DNA of 64,000 nt from Candidatus Zixiibacteriota bacterium. GTDB taxonomy: Bacteria; Zixibacteria; MSB-5A5; GN15; FEB-12. The first letter of the stretch is position 1; every line of letters starts with the position of its first letter. The notes beneath the pieces were generated by a model, which saw only the letters and a program-made list of their open reading frames with translations, ran no database searches and was not told where the DNA came from. Positions 1-64,000 of this stretch are shown here, piece after piece. The translations under genes were made by a program, and so were the position numbers. The stretch covers positions 62,001 to 126,000 of the forward strand of contig JAJRSF010000038.1 of the NCBI GenBank assembly GCA_024278935.1. The letters run 5' to 3'.

Positions 1-1637
1 TAATTTGCTTTGGTATGAGGGGAGACCCGTCCTTCGAAGTTACGGTTCCCTGAAAGAACAGCCGATGCTACGATATTGCCTTCGTTGATAGCATCAACAA
101 TCGGTTGGTCGAGTGGACCCGAGTTTCCGATACAGGTTGTGCAACCGTAGCCGACATTGTGGAATCCGATTTTTTCAAGTGGTTCCATCAGTCCCGCATC
201 AACGAGATAATCCACGACAACTTTTGAACCGGGACCAAGTGATGTTTTTACAAAAGGAGCAACTTTGAGACCTTTGGCAACAGCATTTTTCGCAAGCAAG
301 CCAGCCGACATAAGTACGGCAGGGTCGGATGTGTTGGTACATGATGTAATGGCAGCGATGACAAGAGAACCATGTTTCAAGTCTGCATTATATTTACCAG
401 CAACTGCTATTGACTTTTCCATATTGTCAGGGGCAACTTCAAATCCGCGGTCTTTCATCGGAGTTGTTTTAGCTTTGTTGAATTCATCTTTCATAGCAGA
501 AAGAGTGACTCTGTCTTGCGGACGTTTTGGTCCGGCAAGTGATGGTTCGACTGTTGAAATGTCTAACTCAAGCATATCGGAAAATGTAGGTTCTGTAGAA
601 CCTGCTTCTCTAAATAACATTTGTTCTTTGGCGTATGCTTCAACGAGTGCGATAGTTTCTTCGTCACGACCTGTCATTTTCAAATAATCGAGAGTGGAAT
701 CATCAAACGGGAAGTAACCCATAGTGGCACCATATTCAGGAGCCATATTGGCAACCATTGCTTTAGTAGGAAGTGAAAGAGAGTCCAAAGCAGAACCGCA
801 GAATTCTACGAATTTGCCGACAACACCTTTTTCACGAAGAAGCTGAGTGACAGTAAGGACTAAGTCAGTACCGGTGACACCCTCTTTGAGTTCGCCGGTC
901 ATTTTGAAACCGATGACTTCAGGAGTCAACATATAGATTGGTTGCCCAAGCATAATAGCTTCGGCTTCAATTCCACCAACACCCCATCCGACAACACCAA
1001 GACCATTTATCATAACGGTGTGTGAATCAGTTCCGACTAGTGAGTCAGGGTATGCGACGCCATCTTTGACAAGGATACAACTGGCAAGATATTCTAAATT
1101 GACCTGATGACAGATACCTGTAGCAGGCGGGACAACTTCAAAATTTGAAAATGCTTTTTTACCCCAATGTAAAAATTGGTAGCGTTCGTTGTTCCGTTCA
1201 AATTCTTTATCAACGTTAAATGCGAGAGAACTTTCTTTTCCAAATGAATCAACCTGTACCGAGTGGTCAATAACTAAATCAACATTTACAAGTGGATTGA
1301 TTTTTTTCGGATCTCCACCCATGGCATGCATGGCAGAACGAAGAGCCGCTAAATCGACAACGGCTGGTACACCGGTGAAATCTTGCAGAAGAACACGTGC
1401 AGGTTTAAATGGAAGTTCGGTCTCGCCGACATTTTTTGGGTTGTATGCAGCCAGTTTTTTCACATCATCTTCAGTTACTAAACGACCATCACAGTTGCGA
1501 AGGACAGATTCCAGCAACACTTTGATAGAATATGGGAGGTTTTCAATATCTCCGAATTCTTTTAAAGCTGAAAGCTTGTGTATTTTATAGGTCTTAAAAG
1601 CTGGTTTCAGATCAGCTTGTGCGTTAAATTGATTCAT
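1..1637 (-). CDS. acnA: Aconitate hydratase, AcnA/IRP1 type (partial, C-terminus beyond window)
   Basis: Reading the minus strand from the ATG at 1637 gives about 545 residues with no stop before the window edge; the family is usually near 900 residues. The enzyme converts citrate to isocitrate through cis-aconitate in the TCA cycle, in the cytoplasm, with a [4Fe-4S] cluster. Visible family marks are [11 protein letters not shown], encoded near 330-360 and supplying the first cluster cysteine, and [14 protein letters not shown], encoded near 115-155 and supplying the other two, followed by the [12 protein letters not shown] block. The N-terminus ([14 protein letters not shown]...) and the [12 protein letters not shown] segment fit the monomeric AcnA/IRP type rather than AcnB. 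It is transcribed away from ispE. No frameshift is seen in the visible part. Confidence 0.96.
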
Positions 1638-1694
1638 AATAGGTATGCCTTATTTTAAAAAACTTACATTACTTATATTCTATATCAGATGCTT

Positions 1695-1723
1695 ATTATA
1701 ATGCATATAGTAGGTGAGGACAA
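1695..1723 (-). promoter_or_regulatory. Probable promoter of acnA
   Basis: On the minus strand TTGTCC (1723-1718) and TATAAT (1700-1695) are 17 bases apart, about 58 bases upstream of the acnA ATG. The -10 is a perfect consensus and the -35 matches four of six positions. Confidence 0.5.
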
Positions 1724-1840
1724 GTTCTGTGATAAATTAAGTGTTCTTTTAATTTTACTTGTTATTTGTCTATGAAATGCTTATGCTGTAATAGGTTAAT
1801 GGGCTAATTAATACTAAGGGGTAGCGAACAGGCTTATAAT

Positions 1841-2731
1841 ATGTTTGTGAAGAAAATCACCAAAAATGAACTGGAAATAGAAACGCCGGCGAAGATAAAT
1901 CTCTTTTTGGATGTTTTAAATAAGCGTGCAGATGGGTTCCATAATATAAACTCACTCTTTCAGGCGATTTCACTCTTTGATACCTTACATTTTGAAGTAC
2001 AATCCGAGCCAAAATTGACTCTTGTAATTCCTGAGAATAATTCACTTCCGACTGATAATTCTAATCTGATAGTCAAAGCATATAATTTTATGCGGGAAAA
2101 ATTTGAGCTAGAATCAGGCTTATCTGTGACGCTCACAAAAAATATCCCGATTGCTGCCGGTTTAGCAGGTGGTTCATCGGATGCTGCTGCCACGATTTTA
2201 GCCTGTAATATACTGTTTGACTTAGAGTTGACTGCCGAGGCGATGGCCGGGTGCGGGCTTCATGTTGGCTCTGATCTGCCGTTTTTCTTCTCATCGGGAC
2301 AGGCTCTTATAACAGGGCAGGGTGAGATAATTGAAGAGACCTCTTATCCTCTTGATTATGAACTAGTTATTGTAAAACCAAATATTTCAATATCTACCGC
2401 AGAAAGTTATTCTGGGTTGAAAAGAGACTTGACAAAACGGAAGAATCCGTTTAAGTTAGGCACGTGCCAGACGGTAGATAGCTATGTTATGTCGCTTTTG
2501 AAGGGATGTAATGATTTTGAAGAAGTTCATCTTTTGTCTTACCCTGAAATTGGTAAGATTAAAGATGAACTTTTAATGGCTGGAGCCGACTTAGCACGAA
2601 TGAGCGGTTCGGGGCCTTGTGTGTTTGGTATTTTTAAAGAACTGCCAGACAATAAGGAAGATTTAAATAGGAGCAATGCGAATTGGCAATTGTTTTTTGT
2701 AAAACCAATTCAACTTGCAAAGTACTGTTAA
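1841..2731 (+). CDS. ispE: 4-diphosphocytidyl-2-C-methyl-D-erythritol kinase
   Basis: 296 residues, a normal length. It phosphorylates CDP-methylerythritol in the non-mevalonate (MEP) isoprenoid pathway, in the cytoplasm. It is a GHMP kinase: PAKINLFLDV near residue 16 carries the catalytic Lys18, IPIAAGLAGGSSDAAA (about 102-117) is the ATP-binding glycine-rich loop, GSDLPFFF (143-150) carries the catalytic Asp145, and MSGSGPCVFGIF is the C-terminal GHMP motif. The ATG at 1841 is preceded directly by a TATAAT-like string and has no close Shine-Dalgarno sequence, so the exact start is less sure than the identity. It is followed after 18 bases by spoVG, the neighbour often seen downstream of ispE in other bacteria. 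Confidence 0.95.
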   Translation: MFVKKITKNELEIETPAKINLFLDVLNKRADGFHNINSLFQAISLFDTLHFEVQSEPKLTLVIPENNSLPTDNSNLIVKAYNFMREKFELESGLSVTLTKNIPIAAGLAGGSSDAAATILACNILFDLELTAEAMAGCGLHVGSDLPFFFSSGQALITGQGEIIEETSYPLDYELVIVKPNISISTAESYSGLKRDLTKRKNPFKLGTCQTVDSYVMSLLKGCNDFEEVHLLSYPEIGKIKDELLMAGADLARMSGSGPCVFGIFKELPDNKEDLNRSNANWQLFFVKPIQLAKYC

Positions 2732-2749
2732 TCTAAACCGGGAGGAGCC

Positions 2750-3031
2750 GTGGAGATTACAGAAATTAGGGTCACCCTTCGAGACGAAGAGCGGCTTAAA
2801 GGTTTCGCCAATGTGACGTTTGACGAAGCATTTGTTGTACGAGGAATGAAAATCATTCAAGGAAATAATGGTTTTTTCGTATCAATGCCAAGTCGGAAAC
2901 GTCCCGACGGAACCTACCAGGACATTGCCCATCCAGTAAGCAAGGATATGAGGCAAACGATTGAAATGAAAGTTCTGGAAGCGTATGAAGCTGAGTTGAA
3001 AGCTCAGTTGAATACAACAAACGACGTGTAG
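2750..3031 (+). CDS. spoVG: SpoVG family RNA/DNA-binding regulator
   Basis: 93 residues starting with GTG at 2750, chosen because a strong GGGAGGAG ribosome binding site lies just upstream and MEITEIRVTL is the conserved SpoVG N-terminus. The conserved FVVRGMKII..G..GFFVSMPSRK core is present, followed by the YQDIAHP segment. SpoVG proteins are small site-specific nucleic acid-binding regulators found well outside spore formers; here it is probably a general regulator. It lies between ispE and tRNA-Gln, probably in one transcript with ispE (18-base gap). Confidence 0.93.
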   Translation: MEITEIRVTLRDEERLKGFANVTFDEAFVVRGMKIIQGNNGFFVSMPSRKRPDGTYQDIAHPVSKDMRQTIEMKVLEAYEAELKAQLNTTNDV

Positions 3032-3036
3032 ATTAT

Positions 3037-3108
3037 TGGGGCGTCGTCAAGCGGTAAGACACTAGCCTTTGACGCTAGCATTCGTAGGTTCGAATCCTGC
3101 CGCCCCAG
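3037..3108 (+). tRNA. tRNA-Gln (anticodon TTG)
   Basis: The acceptor stem TGGGGCG (3037-3043) pairs with CGCCCCA (3101-3107), followed by discriminator G3108; the CCA end is not encoded. The anticodon stem CTAGC/GCTAG encloses the loop CTTTGAC, giving anticodon TTG. The T arm contains GGTTCGAATCC. It starts six bases after the spoVG stop. Confidence 0.95.
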
Positions 3109-3182
3109 TATAAAATTTTAAAAGACCTGTTTTGGGCCAGAGTAGTTTGGCTTGGATCAGGTTTCAATGTCATAGGTATTAT

Positions 3183-4139
3183 ATGATTATTCGGGACCAT
3201 ATTCAAATTATCACCGGTACTTCCAACACAGCTTTAGCTGAAAAAATTGCCCGGTTTTTAAATTGCAAATTAACTGACTGCACTGTCAAACGGTTTTCAG
3301 ATGGTGAAGTTTTTGTGCAGATAAATGAAAATATTCGTGGCGCTGATTTGTTTATTATTCAACCGACAAATCCTCCTGCTGATAATCTTATGGAACTTTT
3401 AATGCTTATCGAAGCATCCCGAAGAGCATCCGCAATGCGTATCACCGCAGTGATTCCATATTATGGATACGCCCGTGCCGACAGAAAAGATAGACCTCGT
3501 GTTTCTATCACAGCAAAATTAGTAGCGAACTTACTCACCACTGCCGGAGCTGACAGAATAATCACAATGGATTTACATGCTTCACAGATTCAAGGATTCT
3601 TTGATCTTCCTCATGATCATTTATACTCATCAATTATTTTCAATCAATATATAGCAGATTTAAAATTAGAAAACTTAGTCGTTGTATCGCCCGATGTTGG
3701 TTCGATTAAACTTGCACGAGCAACTGCGAATAGGCTTGGAGCCGGATTGGCGATTGTTGACAAACGTCGTCCCGAAGCAAATGTTGCCAAAGTTATGAAT
3801 ATTATCGGTGATGTAGACGGATGTAATATTTTAATCCGTGATGATATGGTAGACACTGGTGGGTCTTTGTGTGGTGCTGCTCAATTTTTAAAAGATAATG
3901 GTGCCAAAGATATTTACGCCGCCTGTAATCATGGAGTTCTTTCAGGTGAAGCGATTGATAAAATTGAAAAATCAGCAATAAAGAAAATGATTATTTCTGA
4001 TTCGATTTACCAGGGTAATAAGAAGTTAACAGATAAATTTGAAATTCTCACCTGTTCTGATTTGATTGGAAAAGCGATTACGAGAATTTTCGATGAGGAA
4101 TCGGTCTCTTCACTTTTTGAAGATTATCCGGTTATGTAG
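3183..4139 (+). CDS. prs: Ribose-phosphate pyrophosphokinase
   Basis: 318 residues from the ATG at 3183; an upstream in-frame TTG at 3132 would add a tail with no family resemblance. It makes PRPP from ribose 5-phosphate and ATP for nucleotide, histidine and tryptophan synthesis. Hallmarks include FSDGEVFVQINENIRG near the start, the PYYGYARADRKDRPR segment of the ATP site, the ITMDLHASQIQGFFD signature and the PRPP-binding loop DDMVDTGGS near residue 220. It is followed by rplY after 42 bases, the usual prs-rplY order. Confidence 0.97.
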   Translation: MIIRDHIQIITGTSNTALAEKIARFLNCKLTDCTVKRFSDGEVFVQINENIRGADLFIIQPTNPPADNLMELLMLIEASRRASAMRITAVIPYYGYARADRKDRPRVSITAKLVANLLTTAGADRIITMDLHASQIQGFFDLPHDHLYSSIIFNQYIADLKLENLVVVSPDVGSIKLARATANRLGAGLAIVDKRRPEANVAKVMNIIGDVDGCNILIRDDMVDTGGSLCGAAQFLKDNGAKDIYAACNHGVLSGEAIDKIEKSAIKKMIISDSIYQGNKKLTDKFEILTCSDLIGKAITRIFDEESVSSLFEDYPVM

Positions 4140-4181
4140 AAAATAATGATTAAATATATTTTGGAGGTTTAAAGACCAAAA

Positions 4182-4856
4182 ATGAAAGAAGTAACACTAG
4201 AAGCATCCTTACGGAAAACTACCGGTAAAGGCTCTGCACGACAAAGTCGGTTAGCTGGCAATATCCCTGCTGTTGTATACGGACCAGAGATTGATACCTT
4301 TCCGATTGAAATACCTGAAAAAGTAATGCGTCAAGCAGTTAAAGACTCATCTTGGAATGCTATTTTTGACTTGAGTGTCGATGGCAAAACAAACAAAGTT
4401 TTAATCCGTGACATTCATCGTGATCCGATTACGCTTAAAGTAACTCATCTTGATTTCCATGCCATTAGTATGAACAAACCAATCAGACTCAATGTAAGAA
4501 TTGCTTTAATTGGTGAATCTATCGGTGTAAAAACTGATGGTGGTATCTTGCAATCTGCTATGCGTGAAATAGAAATTTCATGTTTACCTAAAGATATTAT
4601 CGATGTTATCGAAATTGATGTATCTGAGCTTGCGGTTGGTGACTCGATTCACGTACGTGACATTTCAATTGAAAATGTAACTATTCTTGCGGAAGAAAGA
4701 CGTACAGTCGTTATTTGTACTGCTCCTTCTGTTATTGTTGAAGAAGAAACTTCTGAAGAAGATGAAGAAGATGGTGAAGGTGTTGAAGGTGCTGAAGGTG
4801 CTGAAGGTACCGATGCATCAGCAGCTTCTGATGATGAGAAAAAAGACGAAAAATAG
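4182..4856 (+). CDS. rplY: 50S ribosomal protein L25 / general stress protein Ctc
   Basis: 224 residues, so this is the long two-domain L25/TL5/Ctc form: an N-terminal 5S rRNA-binding domain (LEASLRKTTGKGSARQSR, then NIPAVVYG) and a C-terminal beta domain (HLDFHAISMNKPIRLNVRI). It ends in a strongly acidic tail of about 35 residues rich in Glu, Asp, Gly and Ala. GGAGG lies upstream of the ATG. The gene follows prs and is closed by a clear terminator at 4878-4906. The pth gene that often follows rplY is not next here. Confidence 0.93.
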   Translation: MKEVTLEASLRKTTGKGSARQSRLAGNIPAVVYGPEIDTFPIEIPEKVMRQAVKDSSWNAIFDLSVDGKTNKVLIRDIHRDPITLKVTHLDFHAISMNKPIRLNVRIALIGESIGVKTDGGILQSAMREIEISCLPKDIIDVIEIDVSELAVGDSIHVRDISIENVTILAEERRTVVICTAPSVIVEEETSEEDEEDGEGVEGAEGAEGTDASAASDDEKKDEK

Positions 4857-4877
4857 ATTTCTCAATTCAAATATTAA

Positions 4878-4906
4878 AACCGCTGATTTGTTCAGCGGTT
4901 TTTTTT
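4878..4906 (+). terminator. Rho-independent terminator after rplY
   Basis: Stem AACCGCTGA (4878-4886), loop TTTGT, complementary TCAGCGGTT (4892-4900), then six more T. It ends the prs-rplY unit. Confidence 0.9.
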
Positions 4907-4939
4907 ATGCATATATTTTATAATATTTAGATTCATACG

Positions 4940-4967
4940 TTGACAGTTGAAATTAAATCTATATTTT
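4940..4967 (+). promoter_or_regulatory. Predicted promoter giving a leaderless transcript
   Basis: TTGACA (4940-4945), 16 bases, TATTTT (4962-4967). Only six bases separate the -10 from the ATG at 4974, so transcription would start at or next to the start codon. No Shine-Dalgarno sequence is present. Confidence 0.55.
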
Positions 4968-4973
4968 AACGTC

Positions 4974-5729
4974 ATGAGTTCAATCGAAAAAACTATACAA
5001 GAAATAAAATCTCAGTTTCATGATGACCGCCTGACTTATCAAAAAGGTCTGCCGACTTTTCATCCTGAACACGCAGAAGAGACAGCATCGCTGTTTAAAA
5101 TTGCCAACAAAAATAACCAGCAAATTTTTATCGCAGGCTTTGGTAATAATGTACTGCCCGAAGGGGAGAGTTTTAAAAATATTCTTGTTGTAAAATCTGA
5201 TCGGCTTAACCAGGATGTTCAAACAGTTGCCGATGATTACTATATTAAAATCGGGGCAGGGTTTCCTCTTTCAGAAATCAATACAATCTTAAAAGATAAA
5301 AACCTTTGGCTTCCTCATGCCCACCTTCCGTTTGCAGGTTCTGTTGGCGGTGCTGTTGCCGGTGGTCTGAATTCGATGTATGAGACTCATGAATTACCGC
5401 TCAAGAAATATCTAATAAAAGCAGAAATCGTCACTCCTGAAGGTGAAATTATTGAGCCCGGTTCGGTCTCTTTTAAATCTGTCTCTGGATATGATATTGT
5501 CAAAATCTATTGCGGAAGTTGGGGCTTACTCGGTATGGTTGTTTCGGCGACATTTCGTATTATGCCTACCGAAGGTTCCGAAGAATACCAAGAAATCACT
5601 ATGCAGAAATGGAGCCGTGAAAAACTTGTCGATTCACTTGCTGAAAGCAACACGACCAACGATGCTTTTTATTCCAAAAAAATCAAACTCAAATTCGATC
5701 CGAACAATATCCTACCTGTTTTAGGGTAG
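4974..5729 (+). CDS. FAD-binding PCMH-type oxidase domain protein (GlcE-like)
   Basis: 251 residues from the ATG at 4974 (MSSIEKTIQEIK). The fold is that of FAD-linked oxidases of the vanillyl-alcohol oxidase/glycolate oxidase family: FIAGFGNNVLPEG near residue 50 resembles the first FAD loop, IKIGAGFPLSEIN the next strand, and LPFAGSVGGAVAGGLNSMYE the pyrophosphate-binding segment, followed by VTPEGEIIEPGSVSFKSVSGYDIVK. This resembles GlcE, the short FAD-binding subunit of glycolate oxidase, although no glcD or glcF lies nearby, so the substrate is unknown. It appears to be a single-gene unit with its own promoter right at the start codon. Confidence 0.78.
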   Translation: MSSIEKTIQEIKSQFHDDRLTYQKGLPTFHPEHAEETASLFKIANKNNQQIFIAGFGNNVLPEGESFKNILVVKSDRLNQDVQTVADDYYIKIGAGFPLSEINTILKDKNLWLPHAHLPFAGSVGGAVAGGLNSMYETHELPLKKYLIKAEIVTPEGEIIEPGSVSFKSVSGYDIVKIYCGSWGLLGMVVSATFRIMPTEGSEEYQEITMQKWSREKLVDSLAESNTTNDAFYSKKIKLKFDPNNILPVLG

Positions 5730-5828
5730 TTTTTGTTAATTGATTCTTATATCAATACCTTCTTACTTATACCAATTCATTTAGTTTAAATCAGTATTAT
5801 TAGCTTGTTTTTAAAGTTGAGGATAATT

Positions 5829-6569
5829 ATGAACCTATCGACTCATCAGAAATATGCTCTGAAACTCGGAATATTATTTGTCATTGCATTTATAATTTCC
5901 GCTATAAATCCAGTAGACCTGCATGACTGGATGCTTGAAAATCTCTTAGTAGTTATAATTATTCCGATATTGATATTTACATCTAAGAAATTCCCACTTT
6001 CCAAAATTTCTTATACGCTCATCTTTTTGTTTCTCTGTCTGCACGAACTTGGCGCTCATTACACTTATTCCAATGTGCCGTATGACCAATGGTTTGAATC
6101 TGTTTTTGGACGGACTTTTAATTCACTCTTTGGGTGGGAACGTAACCATTTCGACCGCTTGGTGCATTTTTCCTACGGGCTGCTCCTTGCATATCCTATC
6201 CGTGAAATGTTTCATCGGGTTGCAAATGTCTCCGGTTTCTGGGGATATTTTTTACCGCTTGATGTATGTATGTCGACCTCGATGTTGTTTGAATTATTCG
6301 AATGGGCGGCAGTTGAAATTTTTGCCGGTGATTTAGGAGTCGCATATTTAGGCACCCAGGGGGATATCTGGGATGCTCATAAAGATATGGGGCTGGCTTC
6401 AGTTGGGGCAGTGATTGCGATGCTTGTCACAGCGATTATCAATTCTCGACTGCAACGAGATTTTGCTAAAGAGATGTCTGATAGTTTTAAAATTAAAAAC
6501 AAAGAACCCCTCGGGGAAGCAGAGATTAAAAGGATGATACAAGAGAAGAAAAATAATTCTGATGATTAG
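5829..6569 (+). CDS. YjdF-type (DUF2238) membrane protein
   Basis: 246 residues from the ATG at 5829, chosen for the TTGAGGATAATT ribosome binding region. Several hydrophobic segments are visible: LKLGILFVIAFIISAI, NLLVVIIIPILIFTS, YTLIFLFLCLHELGAHY, a segment near YGLLLAYPIREMFH and LASVGAVIAMLVTAII. The pattern LHELGAHYTY..VPYDQW and NHFDRLVHFSYGLLLAYPIRE, with FELFEWAA and GTQGDIWDAHKDM further on, is that of the DUF2238/YjdF inner membrane family. The conserved His, Asp and Glu residues suggest a metal or enzymatic site, but the function is not known. It ends at a shared two-way terminator. Confidence 0.82.
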   Translation: MNLSTHQKYALKLGILFVIAFIISAINPVDLHDWMLENLLVVIIIPILIFTSKKFPLSKISYTLIFLFLCLHELGAHYTYSNVPYDQWFESVFGRTFNSLFGWERNHFDRLVHFSYGLLLAYPIREMFHRVANVSGFWGYFLPLDVCMSTSMLFELFEWAAVEIFAGDLGVAYLGTQGDIWDAHKDMGLASVGAVIAMLVTAIINSRLQRDFAKEMSDSFKIKNKEPLGEAEIKRMIQEKKNNSDD

Positions 6570-6593
6570 AACTAATCATCATATCCTCAGTAT

Positions 6594-6625
6594 AAAAAAA
6601 CCCACTCAAGCGAGTGGGTTTTTTT
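6594..6625. terminator. Bidirectional terminator between convergent genes
   Basis: An A-tract plus ACCCACTC (6594-6607), loop AAGC, then GAGTGGGT plus a T-tract (6612-6625). It can end transcription from the DUF2238 gene on the plus strand and from the hexapeptide-repeat lipoprotein on the minus strand. Confidence 0.9.
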
Positions 6626-6643
6626 GTTTAATAGCTTTAATTT

Positions 6644-8101
6644 CTATTTGGATGTAATAGTCAAACAGACATCTATATTATATCCTGTCGGGATAATATG
6701 ACTAGGTATTATCGTAATGACAGAATTACTCGATATATGCTGTTCAATATGAAGAGTTACGTTCACATTAGGATCCCAGAAATATGAGACACCATCAATT
6801 ATGACCGTGAGAGTTTTGATATGCTCTCCAGTATTAACAATTGCGGTGAAGTCACAATTATAGGTTGCCTCACTATTTTTAAACAACCAATATATATATT
6901 CTAATTCATAAGAGATTCTTGAACAGATTGTTGTCGTTTCTGTTGTGTCATGGATAATGACAGTATCTACAACTGTTATTGAATCATTTATATAAATTGT
7001 ATCGGTCTTGATGATTGTATCTATTTGAATAATTGTATCCACTAAACTAGAATCTATTATTATAATAGTGTCCGAAATTATAATAGTATCAACTATCGAA
7101 ACAGTATCTATGATTGTATTAGTGTCTACAATCGTGAGAGTGTCTGTTTGTAAAATCGTATCTACAATCGTCAAAGTATCAATGATGTTAATCGTATCGA
7201 CTATAATTGTTGTGTCGTTTATAATTATTGTATCTACAACATTAGTCGTGTCGTAGAAAATCATTGTATCAATAATAAACAATGTATCGGTATTGAATAA
7301 AGTATCTATGATGTTGAATGTATCTACTATGAGCATCGTGTCGGTATTGAAAATTGTATCTACGACATTGGTAGTGTCATAGATAGTGACAGTATCAACT
7401 ATAAATAAAGTATCCGTATTCATCAATGTATCTACTATCAAGAGAGTATCTATAATTATAGTAGTATCGGATGTATTGACAGTATCAACAACAAAGGTTG
7501 TATCAAACACGAGGGTTGTATCGTGAATATAGAATGAATCAATTACAAACAGCGTGTCGGTTTTAAACAATGTATCGACAATTACAGTAGTGTCGGATGT
7601 ATTCACAGTATCAACAATAATGGTTGTGTCAAAGACAAGGGTTGTATCGTGAATATAGAACGAATCAATGACATAGAGCGTGTCAGTGTTCAAAAGAGTA
7701 TCCACAACAATAACCGTATCTATAACGTTAGTTGTATCGACAATGTAAATAGTGTCATTATCAAATATAGTGTCAATTTGAATTATCGTATCTATCGTGT
7801 TGAATGTATCAATAATATAAGTTGTATCATTACTAAATACAGTATCAACAACAAGTATTGTGTCGAGCGTAAAAGTTGTGTCAAAGATATATGTTGTATC
7901 ATGAGTTGCGTTTGAATCAATGACAATTACTGTATCGATAGAAAAAAGTGTATCTGTATTGAAGACTGTATCATAAATGAATATAGGAGGATTCGGATTC
8001 GGATCATCTCCATCAAATTCAAGTGGATTCGAACAGTTGACAAGAAGCTGTACACTAAACAGAGTGAGAGCCAAAAACAGTAAAAAACTTAGCCGTTTCA
8101 T
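6644..8101 (-). CDS. Lipoprotein built of 58 tandem Asp-Thr hexapeptide repeats
   Basis: 485 residues. Residues 1-22 are a signal peptide leading to Cys23 in LLVNC, a probable lipobox with an unusual Asn before the Cys. From residue 43 to 389 the protein is 58 consecutive hexads of the form hydrophobic-or-polar, Asp, Thr/Ser, then three mostly hydrophobic residues (for example VDTLFN, TDTLFV, IDSFYI). Asp is kept in all 58; one hexad has only five residues. About 95 further residues form a different C-terminal domain with several Val/Ile-rich strands and three Cys. The ATG overlaps the stop of the OmpA-like gene upstream (ATGA), so the two are translationally coupled. I do not recognise a family; a beta-solenoid or other repeated beta structure on the outer membrane or cell surface is an inference. 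Confidence 0.88.
   Translation of the reverse strand: MKRLSFLLFLALTLFSVQLLVNCSNPLEFDGDDPNPNPPIFIYDTVFNTDTLFSIDTVIVIDSNATHDTTYIFDTTFTLDTILVVDTVFSNDTTYIIDTFNTIDTIIQIDTIFDNDTIYIVDTTNVIDTVIVVDTLLNTDTLYVIDSFYIHDTTLVFDTTIIVDTVNTSDTTVIVDTLFKTDTLFVIDSFYIHDTTLVFDTTFVVDTVNTSDTTIIIDTLLIVDTLMNTDTLFIVDTVTIYDTTNVVDTIFNTDTMLIVDTFNIIDTLFNTDTLFIIDTMIFYDTTNVVDTIIINDTTIIVDTINIIDTLTIVDTILQTDTLTIVDTNTIIDTVSIVDTIIISDTIIIIDSSLVDTIIQIDTIIKTDTIYINDSITVVDTVIIHDTTETTTICSRISYELEYIYWLFKNSEATYNCDFTAIVNTGEHIKTLTVIIDGVSYFWDPNVNVTLHIEQHISSNSVITIIPSHIIPTGYNIDVCLTITSK
6935..7975 (-). repeat. 18-bp-period tandem repeat encoding the Asp-Thr hexads
   Basis: The DNA encoding hexads 1-58 keeps an 18-base period with a GAT/GAC-ACN/TCN core. 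One stretch of seven hexads (126 bases) is present twice in tandem with few differences (hexads 17-23 and 24-30, around 7460-7690), a sign of recent unequal duplication. Confidence 0.9.
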
Positions 8102-9111
8102 TGTCCACCTCCAAAGATTTCAAAGAATGTCAATGAGAAAAGGAACTGTCCGTCTTTATTGCTTGAAAATTCATTCGAAATTTCTCGATGTTTGGCAGGG
8201 TTATAAGATGCTGTTATTGACAAACTTCGTGCGAGGTTTAAACGAGCACCAAACATAGGACCTTCAGACAATTTAACAAATTCATAATATTCATCAGCAA
8301 TTTCCTCAACACGCATCCAACCTGCGAGCAGACCGAAATTTTTATTCTCAAATGGGTAATAAGATATTTGCCCACCTAGTAATCTTTTTTGTGTTTTCAA
8401 AGTAAGGTCGTTAAAGTCAAATTTTGTCGTCCATAAAGTATGACCGCCGATAACTTCAATAAACAAATTTCTTTCCCATGTTACACCACCGGCAACTACC
8501 GGCATGCCACCAAATGGGGAAGTGGATAATCCTGTTGAAACGATAATTCCGAATTTATCAGAAAAAGCTTTTGTTGTATCTGGTACCATCTGTGTAAAAT
8601 GTTTTTCAACCGGAGGTTGATTTTCTAAAGCTTCTAAACGTGCCAGCATATCACCAAACGATGTATTTGCCTCAAGAGCTCTCAGACGTGCCACTAACAT
8701 CGCAAGATCAATTGACTCCTGCGAAATACGAACCGAAGCATAACGACCTTTTGGAGATTTCATCGTTACCTCTTCAGAGTTGATTGCAATCTGAACAGGA
8801 TTAAGATTAAATTGGGTTGTCATGTAATTGCGTAATGCATGAGCACGACCAACTGCCAAGGCAGGGTTCTTGGTGTTGTCGTCGGTACGATATACTTCAC
8901 CATCGGCACCTCCTGTAATAATCGCTTCAGCGAGCGGATATTTTTTTAAAGTATCTGCTATCTGTTGTAATGCATCATGATAAGGTGTAAAAAAATCATT
9001 TTCGATAGATCTTCCAACTCCGATTGGAAAACCTGAGACGATTACTTCTTGAGATAAAAGTATACCAGGAAGCAAGAGCATACAGAAAGTAATTAGTAAA
9101 AATCTTCTCAT
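8098..9111 (-). CDS. Outer membrane beta-barrel protein with OmpA-like N-terminal domain
   Basis: 337 residues with a Sec signal peptide (MRRFLLITFCMLLLPGILLSQ). Residues about 35-130 resemble the peptidoglycan-binding OmpA C-terminal fold: LQQIADTLKKYPLAEAIITGGADG, then ALAVGRAHALRNYMTTQFNLNPVQI and RYASVRIS. A short linker rich in charged residues follows (LRALEANTSFGDMLARLEALE). The last ~150 residues have alternating amphipathic strands with many Gly and aromatic residues, consistent with a small outer membrane barrel. The order (OmpA-like first, barrel last) is reversed relative to classic OmpA. It is translated just before, and overlaps with, the hexapeptide-repeat lipoprotein, so the two products probably act together at the outer membrane. 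Confidence 0.75.
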   Translation of the reverse strand: MRRFLLITFCMLLLPGILLSQEVIVSGFPIGVGRSIENDFFTPYHDALQQIADTLKKYPLAEAIITGGADGEVYRTDDNTKNPALAVGRAHALRNYMTTQFNLNPVQIAINSEEVTMKSPKGRYASVRISQESIDLAMLVARLRALEANTSFGDMLARLEALENQPPVEKHFTQMVPDTTKAFSDKFGIIVSTGLSTSPFGGMPVVAGGVTWERNLFIEVIGGHTLWTTKFDFNDLTLKTQKRLLGGQISYYPFENKNFGLLAGWMRVEEIADEYYEFVKLSEGPMFGARLNLARSLSITASYNPAKHREISNEFSSNKDGQFLFSLTFFEIFGGGQ

Positions 9112-9222
9112 AAGAGAACCTCTTTTGTATTGTTTAAGTAAGTCTTTATTAGCATAATACCTGCAATTTAATGCTATTTCGGTTAATAAGCAAAGCTATC
9201 GTAGTGCTGTAAGTCCATATAA

Positions 9223-9251
9223 TATATAGCTAGTATCATCCATTTTGTCAA
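9223..9251 (-). promoter_or_regulatory. Probable promoter of the OmpA-like/repeat lipoprotein operon
   Basis: On the minus strand TTGACA (9251-9246), 17 bases, TATATA (9228-9223), giving a leader of about 110 bases before the ATG at 9111. Confidence 0.6.
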
Positions 9252-9361
9252 TGGTAAGTTCCTGTTTACTATATAAAGAGCAAATTTTATTCCCAAAAAA
9301 ACTTGAACATTTCGGTTAAATTTTTGTTATTTTAATATAGAAAATAACAGAAGGAAAAATT

Positions 9362-9742
9362 ATGACAAAAGCAAATGCCAAAACTACCGCTGCCGTTTTA
9401 GGGGCATCACCAAAAGAAGATCGCTATTCATTTAAAGCAGTACGGATGCTCAAAGAACATCAGTTCAAACCTCTACCGATTCATCCTAAAGGACATACCG
9501 TTGATGGTCTTGATGGATTAAAATCATTGGCTGATATTACAGAAGAAATTGATACGATTACAATGTATGTAAGTGCAAAAATTTCTGATAACGAGTATGA
9601 CAATATTATCGCCTTAAAACCAAGACGAGTTATTTTTAATCCCGGTTCTGAAAATCCAGCTCTGGCTCAAAAACTCAGAGATGCTCGGATTGAAGTTGTT
9701 GAGGCTTGTACTTTAGTGATGCTTCAAACAGGACAATATTAG
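9362..9742 (+). CDS. CoA-binding domain protein (YccU-like)
   Basis: 126 residues after a good AGAAGGA ribosome binding site. It is a single Rossmann-type CoA-binding domain: AAVLGASPKEDRYSFKAVRMLKEH near the start, FKPLPIHPKGHTVDGLDGLKSL with the cofactor loop, ITMYVSAKISDNEYDNII in the middle and RRVIFNPGSENPALAQ near the end, closing with ACTLVMLQTGQY. Proteins of this type bind CoA in the cytoplasm; the physiological role is not known. It is 39 bases upstream of pheA in the same direction and may share its transcript. Confidence 0.85.
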   Translation: MTKANAKTTAAVLGASPKEDRYSFKAVRMLKEHQFKPLPIHPKGHTVDGLDGLKSLADITEEIDTITMYVSAKISDNEYDNIIALKPRRVIFNPGSENPALAQKLRDARIEVVEACTLVMLQTGQY

Positions 9743-9781
9743 TATAGAGGAATTTGTCAATCTGTCGATAAAGGAAGTATC

Positions 9782-10609
9782 ATGGCAAAAGTAAAAGCAG
9801 TTTTTCAAGGTGAACGGGGTGCATTCTCCGAAGTAGCGACTCACAAGTTTCTCGGTAAAAATGTTACGCCAATAGCGGTCAGTTCTTTTGCATCGCTATT
9901 TGATGCTGTCGAAAAAGGGAAAGCAAAATACGGTATCATTCCGATTGAAAATTCTCTGATTGGTTCGATACATCAAAACTATGATCTGCTTTTAGAACGA
10001 AACTTAAAAGTAATCGGTGAAACGTATCTTCGTATAAATCATTGTTTGATAGCTTTAAAAAAAGTACCGGTATCAAAAATCCAAAGAGTCTTTTCCCACC
10101 CTGCTGCTTTAGACCAATGTCGTGATTTTTTTGATGCCCATGAAACTATCGCACCGATTTCATATTATGATACTGCAGGAGCGGTAAAGATGCTTCCGGA
10201 ATCCGGTCTTCACAATGCTGCTGCAATTGCCTCACCCTATGCCGCTGAAATTTATAAGATGCACATTATCAGAAAATCATTGGAAGATGAAAAAACAAAC
10301 TTCACCCGTTTTTTACTCTTAGCTAAAAAAGAGAAACCTGTTAAAGGGAAAACGAAAACATCAATTGTTTTTTCAATGAAAAACGAAGCAGGTGTGTTAT
10401 ACAAAGCTCTTTCGGTTTTTGCTCTGCGTGATATTGATCTTTCAAAAATAGAATCTCGACCACTTCGGAAAAAAGCATGGGAGTATCATTTCTATGTTGA
10501 TATCGAAGGGTCTGTTTCTGAAGAGCGAGTAAAAAAAGCATTAGACCATTTAGGTGAGATTACTCATTTTATAAAAATTCTCGGTTCATACCCGATGGCA
10601 AAAAAATAA
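9782..10609 (+). CDS. pheA: Prephenate dehydratase (monofunctional, with ACT domain)
   Basis: 275 residues. It converts prephenate to phenylpyruvate for phenylalanine synthesis. The catalytic domain occupies residues 1-185, with FQGERGAFSEVA at the start, YGIIPIENSLIGSIHQNYDLL, VFSHPAALDQCRDFF and the TNFTRFLLL motif containing the conserved Thr-Arg-Phe. The ACT domain follows (SIVFSMKNEAGVLYKALSVF, then IDLSKIESRP, the phenylalanine-binding ESRP motif), so feedback inhibition by Phe is expected. There is no chorismate mutase domain. GGAAG lies before the ATG. It converges with the kinase-like gene four bases beyond its stop, and no terminator is visible between them. Confidence 0.95.
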   Translation: MAKVKAVFQGERGAFSEVATHKFLGKNVTPIAVSSFASLFDAVEKGKAKYGIIPIENSLIGSIHQNYDLLLERNLKVIGETYLRINHCLIALKKVPVSKIQRVFSHPAALDQCRDFFDAHETIAPISYYDTAGAVKMLPESGLHNAAAIASPYAAEIYKMHIIRKSLEDEKTNFTRFLLLAKKEKPVKGKTKTSIVFSMKNEAGVLYKALSVFALRDIDLSKIESRPLRKKAWEYHFYVDIEGSVSEERVKKALDHLGEITHFIKILGSYPMAKK

Positions 10610-10612
10610 TAT

Positions 10613-11329
10613 CTAGTACTCTTCATTTCTCCCTAAATGTTTTAACTTTTCAAATTTCCCAAACATCGCCTTTTCGGCAACCTCTATAAGTTCTTCAATG
10701 TCGATATATTCCGCATTGATTACTAAATCATAATGCCTGGGATCATCGATATTTTCATTAAAAAGTTTTTGGATAAATTCATACCGAAGTTTATCCGATC
10801 TTTCTATCTGCACGATAGCTTCATCTTTTGAAATGAACTTATAGTTTATCAGATTTTCAATACGTTTTTCTAATGGTGCAATAAATCGAATATGAAATCC
10901 GTTTTTCCGACCTAAGATAAAATTACCGCCTCGCCCGATTAAAATAACACCGCCCAATTTTGACATTGCCAAAACGGTATGATATAAATATCTGAAATAG
11001 TCGGAATGGTCGATAGATTTCCCCGTTACAAATGACTCGACCATCAAAGCAACAGTAGAGCGAAAACGGTCATCCAGTGACTCAACAACTTGTTTGCGAT
11101 AGCCCGATGAAAGACATATTCGGTCGATGACTTTCCTATGTAAGCGAGTATAGTCAAGCCGTTCCGAAAGACGAGAGGCAAAGTAAGAACCACGGCTTCC
11201 TTTTTGGCGACTGATAGTTATGATAGGCGGTATAATAAGTTGATCGCTTTGCTCTGATAATTGTTGGGACTGTTCAAGTTCCCACTTACGAAGTTGTCGG
11301 TTAATAATGGCATCAATAGAAGAGGGCAT
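10613..11329 (-). CDS. Cytidylate kinase-like family protein
   Basis: 238 residues. After a 37-residue N-terminal extension comes ITISRQKGSRGSYFASRLSERL, a P-loop of the form G-S-R-G-S typical of the cytidylate kinase-like Pfam family (Cytidylate_kin2), then YTRLHRKVIDRI. ILIGRGGNFIL near residue 135 and HIRFIAPLEKRIENL with a downstream Arg-rich lid are also as in that family. The true substrate is not established for such proteins; a nucleoside monophosphate kinase activity is the default inference. It is convergent with pheA and upstream sits the GT4 gene on the same strand. Confidence 0.8.
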   Translation of the reverse strand: MPSSIDAIINRQLRKWELEQSQQLSEQSDQLIIPPIITISRQKGSRGSYFASRLSERLDYTRLHRKVIDRICLSSGYRKQVVESLDDRFRSTVALMVESFVTGKSIDHSDYFRYLYHTVLAMSKLGGVILIGRGGNFILGRKNGFHIRFIAPLEKRIENLINYKFISKDEAIVQIERSDKLRYEFIQKLFNENIDDPRHYDLVINAEYIDIEELIEVAEKAMFGKFEKLKHLGRNEEY

Positions 11330-11404
11330 GTGGTACCTCCTTGTCTAATATAAAATAATTTGAAAATCAAATTGATGCAATAGTTATTCTTGAATTTTCT
11401 TGTA

Positions 11405-12595
11405 CTATTTTAAAGCATCTTTTATGATGTCAGCGTATCTTTTTGCGAGAGGTTCAGATTGGTAGGTACTTGTAGCAAATGTATGCCCGGCAGTGGCAAG
11501 GTTTTTTCGAAGTTCATCATTTTGCGAGAGACGAAGAATCGCATCGCTCAGTTTCTCCGGATTATCTATTGGCACAAGCAGACCGGTTTTTTCATGTTCT
11601 ATTATATCGGTGATACCGCCCGAATCAGTTCCTATAACTGCCGCTCCACAAAGCATAGATTCAGATAACGCCAGTCCGAAACCTTCTTCGTATGAATTGA
11701 GTATCACAATCGATGCTTGGTTGTAGACACGGCGGAGGTCATCTTGGGGAAGAGGAGGGTGGATAGAAATCTTATTTGTTAAGCCAAGTTTTTGAATCAG
11801 TGCTTCAATATCTTCTTGCAATTGTCCTGCACCATAAATTTGTAATTTCAAAGCATCGTTTTGTTCCGATGCCAATGCAAACGCTTGGACTAATTTATCA
11901 ACTCGTTTTTGATCGGTGAACCGAGTGACTGCAACAATCAGGTTCTCATCACGTGTAATATTCTCATCTTTATAAAAAATAGATTCATCGTGAGGCATTG
12001 CCAGAACTTCCAGAACAGAATTTAAACGGCTATCCATTTGTAAAACACCTTGTTGTAAAAACGATGAAACGACAGTCCAGCTTTTAAGAGTCAGACAGAA
12101 ATTTTTCAGATATTTATACAGCACAGAAAAATACTTTCGCATCAGACGAATATCAGTGCCATGCGATGAAAGTATCATCGGAAGCTTTGTTTTCTTCGCT
12201 AGCGATTTCATCACCAACCCGGCAGGGACCAACCAATGCCCGGCGATAATATCAATATTTTCTTTTTCAATAATCTCCAGAGCATTTTTCTCAAAGGCGT
12301 TCAAAAAGTGTTTAAACTGAAAAATCCCGCTGACAGAACCTAAAACCAGTTTATGCATGTTACCTTGATAGGCAATTATCTCTTTGGCATCTTCAGCGTA
12401 GCGAAAGCGATAGATCTTGACACCATTCATTTCTTCATACTCTTTTAAATCCGGGGCATGGGGAGCGAGAATTATCGGCTCGATATTAAAAAGATTAAGC
12501 TTTCTGGCAAGGAGCGACAAAAAGACACCGGCATAGTCGCCGGAGAATCGAGGATAGTTGTGAGTCAGCATAAGCAGTTTTATTGGTTTTGACAT
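11405..12595 (-). CDS. Glycosyltransferase family 4 (GT-B fold)
   Basis: 396 residues. The N-terminal half starts LLMLTHNYPRFSGDYAGVFLSLLARKL, the usual GT4 acceptor-side loop, with ILSSHGTDIRLMRKYF in the middle. The C-terminal half has AVTRFTDQKRVDKLVQAF, LQIYGAGQLQEDIEALI and the donor-sugar motif NSYEEGFGLALSESMLCGAAVIGTDSGG with the conserved E-x7-E, given here as separate pieces of one segment. It transfers a sugar from a nucleotide donor, probably at the inner face of the membrane. It is transcribed away from the squalene/phytoene synthase gene 78 bases off; whether they share a glycolipid pathway is only a guess. Confidence 0.88.
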   Translation of the reverse strand: MSKPIKLLMLTHNYPRFSGDYAGVFLSLLARKLNLFNIEPIILAPHAPDLKEYEEMNGVKIYRFRYAEDAKEIIAYQGNMHKLVLGSVSGIFQFKHFLNAFEKNALEIIEKENIDIIAGHWLVPAGLVMKSLAKKTKLPMILSSHGTDIRLMRKYFSVLYKYLKNFCLTLKSWTVVSSFLQQGVLQMDSRLNSVLEVLAMPHDESIFYKDENITRDENLIVAVTRFTDQKRVDKLVQAFALASEQNDALKLQIYGAGQLQEDIEALIQKLGLTNKISIHPPLPQDDLRRVYNQASIVILNSYEEGFGLALSESMLCGAAVIGTDSGGITDIIEHEKTGLLVPIDNPEKLSDAILRLSQNDELRKNLATAGHTFATSTYQSEPLAKRYADIIKDALK

Positions 12596-12673
12596 ATATA
12601 TATAGTAAAAAATATTTGCCTAAATTGAAATATAATTTTTCATCTGCTTTTAATTTTATTATATTTAATTCTT

Positions 12674-13609
12674 ATGCAGAAAACAGACAGATCATATTTG
12701 AACTTTTTAGCAAAACCGGAATTTGATGATATCCTCACAAATCCGATTCTCGATATTGCCGCTCGGTTTTGGGAAGATGACCGCTATGATGCTTTTAGGG
12801 TCTGTTATCGCTCTATGCGTATCATTGATGATTTAGTTGATGACCAGAAATCGGGCGGGCATACCCTTTCTGATGCTGAAAAATCACAGTTTGAACAGAT
12901 TATCAATAATTGGACCAATGATTTTTCACAGGGAAAACGAACCGATGAGTTCCAAACTGCTCTTGTTGACATCAAAGAAAAATTTCAGATTCCGCTTTGG
13001 CCTTGGACTCGACTTTCAAAAGCGATGATCTATGATTTGTATAATGACGATTTCAAATCGTTTCTGACTTTTCTACGGTATTCCGAGGGAGCAGCAATTT
13101 CCCCGGCATCAATTTTTATGCATCTAATTGGTGTCTCAAAAACTGATTCCGGTTATTCTCTGCCTGGCTATGATATTCGTATTGCCGCTCGTCATTTAGC
13201 ACTTTTTTCCTATATCGTTCATATTATGCGGGATTTCCAAAAAGACCAACTGGCAGGGCTGAACTATTACGCCACAAACCAGTTAAATATCTGTGCGGTT
13301 GAAAAAGCTGACTTACGAAAAGTCGCCGATGGCGGAGCTGTCCCCAAAAATGTCAGAAAACTTTTCAGTCAATATTATAGTTTTGCAACATATTATCGCA
13401 CCAAAGCTCGGACGACAATCGACTCAATTTTGCCTCTGCTTGAACCTCGCTATCAGCTCAGTCTGGAAATAATATATTCTTTGTATAATCAAATTTATAT
13501 GCGGATAGATGTCGAAAACGGGCATTTTAACGAGTCAGAAATGTTACCATCGCCGTCCGAAGTAAAGTCGCAGATAGATAAAACCGTAACTGAATTTAAT
13601 AATTCATAA
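12674..13609 (+). CDS. Squalene/phytoene synthase family protein
   Basis: 311 residues. The family condenses two prenyl diphosphates head to head. The first aspartate motif is in YRSMRIIDDLVDDQKS (residues 45-60, D-x3-D form) and the second is MRDFQKDQLAGLNYY near residue 190. FWEDDRYDAFRVCYR and the YSEGAAISPASIFMHLIGV segment match the all-alpha fold. Whether it makes squalene, phytoene or a hopanoid precursor cannot be told from sequence by eye; no carotenoid or hopanoid genes lie beside it in this window. A TATATT lies eight bases before the ATG and there is no Shine-Dalgarno site, so it may be leaderless. Confidence 0.87.
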   Translation: MQKTDRSYLNFLAKPEFDDILTNPILDIAARFWEDDRYDAFRVCYRSMRIIDDLVDDQKSGGHTLSDAEKSQFEQIINNWTNDFSQGKRTDEFQTALVDIKEKFQIPLWPWTRLSKAMIYDLYNDDFKSFLTFLRYSEGAAISPASIFMHLIGVSKTDSGYSLPGYDIRIAARHLALFSYIVHIMRDFQKDQLAGLNYYATNQLNICAVEKADLRKVADGGAVPKNVRKLFSQYYSFATYYRTKARTTIDSILPLLEPRYQLSLEIIYSLYNQIYMRIDVENGHFNESEMLPSPSEVKSQIDKTVTEFNNS

Positions 13610-13736
13610 TATTTTTCGGAAGAAAACATAGCTCTGATTGTATCAACATCAGAAGTGTAATTGACTATGTAATTCGGCTTTAGACAAAATCGGTCGGATA
13701 TGAGTCTAATTTGTATAAGATATTGGAGGTTTGACC

Positions 13737-15089
13737 ATGAAATATTTTCTCACTTGTTGTTTGATTGTTATTGCCGTCTGTTCAGTTGTAGCTGATGAAA
13801 TAGCCGTGACAATTTATAATTCCAACCTGGGTGTTGTCTCAGAAACACGAAGTATGGAATTTGAAAAAGGAACCAATCGGATTGCTTTCACTGATGTAGC
13901 CTCTGCGATTGATGCATCCTCGGTGCGGTTTGAAATTATCGACTCAAAAAAGCATCTTTCGATTTTAGAGCAGAACTACGCATATGATTTAGTAAATTCA
14001 TATCAGATGTATCAAAAATATATTGATAAAACTATTGAACTGATTGATAAAAACGGTAATATTTTTTAGGGAATATTATTAGCATCAGACCGTGATGCGG
14101 TTACACTTTTGGACAAATCGGGAAGAGTTAAAATCTTATTGATGGCTCAGATTTCAGAAGTGAATTTTCCTGTTTTGCCCGAAGGACTTATTACCAGACC
14201 TACCTTGTTTTGGAAATATGCCTCTGACTTTAAAGGGAAAACAGATTGTAATATAAGCTACCAAACATCGGGTATGAACTGGACTGCCGAGTATGTTGGG
14301 CTTATAAGTGCCGATGATAAAGAACTTGATATTAGTGGTTGGGCGTCAATCAATAATCAGTCTGGCAAAACTTATACCGATGCCACCCTTAAATTGATTG
14401 CGGGTGATATTAACAGAGCAACACAGGAAATTCGTGGCGGACGAACATATAAAGCAATGACTGCCTCTATGGATTTTAAATCAAAAGGCTTTGAAGAAAA
14501 ATCATTCTTTGAATACCATATGTATACCCTTCCACGAAAAGCAACTTTGGCAAATAAAGAGAACAAACAAATCTCACTTTTTGAACCGGCTCAAACAAAA
14601 GCAGAAAAAATATTTTTATACAAACCGGATTTTAATCCGAAAAAAGTCGAAGTTGCTCTCAAGTTTAAAAATTCAAAAGAATTTGGACTTGGTATGCCTC
14701 TTCCGGCAGGACGGTTCCGTCTCTTTAAAGCAGATGATGATGGCAGTAAAATTCTTTTGGGCGAAGATAAAATTGACCACACTCCAAAGGATGAAAAAGT
14801 CAGAATCAAAGTTGGCTATGCATTTGATTTGACCCCTGAATATACAATAGCCAACATGAAACGAATTAGTTCGCAAGTTGAAGAGCAGGATTTTGAAATC
14901 ACTCTCAAAAACCATAAAGATGAAAATGTGACTATTGAAATTGAGAAAAAGTTATATGGATTTTGGGAAATAATTGAAGCAGATTTTGAATTTGACAAAA
15001 AAGATGCTAATACGATTAAATTTAAGGCAAATATAGCAAAAAACGGCTCAAAAACCCTTAAATTCAAGGTACGGTTTGATCACAGATAG
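13737..15089 (+). pseudogene. DUF4139 domain protein gene with one in-frame TAG
   Basis: The ATG at 13737 follows GGAGGT with ideal spacing. The protein has a signal peptide (MKYFLTCCLIVIAVCSVVA) and then EIAVTIYNSNLGVVSETRSM, typical of DUF4139 proteins, which are exported beta-rich proteins of unknown role. At codon 111 (14067-14069) a TAG interrupts the frame; the same frame continues directly with GILLASDRDAVTLLDKSGRV and runs to 15089, including the family segment SYQTSGMNWTAEYVG. No insertion or deletion can remove the stop, because the frame is the same on both sides. It is either a nonsense mutation, a sequencing substitution or true readthrough. Total length without the stop would be 449 residues. 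Confidence 0.8.
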
Positions 15090-15170
15090 TTGAAAGTATG
15101 TTGACATCTGAATTGATATACCGTAGATTCCACTTTGAATTTGAATGGAAATTTATGTAAGGAGTTTATT

Positions 15171-16565
15171 TTGAAATTATTAAAAAACATAGCAATTATA
15201 ATACTTTTATTAGCGTTGTTGCCTCTTTCAAGTATGGCGGGACGTGAAAAACCCAAAAAGAAATTATCAGCAGGTGCCTATCTTTCAACAGTTAAAATTG
15301 AAATTGTATCAGGTGACCATAAACGTTTTAAAACTGCCATAAAATATTTAGAAGATCTTGTTTATTGGTCTGGACCACATGCCGAGGCATTGTTTTGGAT
15401 GAATCAGATCGAAGTTGATTATATTGAAACAACTGCTGATCCGGTTTTGAAAAGACCTCACATTGAACGTTTTGTTGCCTACGTAGATTCTCTAGAAATT
15501 TGTTGTGATAAAGACAACGAAGATGTAAAGAAGAAATACAAAAAGAAATGTGATGAATATGTAGAAAAATCAGATTCGTTGATCATTAAGTTTTGGCGTG
15601 ATTTCTACAATAATGGTATCAACCTGATGAACGATAATCTTGCTCCTATTCAGGAAGATATTAAACTCGAAACAGATTCTGCCGTAATAGAACGATTCAA
15701 AGAAGATTTACAAGCCAACGTAGATTCTATTGTTGCAAATTTTGAACTCTGTTTGATTCTTGATAAAACAGATGTTAGAGCATATAACGCATTTGGTGCT
15801 TTATATGATAAATTGGAACTCCCTGAAAAATCTATTGAATGGCGTGTAAAAGGACTCGAATTTACCGAAGATAAAGTAAGTATGCTCCAAACAATTGCGT
15901 ATAATTATATTGCACTTGGTGACTACGGTGGTGCTATTCCATATATGAGAGACTATCTAGTGCTAGCCCCGGAAGATTTACTCACTTTGGGTAACCTTGC
16001 TATTTGTTTTAATAATCAAAAGATGCTTGACTCATCATTTGCTGTCTATCTGAGAATCTTAGATGTTGATTCAACTAATTCGGATGCTCTCAGTTCTATT
16101 GGTCATTACTATCGACAACGTTCTCAAGCTGCTGCTGATTCAGCAAGAGCATACCAAGAGGCAGACAATGAGACAGCTAAAAAGGAATGGTCTGCTACTA
16201 AAGAAGCTTATGTCGATTCATTTTTAGTTTATTATAAAAGAGTTCTGTTAACAAATCCTGAAAACGAACAGGTTCAATTTTTATATGCGACATATAATTA
16301 TTTCAGACATAATTGGGAAATAGCAATTACAGGATTTTCAGCTGCCACTGAATTAAACCCGTCTGAAAAAGATTACTGGCGCTATCTAGGTGATGCCTAT
16401 ATCCAGACAAAAGATTTTACAAATTCAGCAGCTTCATATGAAAAATATATTGCTATTGATGCCACTGATAAAGCTGTTTGGGAACAGTTAGTCAGTTTAT
16501 ATGCTGAATTAAAGAAACCTGCAGATAAAGCTCGCGCTCAAAAAGAATTAGACGCATTAAAGTAA
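15171..16565 (+). CDS. Exported TPR-repeat protein
   Basis: 464 residues from a TTG start at 15171, chosen because AAGGAG sits about 10 bases upstream and it gives a clean signal peptide (MKLLKNIAIIILLLALLPLSSMAG). The C-terminal two thirds hold tetratricopeptide repeats, for example SIEWRVKGLEFTEDKVSMLQTIAYNYIALGDYGGAI in pieces, ENEQVQFLYATYNYFRHNWEIAI and DYWRYLGDAYIQTKDFTNSA. TPR arrays are protein-binding scaffolds; a periplasmic scaffold role is inferred. It lies between the DUF4139 gene and priA and has its own terminator at 16586-16614. Confidence 0.82.
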   Translation: MKLLKNIAIIILLLALLPLSSMAGREKPKKKLSAGAYLSTVKIEIVSGDHKRFKTAIKYLEDLVYWSGPHAEALFWMNQIEVDYIETTADPVLKRPHIERFVAYVDSLEICCDKDNEDVKKKYKKKCDEYVEKSDSLIIKFWRDFYNNGINLMNDNLAPIQEDIKLETDSAVIERFKEDLQANVDSIVANFELCLILDKTDVRAYNAFGALYDKLELPEKSIEWRVKGLEFTEDKVSMLQTIAYNYIALGDYGGAIPYMRDYLVLAPEDLLTLGNLAICFNNQKMLDSSFAVYLRILDVDSTNSDALSSIGHYYRQRSQAAADSARAYQEADNETAKKEWSATKEAYVDSFLVYYKRVLLTNPENEQVQFLYATYNYFRHNWEIAITGFSAATELNPSEKDYWRYLGDAYIQTKDFTNSAASYEKYIAIDATDKAVWEQLVSLYAELKKPADKARAQKELDALK

Positions 16566-16585
16566 TAAATTATTTATTTGAGATT

Positions 16586-16614
16586 AAAGCGACAGGTAGC
16601 TATCTGTCGCTTTT
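16586..16614 (+). terminator. Rho-independent terminator after the TPR gene
   Basis: AAAGCGACAG (16586-16595), an 8-base loop, CTGTCGCTTT (16604-16613), followed by a T-rich run. Confidence 0.8.
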
Positions 16615-16623
16615 ACTTTTTAT

Positions 16624-19004
16624 ATGCCAAAATATGCCAATGTCGCTATAAGCGGACCATTACGAAAATCTTTCAGATATAAAGTTCCTGATAATCTAGG
16701 GAAGTTATATTCGGGGCAGCGTCTGTTGGTGCCATTTGGGAATTCCAAAAAATAGGCTTCTACATAGGGGAATCTTCATTTGCTCCGGGAATACGATATA
16801 AAAATATCGTTTCTATCCTCGACGACCAATCATATTTCCCAACCGACTTATTCAAACTTATCCTCTGGATTTCCGATTACTATTTTGCCAATCCAGCCGA
16901 TTGTTTGCTGGCAGCTTTACCATCCGCTTTTAAAAAACGAAAGTCATCACAGTTTTTTTGGACAACTGCACCATGCGAGATTCCCGATAAAATTCTGAGA
17001 TATTTTAAACCGGGACATAAACTTTCTACACAAGTCATACAAGATATTCATCTGCTGGGGAAAACGCTTTTTAAAAAACTTATCAAAGATGGGTCTGTTG
17101 TTGAAAAGTGGAATGAAGATTCCCTAGAACGTCGAACTCGTATCGCAGGATACAAAATTGAATCGATTGATACATGGGATATCTATTTTCATGAGCGACA
17201 ATTTCAGGTTGAAATTTTTGATGGTATCAAATCTCGTTCAGAGCTGATTCAAAAGGGATGGACAGATTACCAACTGAAAAAAGCGGTCGATAATTCAGTG
17301 TTGATTCCTATTTACGATGATGCCAATAAAGAACCGCTCGATTTTATTAAAGCTAAAGAGAACCTTGCCCAGATAAATTTAACCGACAATCAAAAAGATG
17401 TTGTCTCAGAATTAACAAAAAAATTAGCTGAAGGTTTCTCTACATCGCTTCTCCATGGTGTCACCGGTTCAGGGAAAACTATCGTTTATTGTTATCTCTG
17501 TCAGGAGATATTAAAAAGTGAAAAATCAGCCCTTATACTAACTCCAGAGATTGCTCTTACATCGACGACCCTTGCATACTTTAGAGGTTTTTTTGGTGAC
17601 AAAGTAACCGTGATACATTCTGCGATGACTGAAAAAGAACGGCTTGAAAGTTGGAATGGTATCAGACAGGGGAGATATAAAATTGTTGTTGGACCTCGCT
17701 CGGCTCTGTTTGCTCCGATTGAAAACCTTGGGCTGATAATTGTCGATGAAGAACATGATAGTTCTTACAAACAGGATGACCCCGCTCCACGGTTCCATGG
17801 CCGTGACTCAGCAATTATGCGTGCCAAGATAAATAATATTCCTGTTCTGCTTGGTTCAGCGTCGCCATCGGTTGAGTCTTATCATAACGCTAAAACAGGT
17901 CGGTATTCATTGCTGGAACTTACCGAACGCCCGGGCAATGCTGTACTTCCGATTGTGCATGTTGTTGATATGCGGACTGACCGTTTGCGAGGAGACCTTC
18001 CGTATATTTCGTACACTCTCAAAAAATCTGTCGAAGCTAAAATTAAAAAAGATGAACAGGTTATACTCTTTTTAAATCGTCGAGGGCATTCACCTCAGAT
18101 GAAATGTATGGAATGTGGTCATGTGCCAGAATGTCCGAATTGTAAATTGCGTTTGACCTATCATAAAAAAGGTACAAAGTTGACTTGTCACTATTGTGGA
18201 TTTATCACAGCAGTCATAGAAAATTGTGAAAAATGTAATGCGACTGATTTTTATTTTATGGGTGTTGGTACTCAAAAAGTCGAAGGGAATATCCCTCGTT
18301 TGTTTGAGGGTGCCAAGCCGATACGGATGGATTCCGATTCTGCCGATGGGCGGAAAAAAGCGTACGAAATTCTAACTCACTTTGCTGAGAAAAAATCGAA
18401 TCTACTCCTCGGTACTCAAATGGTAACTAAAGGACTCGATATGCCGGGCGTGACCTTGGTCGGGGTACTCTCTGCCGATGCGTCGCTAGACATGCCGGAC
18501 TTTCGAGCATCGGAAAAAGCATTCGCAAGACTCCTCCAGGTTTCAGGACGAAGCGGTCGGGCTGAAAAAGCTGGCGAGGTTATCATCCAGACATTTAACC
18601 CGGAGAACGAAGTTATCCAAGATGCTGCCCGACAGGACTACACAGGTTTTTTCACTCGTGTGATTAAAGAGAGAGAAGAACTATGGTACCCACCATTTTC
18701 ACGAGTCGTTAATTTTACATTGTCATCGGAAAAAGAGATGCTTCTTGAAAAAGAAACACTTCTGTTTAGAGAAAAACTTTTGCATAAGATTAAAACTAAT
18801 AATTTGAAAGTGCAATTACTCGGACCGACACCATGCCCAATTTATTTTTTACGGAATAGATACAGGCGCCATCTTTTTATTAAAACTAATCAGGTTATCA
18901 ATTTTACAAAGATGCTTACATCGTGGGAAGATATCGAACCACGTTTCACATTGCCCGCTACACTCAGAATCAATGTCGATGTTGACCCTGATGACATGAT
19001 GTAG
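16624..19004 (+). CDS. priA: Primosomal replication protein N' (PriA helicase), with a frameshift at A6
   Basis: PriA restarts stalled replication forks as a 3'-5' DNA helicase. The ATG at 16624 gives 43 residues (MPKYANVAISGPLRKSFRYK..., the PriA 3'-DNA-binding domain) and then meets TAG at 16753 straight after six A (16747-16752). Shifting back by one base, or adding one A, continues without a break as IGFYIGESSFAPGIRYKNIV into the rest of the protein, about 793 residues in all, normal for PriA. Later marks are the Walker A LLHGVTGSGKTIVYCYL, the DEEHDSSYKQ motif II, eight zinc-binding Cys (CMECGHVPECPNC and CHYCGFITAVIENCEKC) and GTQMVTKGLDMPGVTLVGV. A sequencing undercall in the A run is most likely; a programmed slip at AAAAAATAG is possible. 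Confidence 0.92.
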
Positions 19005-19012
19005 TCTCTTAA

Positions 19013-20569
19013 TTATCTAACTATATCCATTGTTCTGGAATAATCATAATAACCTGCTCGTAAACGATATGAATAAGTTCCAGAAGCTAACTCAGAACCA
19101 TCAAATACTATTTGATGAATTCCTATATTGTATGCTTGAGTAGAATGAAACACAATCTCACTGTTTATATTACGTACTTCAAAAGTTACATCTGATAGAA
19201 GAGGTAATGTGAAATCTATATATGTTATAGTTTTAAACGGATTAGGATAATTCTGTGCTAAAGTATAGGTGGAAGGCCATGCGTTTAATTCAACTCGACT
19301 ACCATTTAAATCAACCATGTTAATAGATACAATTTGTCCATCTCCAATATTAATCATTGAACCAGTAAAATAATGGTTTTCTAAAGAATAAATTAAAATG
19401 TTAGTATTGGTTCCATCGTAGTTGTAAATCATGGTCATACTATCAGCAAGTAATGTAGGTGTGATGTTACCTTCAAGAACAATGTGAGCGGCAGATATTT
19501 CTAAATCATTTAAAATATTGATATCTCGATTCATCTGCATAAAGTATTTACCATTAACAAAAATTGGATTTATATTCGGTACTGGTATAGAATCTCCAAT
19601 TAATATTTTGATCAAGCGTACAAAATCGACAACCGTAAGCGTCAACCCGTCACCATTGACATCAGAAGCTTGAATCTGACAATCAAGGTCAACGGTAAAC
19701 ACTTGTAACCCGTAAATAAAGTAATTGGAGTAGAGAACAACGTCAGAAATTTCATAAGAATATCCATCACCGGTCAAATCTCCAGGATTACATCCTCTCA
19801 TATCAATAGAATCGGCACAGACAATATCAATGCCACCATTGATGAAATCGATTTTGCGAAGCGGGAAAGGTTTTCTCACATAGTCAGGAAATAGAGTGTC
19901 ACAACTATTGTTGTAGCCCGTATAAGATGGATATGGTTCTTGATGAGCTAAATTTTGAGTAGAATCAACTATATTTGTATCTATCATATTGTAAATATTA
20001 TTGCTTACATACAATTGATTATTGTAAACATCGGTTAACATATTGTTGATACAATCCATCCACAAAAATTGCACAGGAACATGAGAGCATGAAACAGCTC
20101 TATCATTTGTAACTAAAAAATTTAAAACCGCTAACTGGTTAGATGTAGAATCAGTTACGGACTCACAACTTGATTGAGTTAAACTTGTAGACGCTAATCC
20201 TGTTATACGGATAGTATGGATAGTTACTGAGTCGATAGTTCTAATTGCAAATCTGGAGGAGAAATAAGCCCACCCACAATCTTTGAGAAATTGACCTGTA
20301 TCTGCCGATTGAAATACCAACGCCGATGCATCGTACGTAATCAATAAATCAAATCCGCCTATCGGAACTTCTGAATTATCCATTGTAATCTCGATTGACT
20401 GATGTTGACCTTGGATAGAGTTAAAAGATCTTTCAATTGAAATAGTTATATCCGATTTCAGTATTGGTTCGTTTTTATTGTCACCTAATAGCGGATTTAA
20501 CAATTCACAACTGTTTAATACAAAAAGTGTCATCAGTAAAAGTGTCAATGCTATATATCTGTTTTTCAT
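19013..20569 (-). CDS. Lipoprotein with cohesin-like and dockerin-like domains and a type IX secretion sorting domain
   Basis: 518 residues. The start MKNRYIALTLLLMTLFVLNSC is a lipoprotein signal peptide. Residues about 40-190 form a cohesin-like beta domain (GGFDLLITYDASALVFQSAD). Around residues 255-325 are two dockerin-like calcium-loop repeats (GDLTGDGYSYEISDVVLYSNYF and ASDVNGDGLTLTVVDFVRLI, given in parts). The last ~80 residues begin LAQNYPNPFKT and end in SGTYSYRLRAGYYDYSRT, the type A sorting domain of the type IX system. It follows the next paralogue upstream by 12 bases, so both are one operon. Having both a lipobox and a sorting domain is unusual. A surface or cell-envelope assembly role is inferred. 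Confidence 0.83.
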   Translation of the reverse strand: MKNRYIALTLLLMTLFVLNSCELLNPLLGDNKNEPILKSDITISIERSFNSIQGQHQSIEITMDNSEVPIGGFDLLITYDASALVFQSADTGQFLKDCGWAYFSSRFAIRTIDSVTIHTIRITGLASTSLTQSSCESVTDSTSNQLAVLNFLVTNDRAVSCSHVPVQFLWMDCINNMLTDVYNNQLYVSNNIYNMIDTNIVDSTQNLAHQEPYPSYTGYNNSCDTLFPDYVRKPFPLRKIDFINGGIDIVCADSIDMRGCNPGDLTGDGYSYEISDVVLYSNYFIYGLQVFTVDLDCQIQASDVNGDGLTLTVVDFVRLIKILIGDSIPVPNINPIFVNGKYFMQMNRDINILNDLEISAAHIVLEGNITPTLLADSMTMIYNYDGTNTNILIYSLENHYFTGSMINIGDGQIVSINMVDLNGSRVELNAWPSTYTLAQNYPNPFKTITYIDFTLPLLSDVTFEVRNINSEIVFHSTQAYNIGIHQIVFDGSELASGTYSYRLRAGYYDYSRTMDIVR

Positions 20570-20580
20570 AATGCTTCCTA

Positions 20581-21945
20581 TTATTTCGTCAACTCAACAG
20601 GTCCGCCTTCAGCAGAACCGAATTCAATATAAACAATGTTTCCGAGAACTCTTAAGAAATCACCTGAGAATTTGTTTCCTTCAATCGAATACATAATTAT
20701 GTGCGTGTTTGTGCCATCAAAATTACTACGTATGGTCATGTTTGTATCCAGAAGTTCATATGTCACATCGCCATCGATAACGATTGACATGGCACCCATC
20801 ACTTTATTCAGATTAAGTGTTCCATCTTTTATAACTCTCGTAACAGTTGGATATATCGGAGTTATATCAATTGGTCCAATGTCTCTAGGGTAAGGTTGTG
20901 CATCACCTATGAGAATGCGAACAAGATAAACTAAATCGGCAACGGTCAATGTCTTTCCATCAGCGTTGACATCGGATGCAGCAGTCTGCCCATCTCTGTT
21001 TACCGTAAATACCGAAGTACCATAGAGGAAATAATCGGCATACAAAACAATATCGGCAATTTCATTATATATATCGTTTAAATTCAAATCTCCTCGACCA
21101 TCAATAGATTCAGCACAAACTATGTCAATCCCACCGTTTACAAAATCAATTGCACGAAGGCTTTCTTGAAAGCTTGAAGTGTCGCAAGCTGAGTTGACAC
21201 CATAGTATGTTGGGAAAGATGTGTCCTTGGCTAAATCTATTGAATAATCAATCGTATTCGTATCTTCAAAGTTATAGATATGATTGTTCAAATATAAAGT
21301 ATTCCCTGATTCATCAGAGAGTGCATTATCGCTACAATCATACCAAAAGAACTGTATAGGTGCAAAAGCACATTCATATGTTCGGTCGTTGGTAACTAAG
21401 AAATTTAGGACTGCTAGTTGACTAGAGACAGAACCTGTATCTGTGAAACAAGACGGGTGGTTATCAGAACCGTTATTTGTTTCAGCAACTGCTGTTATTC
21501 TAATCTCTCTTGTAAACCCTGAGTCCAATGGGTTGACAATACCACGGTAAGTAAAATATTCCCATCCACAATCAGTGATGAATTGTCCCGTTTCAGCAGA
21601 TTGGAAAATAAGTACTCTTGCATCGTATTTGATTACGAAATCAAAACTGCCTATTTCTAGATTCCCAGAATCGGGGTTATGCATATTGATTTCTACTGTT
21701 TCCATTGTACCTTGAATTGCCCAGTGGGTTCTTTCAATCGTAATTTTGAAATTGTCAGGAACTGGAACAGTAGTGTCGCCGGTAGTATCTATAATCGTAT
21801 CAGTATCACCAATATGAAAAGATATCGTATCAATAGTTTTTTCGATTTTGATTGGCTGATTCGGTTTGTCTATTCCACAACCAACAGTGAGATAAAGTAA
21901 CAGGTAGAAAAAAAATAAAAAAAAGATTTGTTTAACACCGTTCAT
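20581..21945 (-). CDS. Lipoprotein with cohesin-like and dockerin-like domains
   Basis: 454 residues. The signal peptide ends in LTVGC (lipobox). A stretch of Thr/Asp-rich residues follows, then a cohesin-like domain (IGSFDFVIKYDARVLIFQSAE) and the dockerin-like pair RGDLNLNDIYNEIADIVLYADYF and ASDVNADGKTLTVADLVYLV in pieces, followed by a short beta domain (NLNKVMGAMSIVIDGDVTYEL). It is homologous to its two neighbours almost throughout but lacks the C-terminal sorting domain. Its promoter region matches that of the 22309-24045 gene. It heads the operon with the gene at 19013-20569. Confidence 0.82.
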   Translation of the reverse strand: MNGVKQIFFLFFFYLLLYLTVGCGIDKPNQPIKIEKTIDTISFHIGDTDTIIDTTGDTTVPVPDNFKITIERTHWAIQGTMETVEINMHNPDSGNLEIGSFDFVIKYDARVLIFQSAETGQFITDCGWEYFTYRGIVNPLDSGFTREIRITAVAETNNGSDNHPSCFTDTGSVSSQLAVLNFLVTNDRTYECAFAPIQFFWYDCSDNALSDESGNTLYLNNHIYNFEDTNTIDYSIDLAKDTSFPTYYGVNSACDTSSFQESLRAIDFVNGGIDIVCAESIDGRGDLNLNDIYNEIADIVLYADYFLYGTSVFTVNRDGQTAASDVNADGKTLTVADLVYLVRILIGDAQPYPRDIGPIDITPIYPTVTRVIKDGTLNLNKVMGAMSIVIDGDVTYELLDTNMTIRSNFDGTNTHIIMYSIEGNKFSGDFLRVLGNIVYIEFGSAEGGPVELTK

Positions 21946-21997
21946 CTTTGATACTCCCCAAAGATTAAGTTCTTGAGCCGTTTATTAGTTAAGTTTA

Positions 21998-22025
21998 AAT
22001 ATACAATAAATTCTACTTTTGGCAA
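21998..22025 (-). promoter_or_regulatory. Promoter of the 21945-19013 cohesin/dockerin operon
   Basis: On the minus strand TTGCCA (22025-22020), 16 bases, TATATT (22003-21998). The same -35, spacing and -10, along with the surrounding sequence down to the start codon, is found upstream of the paralogue at 24045. Confidence 0.72.
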
Positions 22026-22046
22026 GGCGGGAATAGATGGGGGCAA

Positions 22047-22095
22047 GTAGGGAAGAACCCCGCAAAGCGGGCTGTAAGCCTTTAGTGGTTCTGCC
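22047..22095 (-). repeat. 49-base intergenic hairpin repeat, copy 1
   Basis: Runs from GTAGGG to TTCTGCC and holds CCCGC..GCGGG and a CCTTTAGTGG block. It is an inverted copy of 28448-28496 (43 of 49 bases agree by eye) and has the same length and layout as 39005-39053. Confidence 0.8.
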
Positions 22096-22249
22096 ATTGT
22101 TTATTGCGTAGTCAGGAACCCTTTCCTGACTTCTTGTTGTGTCGGGTGCTGTCACGCTTTAGCGTTATGACACCTGACACTCGGAAACTCTGTCAGTTCA
22201 CAACCCGCCTAGGCGGATCAGGAACCGACAGAACAACTGCAATATAATT

Positions 22250-22291
22250 GTGTAGCCTACCCCTTGGGGTAGGTTTCTATTCTCATGGAAC
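22250..22291 (+). repeat. 42-base intergenic hairpin repeat, copy 1
   Basis: GTGTAGCC, a stem-loop (CCTACCCC/GGGGTAGG), then TTTCTATTC and GGAAC. The second copy at 32698-32739 keeps the flanks but has a different, still pairing stem. Confidence 0.72.
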
Positions 22292-22308
22292 ATCTCCACT
22301 CCCGTCTA

Positions 22309-24045
22309 CTATAACTGTACTGACACCGTAGCCCCTTGTGCGGAACCAAATTCGATTGAAACAATAGTCCCAAGAACTTTTATAAAATCACCTGAAAATA
22401 TGTTGCCTTCAAGTGAGTATATAAGTATGCGTGTGTTGACACCATCAAAAGAACTTATCATCGACATGTTGGTTGCCAATAGGTCAGCGGTAATTTCACC
22501 ATTGATAACAATTAATACAGCACCCATCTCAGCGTTGATATTAAGTGTTCCGTTACTGCTTGTTAAAGTCGCATCAACCGATGGTATATCTGATAATGCA
22601 TCACCGGCAATTATTCTTATAAGATATGCTAAATCAGCAACCGATAAAGCTAGACCGTCAGCGTTGACATCCGATGCTGCAATCTGCCCTTCGGTGTTGA
22701 TATTAAATTGACCAATCCCATAGATAAAGTAATTGGCATACAAAACAGCATCGGCAATTTCATTGGCGACAAAATTCAAGTTCAGATCGCCACGAGAATC
22801 AATCGCATCTGCACAAGCAATAGTTACTGAGCCATTGTTGAATGAAACGTCACGTATTGGTGTAGGTTTTCCAACAACAGGAACATAACATTCTTCTTGA
22901 GTACCGAAATAAGTAGGGAAGCCAAAGAGAGAATCCTGAATCTCGATACCATTGGGTGGGAACATCAGTTCATCACCATCAAAGACAACTTCGGAAATAT
23001 GCAGCTCATAACCTTGCTCAGATGACAAAGTGTTGTCACCGCAATCCACCCAGAAAAAACGAATTGGGATTTCCTGACATTCTAAAGACCGATCGTTCGT
23101 TACCAAAAAGTCAAGAACCGCAAGCTCATTGACGCCATCTATAATCGGGTGATTCGGTCCGTTGTTGGTCTCAGCGATAGCGGTCAAACGAATCAAAGCT
23201 GATGGGCAGTTGTTACAGTCAACAGTGGGAATATATCGGTAGGTGAAATATTCCCAATCATCATCGACTAAATCTGTACCTGGAGTAGCAGATTGGAAAC
23301 TGAGAGCAGTGTTGTCGAAGCCAATCAGCAAGTCGTACCCGTCGATCATGTTTCCACTGATTAAGTTCACAGGAACTTTGACATGTTGCCCTTGTAATAC
23401 TTGTTCATTTGAATCACCAATTTCAGGGATCTCAATTTTAAATAAAGAACCTGTTTGTACTAATATTTCAAATTCGTATCTAGATGAATCTTTGAGGTCA
23501 CTTGCTTGAACTACGATAGTTTGCAAGTCAATATTTTCAGGAGCATCAATAGTCAGAAGTCCGCTTAGTGAATCAACTGTTGCAGGACCGGAAACCACAG
23601 AAAAATAAACCGGATCACAGTCATCTGTTACACCAAGTTGTACGACAGTCGGAACTCCTGCTCTCACATTAAAAGGATGATAAAAATGATAAAAAAGAGG
23701 CACTTCGTTTGTCAAATTCATCTCGATGATTGCCGTGAAATTGTTTCTTAGTGAATCTGTCGCAGTTATAGTCACAGGAATCATAACCCCAACATCAGCG
23801 AGGGTTGGAGCATACGACCAACGACCGCTTGAGTCAATAGTGCCTATGTCGGTTGTCCATGTGATTGGATTGGAGAGGGAATCAAAGTCAGTATCGAAAT
23901 CATAAAAAGCAACATCACAATGACTGCTTGTTATAGTTATTGTTTCAGGGGGAACAGGGCTATTAGTTATTTTTTTTACACCGCATGATATGAAAAGCAA
24001 AAGAGCAAAGATTGCTATTGTAGAAGTAACGCGTATTTGTTTCAT
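22309..24045 (-). CDS. Lipoprotein with Ig-like, cohesin-like and dockerin-like domains
   Basis: 578 residues. The lipobox is in LLLFISC. Residues about 30-200 contain two Ig-like/cadherin-type segments (EIMNLTNEVPLF-type linker, YFSVVSGPATVDSLSGLLTI). Then come a cohesin-like domain (IDGYDLLIGFDNTALSFQSA), the ECQEIPIRFFWVDCGDNTLS block shared with its neighbours, and the dockerin-like repeats RGDLNLNFVANEIADAVLYA and ASDVNADGLALSVADLAYLI. A final short beta domain matches the 454-residue paralogue. It has its own promoter, a near copy of the one upstream of the downstream paralogue, so gene and promoter were duplicated together. Confidence 0.82.
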   Translation of the reverse strand: MKQIRVTSTIAIFALLLFISCGVKKITNSPVPPETITITSSHCDVAFYDFDTDFDSLSNPITWTTDIGTIDSSGRWSYAPTLADVGVMIPVTITATDSLRNNFTAIIEMNLTNEVPLFYHFYHPFNVRAGVPTVVQLGVTDDCDPVYFSVVSGPATVDSLSGLLTIDAPENIDLQTIVVQASDLKDSSRYEFEILVQTGSLFKIEIPEIGDSNEQVLQGQHVKVPVNLISGNMIDGYDLLIGFDNTALSFQSATPGTDLVDDDWEYFTYRYIPTVDCNNCPSALIRLTAIAETNNGPNHPIIDGVNELAVLDFLVTNDRSLECQEIPIRFFWVDCGDNTLSSEQGYELHISEVVFDGDELMFPPNGIEIQDSLFGFPTYFGTQEECYVPVVGKPTPIRDVSFNNGSVTIACADAIDSRGDLNLNFVANEIADAVLYANYFIYGIGQFNINTEGQIAASDVNADGLALSVADLAYLIRIIAGDALSDIPSVDATLTSSNGTLNINAEMGAVLIVINGEITADLLATNMSMISSFDGVNTRILIYSLEGNIFSGDFIKVLGTIVSIEFGSAQGATVSVQL

Positions 24046-24098
24046 CTTTGTATCTCCCCAAAGATTTAAATTATTGAGCCGTTTATTAGTTAGTCTTT

Positions 24099-24126
24099 AA
24101 TATACAAAGAATTCTATTTTTGGCAA
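24099..24126 (-). promoter_or_regulatory. Promoter of the 24045-22309 gene
   Basis: On the minus strand TTGCCA (24126-24121), 16 bases, TATATT (24104-24099). It lies just beyond the groEL terminator. Confidence 0.72.
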
Positions 24127-24153
24127 GTGAGGATGTGGGGGAGGATATGTCAC

Positions 24154-24189
24154 AAAAAAAAGGCAGGTCTCAAAAACGAGACCTGCCTT
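24154..24189 (-). terminator. Rho-independent terminator after groEL
   Basis: Read on the minus strand: AAGGCAGGTCTC, loop GTTTTT, GAGACCTGCCTT, then an eight-T tract. A strong 12-bp stem. Confidence 0.92.
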
Positions 24190-24264
24190 ACATATAAATA
24201 GTAAAACTAAATATCTAAAAATAAGCTAAGCTTACGGTAGTGATAAAAAAGCCTTCAGGCTTTC

Positions 24265-25929
<1,665 letters not shown>

Positions 25930-25935
25930 TTATAA

Positions 25936-26229
25936 TTATTTGCTGTTTACGACAGCAAAAATATCAGATTCACGCATGATGAGATAATCATCGCCATCAA
26001 TAGAAATTTCGGTACCGGAATATTTACCATACAATACTCTGTCACCTTTTTTCACTTCTAAGTTTACTAATGTGCCGTCATCAGTTAAACGACCGGCTCC
26101 AACTTCGATGATTTCACCTTCCATTGGTTTTTCTTTGGCGGTATCAGGAATGATGATTCCGCTTTTTGATACTTCTTGTTCTTCGATCGCTTTTACAACG
26201 ACTCTGTCAGCAAGAGGTTTGATATTCAT
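25936..26229 (-). CDS. groS: Co-chaperonin GroES (10 kDa)
   Basis: 97 residues, full length. It caps the GroEL ring. Starts [19 protein letters not shown], with the mobile loop [15 protein letters not shown] and the [14 protein letters not shown] segment. First gene of the groES-groEL operon, with a GGAGAT ribosome binding site. Heat-shock control by HrcA is expected from the CIRCE element at 26277-26303. Confidence 0.98.
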
Positions 26230-26276
26230 TTTTGAATCTCCTATTAATTGTTATTACTTTAATATACTATATTTTA

Positions 26277-26303
26277 TTAGCACTCACAATAGGTGAGTGC
26301 TAA
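26277..26303. promoter_or_regulatory. CIRCE operator (HrcA binding site)
   Basis: TTAGCACTC, nine bases, GAGTGCTAA: a perfect match to the CIRCE consensus, placed between the groES promoter and start codon. HrcA represses groESL through this site in many bacteria. Confidence 0.97.
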
Positions 26304-26312
26304 TTTCGAATC

Positions 26313-26340
26313 AATATACCTTTAACGCATTATATGTCAA
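26313..26340 (-). promoter_or_regulatory. Promoter of groES-groEL
   Basis: On the minus strand TTGACA (26340-26335), 16 bases, TATATT (26318-26313); CIRCE starts about ten bases downstream of the -10, so HrcA would cover the transcription start. Confidence 0.8.
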
Positions 26341-26642
26341 GAAGTTTCCAAGAATTGTAAGATTTTTGTGATAATTGGTAAGTCTATGGTAGGACAGTGT
26401 ATAGGAAGTGTCTTATAACCTCTGCTGTGTGATAATCGCAAATAATATTAAATTAGTCTGGTATAAGATTGGTTTAAGTCTATCAAAACACAAAAGATTG
26501 GAATAAGCAAACAACAATCATAGCGAGCTGAGATTACGACAGTAATCGAAACGTGGCTATCTCATCTTTTGATGATAATTATATACAATATATTTAAACT
26601 GTTTTAATTGATTAAAATTCAAGATAGTTATAAATTAGGATT

Positions 26643-27584
26643 ATGAATATGGTTCCTAAAGAAATAATACAGGTTGAGGATATTTTAAAAATCCATTCAG
26701 TTTTTAGTAATACAACGAATCAAAATTACAACTTCAATATAGAAACATATAGTCGAGACGACAGAATAAAAGCAGATTCAAGTAGAATTTACATTTATAT
26801 ATTAATTAATAATTCTAATCCTGTATATGTTGGTAAAAGTTTCAATGCCTCTACAAGAACTAAGGATCATAAAGATGGTAAAATTTTTGATTCAATACTA
26901 CTTTTGAGTGCAGAAGATAAAGATGTAAACAAAAATGTTTTAAAGTATATAGAGTTTCTAATTTATTATTCACTATGGTCAAAGGGATTTGCATTAATCT
27001 ATAATGCATTAAGCGTATGGAATACACTTCCAATATCTGGACAAAGTATTAAAACACACAAATTATTCTCTCATACTGATGTTGCATTTGCACATTCATT
27101 TGTGAATAATTTTTTATTAAATCTTAAAAATTTCAATTTTAGAGAAGTGACTCAGTTTTCAGATATAGTTAAACTTTCCTATAATGGGACTCAAAATATT
27201 TTATTAAATGCGATTTACTGGAGACCAACAATTATAAAAGAATTACATGATATAGCTATATCTTATTGGGCTAATAGGAAAAATAGTAGCTTTGCTGGTT
27301 CAGGAGCATCCTCTTTACTAAAAGGGAGTTCTGGCAAAAGAATGAAGAATATCAACGATGATCAATATTTATCTTATAAGACTTTAAAATCTTTAAATGT
27401 TATAGTGGAAAATGGAGAATGTACTTCGATAAATCACAACTATCCATTTCCAAGAACTAATTTAATGATGCATATGCTATTTGGTTTAAATTCTGTAAAT
27501 GCTAGGCGAGAATTATCATTCATAAATACAAACAAAATTATACAAGATATTGAGTTTGACTGGATAAGCAATCCTGTTCTATAA
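26643..27584 (+). CDS. GIY-YIG-like domain protein of unknown role
   Basis: 313 residues, AT-rich. Residues about 49-95 read RIYIYILINNSNPVYVGKSF followed by NASTRTKDH, which fits the GIY-YIG nuclease core (tyrosines, VYVGKS, then Arg and His on the helix), although the leading Gly is replaced. The remaining ~200 residues match nothing I know; they contain a Ser/Gly-rich loop (SSFAGSGASSLLKGSSGK). It stands alone, without a methylase or homing-intron context. A nuclease role is plausible but catalytic residues beyond the core were not confirmed. Confidence 0.6.
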   Translation: MNMVPKEIIQVEDILKIHSVFSNTTNQNYNFNIETYSRDDRIKADSSRIYIYILINNSNPVYVGKSFNASTRTKDHKDGKIFDSILLLSAEDKDVNKNVLKYIEFLIYYSLWSKGFALIYNALSVWNTLPISGQSIKTHKLFSHTDVAFAHSFVNNFLLNLKNFNFREVTQFSDIVKLSYNGTQNILLNAIYWRPTIIKELHDIAISYWANRKNSSFAGSGASSLLKGSSGKRMKNINDDQYLSYKTLKSLNVIVENGECTSINHNYPFPRTNLMMHMLFGLNSVNARRELSFINTNKIIQDIEFDWISNPVL

Positions 27585-27606
27585 CTTTAAACAAAATCAA
27601 TTCAAG

Positions 27607-27650
27607 CTTGTAGGTCAAGAGGCCTGTCCTCCTGACTAGTCATAAAAAAG
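27607..27650 (+). repeat. 44-base intergenic repeat, copy 1
   Basis: CTTGTAGGTCAAGAGG to TAGTCATAAAAAAG, with an inner GAGG..CCTC hairpin. It agrees with 28879-28922 at 41 of 44 bases. A second perfect hairpin, GTCGGAACC/GGTTCCGAC, follows at 27650-27672. Confidence 0.85.
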
Positions 27651-27816
27651 TCGGAACCACAGGGGTTCCGACCTACAATAAAATTTATGAGGATAATTCT
27701 ATTCAAATATAAGCTGTAATATGAATATATATTCGACTTTTGTTACAACCTCGTGGCGTCTGTCGCTCACGAATAACTATTTTAATTATACTATAATTTA
27801 ATTAGGAAAAAACATC

Positions 27817-28223
27817 ATGACTAAAAAATCAAAAATAATTGGATGCTTTTTTTTATTTTCATAATAGGAATACTATATATTTTATTATGTTCTGATAATT
27901 CTAACGAATTAAAAGCCATTGAAATAGTTAAAAATACTCCTACTGAAGATGTAATTAGTGAATATTGGGCAAATTATTATGATGCGTTTAACAATTATCC
28001 GATAATTGATAAAGCTATAAATAATGACTTGATGTATGATGTCGCTGGTGATATGACCAGAATGTATGGTTGGAATGCTGAAAAAATAAAAGGTGACGAT
28101 TACTTAGTTTGGTATACATTTGAGAGATATAAAGATGAATTAGGCGGAGAAAAAATTTGTTTAGGATGGAAATTTCAGGTAAATCTTCATACTGAAGAAG
28201 TGATTGCAATCGACCCAAAATGA
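27817..28223 (+). CDS. Small membrane-anchored protein of unknown function, frameshifted in a T8 run
   Basis: From the ATG at 27817 (MTKKSKIIGC) the frame meets TAA after a run of eight T (27847-27854). Adding one T continues as FFIFIIGILYILLCSDNSNELK and then to the stop at 28223, giving about 135 residues: one N-terminal membrane segment and a soluble acidic domain (SEYWANYYDAFNNYP..., YLVWYTFERYKDELGGEKICLGWKFQVN). The ATG at 27843 in the second frame could serve alone (126 residues) but lacks a ribosome binding site, while AGGAAAAA precedes 27817. I do not recognise the family; a sequencing undercall is the simplest explanation. Confidence 0.6.
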
Positions 28224-28236
28224 TATTTAAGTGGGT

Positions 28237-28256
28237 GGCAGACGCCCTCGTCTGCC
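28237..28256. repeat. Perfect hairpin after the small membrane protein gene
   Basis: GGCAGACG, loop CCCT, CGTCTGCC. There is no T-tract, so it is more like the other intergenic hairpins here than a terminator. Confidence 0.65.
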
Positions 28257-28417
28257 TCTCTATTTACATCACAAAACCTCTACACATTCTCATATCATTC
28301 GCATCACATCTCTTACTATGAATAACTATTTTTTGAAAGAGAAAATTTGATGCATACAATCAATACAATACCAATACAGAATTATCAAATTTCAGAAAAC
28401 GAACCCATTTATAAGAT

Positions 28418-28441
28418 GTACCGACAGGGCATTGCCCTGTC
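28418..28441 (+). repeat. 24-base hairpin, half of an exact inverted pair
   Basis: Contains GACAGGGC..GCCCTGTC. The reverse complement is identical over all 24 bases to 28963-28986, about 520 bases away. Confidence 0.88.
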
Positions 28442-28447
28442 TATTCT

Positions 28448-28496
28448 GGCGGAACCACTAAAGGCTTCTAGCCCGCATTGCGGGGTTCCACCCTAC
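28448..28496 (+). repeat. 49-base intergenic hairpin repeat, copy 2
   Basis: Inverted copy of 22047-22095. The CCCGC ATTG GCGGG-type stem and the ACTAAAGG block are kept. An open frame of 88 codons at 28347-28613 runs through this repeat and the one at 28418 and is probably not a gene. Confidence 0.82.
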
Positions 28497-28878
28497 TTTA
28501 AAGAAATTGAAAGATTAATAAAAAAACGCTATTTGAAAAAACAAACCCATTTTGCTGTAACAATAAGAGAGCAATGTAATTACAATGAAAAAGTTGTTTT
28601 CGATTGTGGATAACTTTTTGAAGATTGATTTAATCAATTCGATTTTTGATAAATGTTCCGAATATTCACAACTCCTTTCCGGCGAAGCCGGAACCGAGTA
28701 CAGTAACGAGTAGAGCAAATCTTTAGCATAAAAGAAAAATTATCACCCTTAGTTTATACTAAAATCTGACAATTTTGCTGTTTGTTTGCATCCTAGACTC
28801 CGTGCCAAGCACGGAGAGGAGTTCGGATGAATTGTGTATTTGATTTGTAGGAAAACCGCTTGCCTGTTCCGTTAGAGT

Positions 28879-28922
28879 CTTGTAGATCAGGAGGTCTGTC
28901 CTCCTGACTAGTCATAAAAAAG
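28879..28922 (+). repeat. 44-base intergenic repeat, copy 2
   Basis: Agrees with 27607-27650 at 41 of 44 bases, including the block CCTCCTGACTAGTC and the A-run. Here it is followed by a different hairpin that doubles as the eno terminator. Confidence 0.85.
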
Positions 28923-28948
28923 CTGTCAGGCGGGGGACGCCTGACAGC
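28915..28948 (-). terminator. Probable terminator of eno
   Basis: On the minus strand GCTGTCAGGCG, loop TCCCC, CGCCTGACAGC, then a T-tract (28921-28915). The T-tract is supplied by the end of the 44-base repeat. Confidence 0.8.
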
Positions 28949-28962
28949 ACAATATCATAAGA

Positions 28963-28986
28963 GACAGGGCAATGCCCTGTCGGTAC
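28963..28986 (-). repeat. 24-base hairpin, second half of the exact inverted pair
   Basis: Identical to the reverse complement of 28418-28441; begins five bases downstream of the eno stop. Confidence 0.88.
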
Positions 28987-28991
28987 AAAAA

Positions 28992-30299
<1,308 letters not shown>

Positions 30300-30412
30300 T
30301 CAAAATAATAATTTTCTTAGTTTTTGATAACTTATAAGTCTTCAACCTTTCGGGCAAGGATAAAGTTTCAGATTACTATACTATTATGCACAATATTCGA
30401 CCTTTTTTTATC

Positions 30413-30441
30413 TTGCGGAGAAAAGAGTTAAATTGTATTAT
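30413..30441 (+). promoter_or_regulatory. Predicted near-leaderless promoter of the AGCS symporter
   Basis: TTGCGG (30413-30418), 17 bases, TATTAT (30436-30441). The ATG at 30450 follows after eight bases and lacks a Shine-Dalgarno site. Confidence 0.45.
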
Positions 30442-30449
30442 TTATACCA

Positions 30450-31850
30450 ATGTTAGAAACAATCACAGACATAACCAATTCTATCTCAAGCTTTGTATGG
30501 GGTCCATACATGGCATCGCTCTTACTGCTGACCGGTTTGATCCTGACAGTTCGGATGGTGCTAATTCAAGTACGCGGATTTTCCCATGGCGTGGCTATTG
30601 CGACCGGGAAATATGATGACCCCAATCACAAAGGTCAGTTAACCCATTTTCAGGCGTTATCGGCAGCTCTTTCGGCGACAATCGGAATCGGAAATATCGC
30701 AGGTGTAGCGGTCGCATTGTACTGGGGCGGACCGGGTGCAATATTTTGGATGTGGGTCACCGCATTTTTTGGTATGGCGATAAAATTTGCCGAATGTACT
30801 ATGGCAATTCAGTATCGCAAAATCGACCCTGATGGTAATGTCCGTGGTGGTCCGATGTATTATATCGAAATGGGTATGCCGAAATATTTCAAACCGATGG
30901 CGTATATGTTTGCAGCGTTTGTTGCGATTGGTGCAATGGGTACCGGAAATATGGCACAGTCCAACACGATGGCACATTCGTTGGTTGATGTATTTGAAAT
31001 CAGCGCTGAAAACGAAACAATGTTCCGATGGATCTTTGGTGTTGTCTTAGCAGGTTTGACAGGTGCGGTTATTATTGGCGGAATAAAACGAATTGGATCT
31101 ATCGCATCATATTTGGTTCCGTTTATGTCGATTGTTTATGTACTTTCTGCGTTAGCTGCTTTGTATGTAAATATAGGTGAAATATTACCATCGTTTGAAT
31201 TAATTTTCTACCATGCTTTTAACCCGACTGCTGTAGTTGGTGGTGCCGCTGGTGGTGCGACTGTCTGGATGACATTTGCGTGGGGACTTCGCCGTGGACT
31301 TTTCTCAAACGAAGCGGGGCAAGGGTCGGCTGCGATGGCACACGCCACTGCAAAAGTCGACGAGCCGGTGCGTGAAGGTCTGGTTGCTATGCTTGGACCA
31401 TTTATCGATACGATTGTTATTTGTACCATGACTGCCTTGGTGATTATCTCAACCGGTGTTTGGGCGAATGGTCAAAATGGTGCTGTGTTGACTATGACTG
31501 CTTTTGAACCAGCTCTTCCGGGATATGGAAAATGGATGGTTGTTGTTGGAATCATGCTCTTTGCCTTTTCGACAGTTGTTGCTTGGTCTTACTATGGGGA
31601 AAAAGGGATTGAATATCTTGGTGGATCAAAATCGAAACTTCCGTATAAATGGTTCTATATCGCATTCACACTTATGGGTGCAACGCTTGATTTGGAAGCT
31701 GTCTGGAATTTTTCCGATGCGGCAAATGGTCTGATGGCGGCGCCGAATTTGATTGCTCTGATATTCTTATCGGGTGCGGTGGTGAAGATTACGAAGAAGT
31801 ATATGGATGAGAAAAAAGCCGGCAAGCATGTGCCGTTTAAAGATAGATAA
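30450..31850 (+). CDS. Sodium:alanine/glycine symporter (AGCS family)
   Basis: 466 residues with about ten membrane segments. It imports small amino acids (alanine or glycine) with sodium across the inner membrane. The family core is clear: ATIGIGNIAGVAVALYWGGP near residue 76, FFGMAIKFAECTMAIQYR, GGPMYYIEMGM, and later FAWGLRRGLFSNEAGQGSAA with the conserved Gly-Asn-Glu-Ala. The C-terminus ends in a short Lys-rich tail. It is divergent from eno. The substrate cannot be fixed by sequence alone. Confidence 0.93.
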   Translation: MLETITDITNSISSFVWGPYMASLLLLTGLILTVRMVLIQVRGFSHGVAIATGKYDDPNHKGQLTHFQALSAALSATIGIGNIAGVAVALYWGGPGAIFWMWVTAFFGMAIKFAECTMAIQYRKIDPDGNVRGGPMYYIEMGMPKYFKPMAYMFAAFVAIGAMGTGNMAQSNTMAHSLVDVFEISAENETMFRWIFGVVLAGLTGAVIIGGIKRIGSIASYLVPFMSIVYVLSALAALYVNIGEILPSFELIFYHAFNPTAVVGGAAGGATVWMTFAWGLRRGLFSNEAGQGSAAMAHATAKVDEPVREGLVAMLGPFIDTIVICTMTALVIISTGVWANGQNGAVLTMTAFEPALPGYGKWMVVVGIMLFAFSTVVAWSYYGEKGIEYLGGSKSKLPYKWFYIAFTLMGATLDLEAVWNFSDAANGLMAAPNLIALIFLSGAVVKITKKYMDEKKAGKHVPFKDR

Positions 31851-31900
31851 CGCTTTAGTGGCGTAGGTAAGAATCTAGATAAAATTAAAGAGGGTTAAAT

Positions 31901-32674
31901 ATGAATTTAGATTTGCACAGAAGTATTTTTCCACTTTATTCAATGAAAAAAAATGGTAAAGTATATGATGATGGTGATTTGCTTGGCACCTGCTTTTTAG
32001 CAAGAGTTAGTGATTTTATTGTATTGATAACAGCTAAACATGTTTTTGATAATTATGAAAAAACAACATGTGATCTTTTAATTTACTATAATAATGGAGA
32101 AGGGGAACCTACTCCACTTTTACTTGAGGCAATAATTACTAATAATAATTTAAGTGATTTTGCCTTTATATTACCTTTAGGGAAAACCTTTGAAATTATA
32201 ATTGAGACATTTCTCCCAATTCAAATTTCTTATAACCGTTTAAGATTAGGTGATAGAATTTTATCATTCGGATATCCCTTATCTTCAAAAGAAAGAAATT
32301 TTGAAAATAAGATTGAATTATTTATAAATCCAATGTTCTTTGAAGGTTATATCCACTCAATTTGGAGTAATGTTCCTAACTTAAAATTTAGTACAGTATA
32401 TACTTTGAGTTTTCCATCTTTACCTGGATTAAGTGGTGGTCCTTTATTGAAAATTGTTGAAGGAAATTTAAAAGTTGTTGGGTTGATGCATGAAAATAGA
32501 ATGTTAAATCGAGTACTCATAGAGAAAAATGAATTTGAAGAAGATGAAACTAAAATTATTGAAAAAAACTATTTAGCTTACGAAATGGGGATAGCTTCCG
32601 ACTATTTACCTTTTGAAGAGTTGAAAGCATATTTAATTGAAAGACAAAAAGGGCTAGGTTTGCCAAAATTATAA
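31901..32674 (+). CDS. Trypsin-like serine protease domain protein without signal peptide
   Basis: 257 residues after GAGGGTT. LGTCFLARVSDFIVLITAKH contains His47 of the triad, LSDFAFILPL contains Asp86, and LPGLSGGPLL contains Ser178 in the G-x-S-G-G-P form. The fold is the chymotrypsin/DegP class, with no PDZ domain and no signal peptide, so it should be cytoplasmic. Such stand-alone proteases can be parts of defence or signalling systems, but no partner gene is visible here. AT-rich compared with the genes on both sides. Confidence 0.78.
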   Translation: MNLDLHRSIFPLYSMKKNGKVYDDGDLLGTCFLARVSDFIVLITAKHVFDNYEKTTCDLLIYYNNGEGEPTPLLLEAIITNNNLSDFAFILPLGKTFEIIIETFLPIQISYNRLRLGDRILSFGYPLSSKERNFENKIELFINPMFFEGYIHSIWSNVPNLKFSTVYTLSFPSLPGLSGGPLLKIVEGNLKVVGLMHENRMLNRVLIEKNEFEEDETKIIEKNYLAYEMGIASDYLPFEELKAYLIERQKGLGLPKL

Positions 32675-32697
32675 AATAAGTAGTTCAAAATATAACT

Positions 32698-32739
32698 GGG
32701 TAGCCCACTGTTTGTGGTGGGTTTCTATTCGTACTGAAC
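32698..32739 (+). repeat. 42-base intergenic hairpin repeat, copy 2
   Basis: Same flanks as 22250-22291 (GTAGCC, GGTTTCTATTC, GAAC) around a different stem (CCCAC/GTGGG). Confidence 0.72.
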
Positions 32740-32789
32740 GTATACGCACCCCAAGGGGTACGCCACCCATCTTCTCTTTTTCCTTTAAC

Positions 32790-32818
32790 TTGACCTCATA
32801 AATAAACTCTCATATCTT
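32790..32818 (+). promoter_or_regulatory. Predicted promoter giving a leaderless transcript
   Basis: TTGACC (32790-32795), 17 bases, TATCTT (32813-32818). The ATG at 32824 starts five bases after the -10. Confidence 0.5.
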
Positions 32819-32823
32819 TTCGT

Positions 32824-34230
32824 ATGGAATTGATGCAGAAAAAAATTACAATTATTTTCTTATCGACAATTATCGTACGGATAGTTTTTCACTTCCTGAC
32901 TAACTTTACATTTGATGATGCCTTCATAACGTTTCGGTATGTCGAAAACCTAGTCAACGGTCAGGGCTTTGTATACAACAAAGGGGAGCATGTGCTGGGT
33001 ACAACAACGCCGTTGTTTACGTTACTGGTGTCGATGGTGCATGTGATTGGATTTAAAATTGAGCAAGCAGCTATGATGGTGACGTTGTTGTCATCGGGCT
33101 TGACAGCGGTAATTCTCTATAAGTTTGCCTGTTCGCTTCGGATGACACATTTTGCTTTTGTGCCGGTGCTGATGTATATTTTGTTTCCGAGACTTTTAGT
33201 GACTGATACAGCAGGGATGGAGACCTCGTTTTTTACACTACTGATACTTCTGTCGTTTTATTATGCGCATAAACAAAAAGATTACTATGCATGGGGGATG
33301 GCAACTCTTGCAGCTCTCACAAGACCAGAGGGGTTTCTGCTGTTGATACTCTTAGGAATCAAAACTCTTATCCGTAATAGAGAAGAGCTTCTGAAACTGC
33401 TTACGATACCTTTTACAATTATTGCACCATGGTTTTTGTTTTCATATTATTATTTTGGTTCTGTCATTCCAAATTCTGTTACGGCAAAACTCGCATTGTA
33501 TTCACAGTTCGGTTCGTCGTCTGTGAAAGATAAACTTTTTCTAATTTTAAATATTTCTAACTACTATGGAATCGTTTTAATTCTCTTCGCTGTCATCGGT
33601 GCTTATTGGTTATGGAAAAAACAGAACTATGGAATACTAGCAATAGTCTGGTTGTGCGGGATGATTATACCATTGGCATTAAGTAAGACGCTTCTGTTTA
33701 TCTGGTATATTTCTCCAATCTATCCAATTTACTTTCTACTGATAGCATCTTTGTTCCCATGGTTGTTAAACCAGTTTAAATTTATTGCCAACAAAATTAA
33801 TATTGTTCGACGGGTTGTTTTTGTATGTATACTGATCGCATTAGTCGGAGCTAACTTTGGGAAAGTGAAATATTTTAGCGAGTACCAGATTGTTTTGGAG
33901 CAGGTACATAAAAATATTGGACTCTATTTATATACTCATGCTGATAAAAATGCTATCATAGCTGCTGAAGATATTGGGTATATGGGCTATTTTTCGAAGT
34001 TGAAAATTATTGATCGGGATGGGTTAGTGTCGCCTAAAGTTGTGCCGTATAACCGTGACGCCAAATACTATCAGGTAATAGTTGATTACACGCCGGATTG
34101 GGTTGTTGCCGCAAAAGGGAGTGCTACGAGCGGGTTTATAGGCGATGAGAAGTTTTTGGAAAATTATGTTTTAGCAAAGAATTTTTCTTATAAATCATTT
34201 CCGGTTTATTCTGTGTATAAAAGAAAATAA
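32824..34230 (+). CDS. Integral membrane glycosyltransferase (GT39/ArnT-like, GT-C fold)
   Basis: 468 residues with about ten hydrophobic segments. Near the N-terminus FTFDDAFITFRYVENLVNGQ holds the acidic D-D pair and the R-Y-x-x-N-L pattern found in the first periplasmic loop of GT-C enzymes that use polyprenyl-phosphate sugars, followed by GEHVLGTTTPLFTLL. The C-terminal part is a periplasmic domain (EDIGYMGYFSKLKIIDRDGLVSP), similar to many bacterial glycosyltransferase-39-like proteins. A role in modifying envelope glycans or proteins is inferred. Upstream of an epimerase that could supply sugars. Confidence 0.8.
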   Translation: MELMQKKITIIFLSTIIVRIVFHFLTNFTFDDAFITFRYVENLVNGQGFVYNKGEHVLGTTTPLFTLLVSMVHVIGFKIEQAAMMVTLLSSGLTAVILYKFACSLRMTHFAFVPVLMYILFPRLLVTDTAGMETSFFTLLILLSFYYAHKQKDYYAWGMATLAALTRPEGFLLLILLGIKTLIRNREELLKLLTIPFTIIAPWFLFSYYYFGSVIPNSVTAKLALYSQFGSSSVKDKLFLILNISNYYGIVLILFAVIGAYWLWKKQNYGILAIVWLCGMIIPLALSKTLLFIWYISPIYPIYFLLIASLFPWLLNQFKFIANKINIVRRVVFVCILIALVGANFGKVKYFSEYQIVLEQVHKNIGLYLYTHADKNAIIAAEDIGYMGYFSKLKIIDRDGLVSPKVVPYNRDAKYYQVIVDYTPDWVVAAKGSATSGFIGDEKFLENYVLAKNFSYKSFPVYSVYKRK

Positions 34231-34365
34231 TAACAACTGTTAAAAACTGGACAACTGATTCATATCATAGTAAACTATAGGAAACTTTAAAATAGACCAA
34301 TACAGTTTTTTGGTTTTTTTGCCGATATTTATATTTAAATGATTACTCTTAAAGGGAACTAGAAA

Positions 34366-35301
34366 ATGAAATATTTAGTAACCGGTGGTGCCGGATTTAT
34401 AGGTTCAAATATCACTAAAAAATTAGTCGAAAAAGGTGAATCGGTTCGGGTTCTTGATAATTTTTCGACTGGGAATATTGATAATCTTAAGGCAGTTATC
34501 AATGATATTGAAATTGTCGATGGTGATATTCGTGATTTTTGGGTTGTTAAAAAAGCTGTCGAAGGTATTGATTATGTACTACATCAAGCAGCTCTTCCAT
34601 CGGTGCCTCGTTCAGTCGAAAATCCGCTTACATCAAATATTGTTAATATCGATGGTACTTTACATGTTTTAGAAGCTGCCAAAAATGCGGGTGTCAAAAA
34701 AATGGTCATGGCGTCATCGTCGTCTGTCTATGGCGATGCCGAAGAACTTCCGAAACATGAAGGGATGCGACCATCACCGCTTTCTCCATACGCAGTGACA
34801 AAACTTACCAATGAATATTATCTAAAAGTATATTGGGAGTTGTATAAGTTCCCAACAGTAGCATTACGGTACTTTAATATCTTTGGACATCAACAAGATC
34901 CTAACTCTGCTTATGCGGCAGTCTTTCCAAAATTTATCGAAGCATTTTTACGTGGCAAACAGCCGACTGTCTTTGGTGATGGGGAACAGTCGCGTGACTT
35001 TACCTACATTGATAACTGTGTGCAGGCAAATTTACTTGCTGCGACCAACGATGATATTTGTGGTGACTATTTTAATGTCGGCTGTAATGGGCAGTTTACA
35101 CTCAATGAAACTTTAGATATCTTACGCGAAATTATTGGATGTGATATCAAAGCTATCTATGAAGATGAACGTGCCGGGGACATTAAACATTCTTATGCCT
35201 CTATTGATAAATTGCAAAAGTTTGGCTATGAACCTGAAGTTGAATTTAAAGAAGGCGTCCGTCGCACAGTTAAGTTTTACAAAGAGCATTTAGGATTGTA
35301 A
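34366..35301 (+). CDS. NAD-dependent sugar-nucleotide epimerase (SDR, GalE/WbpP-like)
   Basis: 311 residues after AAGGGAACT. The N-terminal NAD-binding GGAGFIGSN is at residues 7-15, VLDNFSTGNIDNL binds the adenosine end, HQAALPSVPRSVENP matches UDP-GlcNAc/GalNAc 4-epimerases, MASSSSVYGDAEELPKHEG carries the catalytic Ser, and SPYAVTKLTNEYY carries the catalytic Tyr-x3-Lys. RYFNIFGHQQDP and FGDGEQSRDFTYIDN complete the fold. Probably converts UDP-glucose/GlcNAc to the galacto epimers for surface glycans. A two-way terminator follows. Confidence 0.9.
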   Translation: MKYLVTGGAGFIGSNITKKLVEKGESVRVLDNFSTGNIDNLKAVINDIEIVDGDIRDFWVVKKAVEGIDYVLHQAALPSVPRSVENPLTSNIVNIDGTLHVLEAAKNAGVKKMVMASSSSVYGDAEELPKHEGMRPSPLSPYAVTKLTNEYYLKVYWELYKFPTVALRYFNIFGHQQDPNSAYAAVFPKFIEAFLRGKQPTVFGDGEQSRDFTYIDNCVQANLLAATNDDICGDYFNVGCNGQFTLNETLDILREIIGCDIKAIYEDERAGDIKHSYASIDKLQKFGYEPEVEFKEGVRRTVKFYKEHLGL

Positions 35302-35319
35302 GAGTTATATAAATATATT

Positions 35320-35358
35320 AAAAAGTCACCCAGTGGTTTACACAAGGTGACTTTTTTT
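35320..35358. terminator. Bidirectional terminator between convergent genes
   Basis: AAAAAGTCACC (35320-35330), a 15-base loop, GGTGACTTTTT (35346-35356), plus two T. Serves the epimerase on the plus strand and the DUF6125 gene on the minus strand. Confidence 0.85.
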
Positions 35359-35382
35359 ATTGCAATAAAGATTTGTATAATA

Positions 35383-35895
35383 TTAATCTTCAATAAAGAA
35401 TTTCCAACCACAGAAGAATTTTTCGCCTGCTTCTAAGTCAGGCGGGCAACAAATGACTTCGGTTTTAATCCGAGGATCGATAGTTTTGGCAAAGCCAGTG
35501 TATTCTACGATGCCAACTTCTTTGCAAGGGAAGAGAGGTAAATTTTTTCTGACACGTGCCGATTGTACCCGACAGTCTACCATGTAAAACTCAAAAGAAT
35601 TTTTAGTTTCATTTTTGATTGCCTGTTTGTTAATGGCGGCGTAGAGTCTGAAACCGAGAGCTTTTTTGAGAGCATCGAGTCCTGAGTTTTCAGCAATGCC
35701 ATGACGCTTCATAATCCGCTTTGCTTCAATGACGGTGAATCGTTCCCACGCTTCGGTGTCGTATTGAATCGCTGTTTTCATATCGGAGTTTGGTTCGACT
35801 GCTTGAAACCAAAGTCCGTCGTGAGCGAGCCAATTTTTAGCGAAATCTTCTATTACTCCAAGAAGTTGTTCTTTGTCTAAATCTTTAAAATCCAT
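35383..35895 (-). CDS. DUF6125-like small cytoplasmic protein
   Basis: 170 residues. Contains EDFAKNWLAHDGLWFQAVE, ERFTVIEAKRIMKRHGI, the block MVDCRVQSARVRKNLPLFPC and a C-terminal CCPPDLEAGEKFFCGWKFFIE. This arrangement, with conserved Trp, Glu, Asp and Cys residues, resembles the DUF6125 family, which I recall from FCB and archaeal genomes; the Cys/His/Glu set hints at a metal-binding enzyme. Function is unknown. It sits alone between a terminator and the divergent subtilisin gene. Confidence 0.65.
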   Translation of the reverse strand: MDFKDLDKEQLLGVIEDFAKNWLAHDGLWFQAVEPNSDMKTAIQYDTEAWERFTVIEAKRIMKRHGIAENSGLDALKKALGFRLYAAINKQAIKNETKNSFEFYMVDCRVQSARVRKNLPLFPCKEVGIVEYTGFAKTIDPRIKTEVICCPPDLEAGEKFFCGWKFFIED

Positions 35896-36055
35896 TATTT
35901 AATCCTTTTATCTATAACATTGTCTAAATTATGCATGATTTATATGAGAAAATCAAATTTTTCCTGTTCTTTTTTTAAAAGATGACTATTTTATAGTATC
36001 TGATTTTAAACTTATTTTAATTTCATTTCGTCAATAGATAACTGGAGAAAAAAAT

Positions 36056-38995
36056 ATGCGATTCTTACGAACTTTCTTTTTTATAACAATTATCATTTGT
36101 CCTGTTTTACTGCAAGCTGCTGAGATTGCTGATGACCTTTCAGCACAGATGCGTGTTACAAAAGTTGACCAGTCGATTTTAGTCTGGGTGGAGCTTCCAA
36201 ATGTGGTTCAAGGAAAACAGGTTGCTTCTAATTTATCATCTTCGATACAAACCAGAGCAGAACGTAATAAAAATATAATTCGTAGTTTAAAAGATTCACA
36301 TGCCGATGCACAGCGTTCGGTATTACAATATTTACAGACCCTTCCAAATGTAGAAAAGAAAAATATTAAACCGCATTGGATGGTAAACCTCATCGAAGTG
36401 AAGTTGACGGCACCTGAAATAGAAGAACTTGCCAAGCGTTCAGATATCGCAAAAATTTATACGGTTCCGCAAGTCGTCTCGATTGTTCCTGAAATTTCTA
36501 AAATTAGTAGTCAGTTACTTTCGTTGGTAGGAGTAGAATCTAATTTGACATATATACGGGCGGATTCAGCATGGAAATTAGGGTATACCGGTGAAGGTTC
36601 TCTTGTCTGTTCATTTGATACCGGTGTCGACGGGGAACATCCTGCTTTAAAACATAGTTGGAATGGTTTGGACGGTGATTCACTTGCCTCGTGGTTTGAT
36701 CCGCATGATAATTTATTATCACCGCATTTTATTGGCAACTGTGGGTTTTCTTTTTGTAACACAATTCATGGATCTCACACAATGGGAATCATGGTAGGTG
36801 TTGACAACGCCACCGGCGATACGGTTGGTGTCGCTCCCGGTGCGAAATGGATCTCTGCTGCTATTATCGATATCAGTGGTGTCTCTATTGTAGATGCCTT
36901 CGAATGGTCTGCTGATCCTGATGGAAATCCGAATACGAGTGATGATGTTCCTGATGTTATTAATCATAGTTGGGGGATACCTGGTGTTGGTTGTGAAAAT
37001 TTATTTTATAATTTAATTGATAATTCTGAAGCACTCGGAATCGTGAATATATTTGCGGCTGGTAATGAAGGTGCCGGAGTTGAAAAAATTCGGAATCCTG
37101 CCAATAGAGCAATAGACTCGCTTGATTGTTTTGCTATTGGAAATATTGATCATAATAGTGAACTGGTTGCTACCAGTTCATCACGGGGACCATCTATTTG
37201 CCCATTAGGTGCTATCAAGCCAAACGTTTCTGCGCCTGGGATAAATATACGCTCAACATCTATCAGTGGATTTTATGTAACACGAGATGGTACTTCGATG
37301 TCAGCTCCGCATGTATCAGGGTTGGTTGCACTCCTTCGTCAGAAAAACCCGAATGCGACTGTGGATGAAATTAAATTTGCTATTTTAAATTCTGCTCTCC
37401 CAATGGGACAAGTAGTTCCGAACAATGATATTGGTTGGGGCGTGATAGATTGTGTTGAAGCACTCAAACTTATTTCACCTGTGAATGCAACTCCGAATGT
37501 TTCAGTCTATGCTTTTGACCATCCGCAAATTGCTGCCGGAGATAATGTGGTTGGTACAGTTGTGTTAGAAAACAGAGGCGCTTCTGTTAGTGCGGTCAAT
37601 GCAGTTATAGTCGGTACAAACGGAGCCTTACAAGTTATCTCCGGGTCGGCGTCATTTGGAACTATTGCCGAGGGTGATACGGTACGAGCCGGGACAACTT
37701 TTGAAGTTGCAGTTGCTGATACTGTTTCTGCGGGAACTTTTCTTCCGATTGATTTAGAAATTACGGGAACCGGATATATTGATACAGTCAAATTATATTT
37801 TATGGTTGAGCCTAAATTATCACGATCTTTTGTGACTCATAATGTTGGAAATATTGAATTCACACTTTCAAATTTTGGTACATTTGGCTTAGGTGATGGT
37901 AGCTTTTTTCCAATCGGCGGCAGTGGGTTCCTTTATAAAAGCGGTCCTGATGATCTTTTTGAAGGTGGGCTTATGATAGGTCAGAACTTTCAAAATGTTG
38001 CCGATGGGATTCGTAATTCTGCTGAAGAACCGGATGGTGACTTTGGCGTTTTACCGAGTGGTAATATTGTTTTTGTAAATCCAAAGGCTGGGGTCTCACA
38101 ACAATCGTTTTCAAGCTTTTCTGATTCAAGACTTGTGAACCCATTAGGACTTGAAATAGATCAAACTAGTTTGGCTTTTGATTATGCACCTTATAAAGAT
38201 TTTATAATTTTACAATATCTGATAACGAATCGTTCGGGTGCGACCCTTAATAATATATATGTTGGTCTCTATATGGATTGGGATGTTCGATCATTTAACT
38301 CAAATTCCGGTGGATATGAATTGGGTGATCAGTTTGCATGGATAGGATATTTTGATGGGTTTGCTTACTCTGATTATAGAGGTTTGAAAGTTTTACAACC
38401 GAGTACAAACAGTGTTTATACCGAACTTGGTGACTCTGCTTATTTCTCTTCTGCCGCTCAACCTAACGATGATGGTTTCACCGAACTTGAGAAAATTGGT
38501 GCATTGGCAAATGGTTTTTCTGGTACGGAAACTTTTAAAGCTGTACGAAAAGATTTGATACAGGTTGTCACGGCAAAAATATCACTCGCTGATAATCAAA
38601 CTGATACGGTAACATTTGCTCTATTAGCAGGAGACAATTATAGTGAAATACAAGCTGCAGCTTTGGAAGCATCTAATGCCAATTTAGGGGTTGTTACAGA
38701 TATTGATGACTTTGTCAACCCTGATCAATTACCTCAAAGTTTTTCACTCAAGCAAAATTATCCGAATCCGTTTAACCCGACAACATCAATTTCGTTTGAC
38801 CTACCAAAACGTTCAGAATACAAACTTGAGATATTTAATTTGGTCGGTCAGAAGTTGCTTGAAAAAGTAGAAACTGTCAATGCCGGGAAACATAGTTTTG
38901 TGTGGGATGCAAGCGAGACCGCATCGGGCGTGTATCTTTATAAACTAACAGTTGATACATTCAGCGAAAGTAAAAAGATGGTTCTGCTCAAGTAG
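36056..38995 (+). CDS. Secreted subtilisin-like protease (S8) with type IX secretion sorting domain
   Basis: 979 residues. The signal peptide is MRFLRTFFFITIIICPVLLQ and is followed by an inhibitor-type propeptide to about residue 150. The S8 domain has LVCSFDTGVDGEHPAL with Asp188, CNTIHGSHTMGIMVG with His238, FAAGNEGAG with the oxyanion Asn337, and DGTSMSAPHVSGLVALL with Ser414. A CARDB-like beta domain (VVGTVVLENRGASVSAVNAV) comes next, then a long beta region. The end begins SLKQNYPNPFNPTTSISFDL and includes SGVYLYKLTV, the type A sorting domain recognised by the type IX system. It is expected to be exported to the cell surface or medium to degrade proteins. GGAGAAAA precedes the ATG. Confidence 0.95.
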   Translation: MRFLRTFFFITIIICPVLLQAAEIADDLSAQMRVTKVDQSILVWVELPNVVQGKQVASNLSSSIQTRAERNKNIIRSLKDSHADAQRSVLQYLQTLPNVEKKNIKPHWMVNLIEVKLTAPEIEELAKRSDIAKIYTVPQVVSIVPEISKISSQLLSLVGVESNLTYIRADSAWKLGYTGEGSLVCSFDTGVDGEHPALKHSWNGLDGDSLASWFDPHDNLLSPHFIGNCGFSFCNTIHGSHTMGIMVGVDNATGDTVGVAPGAKWISAAIIDISGVSIVDAFEWSADPDGNPNTSDDVPDVINHSWGIPGVGCENLFYNLIDNSEALGIVNIFAAGNEGAGVEKIRNPANRAIDSLDCFAIGNIDHNSELVATSSSRGPSICPLGAIKPNVSAPGINIRSTSISGFYVTRDGTSMSAPHVSGLVALLRQKNPNATVDEIKFAILNSALPMGQVVPNNDIGWGVIDCVEALKLISPVNATPNVSVYAFDHPQIAAGDNVVGTVVLENRGASVSAVNAVIVGTNGALQVISGSASFGTIAEGDTVRAGTTFEVAVADTVSAGTFLPIDLEITGTGYIDTVKLYFMVEPKLSRSFVTHNVGNIEFTLSNFGTFGLGDGSFFPIGGSGFLYKSGPDDLFEGGLMIGQNFQNVADGIRNSAEEPDGDFGVLPSGNIVFVNPKAGVSQQSFSSFSDSRLVNPLGLEIDQTSLAFDYAPYKDFIILQYLITNRSGATLNNIYVGLYMDWDVRSFNSNSGGYELGDQFAWIGYFDGFAYSDYRGLKVLQPSTNSVYTELGDSAYFSSAAQPNDDGFTELEKIGALANGFSGTETFKAVRKDLIQVVTAKISLADNQTDTVTFALLAGDNYSEIQAAALEASNANLGVVTDIDDFVNPDQLPQSFSLKQNYPNPFNPTTSISFDLPKRSEYKLEIFNLVGQKLLEKVETVNAGKHSFVWDASETASGVYLYKLTVDTFSESKKMVLLK

Positions 38996-39004
38996 TGTAT
39001 TAAA

Positions 39005-39053
39005 GTAGGGAGGAAATCGCTACTCGAGCTTAAAGCTCTTTAGTATTTCCGCC
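39005..39053 (+). repeat. 49-base intergenic hairpin repeat, copy 3 (diverged)
   Basis: Starts GTAGGG and ends TTTCCGCC, the same length as the copies at 22047 and 28448, with the TTTAGT block kept. It is followed at 39062-39089 by a GTC/TCAGAACC..GGTTCTGACCTACAA hairpin of the type also seen at 27650-27676. Confidence 0.65.
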
Positions 39054-39095
39054 AATAATGTCAGAACCACTAAAGGGTTCTGACCTACAAGAAAT

Positions 39096-40184
39096 TTAAT
39101 CTAGAAAAGAAATAGATTTATAGCCGGTTAACTTTTGAAGTTGATCGGTTTCTTTTTTATATCGAGTGAATAACAGAATATCTTCTTTGGCTATTGCTGT
39201 AAAATTAAAATTCCCTAAGTGACGATACTCTTTTTCTGCCTCCCAATTTGTTTGTATTCCTTTTGATTGAGTCAGCCAAATATCTTCTTGAGAGAATGCA
39301 TGTTTCTCTTTTTTATCATAGTAGAAAACTTCTCGGATATTATTTTTTAAAGCGACTGATCTTTTTATTCCGATACCGTATGGTTCAAAAGACATTTCCC
39401 TATAGCGACTCCTCCATTTGAAAAGTGGGAGCATTTCAATAGGTGAAAGTGAGGAAAATGAAACAGTTGGTATCTCTTGGGGCATGTGATTTGGAGTTGC
39501 AAAAATATTTTGTTTCTCAATTATATTATGGAGCGAATTGATAGCTGTTCGCAGGTATGAGTCAGAATTTAAAATGTCCGTGTAATAATCAAATTGGCGT
39601 TCATGATACCATTTATGATGATGCGCTTTTGTCCAATGTATAATATAGCTGTCAGTTATATTATACATCTCATTCCGAATATTTGATTGCTCTAGAGTGT
39701 ACGCTATTTTTTCTTTTCTACTTTTATATGGAATCTGAAACGAAGTATTTATTTTATCACTATGTTGTGATATGAGTTTGGTAAGGTTCCCATTTTCTCT
39801 AACAGAAATTGGGAATATTATATCTGCCGAAGATGTAATCAGTTTATCCCGTCTGGTTTGAAATTCTATTGAAGAATTTTTATCTATAAATTGAAATGTG
39901 ACAAGCTTTGGGTTTAGATTGTAATCTCGTATTGTTTTAGTGATGAGTTGTTCCTCTGAAATCTTATCTGTTTTTTGAAGATATAATTTGAGTGGTAGTT
40001 GTAACTGAGATGTTGCAATCGTGAGAATATACCATGTCGACATACCAACAGAGGAGAGGATTATCGGATGAGAATTTTGTGTCGACTCCAATGCTTCCTG
40101 AGTATTTTGAATCCAGATATGCGAACGGCAAGGGTATAAGCCTTGCCGAGAGTTTAGTATTGTAATTTTTTGTTGATGTGACAT
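39096..40184 (-). CDS. Protein of unknown function, third gene of the metal operon
   Basis: 362 residues; I do not recognise the family. It starts MSHQQKITILNSRQGLYPCR and has a first ~130 residues that could be an alpha/beta domain (IILSSVGMSTWYILTIATSQ, then DKLITSSADIIFPISV). The C-terminal half is rich in Trp, Arg and aromatic residues (LPLFKWRSRYREMSFEPYGIGI, given in parts; WEAEKEYRHLGNFN). Its ATG follows the ZIP transporter stop by one base, so it is translationally coupled to it. That placement suggests a role in metal use or detection of damage, but no metal-binding motif is plain. Confidence 0.7.
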   Translation of the reverse strand: MSHQQKITILNSRQGLYPCRSHIWIQNTQEALESTQNSHPIILSSVGMSTWYILTIATSQLQLPLKLYLQKTDKISEEQLITKTIRDYNLNPKLVTFQFIDKNSSIEFQTRRDKLITSSADIIFPISVRENGNLTKLISQHSDKINTSFQIPYKSRKEKIAYTLEQSNIRNEMYNITDSYIIHWTKAHHHKWYHERQFDYYTDILNSDSYLRTAINSLHNIIEKQNIFATPNHMPQEIPTVSFSSLSPIEMLPLFKWRSRYREMSFEPYGIGIKRSVALKNNIREVFYYDKKEKHAFSQEDIWLTQSKGIQTNWEAEKEYRHLGNFNFTAIAKEDILLFTRYKKETDQLQKLTGYKSISFLD

Positions 40185-40185
40185 G

Positions 40186-40950
40186 CTAACCCAAAAGGTT
40201 ATCCATCGCCATCATAATTATAAATCCGATCATGACTCCAAAGGTTGCCGTGCGGGAACGACCTTTAGAATGAGTCTCTGGAATTATTTCATCGGAGATT
40301 ACAAACAACATCGCTCCGGCAGCAAAAGCTAATCCGATTGGTAAGACTTGTTGGAACTGTGTTACCATTCCAACACCAAGCAGACCGCCGAGAGGTTCAA
40401 CGAGCCCTGTTGCGGTGGCAATGCCGATTGCTTTCCATTTGCTGTAACCTAAACCTAAAAGAGGGAGTGCAACCGCGAGACCTTCCGGCATGTTTTGTAA
40501 ACCGATTCCGATTGCGAGGGATGTACCTGCGCCAACATCACCGGCACCAAAGCCAACACCAACCGCGAGACCTTCGGGGAAATTATGAATTGTAATAGCG
40601 ATGATAAAAAGCCATATACTTTTCATTTTACTCGATGGTCCTTCATGTCCCATGGTGAAATGTTCATGCGGTATCCATTTGTCGATTCGGTCTAACAAGA
40701 TAGCTCCGAACATCATTCCGGCAGAGACAACATAGACGCCATATCCTGGCCACAAAGAGTTACCATGTTCGATCCCGGGAACGATTAATGAAAATGATGT
40801 TGCCGCCAGCATAACACCTGCGGCACCGCCAAGCATAGTGTTTAAAACTTTGTCAGGGACGTTTTTGAAAAAGAGGGCAGGAAGAGCTCCGACTCCTGTA
40901 GCAAGTCCCGCTAAGGTCGATGCTAATATTCCCATTTCTATTGTTGTCAT
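40186..40950 (-). CDS. ZIP family divalent metal transporter (ZupT-like)
   Basis: 254 residues with about eight membrane segments. ZIP proteins import Zn2+, Fe2+ or Mn2+ into the cytoplasm. TM4 carries IHNFPEGLAVGVGFG (His122, Asn123, Glu126) and TM5 carries LQNMPEGLAVALPLLGLG (Asn153, Glu156), the binuclear metal site. A loop with KWIPHEHFTMGHEG (91-104) is His-rich. The gene is 18 bases downstream of the DtxR/MntR-type regulator and one base upstream of the unknown gene, forming a three-gene operon regulated by metal. Confidence 0.93.
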   Translation of the reverse strand: MTTIEMGILASTLAGLATGVGALPALFFKNVPDKVLNTMLGGAAGVMLAATSFSLIVPGIEHGNSLWPGYGVYVVSAGMMFGAILLDRIDKWIPHEHFTMGHEGPSSKMKSIWLFIIAITIHNFPEGLAVGVGFGAGDVGAGTSLAIGIGLQNMPEGLAVALPLLGLGYSKWKAIGIATATGLVEPLGGLLGVGMVTQFQQVLPIGLAFAAGAMLFVISDEIIPETHSKGRSRTATFGVMIGFIIMMAMDNLLG

Positions 40951-40968
40951 TTTATATCCTTAAATCGT

Positions 40969-41454
40969 CTATGCTCTCCAACCTGATGTTTGGTTGGGAG
41001 GCAAATTTTTAAATTCATTTTTCTTCTTTTTTATATTTTTAAATCTCGAAATAATTTCCTGTTCATCAGGAGATAGATTTCGATAATAAATTAGAAATTC
41101 ATGTAACTTTTGTGCTGACACAGATGAAAAAGCATGTTCCGCCTGGCAGGCATCTATCATTGCTTGTTTTTTGGTCATACCTAAAATTTCAGTGAAGAAT
41201 AGTATAAGATCCCGATGTAAATGAGCTAGTTCTTCAGCGATTTTTTGACCTTCCGGAGTCAGTTGCACACCACCATGGCTTTCGTGGCAGACATAACCAA
41301 GCGAAACTAATTTTTTAACCGTTCGGGTGACTGTAGGAAGTTTGGTTCCTAACGAGCCTGCAATATCGGTTATCCGTAGTTTTTTCTCAGGTGAATCATT
41401 GCTGAGTTTAAAAATCGTTTCGATATAATCTTGTTGTGCTGCTGTTAAAGCCAT
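40969..41454 (-). CDS. DtxR/MntR-type metal-dependent repressor
   Basis: 161 residues from the ATG at 41454, preceded by GGAGATACT. A winged helix is at residues 1-65 (LTAAQQDYIETIFKLS, then DIAGSLGTKLPTVTRTVKKL), followed by a dimerisation domain. Asp9 and Glu12 in QDYIETI match the MntR metal ligands, whereas DACQAEHAF has the Cys-x2-Glu-His arrangement of DtxR/IdeR, so the preferred metal (Mn or Fe) is open. There is no SH3-like third domain. It is first in the operon and palindromes of the same core lie on each side of its promoter, so it probably represses itself and the ZIP gene. Confidence 0.9.
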   Translation of the reverse strand: MALTAAQQDYIETIFKLSNDSPEKKLRITDIAGSLGTKLPTVTRTVKKLVSLGYVCHESHGGVQLTPEGQKIAEELAHLHRDLILFFTEILGMTKKQAMIDACQAEHAFSSVSAQKLHEFLIYYRNLSPDEQEIISRFKNIKKKKNEFKNLPPNQTSGWRA

Positions 41455-41467
41455 AGTATCTCCATTT

Positions 41468-41483
41468 ATTACCTTAGGGTAAT
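41468..41483. promoter_or_regulatory. Palindromic operator 1 (overlaps the transcription start)
   Basis: ATTACCTTAGGGTAAT, an inverted repeat of ATTACC/GGTAAT placed just downstream of the -10 of the regulator gene. Confidence 0.8.
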
Positions 41484-41489
41484 TAACTG

Positions 41490-41517
41490 AATATATAAGT
41501 ATGAATAGCAATGTCAA
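41490..41517 (-). promoter_or_regulatory. Promoter of the metal operon
   Basis: On the minus strand TTGACA (41517-41512), 16 bases, TATATT (41495-41490). It is bracketed by the two palindromes. Confidence 0.82.
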
Positions 41518-41521
41518 CAAG

Positions 41522-41543
41522 TTTATTACCTTAAGGTAATAAA
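41522..41543. promoter_or_regulatory. Palindromic operator 2 (upstream of the -35)
   Basis: A perfect 22-base palindrome with the core ATTACCTTAAGGTAAT, flanked by TTT and AAA. The core agrees with operator 1 except in the centre and resembles DtxR/MntR-type boxes. It could also affect the divergent lipoprotein gene. Confidence 0.85.
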
Positions 41544-41673
41544 AAGTTGATGATATGTATCTATTTTATACTTGAATAATTGTTGAAAATATAATATAAA
41601 GTTAAAAGTCTCTCGTTTGCTTGTCGATACTAAATGTAAGAACAAAATTAATATAAAATTTAAAGGAGAAATT

Positions 41674-42597
41674 ATGAAAAAAATCACATTTTTAACTCTG
41701 ATGGCAGCTTGTTTGGCAGTAATAGGTATGGTTGGTTGTGGATCAGATTCAGACCCAACTGCATCAAACCTCATTGTTGGCGATACTTCGTCGGAAACAT
41801 TTCAATTTGTATCTGATTCTATTGGCTATATGTCACAAGATATGGCAGGGAATGGTTTGGATTTATCGTTTGAGCTTTTAGATCTTCAGTTTCCGTCATC
41901 ATCAACATCTAAAATCGGTCAGCCAAATAAGGCAGCGGGCGATACTGTGATTGTTGTCACAAACCAATATACATATTCTAATGGGTGGCATATTTTTGAT
42001 TTTCGGGCGACATTTATTGACTTTGACGATACTACAATCGTTGAGGGAATTGATTCAATTCAAACACTTATAAATAATGAACCGGTACAAAATCCTGATA
42101 CGGTTGATATAAATGGATTAAAAGTTAGAGCTCAATATGCTTTTGACAATAATAATTTTGGTTCAGGAGTAGGGCATCAGTCATTTGATTTAACGGCAAC
42201 TTCGTTTGATTCTTTGGGTGTTGTTACAATAAACGGAATTACTCATGATACTTTAACAGCACATTTTATTGAATCACTAGATTCATGTAATTTAGATATG
42301 AATAATACTCTTTCGATAAATAATGTAACGTTCCAGTTTGATGTAGGCGAAGAATGCCCAACCTCGGGTTCAATCGTTGCCAATCAAAATATTTCACTTA
42401 GCTGTATTGGCAGTGGAGCCTCTCATCTTGATTCATTAAATATTGATGGAAGTTGGACAGTGACGGTAACATTTAATGGTGCTACAGAAACGATATCATT
42501 TACCGATGGTACGACAACTTGGACCGTGACCGAAGATTGCGCTCCTGGTACAGTAGGAGCAGCGATGACTGCTTTTTATTACAAAGAGCAAAACTAA
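41674..42597 (+). CDS. Exported lipoprotein of unknown function
   Basis: 307 residues from the ATG at 41674 (AAAGGAGAAATT upstream). The signal peptide MKKITFLTLMAACLAVIGMV ends at a lipobox MVGC. The mature part is Thr/Asp/Ser-rich and beta-like, for example IDFDDTTIVEGIDSIQTLIN and, near the end, NGATETISFTDGTTTWTVTED. I recognise no family. It is divergent from the metal operon, 220 bases from it, and closed by a terminator at 42618-42648. Confidence 0.78.
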   Translation: MKKITFLTLMAACLAVIGMVGCGSDSDPTASNLIVGDTSSETFQFVSDSIGYMSQDMAGNGLDLSFELLDLQFPSSSTSKIGQPNKAAGDTVIVVTNQYTYSNGWHIFDFRATFIDFDDTTIVEGIDSIQTLINNEPVQNPDTVDINGLKVRAQYAFDNNNFGSGVGHQSFDLTATSFDSLGVVTINGITHDTLTAHFIESLDSCNLDMNNTLSINNVTFQFDVGEECPTSGSIVANQNISLSCIGSGASHLDSLNIDGSWTVTVTFNGATETISFTDGTTTWTVTEDCAPGTVGAAMTAFYYKEQN

Positions 42598-42617
42598 AAT
42601 CTTGTAGTAATCTGATT

Positions 42618-42648
42618 AAGCGGAAGATAAATTGTCTTCCGCTTTTTT
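42618..42648 (+). terminator. Rho-independent terminator after the lipoprotein gene
   Basis: AAGCGGAAGA (42618-42627), loop TAAATTG, TCTTCCGCTT (42635-42644), with T continuing. Confidence 0.9.
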
Positions 42649-42683
42649 ATTGCATAAAAAATCGCCGATATATCTTTAATTTC

Positions 42684-42714
42684 TTGACAAATCGCCGATA
42701 AAAACTGTTATTAT
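42684..42714 (+). promoter_or_regulatory. Probable promoter of tRNA-Ser
   Basis: TTGACA (42684-42689) and a TTATTA/TATTAT -10 (42708-42714), 18-19 bases apart, about 20 bases before the tRNA. The 11-base string AATCGCCGATA occurs just before and just after the -35. Confidence 0.55.
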
Positions 42715-42734
42715 CGCTTGTCTCTACAAACTCC

Positions 42735-42819
42735 GGAGGAGTGGCAGAGTGGTCGAATGCGGCGGTCTTGAAAACCGTTGTGCAGTAATGTACCGTGGGT
42801 TCGAATCCTACCTCCTCCG
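42735..42819 (+). tRNA. tRNA-Ser (anticodon TGA), integration site of the island
   Basis: The acceptor stem GGAGGAG (42735-42741) pairs with CTCCTCC (42812-42818), followed by discriminator G; CCA is not encoded. The anticodon stem GCGGT/ACCGT encloses CTTGAAA, giving TGA. There is a long variable arm as expected for serine and GGTTCGAATCC in the T arm. The integrase gene begins 115 bases downstream in the same direction, the classic layout of an element inserted at a tRNA 3' end. Confidence 0.95.
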
Positions 42820-42892
42820 CTTTAATTCCATTTAAAATTTTATCTTACTCCTTGACAACAACTTACGTAGTTGCTATCTTCCTTGTGTGTAG

Positions 42893-42914
42893 TTTGTGCC
42901 ATATTTGTGCCACG
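42893..42914 (+). repeat. Paired GTGCCA sites next to the integrase (left end of island)
   Basis: Two tandem TTTGTGCCA units 11 bases apart. A similar pair with TTTCTGCCA units and the same spacing is at 57500-57521, near the other end of the accessory region; 18 of 22 positions agree. They could be arm-type binding sites of the recombinase. Confidence 0.5.
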
Positions 42915-42933
42915 TCAAATCAAAGGAAAAATC

Positions 42934-44034
42934 ATGGCAAGGATTTATAAGCGAGAAAAAAATTGGTATATTGATTATTATTTTAAAGGGAGAAGAATTC
43001 GAACCCGAGTTGGTACTTCTAAAAAATTTGCTGAGTTAACTTTAAAAGATATCGAACTAAAGATAGCTCGAGATGAGCTAGGTTTTTTGAAAACAGATAT
43101 CGCTATCAATTCTCTTGTTGATCTATTTCTTGCATATAATAAAACTAACAATAGAGCTAGTACTACAAAAAGGTATAAAGCTATCATGAATCATTTCAAA
43201 GAATTTATCCATGATAAAAAACCTGATCTGGTTATGATTTCTCAAATAAATGAAGGAATAATAGAAGAGTATAAGTCCTTCCGTAAAAATAGTCTCATTA
43301 ACCCGAATGGACATAAAGTTAAATCTAAAAAAGATATAACAGCTTCAACCAGAAAGGGAGCTCGTTCAAGGACTATCAATATTGAAGTAGATGGTTTTAA
43401 GTATATGTTAAATCTTGCTGTCAGGTGGGATTATATCAAAGATAACCCTATAAAAAATGTTAAATCTCTAAAGGGAGACGATAAAAAACCATTTAGATTT
43501 CTTACTGTTGAGGAAATTAAACTATTCCTTGAAAATACACCATCACACCTGTATCAAATATATTTTACTTTCTTACATACAGGCATGCGAAAAGCTGAAT
43601 TAGAAAATCTCACATGGGGAGATATCGATTTTAAACAGAGAAAAATATTTATACGTTCTAAAATAGATTGGAATCCTAAAACAGGTGCTCGTGAAATTCC
43701 AATTGATGATGAATTGTATACTGTTTTAAGGGATATAAAGCCAAAGCAATCTAAAGATTCAAAAAAGAAAACTGTTTTTAATCTAAAACATTCAGGACAT
43801 TCTCATAATATTCTCAGGCGTGAGTTAATTAAAATTGCTATAAAAGCTGAAATTGAAAATTTTACTCAAGTACATTCTTTGAGACATACGTTTGCAAGTC
43901 ATCTTATTATGAATGGTGTTGATCTTCCCACAGTACAAAAGTTACTCGGTCATTCTGATATTCAAACCACGATGATTTATGCTCACTTAGCCCCAAATCA
44001 CTTAGTCGAAAGTGTGAATAAGTTAGGGTATTGA
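42934..44034 (+). CDS. Tyrosine recombinase/integrase
   Basis: 366 residues from the ATG at 42934 (AAAGGA upstream). The N-terminus has an Arg/Lys-rich AP2-like arm-binding segment ([20 protein letters not shown]), followed by a SAM-like core-binding domain and the catalytic domain. The active-site residues are Arg219 in HTGMRKAEL, His314 and Arg317 in [11 protein letters not shown], His340 in [10 protein letters not shown], and the nucleophile Tyr349 in MIYAHL. It lies directly after tRNA-Ser and is expected to insert and excise the element at that gene. Confidence 0.94.
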
Positions 44035-44594
44035 TTTTTCAACTTTTATATAAGTATCAAAAAGTGGCTGAGAACCCATAGTTCGGAGTCTGATTTGGAT
44101 TCATTTTTACATTGGTAGATTAATAAAAATGGCTAGATAATAAAGCGGGGTCGACCTCACTCTCAGCATCCTTGTGTTGTGTTCGAAAATTGTATTTCTA
44201 ACAAATATAAGTATAAAAAAGGATATCACCTAAAACAGATAAATTTTGAAACACTCAAGTTTTAAAGGGATGAATTTCAACTAATTTCTATCTGTCTTGA
44301 TTGAAGAATTATAATCCAAAACGATTTATATTCATGTATTCATCCTGGATGACAACAGTAAATAATTTTTTAACAGTTTGTAGAACTCAATTTTGTTATT
44401 AAATATAATACTCGTAGTGACAGATTTGTCACTCTTGTGCTGTATTATATAGTTGATAGATTATGTCGAGGAAGTATAGGTTTATTTCTCCAAAAGCAAT
44501 AGATACAATTTTGCACCCTTGATTAAATGGAATGATTAGTGCATATTCAATGCGATAAGAAAATAAATAAACAATAAAAAGATTTAATGGAATT
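44035..44594. other. 560-base AT-rich gap inside the island
   Basis: No gene recognised. It has an 18-base palindrome at 44416-44433 and scattered short inverted repeats near 44070-44160 (CTGAGA..TCTCAG). Nothing here looks like an RNA gene. Confidence 0.5.
44416..44433. promoter_or_regulatory. Palindrome upstream of the CD-NTase gene
   Basis: AGTGACA, GATT, TGTCACT: a perfect inverted repeat 160 bases before the CD-NTase start. It could be an operator; no regulator gene is visible in the island. Confidence 0.4.
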
Positions 44595-45470
44595 ATGCCA
44601 AGAACAATAGAAGAAGGTTTTAGAGATTTTAATGATACGTTGAAACTTGTTAATACAGAGTCATTAGCTGTAAAAAGACATAGAGCATCAATAAAAGCTT
44701 GTCTTGAGAATAAGTTTGGTTTAAAAAGTATTTTTAGAATAGGATCCATTGGAAATGGTACAAATGTAAACGGTTATAGCGATACAGATTATTTTGCAAG
44801 TATTCCTACAGATAACTTAACTGAAAATTCAACTAATACTCTGGTGAAAGTAAAAAAAGCTTTACAAGAGCGGTTTACTAATACAGAAGGAATAAGTATA
44901 AGTGGTCCTGCTGTTGTTATACCATTTGGAAAAGCAATGTCAGAGACAACAGAAATTATTCCGGTAGACTATATCAAAACTACAAATTTAATGAATATTT
45001 ACGATATGCCAGATGGTCAAGGTGGATGGATGCGTTCAAGTCCAAAAACTCATAACAAATATGTAACCGATATTAACAGTAAGTTAAGTTATAAGGTTAA
45101 ACCACTAGTAAGATTTATTAAAGCTTGGAAATTTTACTGTAATGTACCAATTGTATCATTTTATTTAGAAATGAGAGTTGCTAAATTTGCCTCTCAAGAA
45201 GATTAAATAGTATATTCTATTGATATTAAAAGTATTTTAAAAATGTTATTAGATTCAGAATTAGCAACAATGAATGATCCATCTAAGGTCTCAGGTAGCA
45301 TCCAAGCCTGCAAATCGGATGCAGATAAAGACGATGCTCTATCTAAATTAAAGACAGCTTATACGCGAGCTTGTAAAGCTCGACAATGCGAATCCAATGA
45401 TGACATTAAAGAAGCGTTTGCTTGGTGGGATTTATTATTTAACGATAATTTTGTATCGTACTATTATTAG
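44595..45470 (+). pseudogene. CD-NTase (SMODS-type cyclic oligonucleotide synthase) with one in-frame TAA
   Basis: The ATG at 44595 opens a frame of 203 codons up to TAA at 45204-45206; the same frame goes on with IVYSIDIKSILKMLLDSELA and ends at 45470, total about 291 positions, a normal CD-NTase size. The nucleotidyltransferase site is plain: RIGSIGNGTNVNGYSDTDYF with Gly50-Ser51 and Asp63-x-Asp65, and the third acidic residue Asp125 in IIPVDYI. The C-terminal helical part holds RACKARQCESNDDIKEAFAW, typical of this family. CD-NTases sense phage infection and make cyclic nucleotides that activate an effector (CBASS). Here the effector would be the SLATT protein eight bases downstream. The stop makes activity doubtful unless it is read through or is a sequence error. 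Confidence 0.82.
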
Positions 45471-45478
45471 GTTAAGTT

Positions 45479-45979
45479 ATGGTATCAATAAATAAAATAA
45501 CTGATGAAGCTAAAAGAATTGAAGAGGATAGTTTACATTCTTCTAAAGGGCATTTTTACGCTGCACAATTTTGGTCAAAATTTCATTATTCTATTGGCGT
45601 ACCAACAGTTATTATGTCTGCTATAGCTGGGGCATCTGCATTGTCTCAATTTGATAATCACAATGTTATAGCAGGGGTATTAGCAATTATTGTTGCTACA
45701 TTAACCGCTCTTAATACATTTATGAATCCTTTATAAAAATCAAAAATTCATCATGAAGCTGGTAATAGCTATAATGAACTAAGAAATAAAGCTAGGATAT
45801 TTTATAACATAGAAATTGAAAGTGATGCCGAACTAAAAAAGTACATTGATGAAATTAAAATACTAAATGATTTAAGAAGTACACTTAATAATGAGTCTGC
45901 TCAAATTCCTAAATGGGCATTTATAAAAGCTCGTAAGGGTATTAAAGAGGGAGAAAGTGAATTTAAAGTTGATCAGTGA
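45479..45979 (+). pseudogene. SLATT-domain two-TM effector with one in-frame TAA
   Basis: The ATG at 45479 gives 85 residues, then TAA at 45734-45736. The same frame continues with KSKIHHEAGNSYNELRNKAR to TGA at 45977, 165 residues plus the stop, as expected for SLATT proteins. Two adjacent hydrophobic segments (GVPTVIMSAIAGASALSQF and HNVIAGVLAIIVATLTALNT) are followed by the conserved FMNP...H..AG..Y..LRN.AR region and a helical tail. SLATT domains associate with SMODS nucleotidyltransferases and are thought to form a pore when bound by the cyclic nucleotide. The stop falls just after the second membrane segment. Confidence 0.8.
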
Positions 45980-46033
45980 AAATTTGCTTATAATATTAGA
46001 TAGACAACCATTTGGAAGGATTGAATTCTAAAC

Positions 46034-46393
46034 ATGGCAGGTGAAAGAGTTGCTAGGATATTAAAATCTAAAACAGAATTAACGGATAAAGAGGTTGAAT
46101 CTTTATCCGATTCTGAAGGTTGGAAATTAATTTATAGCATTAAATCCAGAAAAGAAAGCTTCTCAATTAAAGAAGACCAAATATGTTTTACTGGTTTTTC
46201 TCCTAATGAAAAAAAAGAATTACAAATGTTAGCTAAAAAGTACAACCTATATGTTGTCAAATCCGTAACAAGATTACTTAAATATTTGTGTTGTGGTGAA
46301 AATGCTGGACCAGTAAAAATTATGAAGGCTAAAGATCAAGGTGCGATTATAATTGACAAGAATGGTTTACAGAATATTAAGATTTCTGAATAA
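46034..46393 (+). CDS. BRCT domain protein of the defence island
   Basis: 119 residues. Residues about 49-115 form one BRCT domain: QICFTGFSPNEKKELQMLAK, then YVVKSVTRLLKYLCCGENAG and PVKIMKAKDQGAIIIDKNGL, as in the BRCT of DNA ligase LigA and replication factor C. The first 48 residues are Lys/Glu-rich and helical. BRCT domains bind DNA ends or phosphoproteins. It stands 54 bases after the SLATT gene and 41 bases before the unknown gene, so the four genes could be one transcript; its link with the defence genes is an inference. Confidence 0.8.
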   Translation: MAGERVARILKSKTELTDKEVESLSDSEGWKLIYSIKSRKESFSIKEDQICFTGFSPNEKKELQMLAKKYNLYVVKSVTRLLKYLCCGENAGPVKIMKAKDQGAIIIDKNGLQNIKISE

Positions 46394-46434
46394 ATTAAAC
46401 TACCTAAATTTAACACATAGGAACTAATTGAAAG

Positions 46435-47622
46435 TTGGGTAATAATAAAACAAAGTTCTTTATAAGTCTTATTCAAGAGATATTTAGTGACTCAATCATT
46501 TCTTGCAAGCTTAATGTCAATGCATCTAATAATGTGATTTCTGCTCTTTATAATGATCAAAATTCTATTTTTTTCAATAATTTTATTAGTAGATTAAAGA
46601 GACTTGAGAATGTGTATCATAACCATGACTCTCAACAGAAATTAATAGATATAATTAAACGTTTATTAGATTCATCAACATGGGAAGGGGCATTTGCAGA
46701 GTTAGTCACTCTCGACTATTTTCATTCTAAATTTCCTAGAAATAATAACTTGATGTATAAGCCAATAGAAATAAATAATATTGCTAGTAGTGACTCGCTA
46801 CTACTTAAAAATATTAAAGATGAAAAAAGAGAGGTCGAATTAGACGGTTACTTTCCTGATTGCAATGTATTTTTTGATACGAAAATATTAAGAGATAATG
46901 TAGATCATATTTTACTAAAGATATATAAAGAAGTGCAATCGGAATTTTCTCAAAAACAAGTTCTAATTGTCAGTGAATATAATAAAGATACTGATTGGGA
47001 TGAATTGTCAACCAATAGAACAAAAATAAAGAAAGAGTTGATAGATGCGATTAATCAGAAAACCGAACTTACATATTTAAAGTCAAAGGTAGTATCACAT
47101 TTAACACATCGGTTAAAATGGGGTGGAGGTATTCTAATTAGTGCGTCAACTTATTCTCCGTTTAAGCATGCTCAGGAATTTTATCTAAATGTATTTAAAG
47201 ATTGTCATCAGTTTATTAAAAATAAACCAATTTTTCTTGTCTATGTTAACTTCCCTTGGTACAATAATACAATTACTGATTTTAGAGAGGATAATAAAAC
47301 ATTTTATAGAAGTGTTGCGAGGCGTGTCTTTTGTGGAGCAAAAGAAAATTCACAAAATATTAAAGGATATTTAAAAAATATTACTGATTTTAAGTATGAT
47401 TATAACATACCACTATCAGAGGTATCTAAATGTTTGTCGGGGATTCTATTCCTTGAAGATAAAAGTATAATGTCTGAAAATGCTAGCGAACATAATATCT
47501 TAAGTTACTTCTATTCAAATCCAAATGCGCATAATAAACTTACGGAATCTATGTTCTTTGACTATATGTCTTGTGATCTTCAATTAGACACTATTGATAC
47601 GTTTGAATATGATAATTATTAG
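46435..47622 (+). CDS. Unknown protein with a possible PD-(D/E)XK nuclease motif
   Basis: 395 residues from a TTG start at 46435 (AGGAAC upstream); no ATG gives a full-length frame. I do not recognise the family. Residues near 85-95 read TWEGAFAELVTLDYF and then VELDGYFPDCNVFFDTKILR near 138-157, an arrangement (Glu, Asp, then Asp-x-Lys) compatible with a PD-(D/E)XK nuclease fold. The middle (KSKVVSHLTHRLKWGGGILIS) and end have no known motif. It is followed after 71 bases by the DEAD/DEAH helicase start, so it may be the nuclease partner of a helicase that has since been cut short. Confidence 0.7.
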   Translation: MGNNKTKFFISLIQEIFSDSIISCKLNVNASNNVISALYNDQNSIFFNNFISRLKRLENVYHNHDSQQKLIDIIKRLLDSSTWEGAFAELVTLDYFHSKFPRNNNLMYKPIEINNIASSDSLLLKNIKDEKREVELDGYFPDCNVFFDTKILRDNVDHILLKIYKEVQSEFSQKQVLIVSEYNKDTDWDELSTNRTKIKKELIDAINQKTELTYLKSKVVSHLTHRLKWGGGILISASTYSPFKHAQEFYLNVFKDCHQFIKNKPIFLVYVNFPWYNNTITDFREDNKTFYRSVARRVFCGAKENSQNIKGYLKNITDFKYDYNIPLSEVSKCLSGILFLEDKSIMSENASEHNILSYFYSNPNAHNKLTESMFFDYMSCDLQLDTIDTFEYDNY

Positions 47623-47693
47623 ATAGACGATGATAACTTGATTAACATGTGGATTGCGTGTGAATTAGAAATATTTTATATTAAGAGAGATTA

Positions 47694-50600
47694 ATGACTT
47701 ATTTTGAGAATAATTATTTAAAATTCAAAATTCCAATTTCTGAAGAATCTTCTGTTGGATTTAGGTTGTCTCAAATTGGTGCCATACATTCAATAGGTGC
47801 TCATTTTTGTCAGCATAAGAATCCAGCTATAGTGACAATGCCAACAGGAACAGGAAAAACAGCAGTTTTGGTTGCCGCTTGTTTTCTTCTACGAGCAAAA
47901 AGAGTATTAGTTATAACTCCTAGTCGTTTAGTCCGAGAACAAATTGCGGAAGACTTTAAAGATTTACATACTCTAAAAAAAATTGGTAGTTTACCAGAGG
48001 AAATTTCTCTTCCAAGAGTAAAAATAATAAAAAATAGAATTAAAACTCTAGAAGAGTGGCAAAGCTTAGAGGATAATGAATTAAATTATCAAGGGCAAGT
48101 TTCAAGAGATAATTCTACTATTGGACTATCTAACGCTAATCAAGATGATAATAGTGTCTCAGCATATACGGGTCAACATACAGAAATGTTCTTATTAAAT
48201 TCTATACCATTTAAAGGACTTAATGGAGTAAATGTTACCCTTTTATATTCTGGAAATGTGTCACAAACAATTAGTAAAGATAATCGTGAAGCTCAAACAT
48301 CAATGGTTGGATTAGGCTTTGATCTTGATTATGGTGGAGAATTTATTGTTATCAATCATAATACTACAGTATCATTAGATGATGATAAATACTATTTTGG
48401 AGGTATGATTGAGTTACTCCCGGATGGATTAACTTCTGATAACGAAAATAAATTTAAACCTTCTAGTGGTAATCAATGGATAGTTATTCAACATCTAGAT
48501 ACAATAAGTAGGTCAGGTTTAAATGATTTTGTTTATATTACTGGTTGGACAATTATTAAGGAAAATGGTGTCACATATAAATATGGAGATCCTACTTATG
48601 ACGATGCAATACGAAGTGCCACTAGTTATGTTTTGCATTGGGATGATTTAGTTGGTTTCTGTGTAGCAGGTGGAGGACAATTGTATCCAACAAAATGGGA
48701 TATCAGGAAAATAGAATTTTCTGATGACAAGTATATAGAATATATTTATTATCAAGATACAGAACCATTAAGGGTCTTCAGTTTTACAACTCCACAATAT
48801 TCTATAGAAGAATATACAGTTTTTACATACCCATTAAAAATTTCAGCGAGTAATGGTTATTCTATTGATTTCGTTTTAAAAGATAGAACCGATTATGTTG
48901 CATTTTTTGATGGTCTCAGTTATGATAATTATCAAAGTAAGCGACTAGATTCCTTATATACCTCTTTTAATTCGAATATCATTTCAGTCGTGGGATTAGG
49001 TTACTCGCTCTTACCTGGCATTCTTGATGAAAAATTGATACTTCAGAATATTACGAATCTCGATAGTGACAATCTAAATCCACTTCCTCCAATTCACTTT
49101 GACTATGTTCAAAATTCTTCGGAAATCAACTTTGGTTCTATTGAAAGGATTCATTACCCCGATGGTGGCACTAAAGAAATAACTTATAAAGCTTTAGAAG
49201 CAGATAGTATTTATACAAAATTAAATACAACTCTTGAAAATAATTATGTAGCACATTCATTTTCTCGAAATGCAATTGTTTCAAAATTTAAAGTTAGCTC
49301 ATCAGTTTATAAATATGAACTATCTACCTGGAATGGATATTGGGATAAGCATGTTTTACCAAACATTACAGACGATGTTGCTGATTTTGTAAATGTAGCT
49401 GGAGAAAACTGGGTTGCCTTTTATAATAAATCAGACGATATTTTTTATAATTTTACAATGATGGGTGGGTATTGGCATCAAGATACAATTCCAATGAGTT
49501 GGACTCCAAACAATAAAGTAAAAATTTATGCTGGAAATGATTTTGTTATACTTATAGATTATAAGGTTCCTTCTTCAACTCCTGAAAATCCTTTAATTCA
49601 AAAGGCTTATTTCTATAAAAGAACTTCAACAGGTTGGACAGAAAATGAAATATTTAATTTTGGTGGTTATTCAAAACGTTTAAATGGTGTAAAACTATCA
49701 ACAGATTTATATGCAATTCAAATTTGTGAATTAGACGCACTAAATAAAAATACTTTGTATTACGGAAAGTATGATTACGCAACTGATAATCTGATTAATA
49801 CTTGGACAACTCCAATACAATGGAATATGTATATGGCTGTTGGGAATAATTTTGTCACATATTCTAACCAAGTTGATGCTGGTGGAAATGTATATGTTGC
49901 TGACTTTAATGGAACTGAATTTAAAACTACCCTATTGGCTTCTCATAAGACAAGTGGTCTAATAGTTTGTAACTCAATGATCATACATGCAGTTGCTAAT
50001 GGCAATATTGTTGAGTATTGGATGAGATATCCTTCTGCACAACCTGGAAGTGAGAGGTATTGGCTTAATCGTGGGACAATTTCCAATGTAAGTTATGATC
50101 TAGCAAATCCACCTAGGTTAACTCAATCAGGTGGAAATAGCTTTGCTTTGCAATACAAAAATCAAACTACGAGTCAGTTTGATATTGCTATTTATTCATG
50201 GGATGGAATGGAATTTCTAGAGAATTCTCTACTAACAAATGTCGGAAATACAAATTCAGAAATCACTATGACTCCAGAAATGTGTGTTATAAATTACAAT
50301 AATGGAAAAATATACGCATCAAGACGTACTTCCAGTACAAGTTGGGATTCACCAGCTGTTGAATTAAATACAGGTATAAATTTTCATAAAGGGTATTGGA
50401 CTGATCCAGATCCTCACGATTTTCCACCAATACCAAGATATAATTCAACCAAATCTGACCCACATTTTCAAGGAGCTAAAAATACAGTTGTGGTATGCGG
50501 GGAAACAGCACAAGGTGCTAATCATGAAACTCAAACGGTTATACCTTCTGATCCGATTAGAATAGTTTATAGTTATAATCAGTTGAATCAGGATTGGGAT

Positions 50601-53600
50601 ACTCTTAATGTTAGCCAATATACTGATTTAACTCAAAATACAGAGTCAGAGCCATTTGTTTTTAATGACAGAGTATATATTAAAGCTGCAAATAATCGTA
50701 TGTCTTTATTTCAAAGATACAAACAAACAATGGTAGGTAAGCCATCAATTGCTGTAGTGAATCAAACTAAAGCTATACGAGGATTAAATGCACCAGACGA
50801 TGAATCTGTTGTGAGAGATTTTTCTTTTAATGGATGTCTTCTTGACTATAGTAGTAATACACCTCGCTTTGCGAGATCATCTACTTCATTACCTCGTTTT
50901 GAGAATGATGTTACAGATGGATATAAATTAACACATTTTTATAACGATATGTCTGCATCTCATACAGAATTTAGTTCATTAGGTAGCATATTAACTTTAC
51001 CTAATGATCTTGATAACAATAAGTACGCATATTTATATGATGGAAAACCATTTTTATCTATAACTTTTGATGATAAAACACAAGAAGGTGGATCTGATTG
51101 TTTAGATACGGTAAAAACATTTTATCGTATGCAAGAGCTTGACTATGACGATAAAGTTAGATTGAGATTTCTGATTGATTCTGTACATACTCGCTCTGAC
51201 GGATTTGCGTCTGATATTAAATCTTTCTATTTAGAGGAATCGGGTCAACAATTTATGACCAAAAATTTTAGGACCAGTTTAGGTGATACTCTAATAGATA
51301 GTACGCATTATGCTCACTTGGATGATCCTTTGATTAAAAGTGATAATGCATTAAATCTTGTTGATGATTCTTGGTTAATTTCAGATTCAAATGGTGTGAG
51401 GACAACATTAGATCGTAGTTCTTCAATATTTGAAAAACATAGTACTTGGCAATTGTCAAAAGATATCATTTATACAGATTATGATGATATGAATTCTACC
51501 ATCTCTGCATTTGAATTTTTAGAAAATGGTGCTTTTGATGCAAATGATAACCTCATTGCATGGCGTAATAGAGGTGGTGATACTTCTTCAATAAAATTAG
51601 ATAATTCTGGTTTTTATAGTGTTGCTAAAGCTTTAAACAGTAGTCCCGAAGAGTTCTTTGTACAAGATTTTGAACAAGGAGATGTTTGGGATGGTTGGGA
51701 TTTGAACCTCTGGAGAACAAATGTTACTCTTGAAACTGATCCTAATTATGTTTTTACAGGCGAAACAAGTTATAAAATAGTAGATAATGAAACTTCAAGT
51801 GAACGAAACTGGGGAGCTATCCGAACTATCTCTGTTGATAGTTTAAAGGGAGACAAGTATTATTTTTCTTGTTGGTTAAAATCAAATCATGATATTCGTA
51901 TTTATGCTAAGGGAACAGATTCCTATAATGATTATACAACAGTTACTAATGGATATAAGTTTATTGATTTTAACGGTTTAAGTGGTTCATGGGAAAAAAT
52001 TGAGGGTGTCTTTGATATATCTGAATTCCAAGCAGATCCAGATTTTGAATGGTTATCAATACAATTGGTTATGCAAGATGGTGATAATACTAATTATGCT
52101 TATTTTGATGATTTTAGATTCCATCCTGAAGATGCTATTATTACAACTACTACTTATTCAAGTGACAAGAATTTAGTTTTATCAAACTCAGATATAAATA
52201 ATATCCCTACTAAGAAAGAGTATAATAACTTTTCAAGATGTACTCAGATACTAAATTATAGGAATGAAATTATAGAGAAAAGAGAATCTCATACAAAAGA
52301 AATACACAATAATTCTCTTGATGTAAGAAAATATGATTATTCTAGCTCTTCTTTTTATGAATAAGAAGATCAGATTTTTTATGACCAAATAATTAATTAT
52401 CAATTAAGTATTTCTATGCATAATGTTCTAGCTGGTACAGGAAAGTCCATAATTTATGTAAATAATGTTATTTATGATTTAATTGAAGCGACAACAGGCA
52501 ATTTAAGTAAATCAGGTACAATACATGTCAATAATGGGGATGTTGTAAAAGTACGAGTTCAAGATTCTTTTGAATATGTTCCATCATCAAATTATCACTC
52601 TACAATTCAAGCAAGAGTTGATTCATATATTGATCAAGATCCACTTGAATACAGTTTTGAAAAAACGATCTCCTTCTCTGGAGTAGGTACTGACTCAATG
52701 GTTGTAAAAACATTTATTGATGGGTTAGGTCGACCGATTCAGAGTCGTAGTTCAAGTTCTACAGGTACAGATAATGCAATTGTTTCTGGTGTAACCGATT
52801 ATGATGCATATGGTAGAGTACTTAGGAGATATAAATTATATTTAGATGAAAGTGGTACAACGCATGTTGATGATTTTGATCCAAAAGCTATTTCTATAGC
52901 TGAAATATATGCATACTATAATTCTTCAGGACCTGGATTAGATCATGGTGGTGTCCCTTATGCAGAGAATGAATATACAGGTGGTGTAAAATCTAAATTA
53001 GCACGATCAGCATCAGCCGGTTCTACTTGGGCACTAGATTCAGGGCATTAATCAGAGTTTATTTCTTATACTGATGCTCTTGCTGAAGAAATTGTTAGTA
53101 TCGTTTTTGACCAAGATTCTATACAAGTACTTTCAAAGACAGATAGGTGGGGTCGTTATGATAAGAAATATAGCTTCGTTAATGATGATTCATTATTTGC
53201 TATTGACCCTTCTAATCCATATGATTCAATACTTACTATAACATTTAATAATAAAAAGGGTCAAGTTGACTCTGTTTGTATTGATACCTCTGTTGTTCGA
53301 ACATCTAATACTCTTATTAAAATTCGTGAATACTCTTACAATGATCTTGGTCAACTTACCAATGAATGGCGAGTTGATTATGGTAATATTGAAATGTTAT
53401 ATGATCAAGCAGGCAACAAACGTTTTATGAGAAACGAAAAACGTATTGCTGAAGGAAAATTTGTGTATTTTAAATATGATAATCAAGGAAGACTAATAGA
53501 AGAAGGCACAACTGATCCTTCTGTTGTAGATTATTTTATTCAAACAAATGCTGATAATCCAGATTTTCCCGAAAGTGGTCAAAGTTATACATACACTCCT

Positions 53601-56600
53601 ACCTATAGAAATACATACGATTATATTCAACGGATAACAGGAACTGATACTTTAGAATGTAATTGTCCTGGACAACTTGTGAAATCTGAAGAAGTGGGTG
53701 GATATAATTATTATAAAGAGTTTTATACATTCCCAACAGATGATTCAGATCTGACTATCGTCAACTTACCTCAACCAGCGTCTGGATCTCCAACTCTTAA
53801 GGGAATTAAACATATTTATAATTCTATTGATGGTTCGACCGAATCACTAATACTTTACCCATATTGGCCAGCAACTACTGGTTACCGTAAATATGATTAC
53901 TCGTATTATAATAATGGTCAGCTAAAATCAATTGAAGCTGGTGATTTAGGACCATTGATCCCATTAGAACACACAACGTTTGTAGAATATGATTACAATA
54001 TTAATGGTTCTGTTGATAGAACACGTTATGGAGTTTACAAAAATGACTTATCAAGTTTATATGATACAACTCAAATCATAAATTATAGTTATGATACTCG
54101 TGGGATGTTGACAGGTATAGCTGATCCTTCTCAAGTGGTTCCTAAAAATACTGGATCGGGAGAAGATTCTCTTCACTTTGGTTTAACCATTGATTATATA
54201 AATGATGCGACTAATCAATATTTTAATGGTCGTGTTGCAAATATTAAAAGTAGTAGTTCAAGTAGTTTAAGTGGTTCGACAGTAGATACAAATAACTACG
54301 ATTATAATTATAATGATTTGGGATGGTTAACTAAAGCAGATAACTCATTGGGTGCATTAAATGATCATGAATACTATTATAATCGCATGGGCAATAGAAT
54401 CGGATTCTCAAAAGGAAAAGATTTTGATTGTTTATTCCAAGATTTTGAAAAAGGTGATGGATGGGATAATTGGAATCTTTACTTAAATAGTCCCTTAATT
54501 AGTCTTTCAGACAACGATAAATACTCAGGTTTATCTAGTTATAGGCTTGATAAACCTGACCCGGGGAAAACATGGGGTGCTACTAGAACTGTTCCAATAG
54601 ATATTACTAAAGAGACCGTCTATTATTTCTCTGCGATGGTAAAATCGAATGCGATTGCACAAATTTATTGTTACGTAAAAGATGTAAACGAACAGAATTG
54701 TTTGCCTGATGATTATTTATATTTAAGTTTTGATAATCTCAGCGAGACGAATTGGCAGAAAATTGAAGGTACTTTTGATCTTAGCAATTACAGTAACTGT
54801 GTGGATCATGTTGAGATTAGACTAATGCTTTTTTCTGGGGAGAGTTTAGGCTATATTCTATATGATGATTTTGAATTTATTCCAAATAGTAATCCTTCTG
54901 GATTCGTATCACAAACTTATAATTATGATAAAACCAACCCAGGTTCTTCAAAGTTACTTAATTTTACTGGTATGGCTTATGACTACACCTATGACGAAAT
55001 TGGAAATATGACTTCAGATTTATCTAGGTATATAAACGAGATGGACTATGATTACCGTAATTTGATGAATTACTCTAAATTTAGATCAGTTGCCAGTGCT
55101 TCCTATTATGATAATTTACGTATGTCATATGATGAGACCGGCATGAGAATATCCAAAAAATTCACGTATAAGTATTGGTATGAATGTGAAATTCCTATTG
55201 AGCCTCCGATTAAAATTCTTTCAATGGGGACAGAATCATTAAGTTCCTCTCAATTGGGTGGTGGAACTGTACAAGCATTAGGTTCTGGCGGTGGCGGAGG
55301 AGGTCAACAATGTCTCGGTACGTATGTAGCATCGACTTATTATTTATATGATAATGGTGTTTTACTTGCTACATTTGATGCGAGTGATAATATTATTGAG
55401 ACATTTGTGAATTCTCAAGAAGGTATGGTAGCTTCTTATAAAAAAAATGATGACGATAAATTATACTATTTTATAAGAGACCAAATTGGTTCCCCTCGAG
55501 CAATTCTGCATTCTACGCCAACAGGCTACAATAAGGCAATAGTGGTTCAAACGATCAACTATCATCCTTTTGGAGCTGTTTCGGTTGCTATTGGTTCTTA
55601 TGACACTCCATACAAGTTTACTGGGAAAGAACATGACTTACAAGGTAACTTTGAGTTTACATATTTTGGGTCAAGGTATTACAACCCAGAGACTGGTTAT
55701 TTTAGTTCTATAGATAAAGCTGGTCAATTCACCAATGGCTATCTCTATGGTGGAAACAATCCAACTTTAGGACGTGACCCAGATGGAAACTTATTCTTGT
55801 TAGCTGCTCCATTTTTAATGGGAATGGCATTTTCTGGTGCAACGTATGTAGCTATAACACATTCTGATTCATTTGATGCTGAATTTAAATGGAATAAGAT
55901 GTTTGGACATATGTTAGTTGGTGGCTTAGCAGGTTCCTTTATGAATTTTGGAAATGCTCAAAATTGGGCAAGCAATACTATTACAGGTGCTGCTCAAGCT
56001 TTTGTAAGCGGAGGGGCTCATAATATAATTGATGGAAATAATTTCATTGATGGAGCAATGTCTTCAGCAATCTCAGGAGCTGTTTTTGGGTTGGTTTCAA
56101 GTGAACAATATCAGAATTGGGGGGCAGGAGATGGTTGGGATACAAACAAAGAAGTTATGACATCAATTCTTAATACTCTTGGGCCTGTAGGGGGACCAGG
56201 ACCTGCTATGAGATATTATATAAAAAGGATGAATTATGATATTCCTGCTGATAAAATATCTGAAGGTATAATAATAAAAGAAGGTAATCCAAACATCGTT
56301 TATGGAATGGTTGATCCTAATGGAACTACTGAGCTTGAAATAAAAATAGATTATGCAGCAATAAAAAGAAGTGAAGTATATATGGATAAAGTTGATAAAA
56401 TGATGAATACAATAGATCATGAATATTATCATTATAAAAATGACTATGCTTTATTTCAAGATAAACCTGGAAAACCTTATTTAGCACAAAAAGATAATTT
56501 TGAACATAATGATGCATATAAATTTAGTTTAGAACAAACTAAATACAATCATATAAGTTTACCTACTTTTGCTAAAGACCGTATGTCTAGAGGGCTTTGG

Positions 56601-56684
56601 AATGTAAAGTATCCAAAATTTTTCCAATGGAGAAGATTATATATGGGTGGGCATGGGATCTATCAAGGATTATTAACATTTTAA
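47694..56684 (+). pseudogene. Chimeric gene: DEAD/DEAH helicase N-terminus fused to an RHS/YD-repeat toxin, with two in-frame TAA codons
   Basis: One reading frame of about 2,997 codons. Residues 1 to ~127 are a helicase start: FRLSQIGAIHSIGAHFCQ, motif I MPTGTGKTAVLV, and RVLVITPSRLVREQIAEDF. After about 48,075 the sequence switches to a different protein (QHTEMFLLNSIPFKGLNGVN, then SMVGLGFDLDYGG), the start of an RHS-type shell. It has a beta-propeller-like region (about 49.3-50.7 kb), two CBM-like domains that begin QDFE.GD.WD.W (near 51.7 and 54.4 kb), YD repeats and the RHS core end YLYGGNNPTLGRDPDGN. TAA codons at 52362-52364 and 53049-53051 interrupt the frame, which continues the same on both sides. 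The last ~298 residues after the DPDG motif form the variable toxin domain with HEYYH at 56418-56432, a zinc metallopeptidase-like motif. RHS proteins act in toxin delivery between bacteria. Confidence 0.75.
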
Positions 56685-56699
56685 AGAAAGACTAAGAAA

Positions 56700-57323
56700 G
56701 TGAACAAAACAAACTTAATTTTGATTTTTATCTTTTTATCATGTTCTAAATTGGTTGCTGAAGAAAGCTATCTGTTTAATAGATATGTGTTAAATGATTC
56801 ACTCGTTGTGATTGATAATTCTGTGAAATTAACTTTTAGTTTGAATGATACTATATTCCATAGAGATTCCCTTCATCTCAGCACGGATGTTATAAAGAAT
56901 CTGCAATTTCAATCCAAATATAATATGTTTGCTAATATTTGTATAAAAAATTTATCAGAAAAAAACACTGCTATTCCAATTATAAACGCTTCTGTTTTAA
57001 GTGAAAATACTTGTTGGTGGGAACAAGGTTTTGCTTATACAATTGGAGATAGTTCTGGTCCGATAGGATTTCTTAATACAAATACATTAAGTGGGTCAGA
57101 TAATATCTTAGAACCTGATTATTTTGATACTTTAGAATCATCAAGTAAATTATGTAAAGAAGTTGGATATGGCTTATTTGATTTTATAGCAATTGATTCA
57201 ATCCCCGTAGGTAGATATTGGATACTGTTTACCTATAAAAATATTGTTTTTGATACTTCTTTAGAAAATGTATGGAATGGCATAGTATACTCTGATACAT
57301 TATGGTTTCAGATTATTGATTAA
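56700..57323 (+). CDS. Exported protein, possible partner or immunity protein of the RHS toxin
   Basis: 207 residues from GTG at 56700, chosen because it gives a signal peptide (MNKTNLILIFIFLSCSKLVA) and lies 15 bases after the RHS stop. SCSKL may hold a lipobox Cys, but the match is poor. The mature part is beta-rich with few charged runs (NRYVLNDSLVVIDNSVKLTF; YWILFTYKNIVFDTSLENVW). I recognise no family. Genes right after polymorphic toxins are often immunity genes; export would suit a toxin that acts in the envelope, but this is an inference. Confidence 0.62.
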   Translation: MNKTNLILIFIFLSCSKLVAEESYLFNRYVLNDSLVVIDNSVKLTFSLNDTIFHRDSLHLSTDVIKNLQFQSKYNMFANICIKNLSEKNTAIPIINASVLSENTCWWEQGFAYTIGDSSGPIGFLNTNTLSGSDNILEPDYFDTLESSSKLCKEVGYGLFDFIAIDSIPVGRYWILFTYKNIVFDTSLENVWNGIVYSDTLWFQIID

Positions 57324-57499
57324 AAAAAATAGACTATTATTCATTTTTAATGGAAAGTCATAAAAATACCTTTTGGAAATAAAATTAGTTTTTTTCTTTA
57401 TCTTCCGTTTTACTTCGACTGCTTATTCTGGGATACTTCATATGAAGGTATCTCAGATTGGACAAGTGTTAACATAATGGTTAACATAAATCCATTTTA

Positions 57500-57521
57500 T
57501 TTCTGCCAAATTTCTGCCATG
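57500..57521 (+). repeat. Paired CTGCCA sites at the right end of the island
   Basis: Two TTTCTGCCA units 11 bases apart, matching the TTTGTGCCA pair at 42893-42914 in 18 of 22 positions and in the same orientation. Confidence 0.5.
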
Positions 57522-57648
57522 TTGTATTCAAAAACAATCAAAATCCTTCAAAAACCTTCTCAAACAATCAAGAACCTAAACCTTTATATCTCAACGCCTT
57601 ATCTTACATGTTGCCGTCAACCAATGTCTGGCAAAAACACACCACGGA

Positions 57649-57665
57649 GAATCCCTGCCTCTCCG
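57649..57665 (+). other. tRNA-Ser 3'-end-like fragment, candidate right attachment site
   Basis: GAATCCCTGCCTCTCCG resembles the T-arm and acceptor end of a bacterial tRNA-Ser. It is similar but not identical to the end of the tRNA-Ser at 42803-42819 (GAATCC and CTCCG shared). No complete tRNA is attached to it. Confidence 0.4.
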
Positions 57666-57674
57666 TATTTATTG

Positions 57675-58292
57675 TCAAATTAGTCTCTCTACAATAGCGA
57701 AATAAAATTCAATCAAATTTTCTTTAGAATTATAAGTAACAATTACCGAAAAGACCAAGAAAGGTCCAAAAGAGATTGTTAAAATTCTCTTTCTATAAAT
57801 TAGAAAATAGGCTGAAACAAATATCATCGCGATAACAGAAGCAATAAACATAGATAGGATAATTCCATCCCATCCGACAAAAATCCCAAGCATTGCAGCT
57901 AGTTTAATATCTCCACCACCTATCGCAGGTTTTTTAAATATATAACTGCCGGCAATAGAGATTGATATAAACAAAAGAAACCCACACAACATACCGATTA
58001 TAGAATCAACTATCATCAGGTTATCTGATAACAGAGTTATAATCGTGCCAATCAAGATATAAAGATAAGTGATTTTATCAGGGATTATCTGAAACTTAAA
58101 ATCTGTTATTGAAATTATAAGTAAATACAGAATGAGTAAAACATTAATAAAAAATAAAGAAGTAGGTCCGATGTTGATATAAAAGAAAATTGAAGAAAGA
58201 ACAAGAAGTAAATCTAACATTAGATATGATTTTAGAAATATCAGCGGTTTTTGTAAACTATGTAGCAGATATTGAGCAATTAAGAATATCAC
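57675..58292 (-). CDS. Prepilin peptidase, A24 domain only
   Basis: 205 residues from a GTG start at 58292. It cleaves the leader of type IV prepilins at the inner membrane. The two catalytic aspartates are in ISITDFKFQIIPD and in GGGDIKLAAMLG, with FGPFL near the end and about six membrane segments. The N-terminal methyltransferase domain with its CxxC zinc site, present in PilD, is missing; the start lies only four bases after the pilin stop, so there is no room for it in frame. Last gene of the pilus cluster. Confidence 0.85.
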   Translation of the reverse strand: MIFLIAQYLLHSLQKPLIFLKSYLMLDLLLVLSSIFFYINIGPTSLFFINVLLILYLLIISITDFKFQIIPDKITYLYILIGTIITLLSDNLMIVDSIIGMLCGFLLFISISIAGSYIFKKPAIGGGDIKLAAMLGIFVGWDGIILSMFIASVIAMIFVSAYFLIYRKRILTISFGPFLVFSVIVTYNSKENLIEFYFAIVERLI

Positions 58293-58296
58293 ACTT

Positions 58297-58755
58297 TTAC
58301 CGTGCTATTGCATCATCCATAATGACTTTTAGCTCACCTGTTGCATCAATAGACCATTGGTCAATAGCAGGGTCATCATCGAGTCTTTCAGCAGTAGCAG
58401 TGCATTTGAAATTGTCTATATCGCCAGTGATAACATAGGTATACCGAGCAGATTTCATAATCTCTACACCAAGAGTGTCAAAGGCAAAAGGAGCATCTTT
58501 GTGAGCAACTAATCCTGATGGTGGAATCCAGTATTTGTCATTGTTTTGGAAGTACGAACGTTCTAGAAGGTAAATCTGGTTCAGCAATTCTTTTGCTTCG
58601 ACCTGTTTTGCTTTGACGGTCGAGCTCATGTAGCGAGGGATTGCGAGTCCGGCAATGATGCCTAATATAACGAGAACTATAAGAAGCTCAACTAATGAAA
58701 ACCCTTGTTGATTAAGAAATTTTCTTCTTTTATTGATTGTATTTAACTTTTTCAT
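58297..58755 (-). CDS. Type IV pilin / major pseudopilin
   Basis: 152 residues. A charged leader (MKKLNTINKRRKFLNQQ) is followed by GFSLVELLIVLVILGIIAGL with Glu at position +5 after the Gly cleavage site, then AIPRY. The globular part has LNQIYLLERSYFQNNDKYWI and ends WSIDATGELKVIMDDAIAR. The type IV pilin N-terminus is certain; the shape of the C-terminal part fits a PilA/GspG-like subunit. It overlaps the upstream PilW-like gene by 26 bases. Confidence 0.9.
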   Translation of the reverse strand: MKKLNTINKRRKFLNQQGFSLVELLIVLVILGIIAGLAIPRYMSSTVKAKQVEAKELLNQIYLLERSYFQNNDKYWIPPSGLVAHKDAPFAFDTLGVEIMKSARYTYVITGDIDNFKCTATAERLDDDPAIDQWSIDATGELKVIMDDAIAR

Positions 58756-59254
58756 AATTGTTAACTATTATAGTCTTAATTGAATCTTTTCTATTTTGTT
58801 TATCTGAAATTTTTAGAAAGATTTCATAAACTCCCGATTGAATTAACTTATCATCTGGTTTTAATATAGCAGTTTCTGGCTGTTTAGGCAATTGGATTTT
58901 GCGTATAGCAAGAGAATCTACTTGCATCCCGTTAGTTGTCAGATTGTGGTTATTTCTCATGAAAGTCTTATTCACCCATGAATAGGATGTTCTCTTGCCA
59001 GAATTTGATATCACGATCATGGAATCATTGTGCGATGTAATTTTTCTACCTGAAGATATTGAATTACTTAGTTCATCCACAACAAATGATAGTTCTTCAA
59101 ATATTTTACTGTTTTGACTTTGCTTTTTTAAGTAATTTTTTATAAAGAGAGAGCCAGATGTTATAAAAACCAACAGGAGAACAGATATTCCCATTGTGAC
59201 TATAAGCTCGGTTATGGTTATCCCTTTATTGTTTTTGAGGTATGATAAATTCAT
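58730..59254 (-). CDS. Minor pilin (PilW/PilV-like pseudopilin)
   Basis: 174 residues. NNKGITITELIVTMGISVLL is a prepilin leader and methylation site with Glu at +5, followed by a long hydrophobic helix and a soluble domain (LSFVVDELSNSISSGRKITS). Minor pilins prime assembly of the pilus or pseudopilus. It overlaps genes on both sides (26 bases with the pilin downstream, 29 with the pseudopilin upstream). Confidence 0.82.
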   Translation of the reverse strand: MNLSYLKNNKGITITELIVTMGISVLLLVFITSGSLFIKNYLKKQSQNSKIFEELSFVVDELSNSISSGRKITSHNDSMIVISNSGKRTSYSWVNKTFMRNNHNLTTNGMQVDSLAIRKIQLPKQPETAILKPDDKLIQSGVYEIFLKISDKQNRKDSIKTIIVNNYEKVKYNQ

Positions 59255-59590
59255 TGTATAGCTTTATTATTTCTTTATTTGTTTTCGCTCGAGCAACTGA
59301 AATAGTTACTTTTACAAGCTCATTATTTATTTCTATTTTTTTAATTAGCTTATAACTTATACCAGATTTTACAATAATAGTATCAAGATTAATTGTTTGT
59401 CCAGAATGGATTGAATAAATCATTTGCTCCTGAGCTATGTTTGAAGCTTGCTTCATCTCTTTAGTAGAAAATTTCAGAAAGACATTACTTAACATGCTAT
59501 CAAAAATGAGAAGCCAATCATAAAGACAATCGCTCCAATCATAACCTCGATAATAGAGAAACCGGAATTATTGTGTAGAACCTTTTTCAT
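59226..59590 (-). CDS. Minor pseudopilin with a homopolymer frameshift
   Basis: From the ATG at 59590, which overlaps the stop of the PilX-like gene (ATGA), the frame reads MKKVLHNNSGFSIIEVMIGA, a prepilin N-terminus with Glu at +5, and then meets TAA. Adding one base to the five-A run at 59502-59506 (five T on this strand) continues as GFSFFDSMLSNVFLKFSTKE and on to the stop at 59226, about 121 residues. As sequenced the second frame starts at ATG 59495 without a leader. A sequencing undercall is most likely. PilV/GspI-like. Confidence 0.78.
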
Positions 59591-60975
59591 AATGACTCTT
59601 TAGCATGTCTAATGATATTATGTCTTTGAAAATTTCTGTTATATTGAAACATTGGTAAACCAAAGTTAAGGTCAAAGACCGTTCGATTAACATATAAGCT
59701 CTTTGCCCAATGGATGTAGGTTGTAGGTGGTTGCTCATATTTAAATTGTTCTGTAACAATAGAGCCATAAACAGAGCCACGCAAATCAACCAATTGATTT
59801 GAAATAACTGCTCCAACTATTGTAGAAACGGTATCAAGATATATAACATCTCTCATATATGTTGAATCTTCTTTGTTATTTGAGAGATAACATATTGTTT
59901 CAAGTTGATTCTTACTTGTGAGATAAATCCCATTTTCTGTATGTTCCTTTTTCTCTAAAGGAAGTAGAAGCAACATAGATGGATAAAGTAGTTTTGCTTT
60001 ATCTTTAACAATAATCTTCTTGTGAGCAATAGCAATCCCAGAAAATGTCGCATCATCTTCGATTATAATAGAATCTTTCGAGTAGAGAATGACATTGTCA
60101 AGAACCGATGAATCTTTAATATAAATTGGACCCTCAGCGATTATCTCTAGTAGAGAACTTATTTTGCAACTGTTTTTTATTTCGACAAAACCGTTAACAA
60201 AAAGTGAATGGATTTCGCTGTTTGACTCAAAAAAGAAATGATTCATTTCAAGATTATTCTCAATTTCAATTGCGTTTGATTTCTTAAACAAATCATCCGA
60301 TGATTTATTAAGGTACAAAGATGCAGATTCAAAGGTCTTACAATTAGATTTTCTTGAAAGCATCTCATTGAAATAACCATCTAATACAGTTGTATCAATT
60401 AGTGGAGTTGATAAGTCCTGATGTATGTTAATCTTTCCCTGATGATATTGTTTAGATGTTACTGCCTCTCCTCGAATCTGACCAGTTTCCATACCTAACA
60501 ACCCGGTGTTGACATTGCCAAATATTCGAGTATTACCAGCGACTATAAACGGATATCGTTCATCACAGGCGGTGATAGCATCTGAGAAAATAGAATCAGG
60601 ATAACTGCCGATTATTGAAGTAGTTTTAATTTTTTGATTAGCAAATTGTCCGATAGAACTTATAAGATAGAACGGTCCCCACAACTCTTTTGAAACTGAA
60701 ATTGTTCCATTGTTTTCTGTTTTGTATTTATAGTTTGAAACAAAGTTATTATTGTTTAATTTGTTGACTCCATTTTGAATACCTGCTTCAGAAAGATGCG
60801 TTGCAATAAAATTATTTTTATCTTTAGTATGAAAACTATATCGAGTTAATGTGTAAGTCAAAGCAAACACAAATATTGTTAGAAGAATTGATAGAACAGT
60901 GAGTACGGTTACTAATATAGAACCGTTCTGATTATTTAATTGTTTGAAGATGGAGGGTGTCATATAACTTGTCAT
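59587..60975 (-). CDS. PilX-like protein with a repetitive beta domain
   Basis: 462 residues. The N-terminus (NQNGSILVTVLTVLSILLTI followed by FALTYTLTRYSFHTKDKNNF) is the hydrophobic helix of PilX/GspK-type minor pilins without a clear leader Glu. Residues about 220-330 form a solenoid-like region (IHSLFVNGFVEIKNSCKISS, IIAEGPIYIKDSSVLDNVIL, IIEDDATFSGIAIAHKKIIV), reminiscent of bactofilin or polymer-forming domains found after PilX in FCB genomes. The start overlaps the PilP-like gene by 44 bases. A second ATG at 60963 is possible. Confidence 0.72.
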   Translation of the reverse strand: MTSYMTPSIFKQLNNQNGSILVTVLTVLSILLTIFVFALTYTLTRYSFHTKDKNNFIATHLSEAGIQNGVNKLNNNNFVSNYKYKTENNGTISVSKELWGPFYLISSIGQFANQKIKTTSIIGSYPDSIFSDAITACDERYPFIVAGNTRIFGNVNTGLLGMETGQIRGEAVTSKQYHQGKINIHQDLSTPLIDTTVLDGYFNEMLSRKSNCKTFESASLYLNKSSDDLFKKSNAIEIENNLEMNHFFFESNSEIHSLFVNGFVEIKNSCKISSLLEIIAEGPIYIKDSSVLDNVILYSKDSIIIEDDATFSGIAIAHKKIIVKDKAKLLYPSMLLLLPLEKKEHTENGIYLTSKNQLETICYLSNNKEDSTYMRDVIYLDTVSTIVGAVISNQLVDLRGSVYGSIVTEQFKYEQPPTTYIHWAKSLYVNRTVFDLNFGLPMFQYNRNFQRHNIIRHAKESL

Positions 60976-61405
60976 TTTTAAAGATTATCTGATTTTTATC
61001 AATTTGAATTAGATTCCAATCCTGGATATGTTCATTTAGTGATAAGATAGAACTGTTTCCTTCTGTATTCGTTATTATTGCTTGAGAGCTATTTTTTTCT
61101 AAGACGATGCCCTGAAGCGTATACAGAGTTGACAACTTATGCGATGTTTTCTGAGGTTGTCGTTTTAACTGTTTTGGTTTGGGTTTTTGCTGAGAATTAG
61201 CATATCGTTTAAATGGGTTCAACTTCGGTTTTCTATACTTAATTTCCTGACCTGTAGTATGCGGAACAGATATGTTATTACTACTATCATCTAATTGTTC
61301 GTTTGAATTTGACTGGTTAAATGTTTGAATATTTCCCCACCAGATATACACCATCAGGGAGGCCAACAAAACTAGTAATATGATTTTTAATTGGTTTTTC
61401 TTCAT
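60932..61405 (-). CDS. PilP/GspC-like protein
   Basis: 157 residues. One N-terminal membrane segment (KIILLVLLASLMVYIWWG), a Lys/Gln/Pro-rich linker and a C-terminal beta domain (TLYTLQGIVLEKNSSQAIIT, then LNEHIQDWNLIQIDKNQIIF), with the layout of PilP and GspC HR domains that bind the secretin. Gene position between PilO-like and PilX-like genes supports this. Confidence 0.72.
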   Translation of the reverse strand: MKKNQLKIILLVLLASLMVYIWWGNIQTFNQSNSNEQLDDSSNNISVPHTTGQEIKYRKPKLNPFKRYANSQQKPKPKQLKRQPQKTSHKLSTLYTLQGIVLEKNSSQAIITNTEGNSSILSLNEHIQDWNLIQIDKNQIIFKNDKLYDTLHLQTIK

Positions 61406-61406
61406 T

Positions 61407-61901
61407 TTATTTCTTAAGCAGTATAGATAATTGTAACGTTAACTTTTCGCCCGATAAGTCGTTCGGTTGTAAAGTAAGGAATTTTATGTCGCTGATATAA
61501 GTTGATTCAAATGATTTTAAGAATTTAATAATATTATAAACAGACCCTTTAAGAGATATATTATATTTTGTTCGGTTTTGATCAACATCTTCAATTTTAT
61601 TTATAACTACGATAGAGAGTATATATTTTTTAGATAATTTTTTAATATTGCTTAGAGTAGGATATGAAAAAGATTTAGCTGTTGTAGTCTCTAGTTGCAG
61701 TTGTCTCAGTTGTTCACTTAGTTGGTTAATTTTTGTATCTAAGTTTACTAAATCATTGTTGGAACTGTTTTTTAAGACAATTATGTCAAAATTATCCAAA
61801 TTTAACTGTATAAGATAGTCAATAGAACCAAAAAGTATAATGCTCAAGATTATAAAAAACAAAATACTGATTTGATATTTATTACCGATAATCTTTTTCA
61901 T
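61407..61901 (-). CDS. PilO/GspM-like protein
   Basis: 164 residues. A single membrane segment (ISILFFIILSIILFGSIDYL), a coiled coil (INQLSEQLRQLQLE) and a ferredoxin-like domain (YNISLKGSVYNIIKFLKSFE). The four-base overlap with the PilM/N-like gene and one-base gap to the PilP-like gene give a tightly coupled operon. It forms part of the inner-membrane alignment complex. Confidence 0.75.
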   Translation of the reverse strand: MKKIIGNKYQISILFFIILSIILFGSIDYLIQLNLDNFDIIVLKNSSNNDLVNLDTKINQLSEQLRQLQLETTTAKSFSYPTLSNIKKLSKKYILSIVVINKIEDVDQNRTKYNISLKGSVYNIIKFLKSFESTYISDIKFLTLQPNDLSGEKLTLQLSILLKK

Positions 61902-63148
61902 TTGTTTATCACCGTTCTGAATATGAATGTGATATTAGTATCAACTAAACCGCGGTTATGAGTGATCTCAGGTTTTATCGTATTGAGAGAAAGTTTAAAA
62001 GGGGATATATGTTTTATACTTTCTTTTTGATACCGAAATATTAGGTCTTCATTTTTTGCTGATCCTTTAGCTTCAACTAACAGAGAATCATCTAATTTAT
62101 TATTAATTGATATTTTTGTGAGATATAAATTATTGTAGCTCTTTTGACAAAACGCAGAAAGTATTGATGCGGTTTTAATTGTTTTTGGCTTATCTTTTGT
62201 ATATTCGGAAATTACTAATTGTAAAGAATCAATTTGTTGTATGATTGCTTGTTTTTTGCTGTATTTCAGCTGATACTCAGATATGATTTCTGATTCTGAA
62301 CTTAGGAGAGAACTAACACCTGTTGTGACTAATAGTAAAACAAAGATTAAGAAAGCAACACGACATAGCAGTTTAAGACTGTTTTGAGCAGCATGGAGAT
62401 ATTGTGACTTTTGTGAGTTCGCTGTTGTATATGATAATTTTTTAATGAAATTTTTATTAAGCTTTGACAAAATTAGAGCAGAATCGTTTACTGAATACTT
62501 ATTAAATTTAATTCCTGAGAAAATAGAATCTAATATCATGTCTAAATCAGATTGTGAATCAATTACAAATATATTATTATTATCTTTTTGCACCATGTGA
62601 TAGTTCTTATTAAAAAGTGTAAACGAATGAATTGCGTTTTTGTCTTTTGATAATTTTACTTGTGAAAGTAATGCGAGTTGAAGGGTTGAAATTTGTAAAC
62701 AGTTAACATGATTGTTTTCTATGCTCTTTAAAACAGAATCTATTATTTCTTTTTTTATCGCTTGATAGACAAACAGCTTTGTTTTCTTGCTTGTAAGTAT
62801 TGAAAATTTCACATCATATTCTTTATCTGTAAATAACTTCATAGAGTTCTGAATTTCAGATAAATTAGAACCTTGCATATCTTTGATATATGTATAGGAA
62901 GAAGATAGGTTTAAAATAATGTTAACTGGTTGTCCAAATAAAAGCTGCTTTTGTTGCAATATTATTAAATAATCAGAAAAAATATCAAATGAAAATGTTT
63001 TATACTCTGTTTTTTGTAAAACAACAGATGACTTTTTACCTATTATTTTGATAAACTCAAACGAATTGTTATTGACAAATAGGAAATATTCTATTTGCCG
63101 AAAATCAATAATGTTTATAAATGAATTTTTAGTTTTTATTGCATGCAT
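61898..63148 (-). CDS. PilM-PilN/GspL-like inner-membrane platform protein
   Basis: 416 residues. The first ~240 are a degraded actin-like PilM/GspL cytoplasmic domain (FKIIGKKSSVVLQ-type strands, LQISTLQLALLSQV). A membrane segment follows (LLCRVAFLIFVLLLVTTGVS), then a coiled coil (IISEYQLKYSKKQAIIQQID) and a PilN-like ferredoxin domain (LYLTKISINNKLDDSLLVEA). So PilM and PilN functions appear joined in one chain, as in GspL. The actin-like ATP-binding motifs are not obvious. Confidence 0.7.
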   Translation of the reverse strand: MHAIKTKNSFINIIDFRQIEYFLFVNNNSFEFIKIIGKKSSVVLQKTEYKTFSFDIFSDYLIILQQKQLLFGQPVNIILNLSSSYTYIKDMQGSNLSEIQNSMKLFTDKEYDVKFSILTSKKTKLFVYQAIKKEIIDSVLKSIENNHVNCLQISTLQLALLSQVKLSKDKNAIHSFTLFNKNYHMVQKDNNNIFVIDSQSDLDMILDSIFSGIKFNKYSVNDSALILSKLNKNFIKKLSYTTANSQKSQYLHAAQNSLKLLCRVAFLIFVLLLVTTGVSSLLSSESEIISEYQLKYSKKQAIIQQIDSLQLVISEYTKDKPKTIKTASILSAFCQKSYNNLYLTKISINNKLDDSLLVEAKGSAKNEDLIFRYQKESIKHISPFKLSLNTIKPEITHNRGLVDTNITFIFRTVINK

Positions 63149-63151
63149 CAG

Positions 63152-64000
63152 TTATTTTTCAATAATAAGTGAATCTAAATTTACAGAACCTTCAGAGCCA
63201 TAATAGATATATGGTGTGATATAAATCATAAGTTCAGTTTTATTTTCAGTAGTAGTATGGTTTTGAAATAGTCTGCCTATTATAGGTATAGAGCCGAGTA
63301 TTGGAAATTTTGATATGTTTTTTCTTTTAGTTGTTTCAATTAACCCTCCTAATACAATCGTCTCACCATGTTTTAATTTTACTGTAGAATTTAAAATACG
63401 CTTACTAATAGTTGGAGGTATATCAGGGTCAAAAGCACTTTGAGGAGAATTAAACTCCGGCTTAACTTCTACTATCAACTCATTAGAACTATTTACATAC
63501 GGTGTTACTTCCAAACTCATATTGGCTTCGATTGTTTCAAATCGTTGTGCCGTTTGTGTTGAGAGACTTGTCTGTTGGGACGGAAAAACTGTTTGGCTTT
63601 CTAAGAGATAATATTGTGTTGTTCCTATATTTAATGATGCCGTATGACCATTTAATGTAGCAATTTTTGGATGTGAACGAAGATTAGCAGTCCCTTCTTC
63701 TTCCATCATATGTAATCTCAGGAAAAAATTATCATCAAGAGTACCTAGGTTGGAAATTCCTAAATGCCGTTCTATTGACCGTAAATTATTGTTGATATTA
63801 GAACCTTTCGCACTAATATCAATGTTGGGGAAATATGATTGTCCGGGAAGACCTGCATCTCCACCAAAGTTATTAGCAGTGATGCCAAACTCTGCTCTAT
63901 CTGATGTGGAATAATCAATAACGAGAACTTCAAAAAGTACCTGAGCTATAGGAATATCAACTTCATCTATAAATGATTGTAATTTAGCAATTGAAGTTCT
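63152..64000 (-). CDS. Secretin (PilQ/GspD family), C-terminal part, open at the window edge
   Basis: At least 282 residues; the frame runs through the window end, so the N-domains are outside. VDIPIAQVLFEVLVIDYSTS is the last N-domain strand, NNNLRSIERHLGISN leads to the barrel, NLRSHPKIATLNGHTASLNI and the secretin signature ETIVLGGLIETTKRKNISKF, PILGSIPIIGRLFQNHTTT, ELMIYITPYI follow. An internal ATG at 63709 is not the real start. It forms the outer membrane ring through which the pilus or pseudopilus works. First visible gene of the minus-strand pilus cluster. Confidence 0.9.
   Translation of the reverse strand, partial: RTSIAKLQSFIDEVDIPIAQVLFEVLVIDYSTSDRAEFGITANNFGGDAGLPGQSYFPNIDISAKGSNINNNLRSIERHLGISNLGTLDDNFFLRLHMMEEEGTANLRSHPKIATLNGHTASLNIGTTQYYLLESQTVFPSQQTSLSTQTAQRFETIEANMSLEVTPYVNSSNELIVEVKPEFNSPQSAFDPDIPPTISKRILNSTVKLKHGETIVLGGLIETTKRKNISKFPILGSIPIIGRLFQNHTTTENKTELMIYITPYIYYGSEGSVNLDSLIIEK

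Follow-up and report, generated by a model that had tools for sequence, protein, structure and literature searches.

A length-variable lipoprotein with a candidate O-glycosylated stalk in Zixibacteria

What purpose could be served by 58 consecutive Asp-Thr hexads, placed between the lipid anchor and the C-terminal domain of a bacterial lipoprotein? The question is raised by a gene in a 64-kb stretch of Candidatus Zixiibacteriota DNA (the window). An earlier note on this DNA had described the ladder, had read the protein as a lipoprotein outside known families and translationally coupled to an OmpA-like gene, and had suggested that the Asp-Thr pairs could bind metal ions or cap a long thin beta structure. 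The first part of that description stands, the beta structure and the metal ladder are not supported, and the tripeptide that heads each unit, a known glycosylation sequon, had gone unrecognised.

The lipoprotein gene, its array and its partner

The features of the locus are as follows.

6644..8101, minus strand: lipoprotein gene, 485 aa, whose start shares 4 nt (ATGA) with the stop of the OmpA-like gene
8033..8101, minus strand: lipoprotein signal peptide and lipid-anchor Cys23 (lipobox LLVNC, then SNPLE), from the sequence
7973..8032, minus strand: short Asp/Asn/Pro-rich linker from anchor to array, from the sequence
6932..7972, minus strand: array of 58 D-[TS]-x4 units, residues 44-390, a predicted O-glycosylated stalk (sequon statistics, low pLDDT)
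7172..7434, minus strand: a tandem pair of 126-bp blocks, each with 7 hexads, within the array (DNA repeat)
7438..7707, minus strand: a further pair of tandem 126-bp blocks, 7 hexads each, within the array (DNA repeat)
6647..6931, minus strand: C-terminal beta-sandwich domain, residues 391-485 (95 residues; alignments and AlphaFold)
8098..9111, minus strand: OmpA-like partner gene, 337 aa, with a signal peptide, an N-terminal peptidoglycan-binding domain (about residues 35-112) and a C-terminal barrel-like part (profile and sequence)

On recounting, the array was found to hold 53 DT and 5 DS units, with Asp in 58 out of 58; its limits, 7972..6932, lie about 3 nt away from those first noted. 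All spacings but one are of six residues (56 of 57), the single five-residue unit being DSSLV (residues 350-354). Signal peptide and lipobox bear out the lipoprotein assignment, and the C-[SA]-x-P start that follows the lipobox is kept across the lipoprotein family. The array lipoprotein had no match in Pfam or NCBIfam, as expected for a protein outside known families. A match to PHROG_5070 (E 9e-8) was rejected as compositional, the family search also matching E. coli, archaea and other controls, mostly in long unrelated frames. No match was obtained by tblastn against phages and plasmids, a search that says little on the repeat itself because low-complexity filtering hides the array.

At the DNA level, identity between array units averages only 53%, and the codons are mixed (GAT or GAC for Asp; ACA, ACT or ACG for Thr). 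This means that the Asp-Thr pairs are kept by selection on the protein and not by recent slippage. The four-unit DNA pattern GAYAC-N13 has 38 matches in the window genome, all on one strand, and the reversed control pattern had none across 118 genomes. In viral contigs, the DT-hexad DNA pattern mostly picked up other low-complexity repeats once translated, and the strict third position of the sequon was respected in only 35% of these chance hexads. The array is neither a chance product nor the result of simple slippage. The two pairs of 126-bp blocks indicate that it grew by block duplication. As a side observation, ACC is used for none of the 53 Thr codons that follow Asp (window 6932-7972); it makes up about 19% of the Thr codons of the genome, and is present at unit position 3.

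The array is strongly acidic, with a net charge near -55, and very rich in Ile, Val, Thr, Phe and Tyr. Such a composition, in repeats so long and regular, could be that of a functional amyloid or adhesive fibre subunit, with the array as core of the fibre and the C-terminal domain as its cap. We regard this as very improbable, given a charged Asp every six residues, the overall charge, and the existence of relatives with only 2-4 units.

The C-terminal domain was modelled by AlphaFold as a beta-sandwich with a pLDDT of 93.4. Family alignments revealed in it an invariant Cys pair, C393 and C479, which probably forms a disulfide. Foldseek returned CBM35, GOLD and collagen-binding domains, none of them below E 1e-3, and for this reason no function was assigned to the domain.

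As for the partner, the 4-nt overlap agrees with the translational coupling proposed previously, and GGAGGTGG is found just upstream. Taken as a single sequence, the OmpA-like protein scores under the Pfam cut-off; its family profile matches the peptidoglycan-binding domain of Omp38 (PDB 3td3) with an E value of 1.6e-7. The partner shares this domain with the Omp38/OmpA family, including the conserved Asp and Arg, and four of its residues (D70, N82, A86 and R89) are invariant among 17 relatives. Its C-terminal part is predicted to have the character of an outer-membrane barrel. Compared to E. coli OmpA, the order therefore looks reversed, with the binding domain first and the barrel-like part last.

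Array length and period among relatives

OmpA-like relatives were present in 26 of 61 genomes taken from genus to order level, and the C-terminal domain profile had matches in 31 of 132 class-level genomes. Wherever the gene downstream of an OmpA-like relative was readable, it encoded a lipoprotein on the same plan. The same gene pair occurs in genus- to class-level relatives within Candidatus Zixiibacteriota, with arrays of 2 to 58 units (2, 3, 4, 5 ... 40, 58). Named records with OmpA-like relatives belong nearly all to Candidatus Zixiibacteriota; one record titled Ignavibacterium sp. (L053, DYGG01000022.1) has the Zixibacteria gene pair, and is probably a misnamed bin. Array length differs even among close relatives, since proteins with 93-95% identical C-terminal domains had 17 versus 11 units, and 11 versus 8 units.

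The O-glycosylation sequon of Bacteroidota is D-S/T-A/I/L/V/M/T, extended by S/C/G/F (PMC8550257, PMC12871550). The strict form, D[ST][AILMTV], is matched by 51 of the 58 window units, and the extended form, D[ST][AILVMTSCGF], by 56. Family statistics were drawn from 523 units of 35 relatives. Array Asp residues were followed by Ser or Thr in 523 of 536 cases, and the third position was A, I, L, M, T or V in 93.7% of the units (98.5% when S, C, G and F were added). At positions 4, 5 and 6 the same residues made up 53%, 71% and 68%, and the extended set 78-81%. Counted per protein, position 3 exceeded position 5 in 20 proteins, and the reverse was found in 2. Spacings between units ranged from 4 to 10 residues (37 of four, 15 of five, 402 of six, 6 of seven, 21 of eight, and others), and in another family of the class one array has mostly period 5 (L355, G076) and another mostly period 7, of the type DTxxxPG (L356, G079). 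As the period drifts while D-[ST]-[AILMTV] persists, the tripeptide is the primary constraint and the structural period a secondary one.

The period is nevertheless not fully free, as six dominates with 82% of the family spacings, and even spacings greatly exceed odd ones. Moreover Ala was never found at position 3 (0 of 523 units), although the sequon permits it and exported proteins have it, a beta-branched bias which glycosylation does not account for. Together these preferences suggest some additional constraint of the beta type.

Could the array then be an ordered beta structure, such as a solenoid, a cross-beta fibre or a metal-bound ladder, with Asp-Thr at the turns? The dominant period of six, the excess of even spacings and the beta-branched composition would fit, as would the alternation of two hexad types (period 12) in some relatives, for instance L044 and L053. 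However, true relatives have periods of 4, 5, 7, 8 and 10, entire blocks of units are present in one protein and missing from its nearly identical counterpart, and in the full-length AlphaFold model the array has no confident fold, with a pLDDT mostly between 35 and 65, about 50. Matches of the array lipoprotein to solved structures in the PDB were of low complexity only. The evidence therefore disfavours a fixed beta-solenoid or a metal ladder, and we hold an ordered structure of any of these kinds to be improbable; the long thin beta structure of the earlier note is likewise not supported. Left-handed beta-helix hexapeptide repeats also have mostly six residues per unit, but their strict period is broken in the array relatives, their residue pattern is unlike that of the array, and no profile or fold match to them was found in Pfam, NCBIfam or the AlphaFold model.

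The sequon in exported proteins

Occurrence of the sequon outside arrays was measured in sampled genome regions, using a simple gene caller and a signal-peptide rule; arrays were left out, and expectations were obtained by shuffling. For the window genome, 130 exported proteins had D[ST][AILMTV] 1.65 times as often as expected (z 10.5); in 278 cytoplasmic proteins the ratio was 1.06. The versions of the motif with Glu or Asn were not enriched in that genome (0.9). Exported proteins were also examined in 12 other Zixibacteria genomes: ratios lay between 1.3 and 2.7 in 11 of them (z 1.7 to 9.6), and the remaining one, G098, had a ratio of 1.09. Pooling the 13 genomes gave a 1.77 fold enrichment (z 20.4) in 405 exported proteins outside arrays, and no enrichment in 975 cytoplasmic ones. 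When the 405 proteins were scanned free of any motif, for X[ST][AILMTV] with all twenty residues at X, Asp ranked first. Following D[ST] in exported proteins, only L, V, T, C, I, A and M were above 1. The excess is widely spread, the top 20 of 400 proteins carrying 35% of it, and it is strongest in lipoproteins (2.02 fold). Exported proteins of E. coli had no enrichment (0.85). Enrichment was not clear in a small Bacteroidota control, for which 49 exported proteins were taken from Spirosoma plasmids; this weakens the control set and leaves the contrast of exported with cytoplasmic proteins intact.

These data bear on a simpler account of the array, as an unmodified acidic, Thr-rich spacer of free length, extended or disordered, in which Asp, set between beta-prone residues, would merely serve as a gatekeeper against aggregation. 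The freedom in unit number and period, the low pLDDT and the strong acidity all agree with it. On this account there is no reason to expect Ser or Thr after almost every Asp, so narrow a choice of residues at the third position, or an excess of this tripeptide in ordinary exported proteins, and we consider it unlikely. The earlier note had itself named homologues acting as a simple linker of free length as the observation that would count against its reading; the relatives largely look so, except that the linker is built almost wholly from one known glycosylation sequon.

O-glycosylation on D-[ST]-hydrophobic sites has so far been described mainly in Bacteroidota, and none of the papers in the literature set searched combined Zixibacteria and O-glycosylation. 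We think it reasonably probable that Zixibacteria possess a phylum-wide general O-glycosylation system acting on this sequon, together with dedicated lipoproteins of variable length and almost pure sequon that serve as sugar-coated stalks. If this is true, general bacterial O-glycosylation extends past the phylum where it was described, which would date the system earlier. Zixibacteria would then also offer a second lineage in which to find, by shared gene content, the missing oligosaccharyltransferase, still unidentified in Bacteroidota (PMC12871550).

A predicted glycosylated stalk

With a probability of roughly 0.7, we interpret the lipoprotein as a bottle-brush stalk, densely O-glycosylated and free to vary in length, which would hold the beta-sandwich domain off the outer membrane. 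The protein would pass the inner membrane into the periplasm, where a general O-glycosylation system of the Bacteroidota type would add one glycan to the Thr or Ser of most of the D-[ST]-[AILMTV] sites (58). A glycan every six residues would render a Thr/Ile/Val-rich and highly acidic chain soluble, extended and protease-resistant, like a mucin or a bottle brush, and possibly stiff; with 347 residues and 0.25-0.34 nm per residue, its length would reach at most some 90-120 nm. The N-terminal lipid would anchor the stalk in the outer membrane, and the C-terminal domain would be presented at a distance, perhaps exposed at the surface to some ligand. Duplication or loss of unit blocks would change stalk length fast, sequon density alone being under strong selection. 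The OmpA-like partner is probably co-transcribed with the lipoprotein. As a protein of the outer membrane that carries a peptidoglycan-binding domain it may, if the two proteins do form a complex, fix the place of that complex in the envelope. Such a stalk would be a natural, nearly pure sequon polymer, with about 56 glycans predicted on one protein, and the family would provide a natural length series from 2 to 58 units.

The closest comparison is with the O-glycosylation substrates of Bacteroidota (B. fragilis, T. forsythia, P. gingivalis, F. johnsoniae). The tripeptide is common to both, the compartment is the same (exported proteins and lipoproteins), the preference at the third residue is led by Leu, as in Zixibacteria exported proteins, and the enrichment is limited to exported proteins in both cases. 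The sites are scattered in Bacteroidota, whereas the Zixibacteria array has 58 in a row, one every six residues, on which the glycan is predicted. Since the phylum is another one, the array may be said to work like a Bacteroidota substrate, not to be a member of the described system. Mucin-like and serine-rich-repeat glycoproteins have long Ser/Thr repeats, variable in number, between an anchor and a binding domain, and are modified by dedicated glycosyltransferases that are not known to use an Asp-based sequon. They share with the array the long Ser/Thr repeat and its variable count, but the array is devoid of Pro and Gly. With regard to density, the S-layer protein TfsB, the most heavily glycosylated protein of T. 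forsythia, has 20 predicted sites (PMC8550257).

A few frames depart from the common plan. Three family members (L022 in G002, L061 in G018, L063 in G035) are without the C-terminal domain, and the tails in which they end, rich in Asp, in Asp/His or in Asp/His/Cys, look metal-binding. In the viral contig IMGVR_UViG_3300027881_000042, which may in fact be bacterial, a lipoprotein-like frame (L176) has a long DT run of the same sequon type and another C-terminal end. Finally, short DT arrays were observed in unrelated exported proteins of Zixibacteria (L132, at G000:C23:51093-51169, and L117, L128, L129, L131 and L020), where they are placed directly after the signal peptide or between the lipid anchor and a domain, as if they were a reusable module.

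What the first reader, a model, noticed from the sequence alone, without database searches (positions are those of the whole stretch)
44595..45979. CBASS-like CD-NTase and SLATT effector pair, both carrying one in-frame TAA
The nucleotidyltransferase site (Gly-Ser, Asp63-x-Asp65, Asp125) and the two-TM SLATT effector form a short CBASS layout. In each gene a single TAA (45204, 45734) interrupts a frame that otherwise codes for the expected family sequence on both sides. Two neighbouring stops of the same kind in cooperating genes suggest joint loss of function, tolerated because effector and synthase are both off, or a shared cause such as a consensus error or suppression.
Basis: partly seen in the sequence, partly recalled or inferred. 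Interest (0 to 1): 0.72.

Follow-up and report, generated by a model that had tools for sequence, protein, structure and literature searches.

The report
Broken anti-phage gene pair in island
Two neighbouring genes of a known type of bacterial anti-phage alarm are each interrupted by one stop codon, most likely because a decaying mobile island has lost them, and there is little sign that the bacterium reads the stop differently.

Summary
A CD-NTase (44595-45470) and a SLATT_4 effector (45479-45979) each carry one in-frame TAA (45204, 45734), with family sequence on both sides. In 81 of 81 homologous NTase loci, and in the 13 of these that match SLATT, the aligned frame has no stop. So both stops are lesions, not natural ends.

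The pair lies in a tRNA-Ser-integrated island. A helicase nearby is cut off and fused to an RHS-repeat-like gene that has two in-frame TAAs. Two conserved genes outside the island carry in-frame TAG and TGA, so a TAA-specific cause is not needed. No suppressor tRNA was found among 39 typed of 41 tRNA loci; RF1 and RF2 are intact.

Best reading: recent nonsense pseudogenes in a decaying island (0.72). Assembly error (0.2) cannot be excluded without reads; recoding or read-through is unlikely (0.03). Nuance: close NTase relatives more often sit beside S_4TM than SLATT, so the pairing may be a mosaic. Ordinary; low interest.

The parts
42735..42820 (+). tRNA-Ser (anticodon TGA), integration site
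   Evidence: ARAGORN and Rfam; blastn match to sister G059 stops at its end; its 3' end recurs downstream of the window
42871..44034 (+). tyrosine integrase
   Evidence: Pfam Phage_integrase E 2e-32; sister G058 has a homologue in two frames at the same tRNA
44595..45470 (+). CD-NTase (CBASS cyclase) pseudogene, in-frame TAA at 45204-45206
45204..45206 (+). in-frame TAA, codon 204 of the NTase
   Evidence: among 81 loci the column is most often Ser (31) or Thr (12)
45479..45979 (+). SLATT_4 effector pseudogene, in-frame TAA at 45734-45736
45734..45736 (+). in-frame TAA, codon 86 of the SLATT gene, by eye just after the second hydrophobic segment (no TM predictor was run)
   Evidence: Glu in the three full-length homologues
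46034..46393 (+). small BRCT-domain protein, uninterrupted
   Evidence: Pfam BRCT 26.1 bits, cut-off 21.3
46435..47622 (+). 395-aa protein of no known family, uninterrupted
   Evidence: no Pfam match above cut-off; one plasmid match at 29% over 64%
47694..48100 (+). first ~135 residues of a DEAD/DEAH helicase, cut off and fused in frame to the next gene (end approximate)
   Evidence: Pfam ResIII E 3.1e-12; in the 8 rows listed of 66 plasmid matches, helicases align to residue 142 at most; homology to the second RHS-like protein starts at residue 153
48150..56684 (+). RHS-repeat-like gene with two in-frame TAA (52362-52364, 53049-53051); name rests on weak Pfam matches
   Evidence: RHS_repeat 16.7 bits, below cut-off; DUF6443 above cut-off

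Best explanation
A type I-like CBASS unit (one CD-NTase plus one SLATT-type membrane effector) arrived on a tRNA-Ser-integrated island and has been inactivated by one nonsense mutation in each gene. The island fragment is decaying: a second, possibly defence-related cluster has lost most of its helicase through a deletion that fused it to an RHS-repeat-like gene. Intact, the unit would work like other CBASS: phage infection activates the NTase, it makes a cyclic nucleotide, and the effector damages the membrane (general CBASS knowledge, not tested here). As sequenced, the NTase stops before the last three helices of its fold and the effector loses its second half, so both should be non-functional. 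Shown: the stops, the family assignments, the uninterrupted homologues, the island setting. Inferred: that the mutations are real, that the island moved in and is decaying, and that the truncated products are inactive.
For: Family matches continue across both stops. 81 of 81 NTase loci and 13 of 13 SLATT matches have no stop in the aligned part. In the model of the 65%-identical homologue L151 (pLDDT 93.4) residue 204 lies in the loop before helices 207-220, 242-267 and 271-281, all of which would be lost. Island context: tRNA-Ser plus integrase, end of synteny, repeated tRNA 3' end, truncated helicase fused in frame, two further TAAs in the RHS-like gene where the aligned relatives have none. 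Rate: 2 accepted of 4 candidate in-frame stops in 92 conserved gene intervals (32,092 codons), against 2 in the 457 codons of the pair; P(2 or more) = 4.5e-4 at 2 per 30,000 codons. This excess fits relaxed selection better than uniform error.
Against: The same assembly has in-frame stops in conserved genes (a sucB-like E2 gene; the gene at 14067) and an apparent priA frameshift, so assembly errors may be common. No frameshift or second stop has accumulated in either CBASS gene, and the NTase's conserved columns are nearly intact (4 of 68 deviate against a median of 2), so if decay is real it is very recent. The rate test is post hoc, uses conserved genes as the yardstick, and the rest of the ~42 kb element was not tested gene by gene and would weaken it.
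Confidence: 0.72

Rival explanations
1. Assembly or consensus error: the population carries intact genes and one or both TAAs are wrong or minority calls in a 68-contig draft assembly.
For: Conserved genes of the same assembly and of its sister genomes also show candidate in-frame stops and frameshifts; the CBASS reading frames are otherwise well preserved.
Against: The density of stops in the pair is higher than in conserved genes (post hoc); nearby island genes carry independent damage such as the helicase fusion, which a point miscall does not produce.
Confidence: 0.2
2. The truncated or split products still work: the NTase N-terminal 203 residues, or N- and C-terminal pieces from re-initiation at ATG 45243, act with or without the effector's N-terminal half.
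For: The catalytic residues lie before the stop and an ATG follows 36 bases after it.
Against: Three C-terminal helices with conserved residues are lost; 81 of 81 homologues are uninterrupted. That no Shine-Dalgarno-like motif precedes ATG 45243 is a by-eye judgement.
Confidence: 0.05
3. TAA is decoded as an amino acid in this island or host (suppression or recoding), so both proteins are made in full.
For: Both interrupted frames end in another stop (TAG, TGA), and the interruptions in the pair and in the RHS-like gene are all four TAA.
Against: No TTA, CTA or TCA anticodon among 39 typed of 41 tRNA loci; RF1 and RF2 are present without internal stops; 27 of 50 listed window ORFs end in TAA, interrupted pieces included, and so does the island's BRCT gene; other interruptions in the genome are TAG and TGA; the homologous columns hold different residues, mostly Ser/Thr in one and Glu or others in the other.
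Confidence: 0.03

Closest known systems
CBASS CD-NTase family, PADLOC PDLC00776; nearest solved structure Pseudomonas aeruginosa CdnD (6p8u)
   Same: Full-length family match (E 6.7e-115); the model of the 65%-identical homologue L151 matches 6p8u with TM 0.82; active-site residues present
   Different: In-frame TAA at codon 204; L151 is only 24% identical to 6p8u over the structural alignment; no HORMA or TRIP13-like gene among the neighbours scanned
SLATT_4 two-TM CBASS effectors (NCBIfam NF033632, PADLOC PDLC00712)
   Same: Both pieces match the model in order; 44% identical to the effector at L160
   Different: In-frame TAA at codon 86; the SLATT relatives at L008, L009, L010 and L235 (4 of 4 looked at) sit upstream of a shorter 257-262-aa NTase, whereas here SLATT follows a 291-codon NTase
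NTase plus S_4TM CBASS units (e.g. L151, L152, L153)
   Same: NTases up to 65% identical to this one
   Different: Their effector is S_4TM. By tblastn, 49 of 81 loci match S_4TM queries, 13 of 81 match the window's SLATT, 1 of these both (L160), 20 neither; 8 of 8 first-downstream genes tested in Pfam are S_4TM. No S_4TM remnant was found in window 42001-49000 (best E 0.8)

Membership tests
Type I CBASS (cyclase plus effector) | CD-NTase with catalytic G-S ... D-x-D ... D | tested here: met
Type I CBASS (cyclase plus effector) | adjacent effector gene of a CBASS effector family | tested here: met
   SLATT_4, starting 8 bases after the NTase's final stop
Type I CBASS (cyclase plus effector) | both genes encode full-length proteins | tested here: not met
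   TAA at 45204 and 45734; 81 of 81 homologous NTases uninterrupted in the aligned part
Type I CBASS (cyclase plus effector) | no ancillary Cap2/Cap3/HORMA/TRIP13 genes alongside | tested here: met
   The four neighbours scanned are an integrase, a BRCT protein, an unassigned protein and a helicase piece; genes further away were not scanned against PADLOC
Type I CBASS (cyclase plus effector) | nucleotide synthesis and phage protection | not testable with these tools
   needs experiments
Stop-codon recoding (TAA as sense) | a tRNA that reads TAA | tested here: not met
   none in 39 typed of 41 tRNA loci; two cut by contig ends stay untyped; 150 of 233 first-look candidates were scored and the assembly is 95% complete, so a missed tRNA is possible
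Stop-codon recoding (TAA as sense) | altered or missing release factor | tested here: not met
   RF1 and RF2 above cut-off, no internal stop
Stop-codon recoding (TAA as sense) | TAA not used as terminator | tested here: not met
   27 of 50 window ORFs on a list made by hand end in TAA (four of the 27 are interrupted pieces)

The most novel reading that the evidence does not exclude
In-frame stops in this island, and perhaps in this bacterial genus at large, are read through at a useful rate (for example under stress or phage infection), so that a toxic defence pair is kept nearly silent until needed.
Probability: 0.02. Interest if true: 0.85.

Novelty: new member of a known kind. Interest (0 to 1): 0.15.

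Why it matters
It is a snapshot of a CBASS unit that seems to be being lost with its island, and a reminder that annotation of defence systems in draft assemblies should look through stops. The PADLOC web-server paper (PMC9252829, passages seen) already says that many putative defence genes are annotated as pseudogenes, from sequencing or assembly error or as remnants. If the stops were read through, that would be important, but the evidence points the other way.

Tried and rejected
Recoding and suppression: rejected as the main reading. Natural shorter proteins: rejected, 81 of 81 NTase homologues continue. Close relatives in the same phylum: the NTase search of 132 genomes found the own copy and one 23% match, the SLATT search the own copy and two 25% matches, so the mutations could not be dated on a tree. 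A first scan of genome contigs with the truncated protein alone found no relative; the alignment query found 100, of which 80 were kept. The phage collection gave one match at 23%. A codon-usage scan for interrupted genes had little power: the first threshold found 1 place in the 144 kb of own DNA, the relaxed one 11, catching the stops at 14067, 45734 and 53049 but missing those at 45204 and 52362; the other 8 places were not followed up. An internal deletion between two tandem CBASS units (as at L160) as the origin of the NTase-SLATT pairing was considered; no S_4TM remnant was found, so it stays open. Literature: three searches on CBASS with SLATT, S-4TM or premature stops (one paper listed each; 10 of 100 listed) and one on inactivated defence systems (4 listed) showed no title or abstract start on this pair; the library holds open-licence papers only, and only two papers were opened. 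PMC12657218 (passages seen) concerns S-2TM-beta effectors, which I take as a different family.

Full report
What is there. The window is contig C38, bases 62001-126000, of a 3.40-Mb, 68-contig draft genome rated 95.19% complete and 1.9% contaminated. At 44595-45470 lies a CD-NTase frame with one TAA at 45204, and at 45479-45979 a SLATT_4 effector frame with one TAA at 45734. With X at the stops the NTase matches PADLOC PDLC00776 over its whole length (E 6.7e-115) and the effector PDLC00712 (E 8.2e-61). NCBIfam SLATT_4 matches the two pieces separately and in order, the second below the whole-protein cut-off. Pfam gives SMODS for the NTase; for the effector SLATT_4 falls 0.7 bits short of the cut-off.

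Are these natural ends? No. A scan of genome contigs with alignment A3 gave 100 relatives, of which the best 80 were kept, and one more came from viral contigs. In 81 of 81 the aligned NTase has no stop; at the column of the TAA there is Ser in 31, Thr in 12, a gap in 8 and other residues in 30. Thirteen of the 81 loci also match the window's SLATT, none with a stop. In the alignment with three full-length SLATT proteins the stop column is Glu in all three; among the 13, of which 12 are only 25-32% identical, it is His 6, Arg 3 and Glu, Thr, Gln, Ala one each. In the Aeromonas plasmid homologue (L008) the SLATT gene is itself split into two overlapping frames while its NTase is annotated whole.

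What would be lost. AlphaFold2 on the uninterrupted 65%-identical homologue L151 gave a confident model (mean pLDDT 93.4) whose best PDB match is P. aeruginosa CdnD (6p8u, TM 0.82, 24% identity). Residue 204 is in a loop; helices 207-220, 242-267 and 271-281 come after it. The effector stop comes, by eye, just after the second hydrophobic segment and removes the C-terminal half, which has conserved columns. Loss of function is inferred, not shown.

The setting. A tRNA-Ser gene (42735-42820) is followed by a tyrosine integrase. In sister genome G059 the DNA match ends at the tRNA; in G058 it runs on to the end of a homologous integrase that lies in two frames, beyond which the fetched stretch holds other genes. 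The last 25 bases of the tRNA recur about 41.7 kb downstream, twice, at window-equivalent 84470 and 84562 with one and two mismatches, which marks a plausible element end. After the CBASS pair come a BRCT protein, a 395-aa unassigned protein, and a DEAD/DEAH helicase whose homology ends after roughly 125-142 residues and whose frame continues into an RHS-repeat-like gene. The second RHS-like gene of the island starts with what looks by eye like a signal peptide, which the first lacks. The first RHS-like gene has in-frame TAA at 52362 and 53049; the relatives aligned over these positions, in 5 of 53 other family genomes (not each covering both) and in a second own copy, have no stop inside.

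Is the genome unusual in its stops? I compared 478,353 bases of the own genome with samples of two sister genomes (357,903 and 410,698 bases). In 92 own gene intervals (32,092 codons) four candidate in-frame stops appeared. I accept two: TAG at window 14067, and TGA at L054:7337 late in a sucB-like E2 gene. I set aside two: position 42884 of the joined C38 string, matched only by a 127-aa ORF that I take as no gene, and L059:5539, which lies just upstream of an aligned Met. G058 showed four and G059 five candidates in 93 and 101 intervals, not judged one by one; frameshifts appeared in G058. The gene at 14067 has a match in 50 of the 53 other family genomes, and no listed match but the own one has a stop. 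By eye, priA of the own genome changes frame near 16,690-16,750. So interruptions occur outside the island, and all three stop codons occur among them taken together. That argues against a TAA-specific mechanism and leaves room for assembly errors. The pair's density (2 in 457 codons) exceeds the conserved-gene rate (P 4.5e-4), and 4 in about 4,300 codons of the island's left part gives P 2.3e-4, but both tests are post hoc and the second leaves out the island's untested right part.

Decoding machinery. Rfam found 41 tRNA loci in the own genome, from 150 scored of 233 candidates. ARAGORN typed 39; none has a TTA, CTA or TCA anticodon; the two untyped ones are cut by contig ends. RF1 and RF2 have no internal stop. 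TAA ends 27 of 50 window ORFs on a hand-made list that includes the interrupted pieces.

How fresh is the damage? At columns conserved in 90% or more of 37 close homologues the NTase deviates at 4 of 68 (median of the others 2; 5 of 37 deviate at least as much). At 95% it is 3 of 51, reached by 2 of 37; at 100% it is 1 of 36, reached by 10 of 37. Neither gene shows a frameshift. Any decay is therefore recent. SLATT was not tested this way.

Pairing. Of the 81 NTase loci, 49 match S_4TM queries, 13 the window's SLATT, one of them both (L160), and 20 neither; some loci are cut short by contig ends, and more distant SLATT proteins may have been missed. At L160 the order is NTase, S_4TM, second NTase, SLATT; the first NTase is 54% and the SLATT 44% identical to the window's; that SLATT had no Pfam match at 0.001. 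In the other 12 SLATT loci SLATT is upstream of the NTase. The window's order, NTase directly followed by SLATT, was not seen among these 81. Partner exchange or a deletion between two units could explain it; neither is shown.

Verdict. A real but ordinary case: a CBASS unit with a stop in each gene, most likely nonsense mutations in a decaying island, with consensus error as the main rival.

Noticed in passing
window 13731-15089: A gene conserved across the family is interrupted by in-frame TAG at 14067; none of the listed matches in 50 other genomes has a stop. I recall it as a DUF4139-type protein; no call names it.
   Followed up: yes
L054:7337 (own genome contig C9): In-frame TGA late in a sucB-like dihydrolipoyl succinyltransferase gene.
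   Followed up: partly
window about 16500-19004: priA appears frameshifted near 16,690-16,750; by eye the N-terminal part reads in another frame.
   Followed up: partly
window 47694-48150: A DEAD/DEAH helicase start is fused in frame to an RHS-repeat-like gene whose relative in the same island has a signal-peptide-like start.
   Followed up: partly
L160:1619-4988: Two CBASS units in tandem: NTase, S_4TM, second NTase, SLATT.
   Followed up: partly
L008:2974-3496: Aeromonas caviae plasmid SLATT gene is split into two overlapping frames while the adjacent NTase is annotated whole.
   Followed up: no
window 46435-47622: 395-aa protein without a known family between a BRCT protein and the helicase piece; possibly part of another defence system.
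   Followed up: partly
L097:15727 (sister genome G059): In-frame TAA in a gene 91.5% identical to an uninterrupted own gene; I recall the motif as sigma-factor-like.
   Followed up: no
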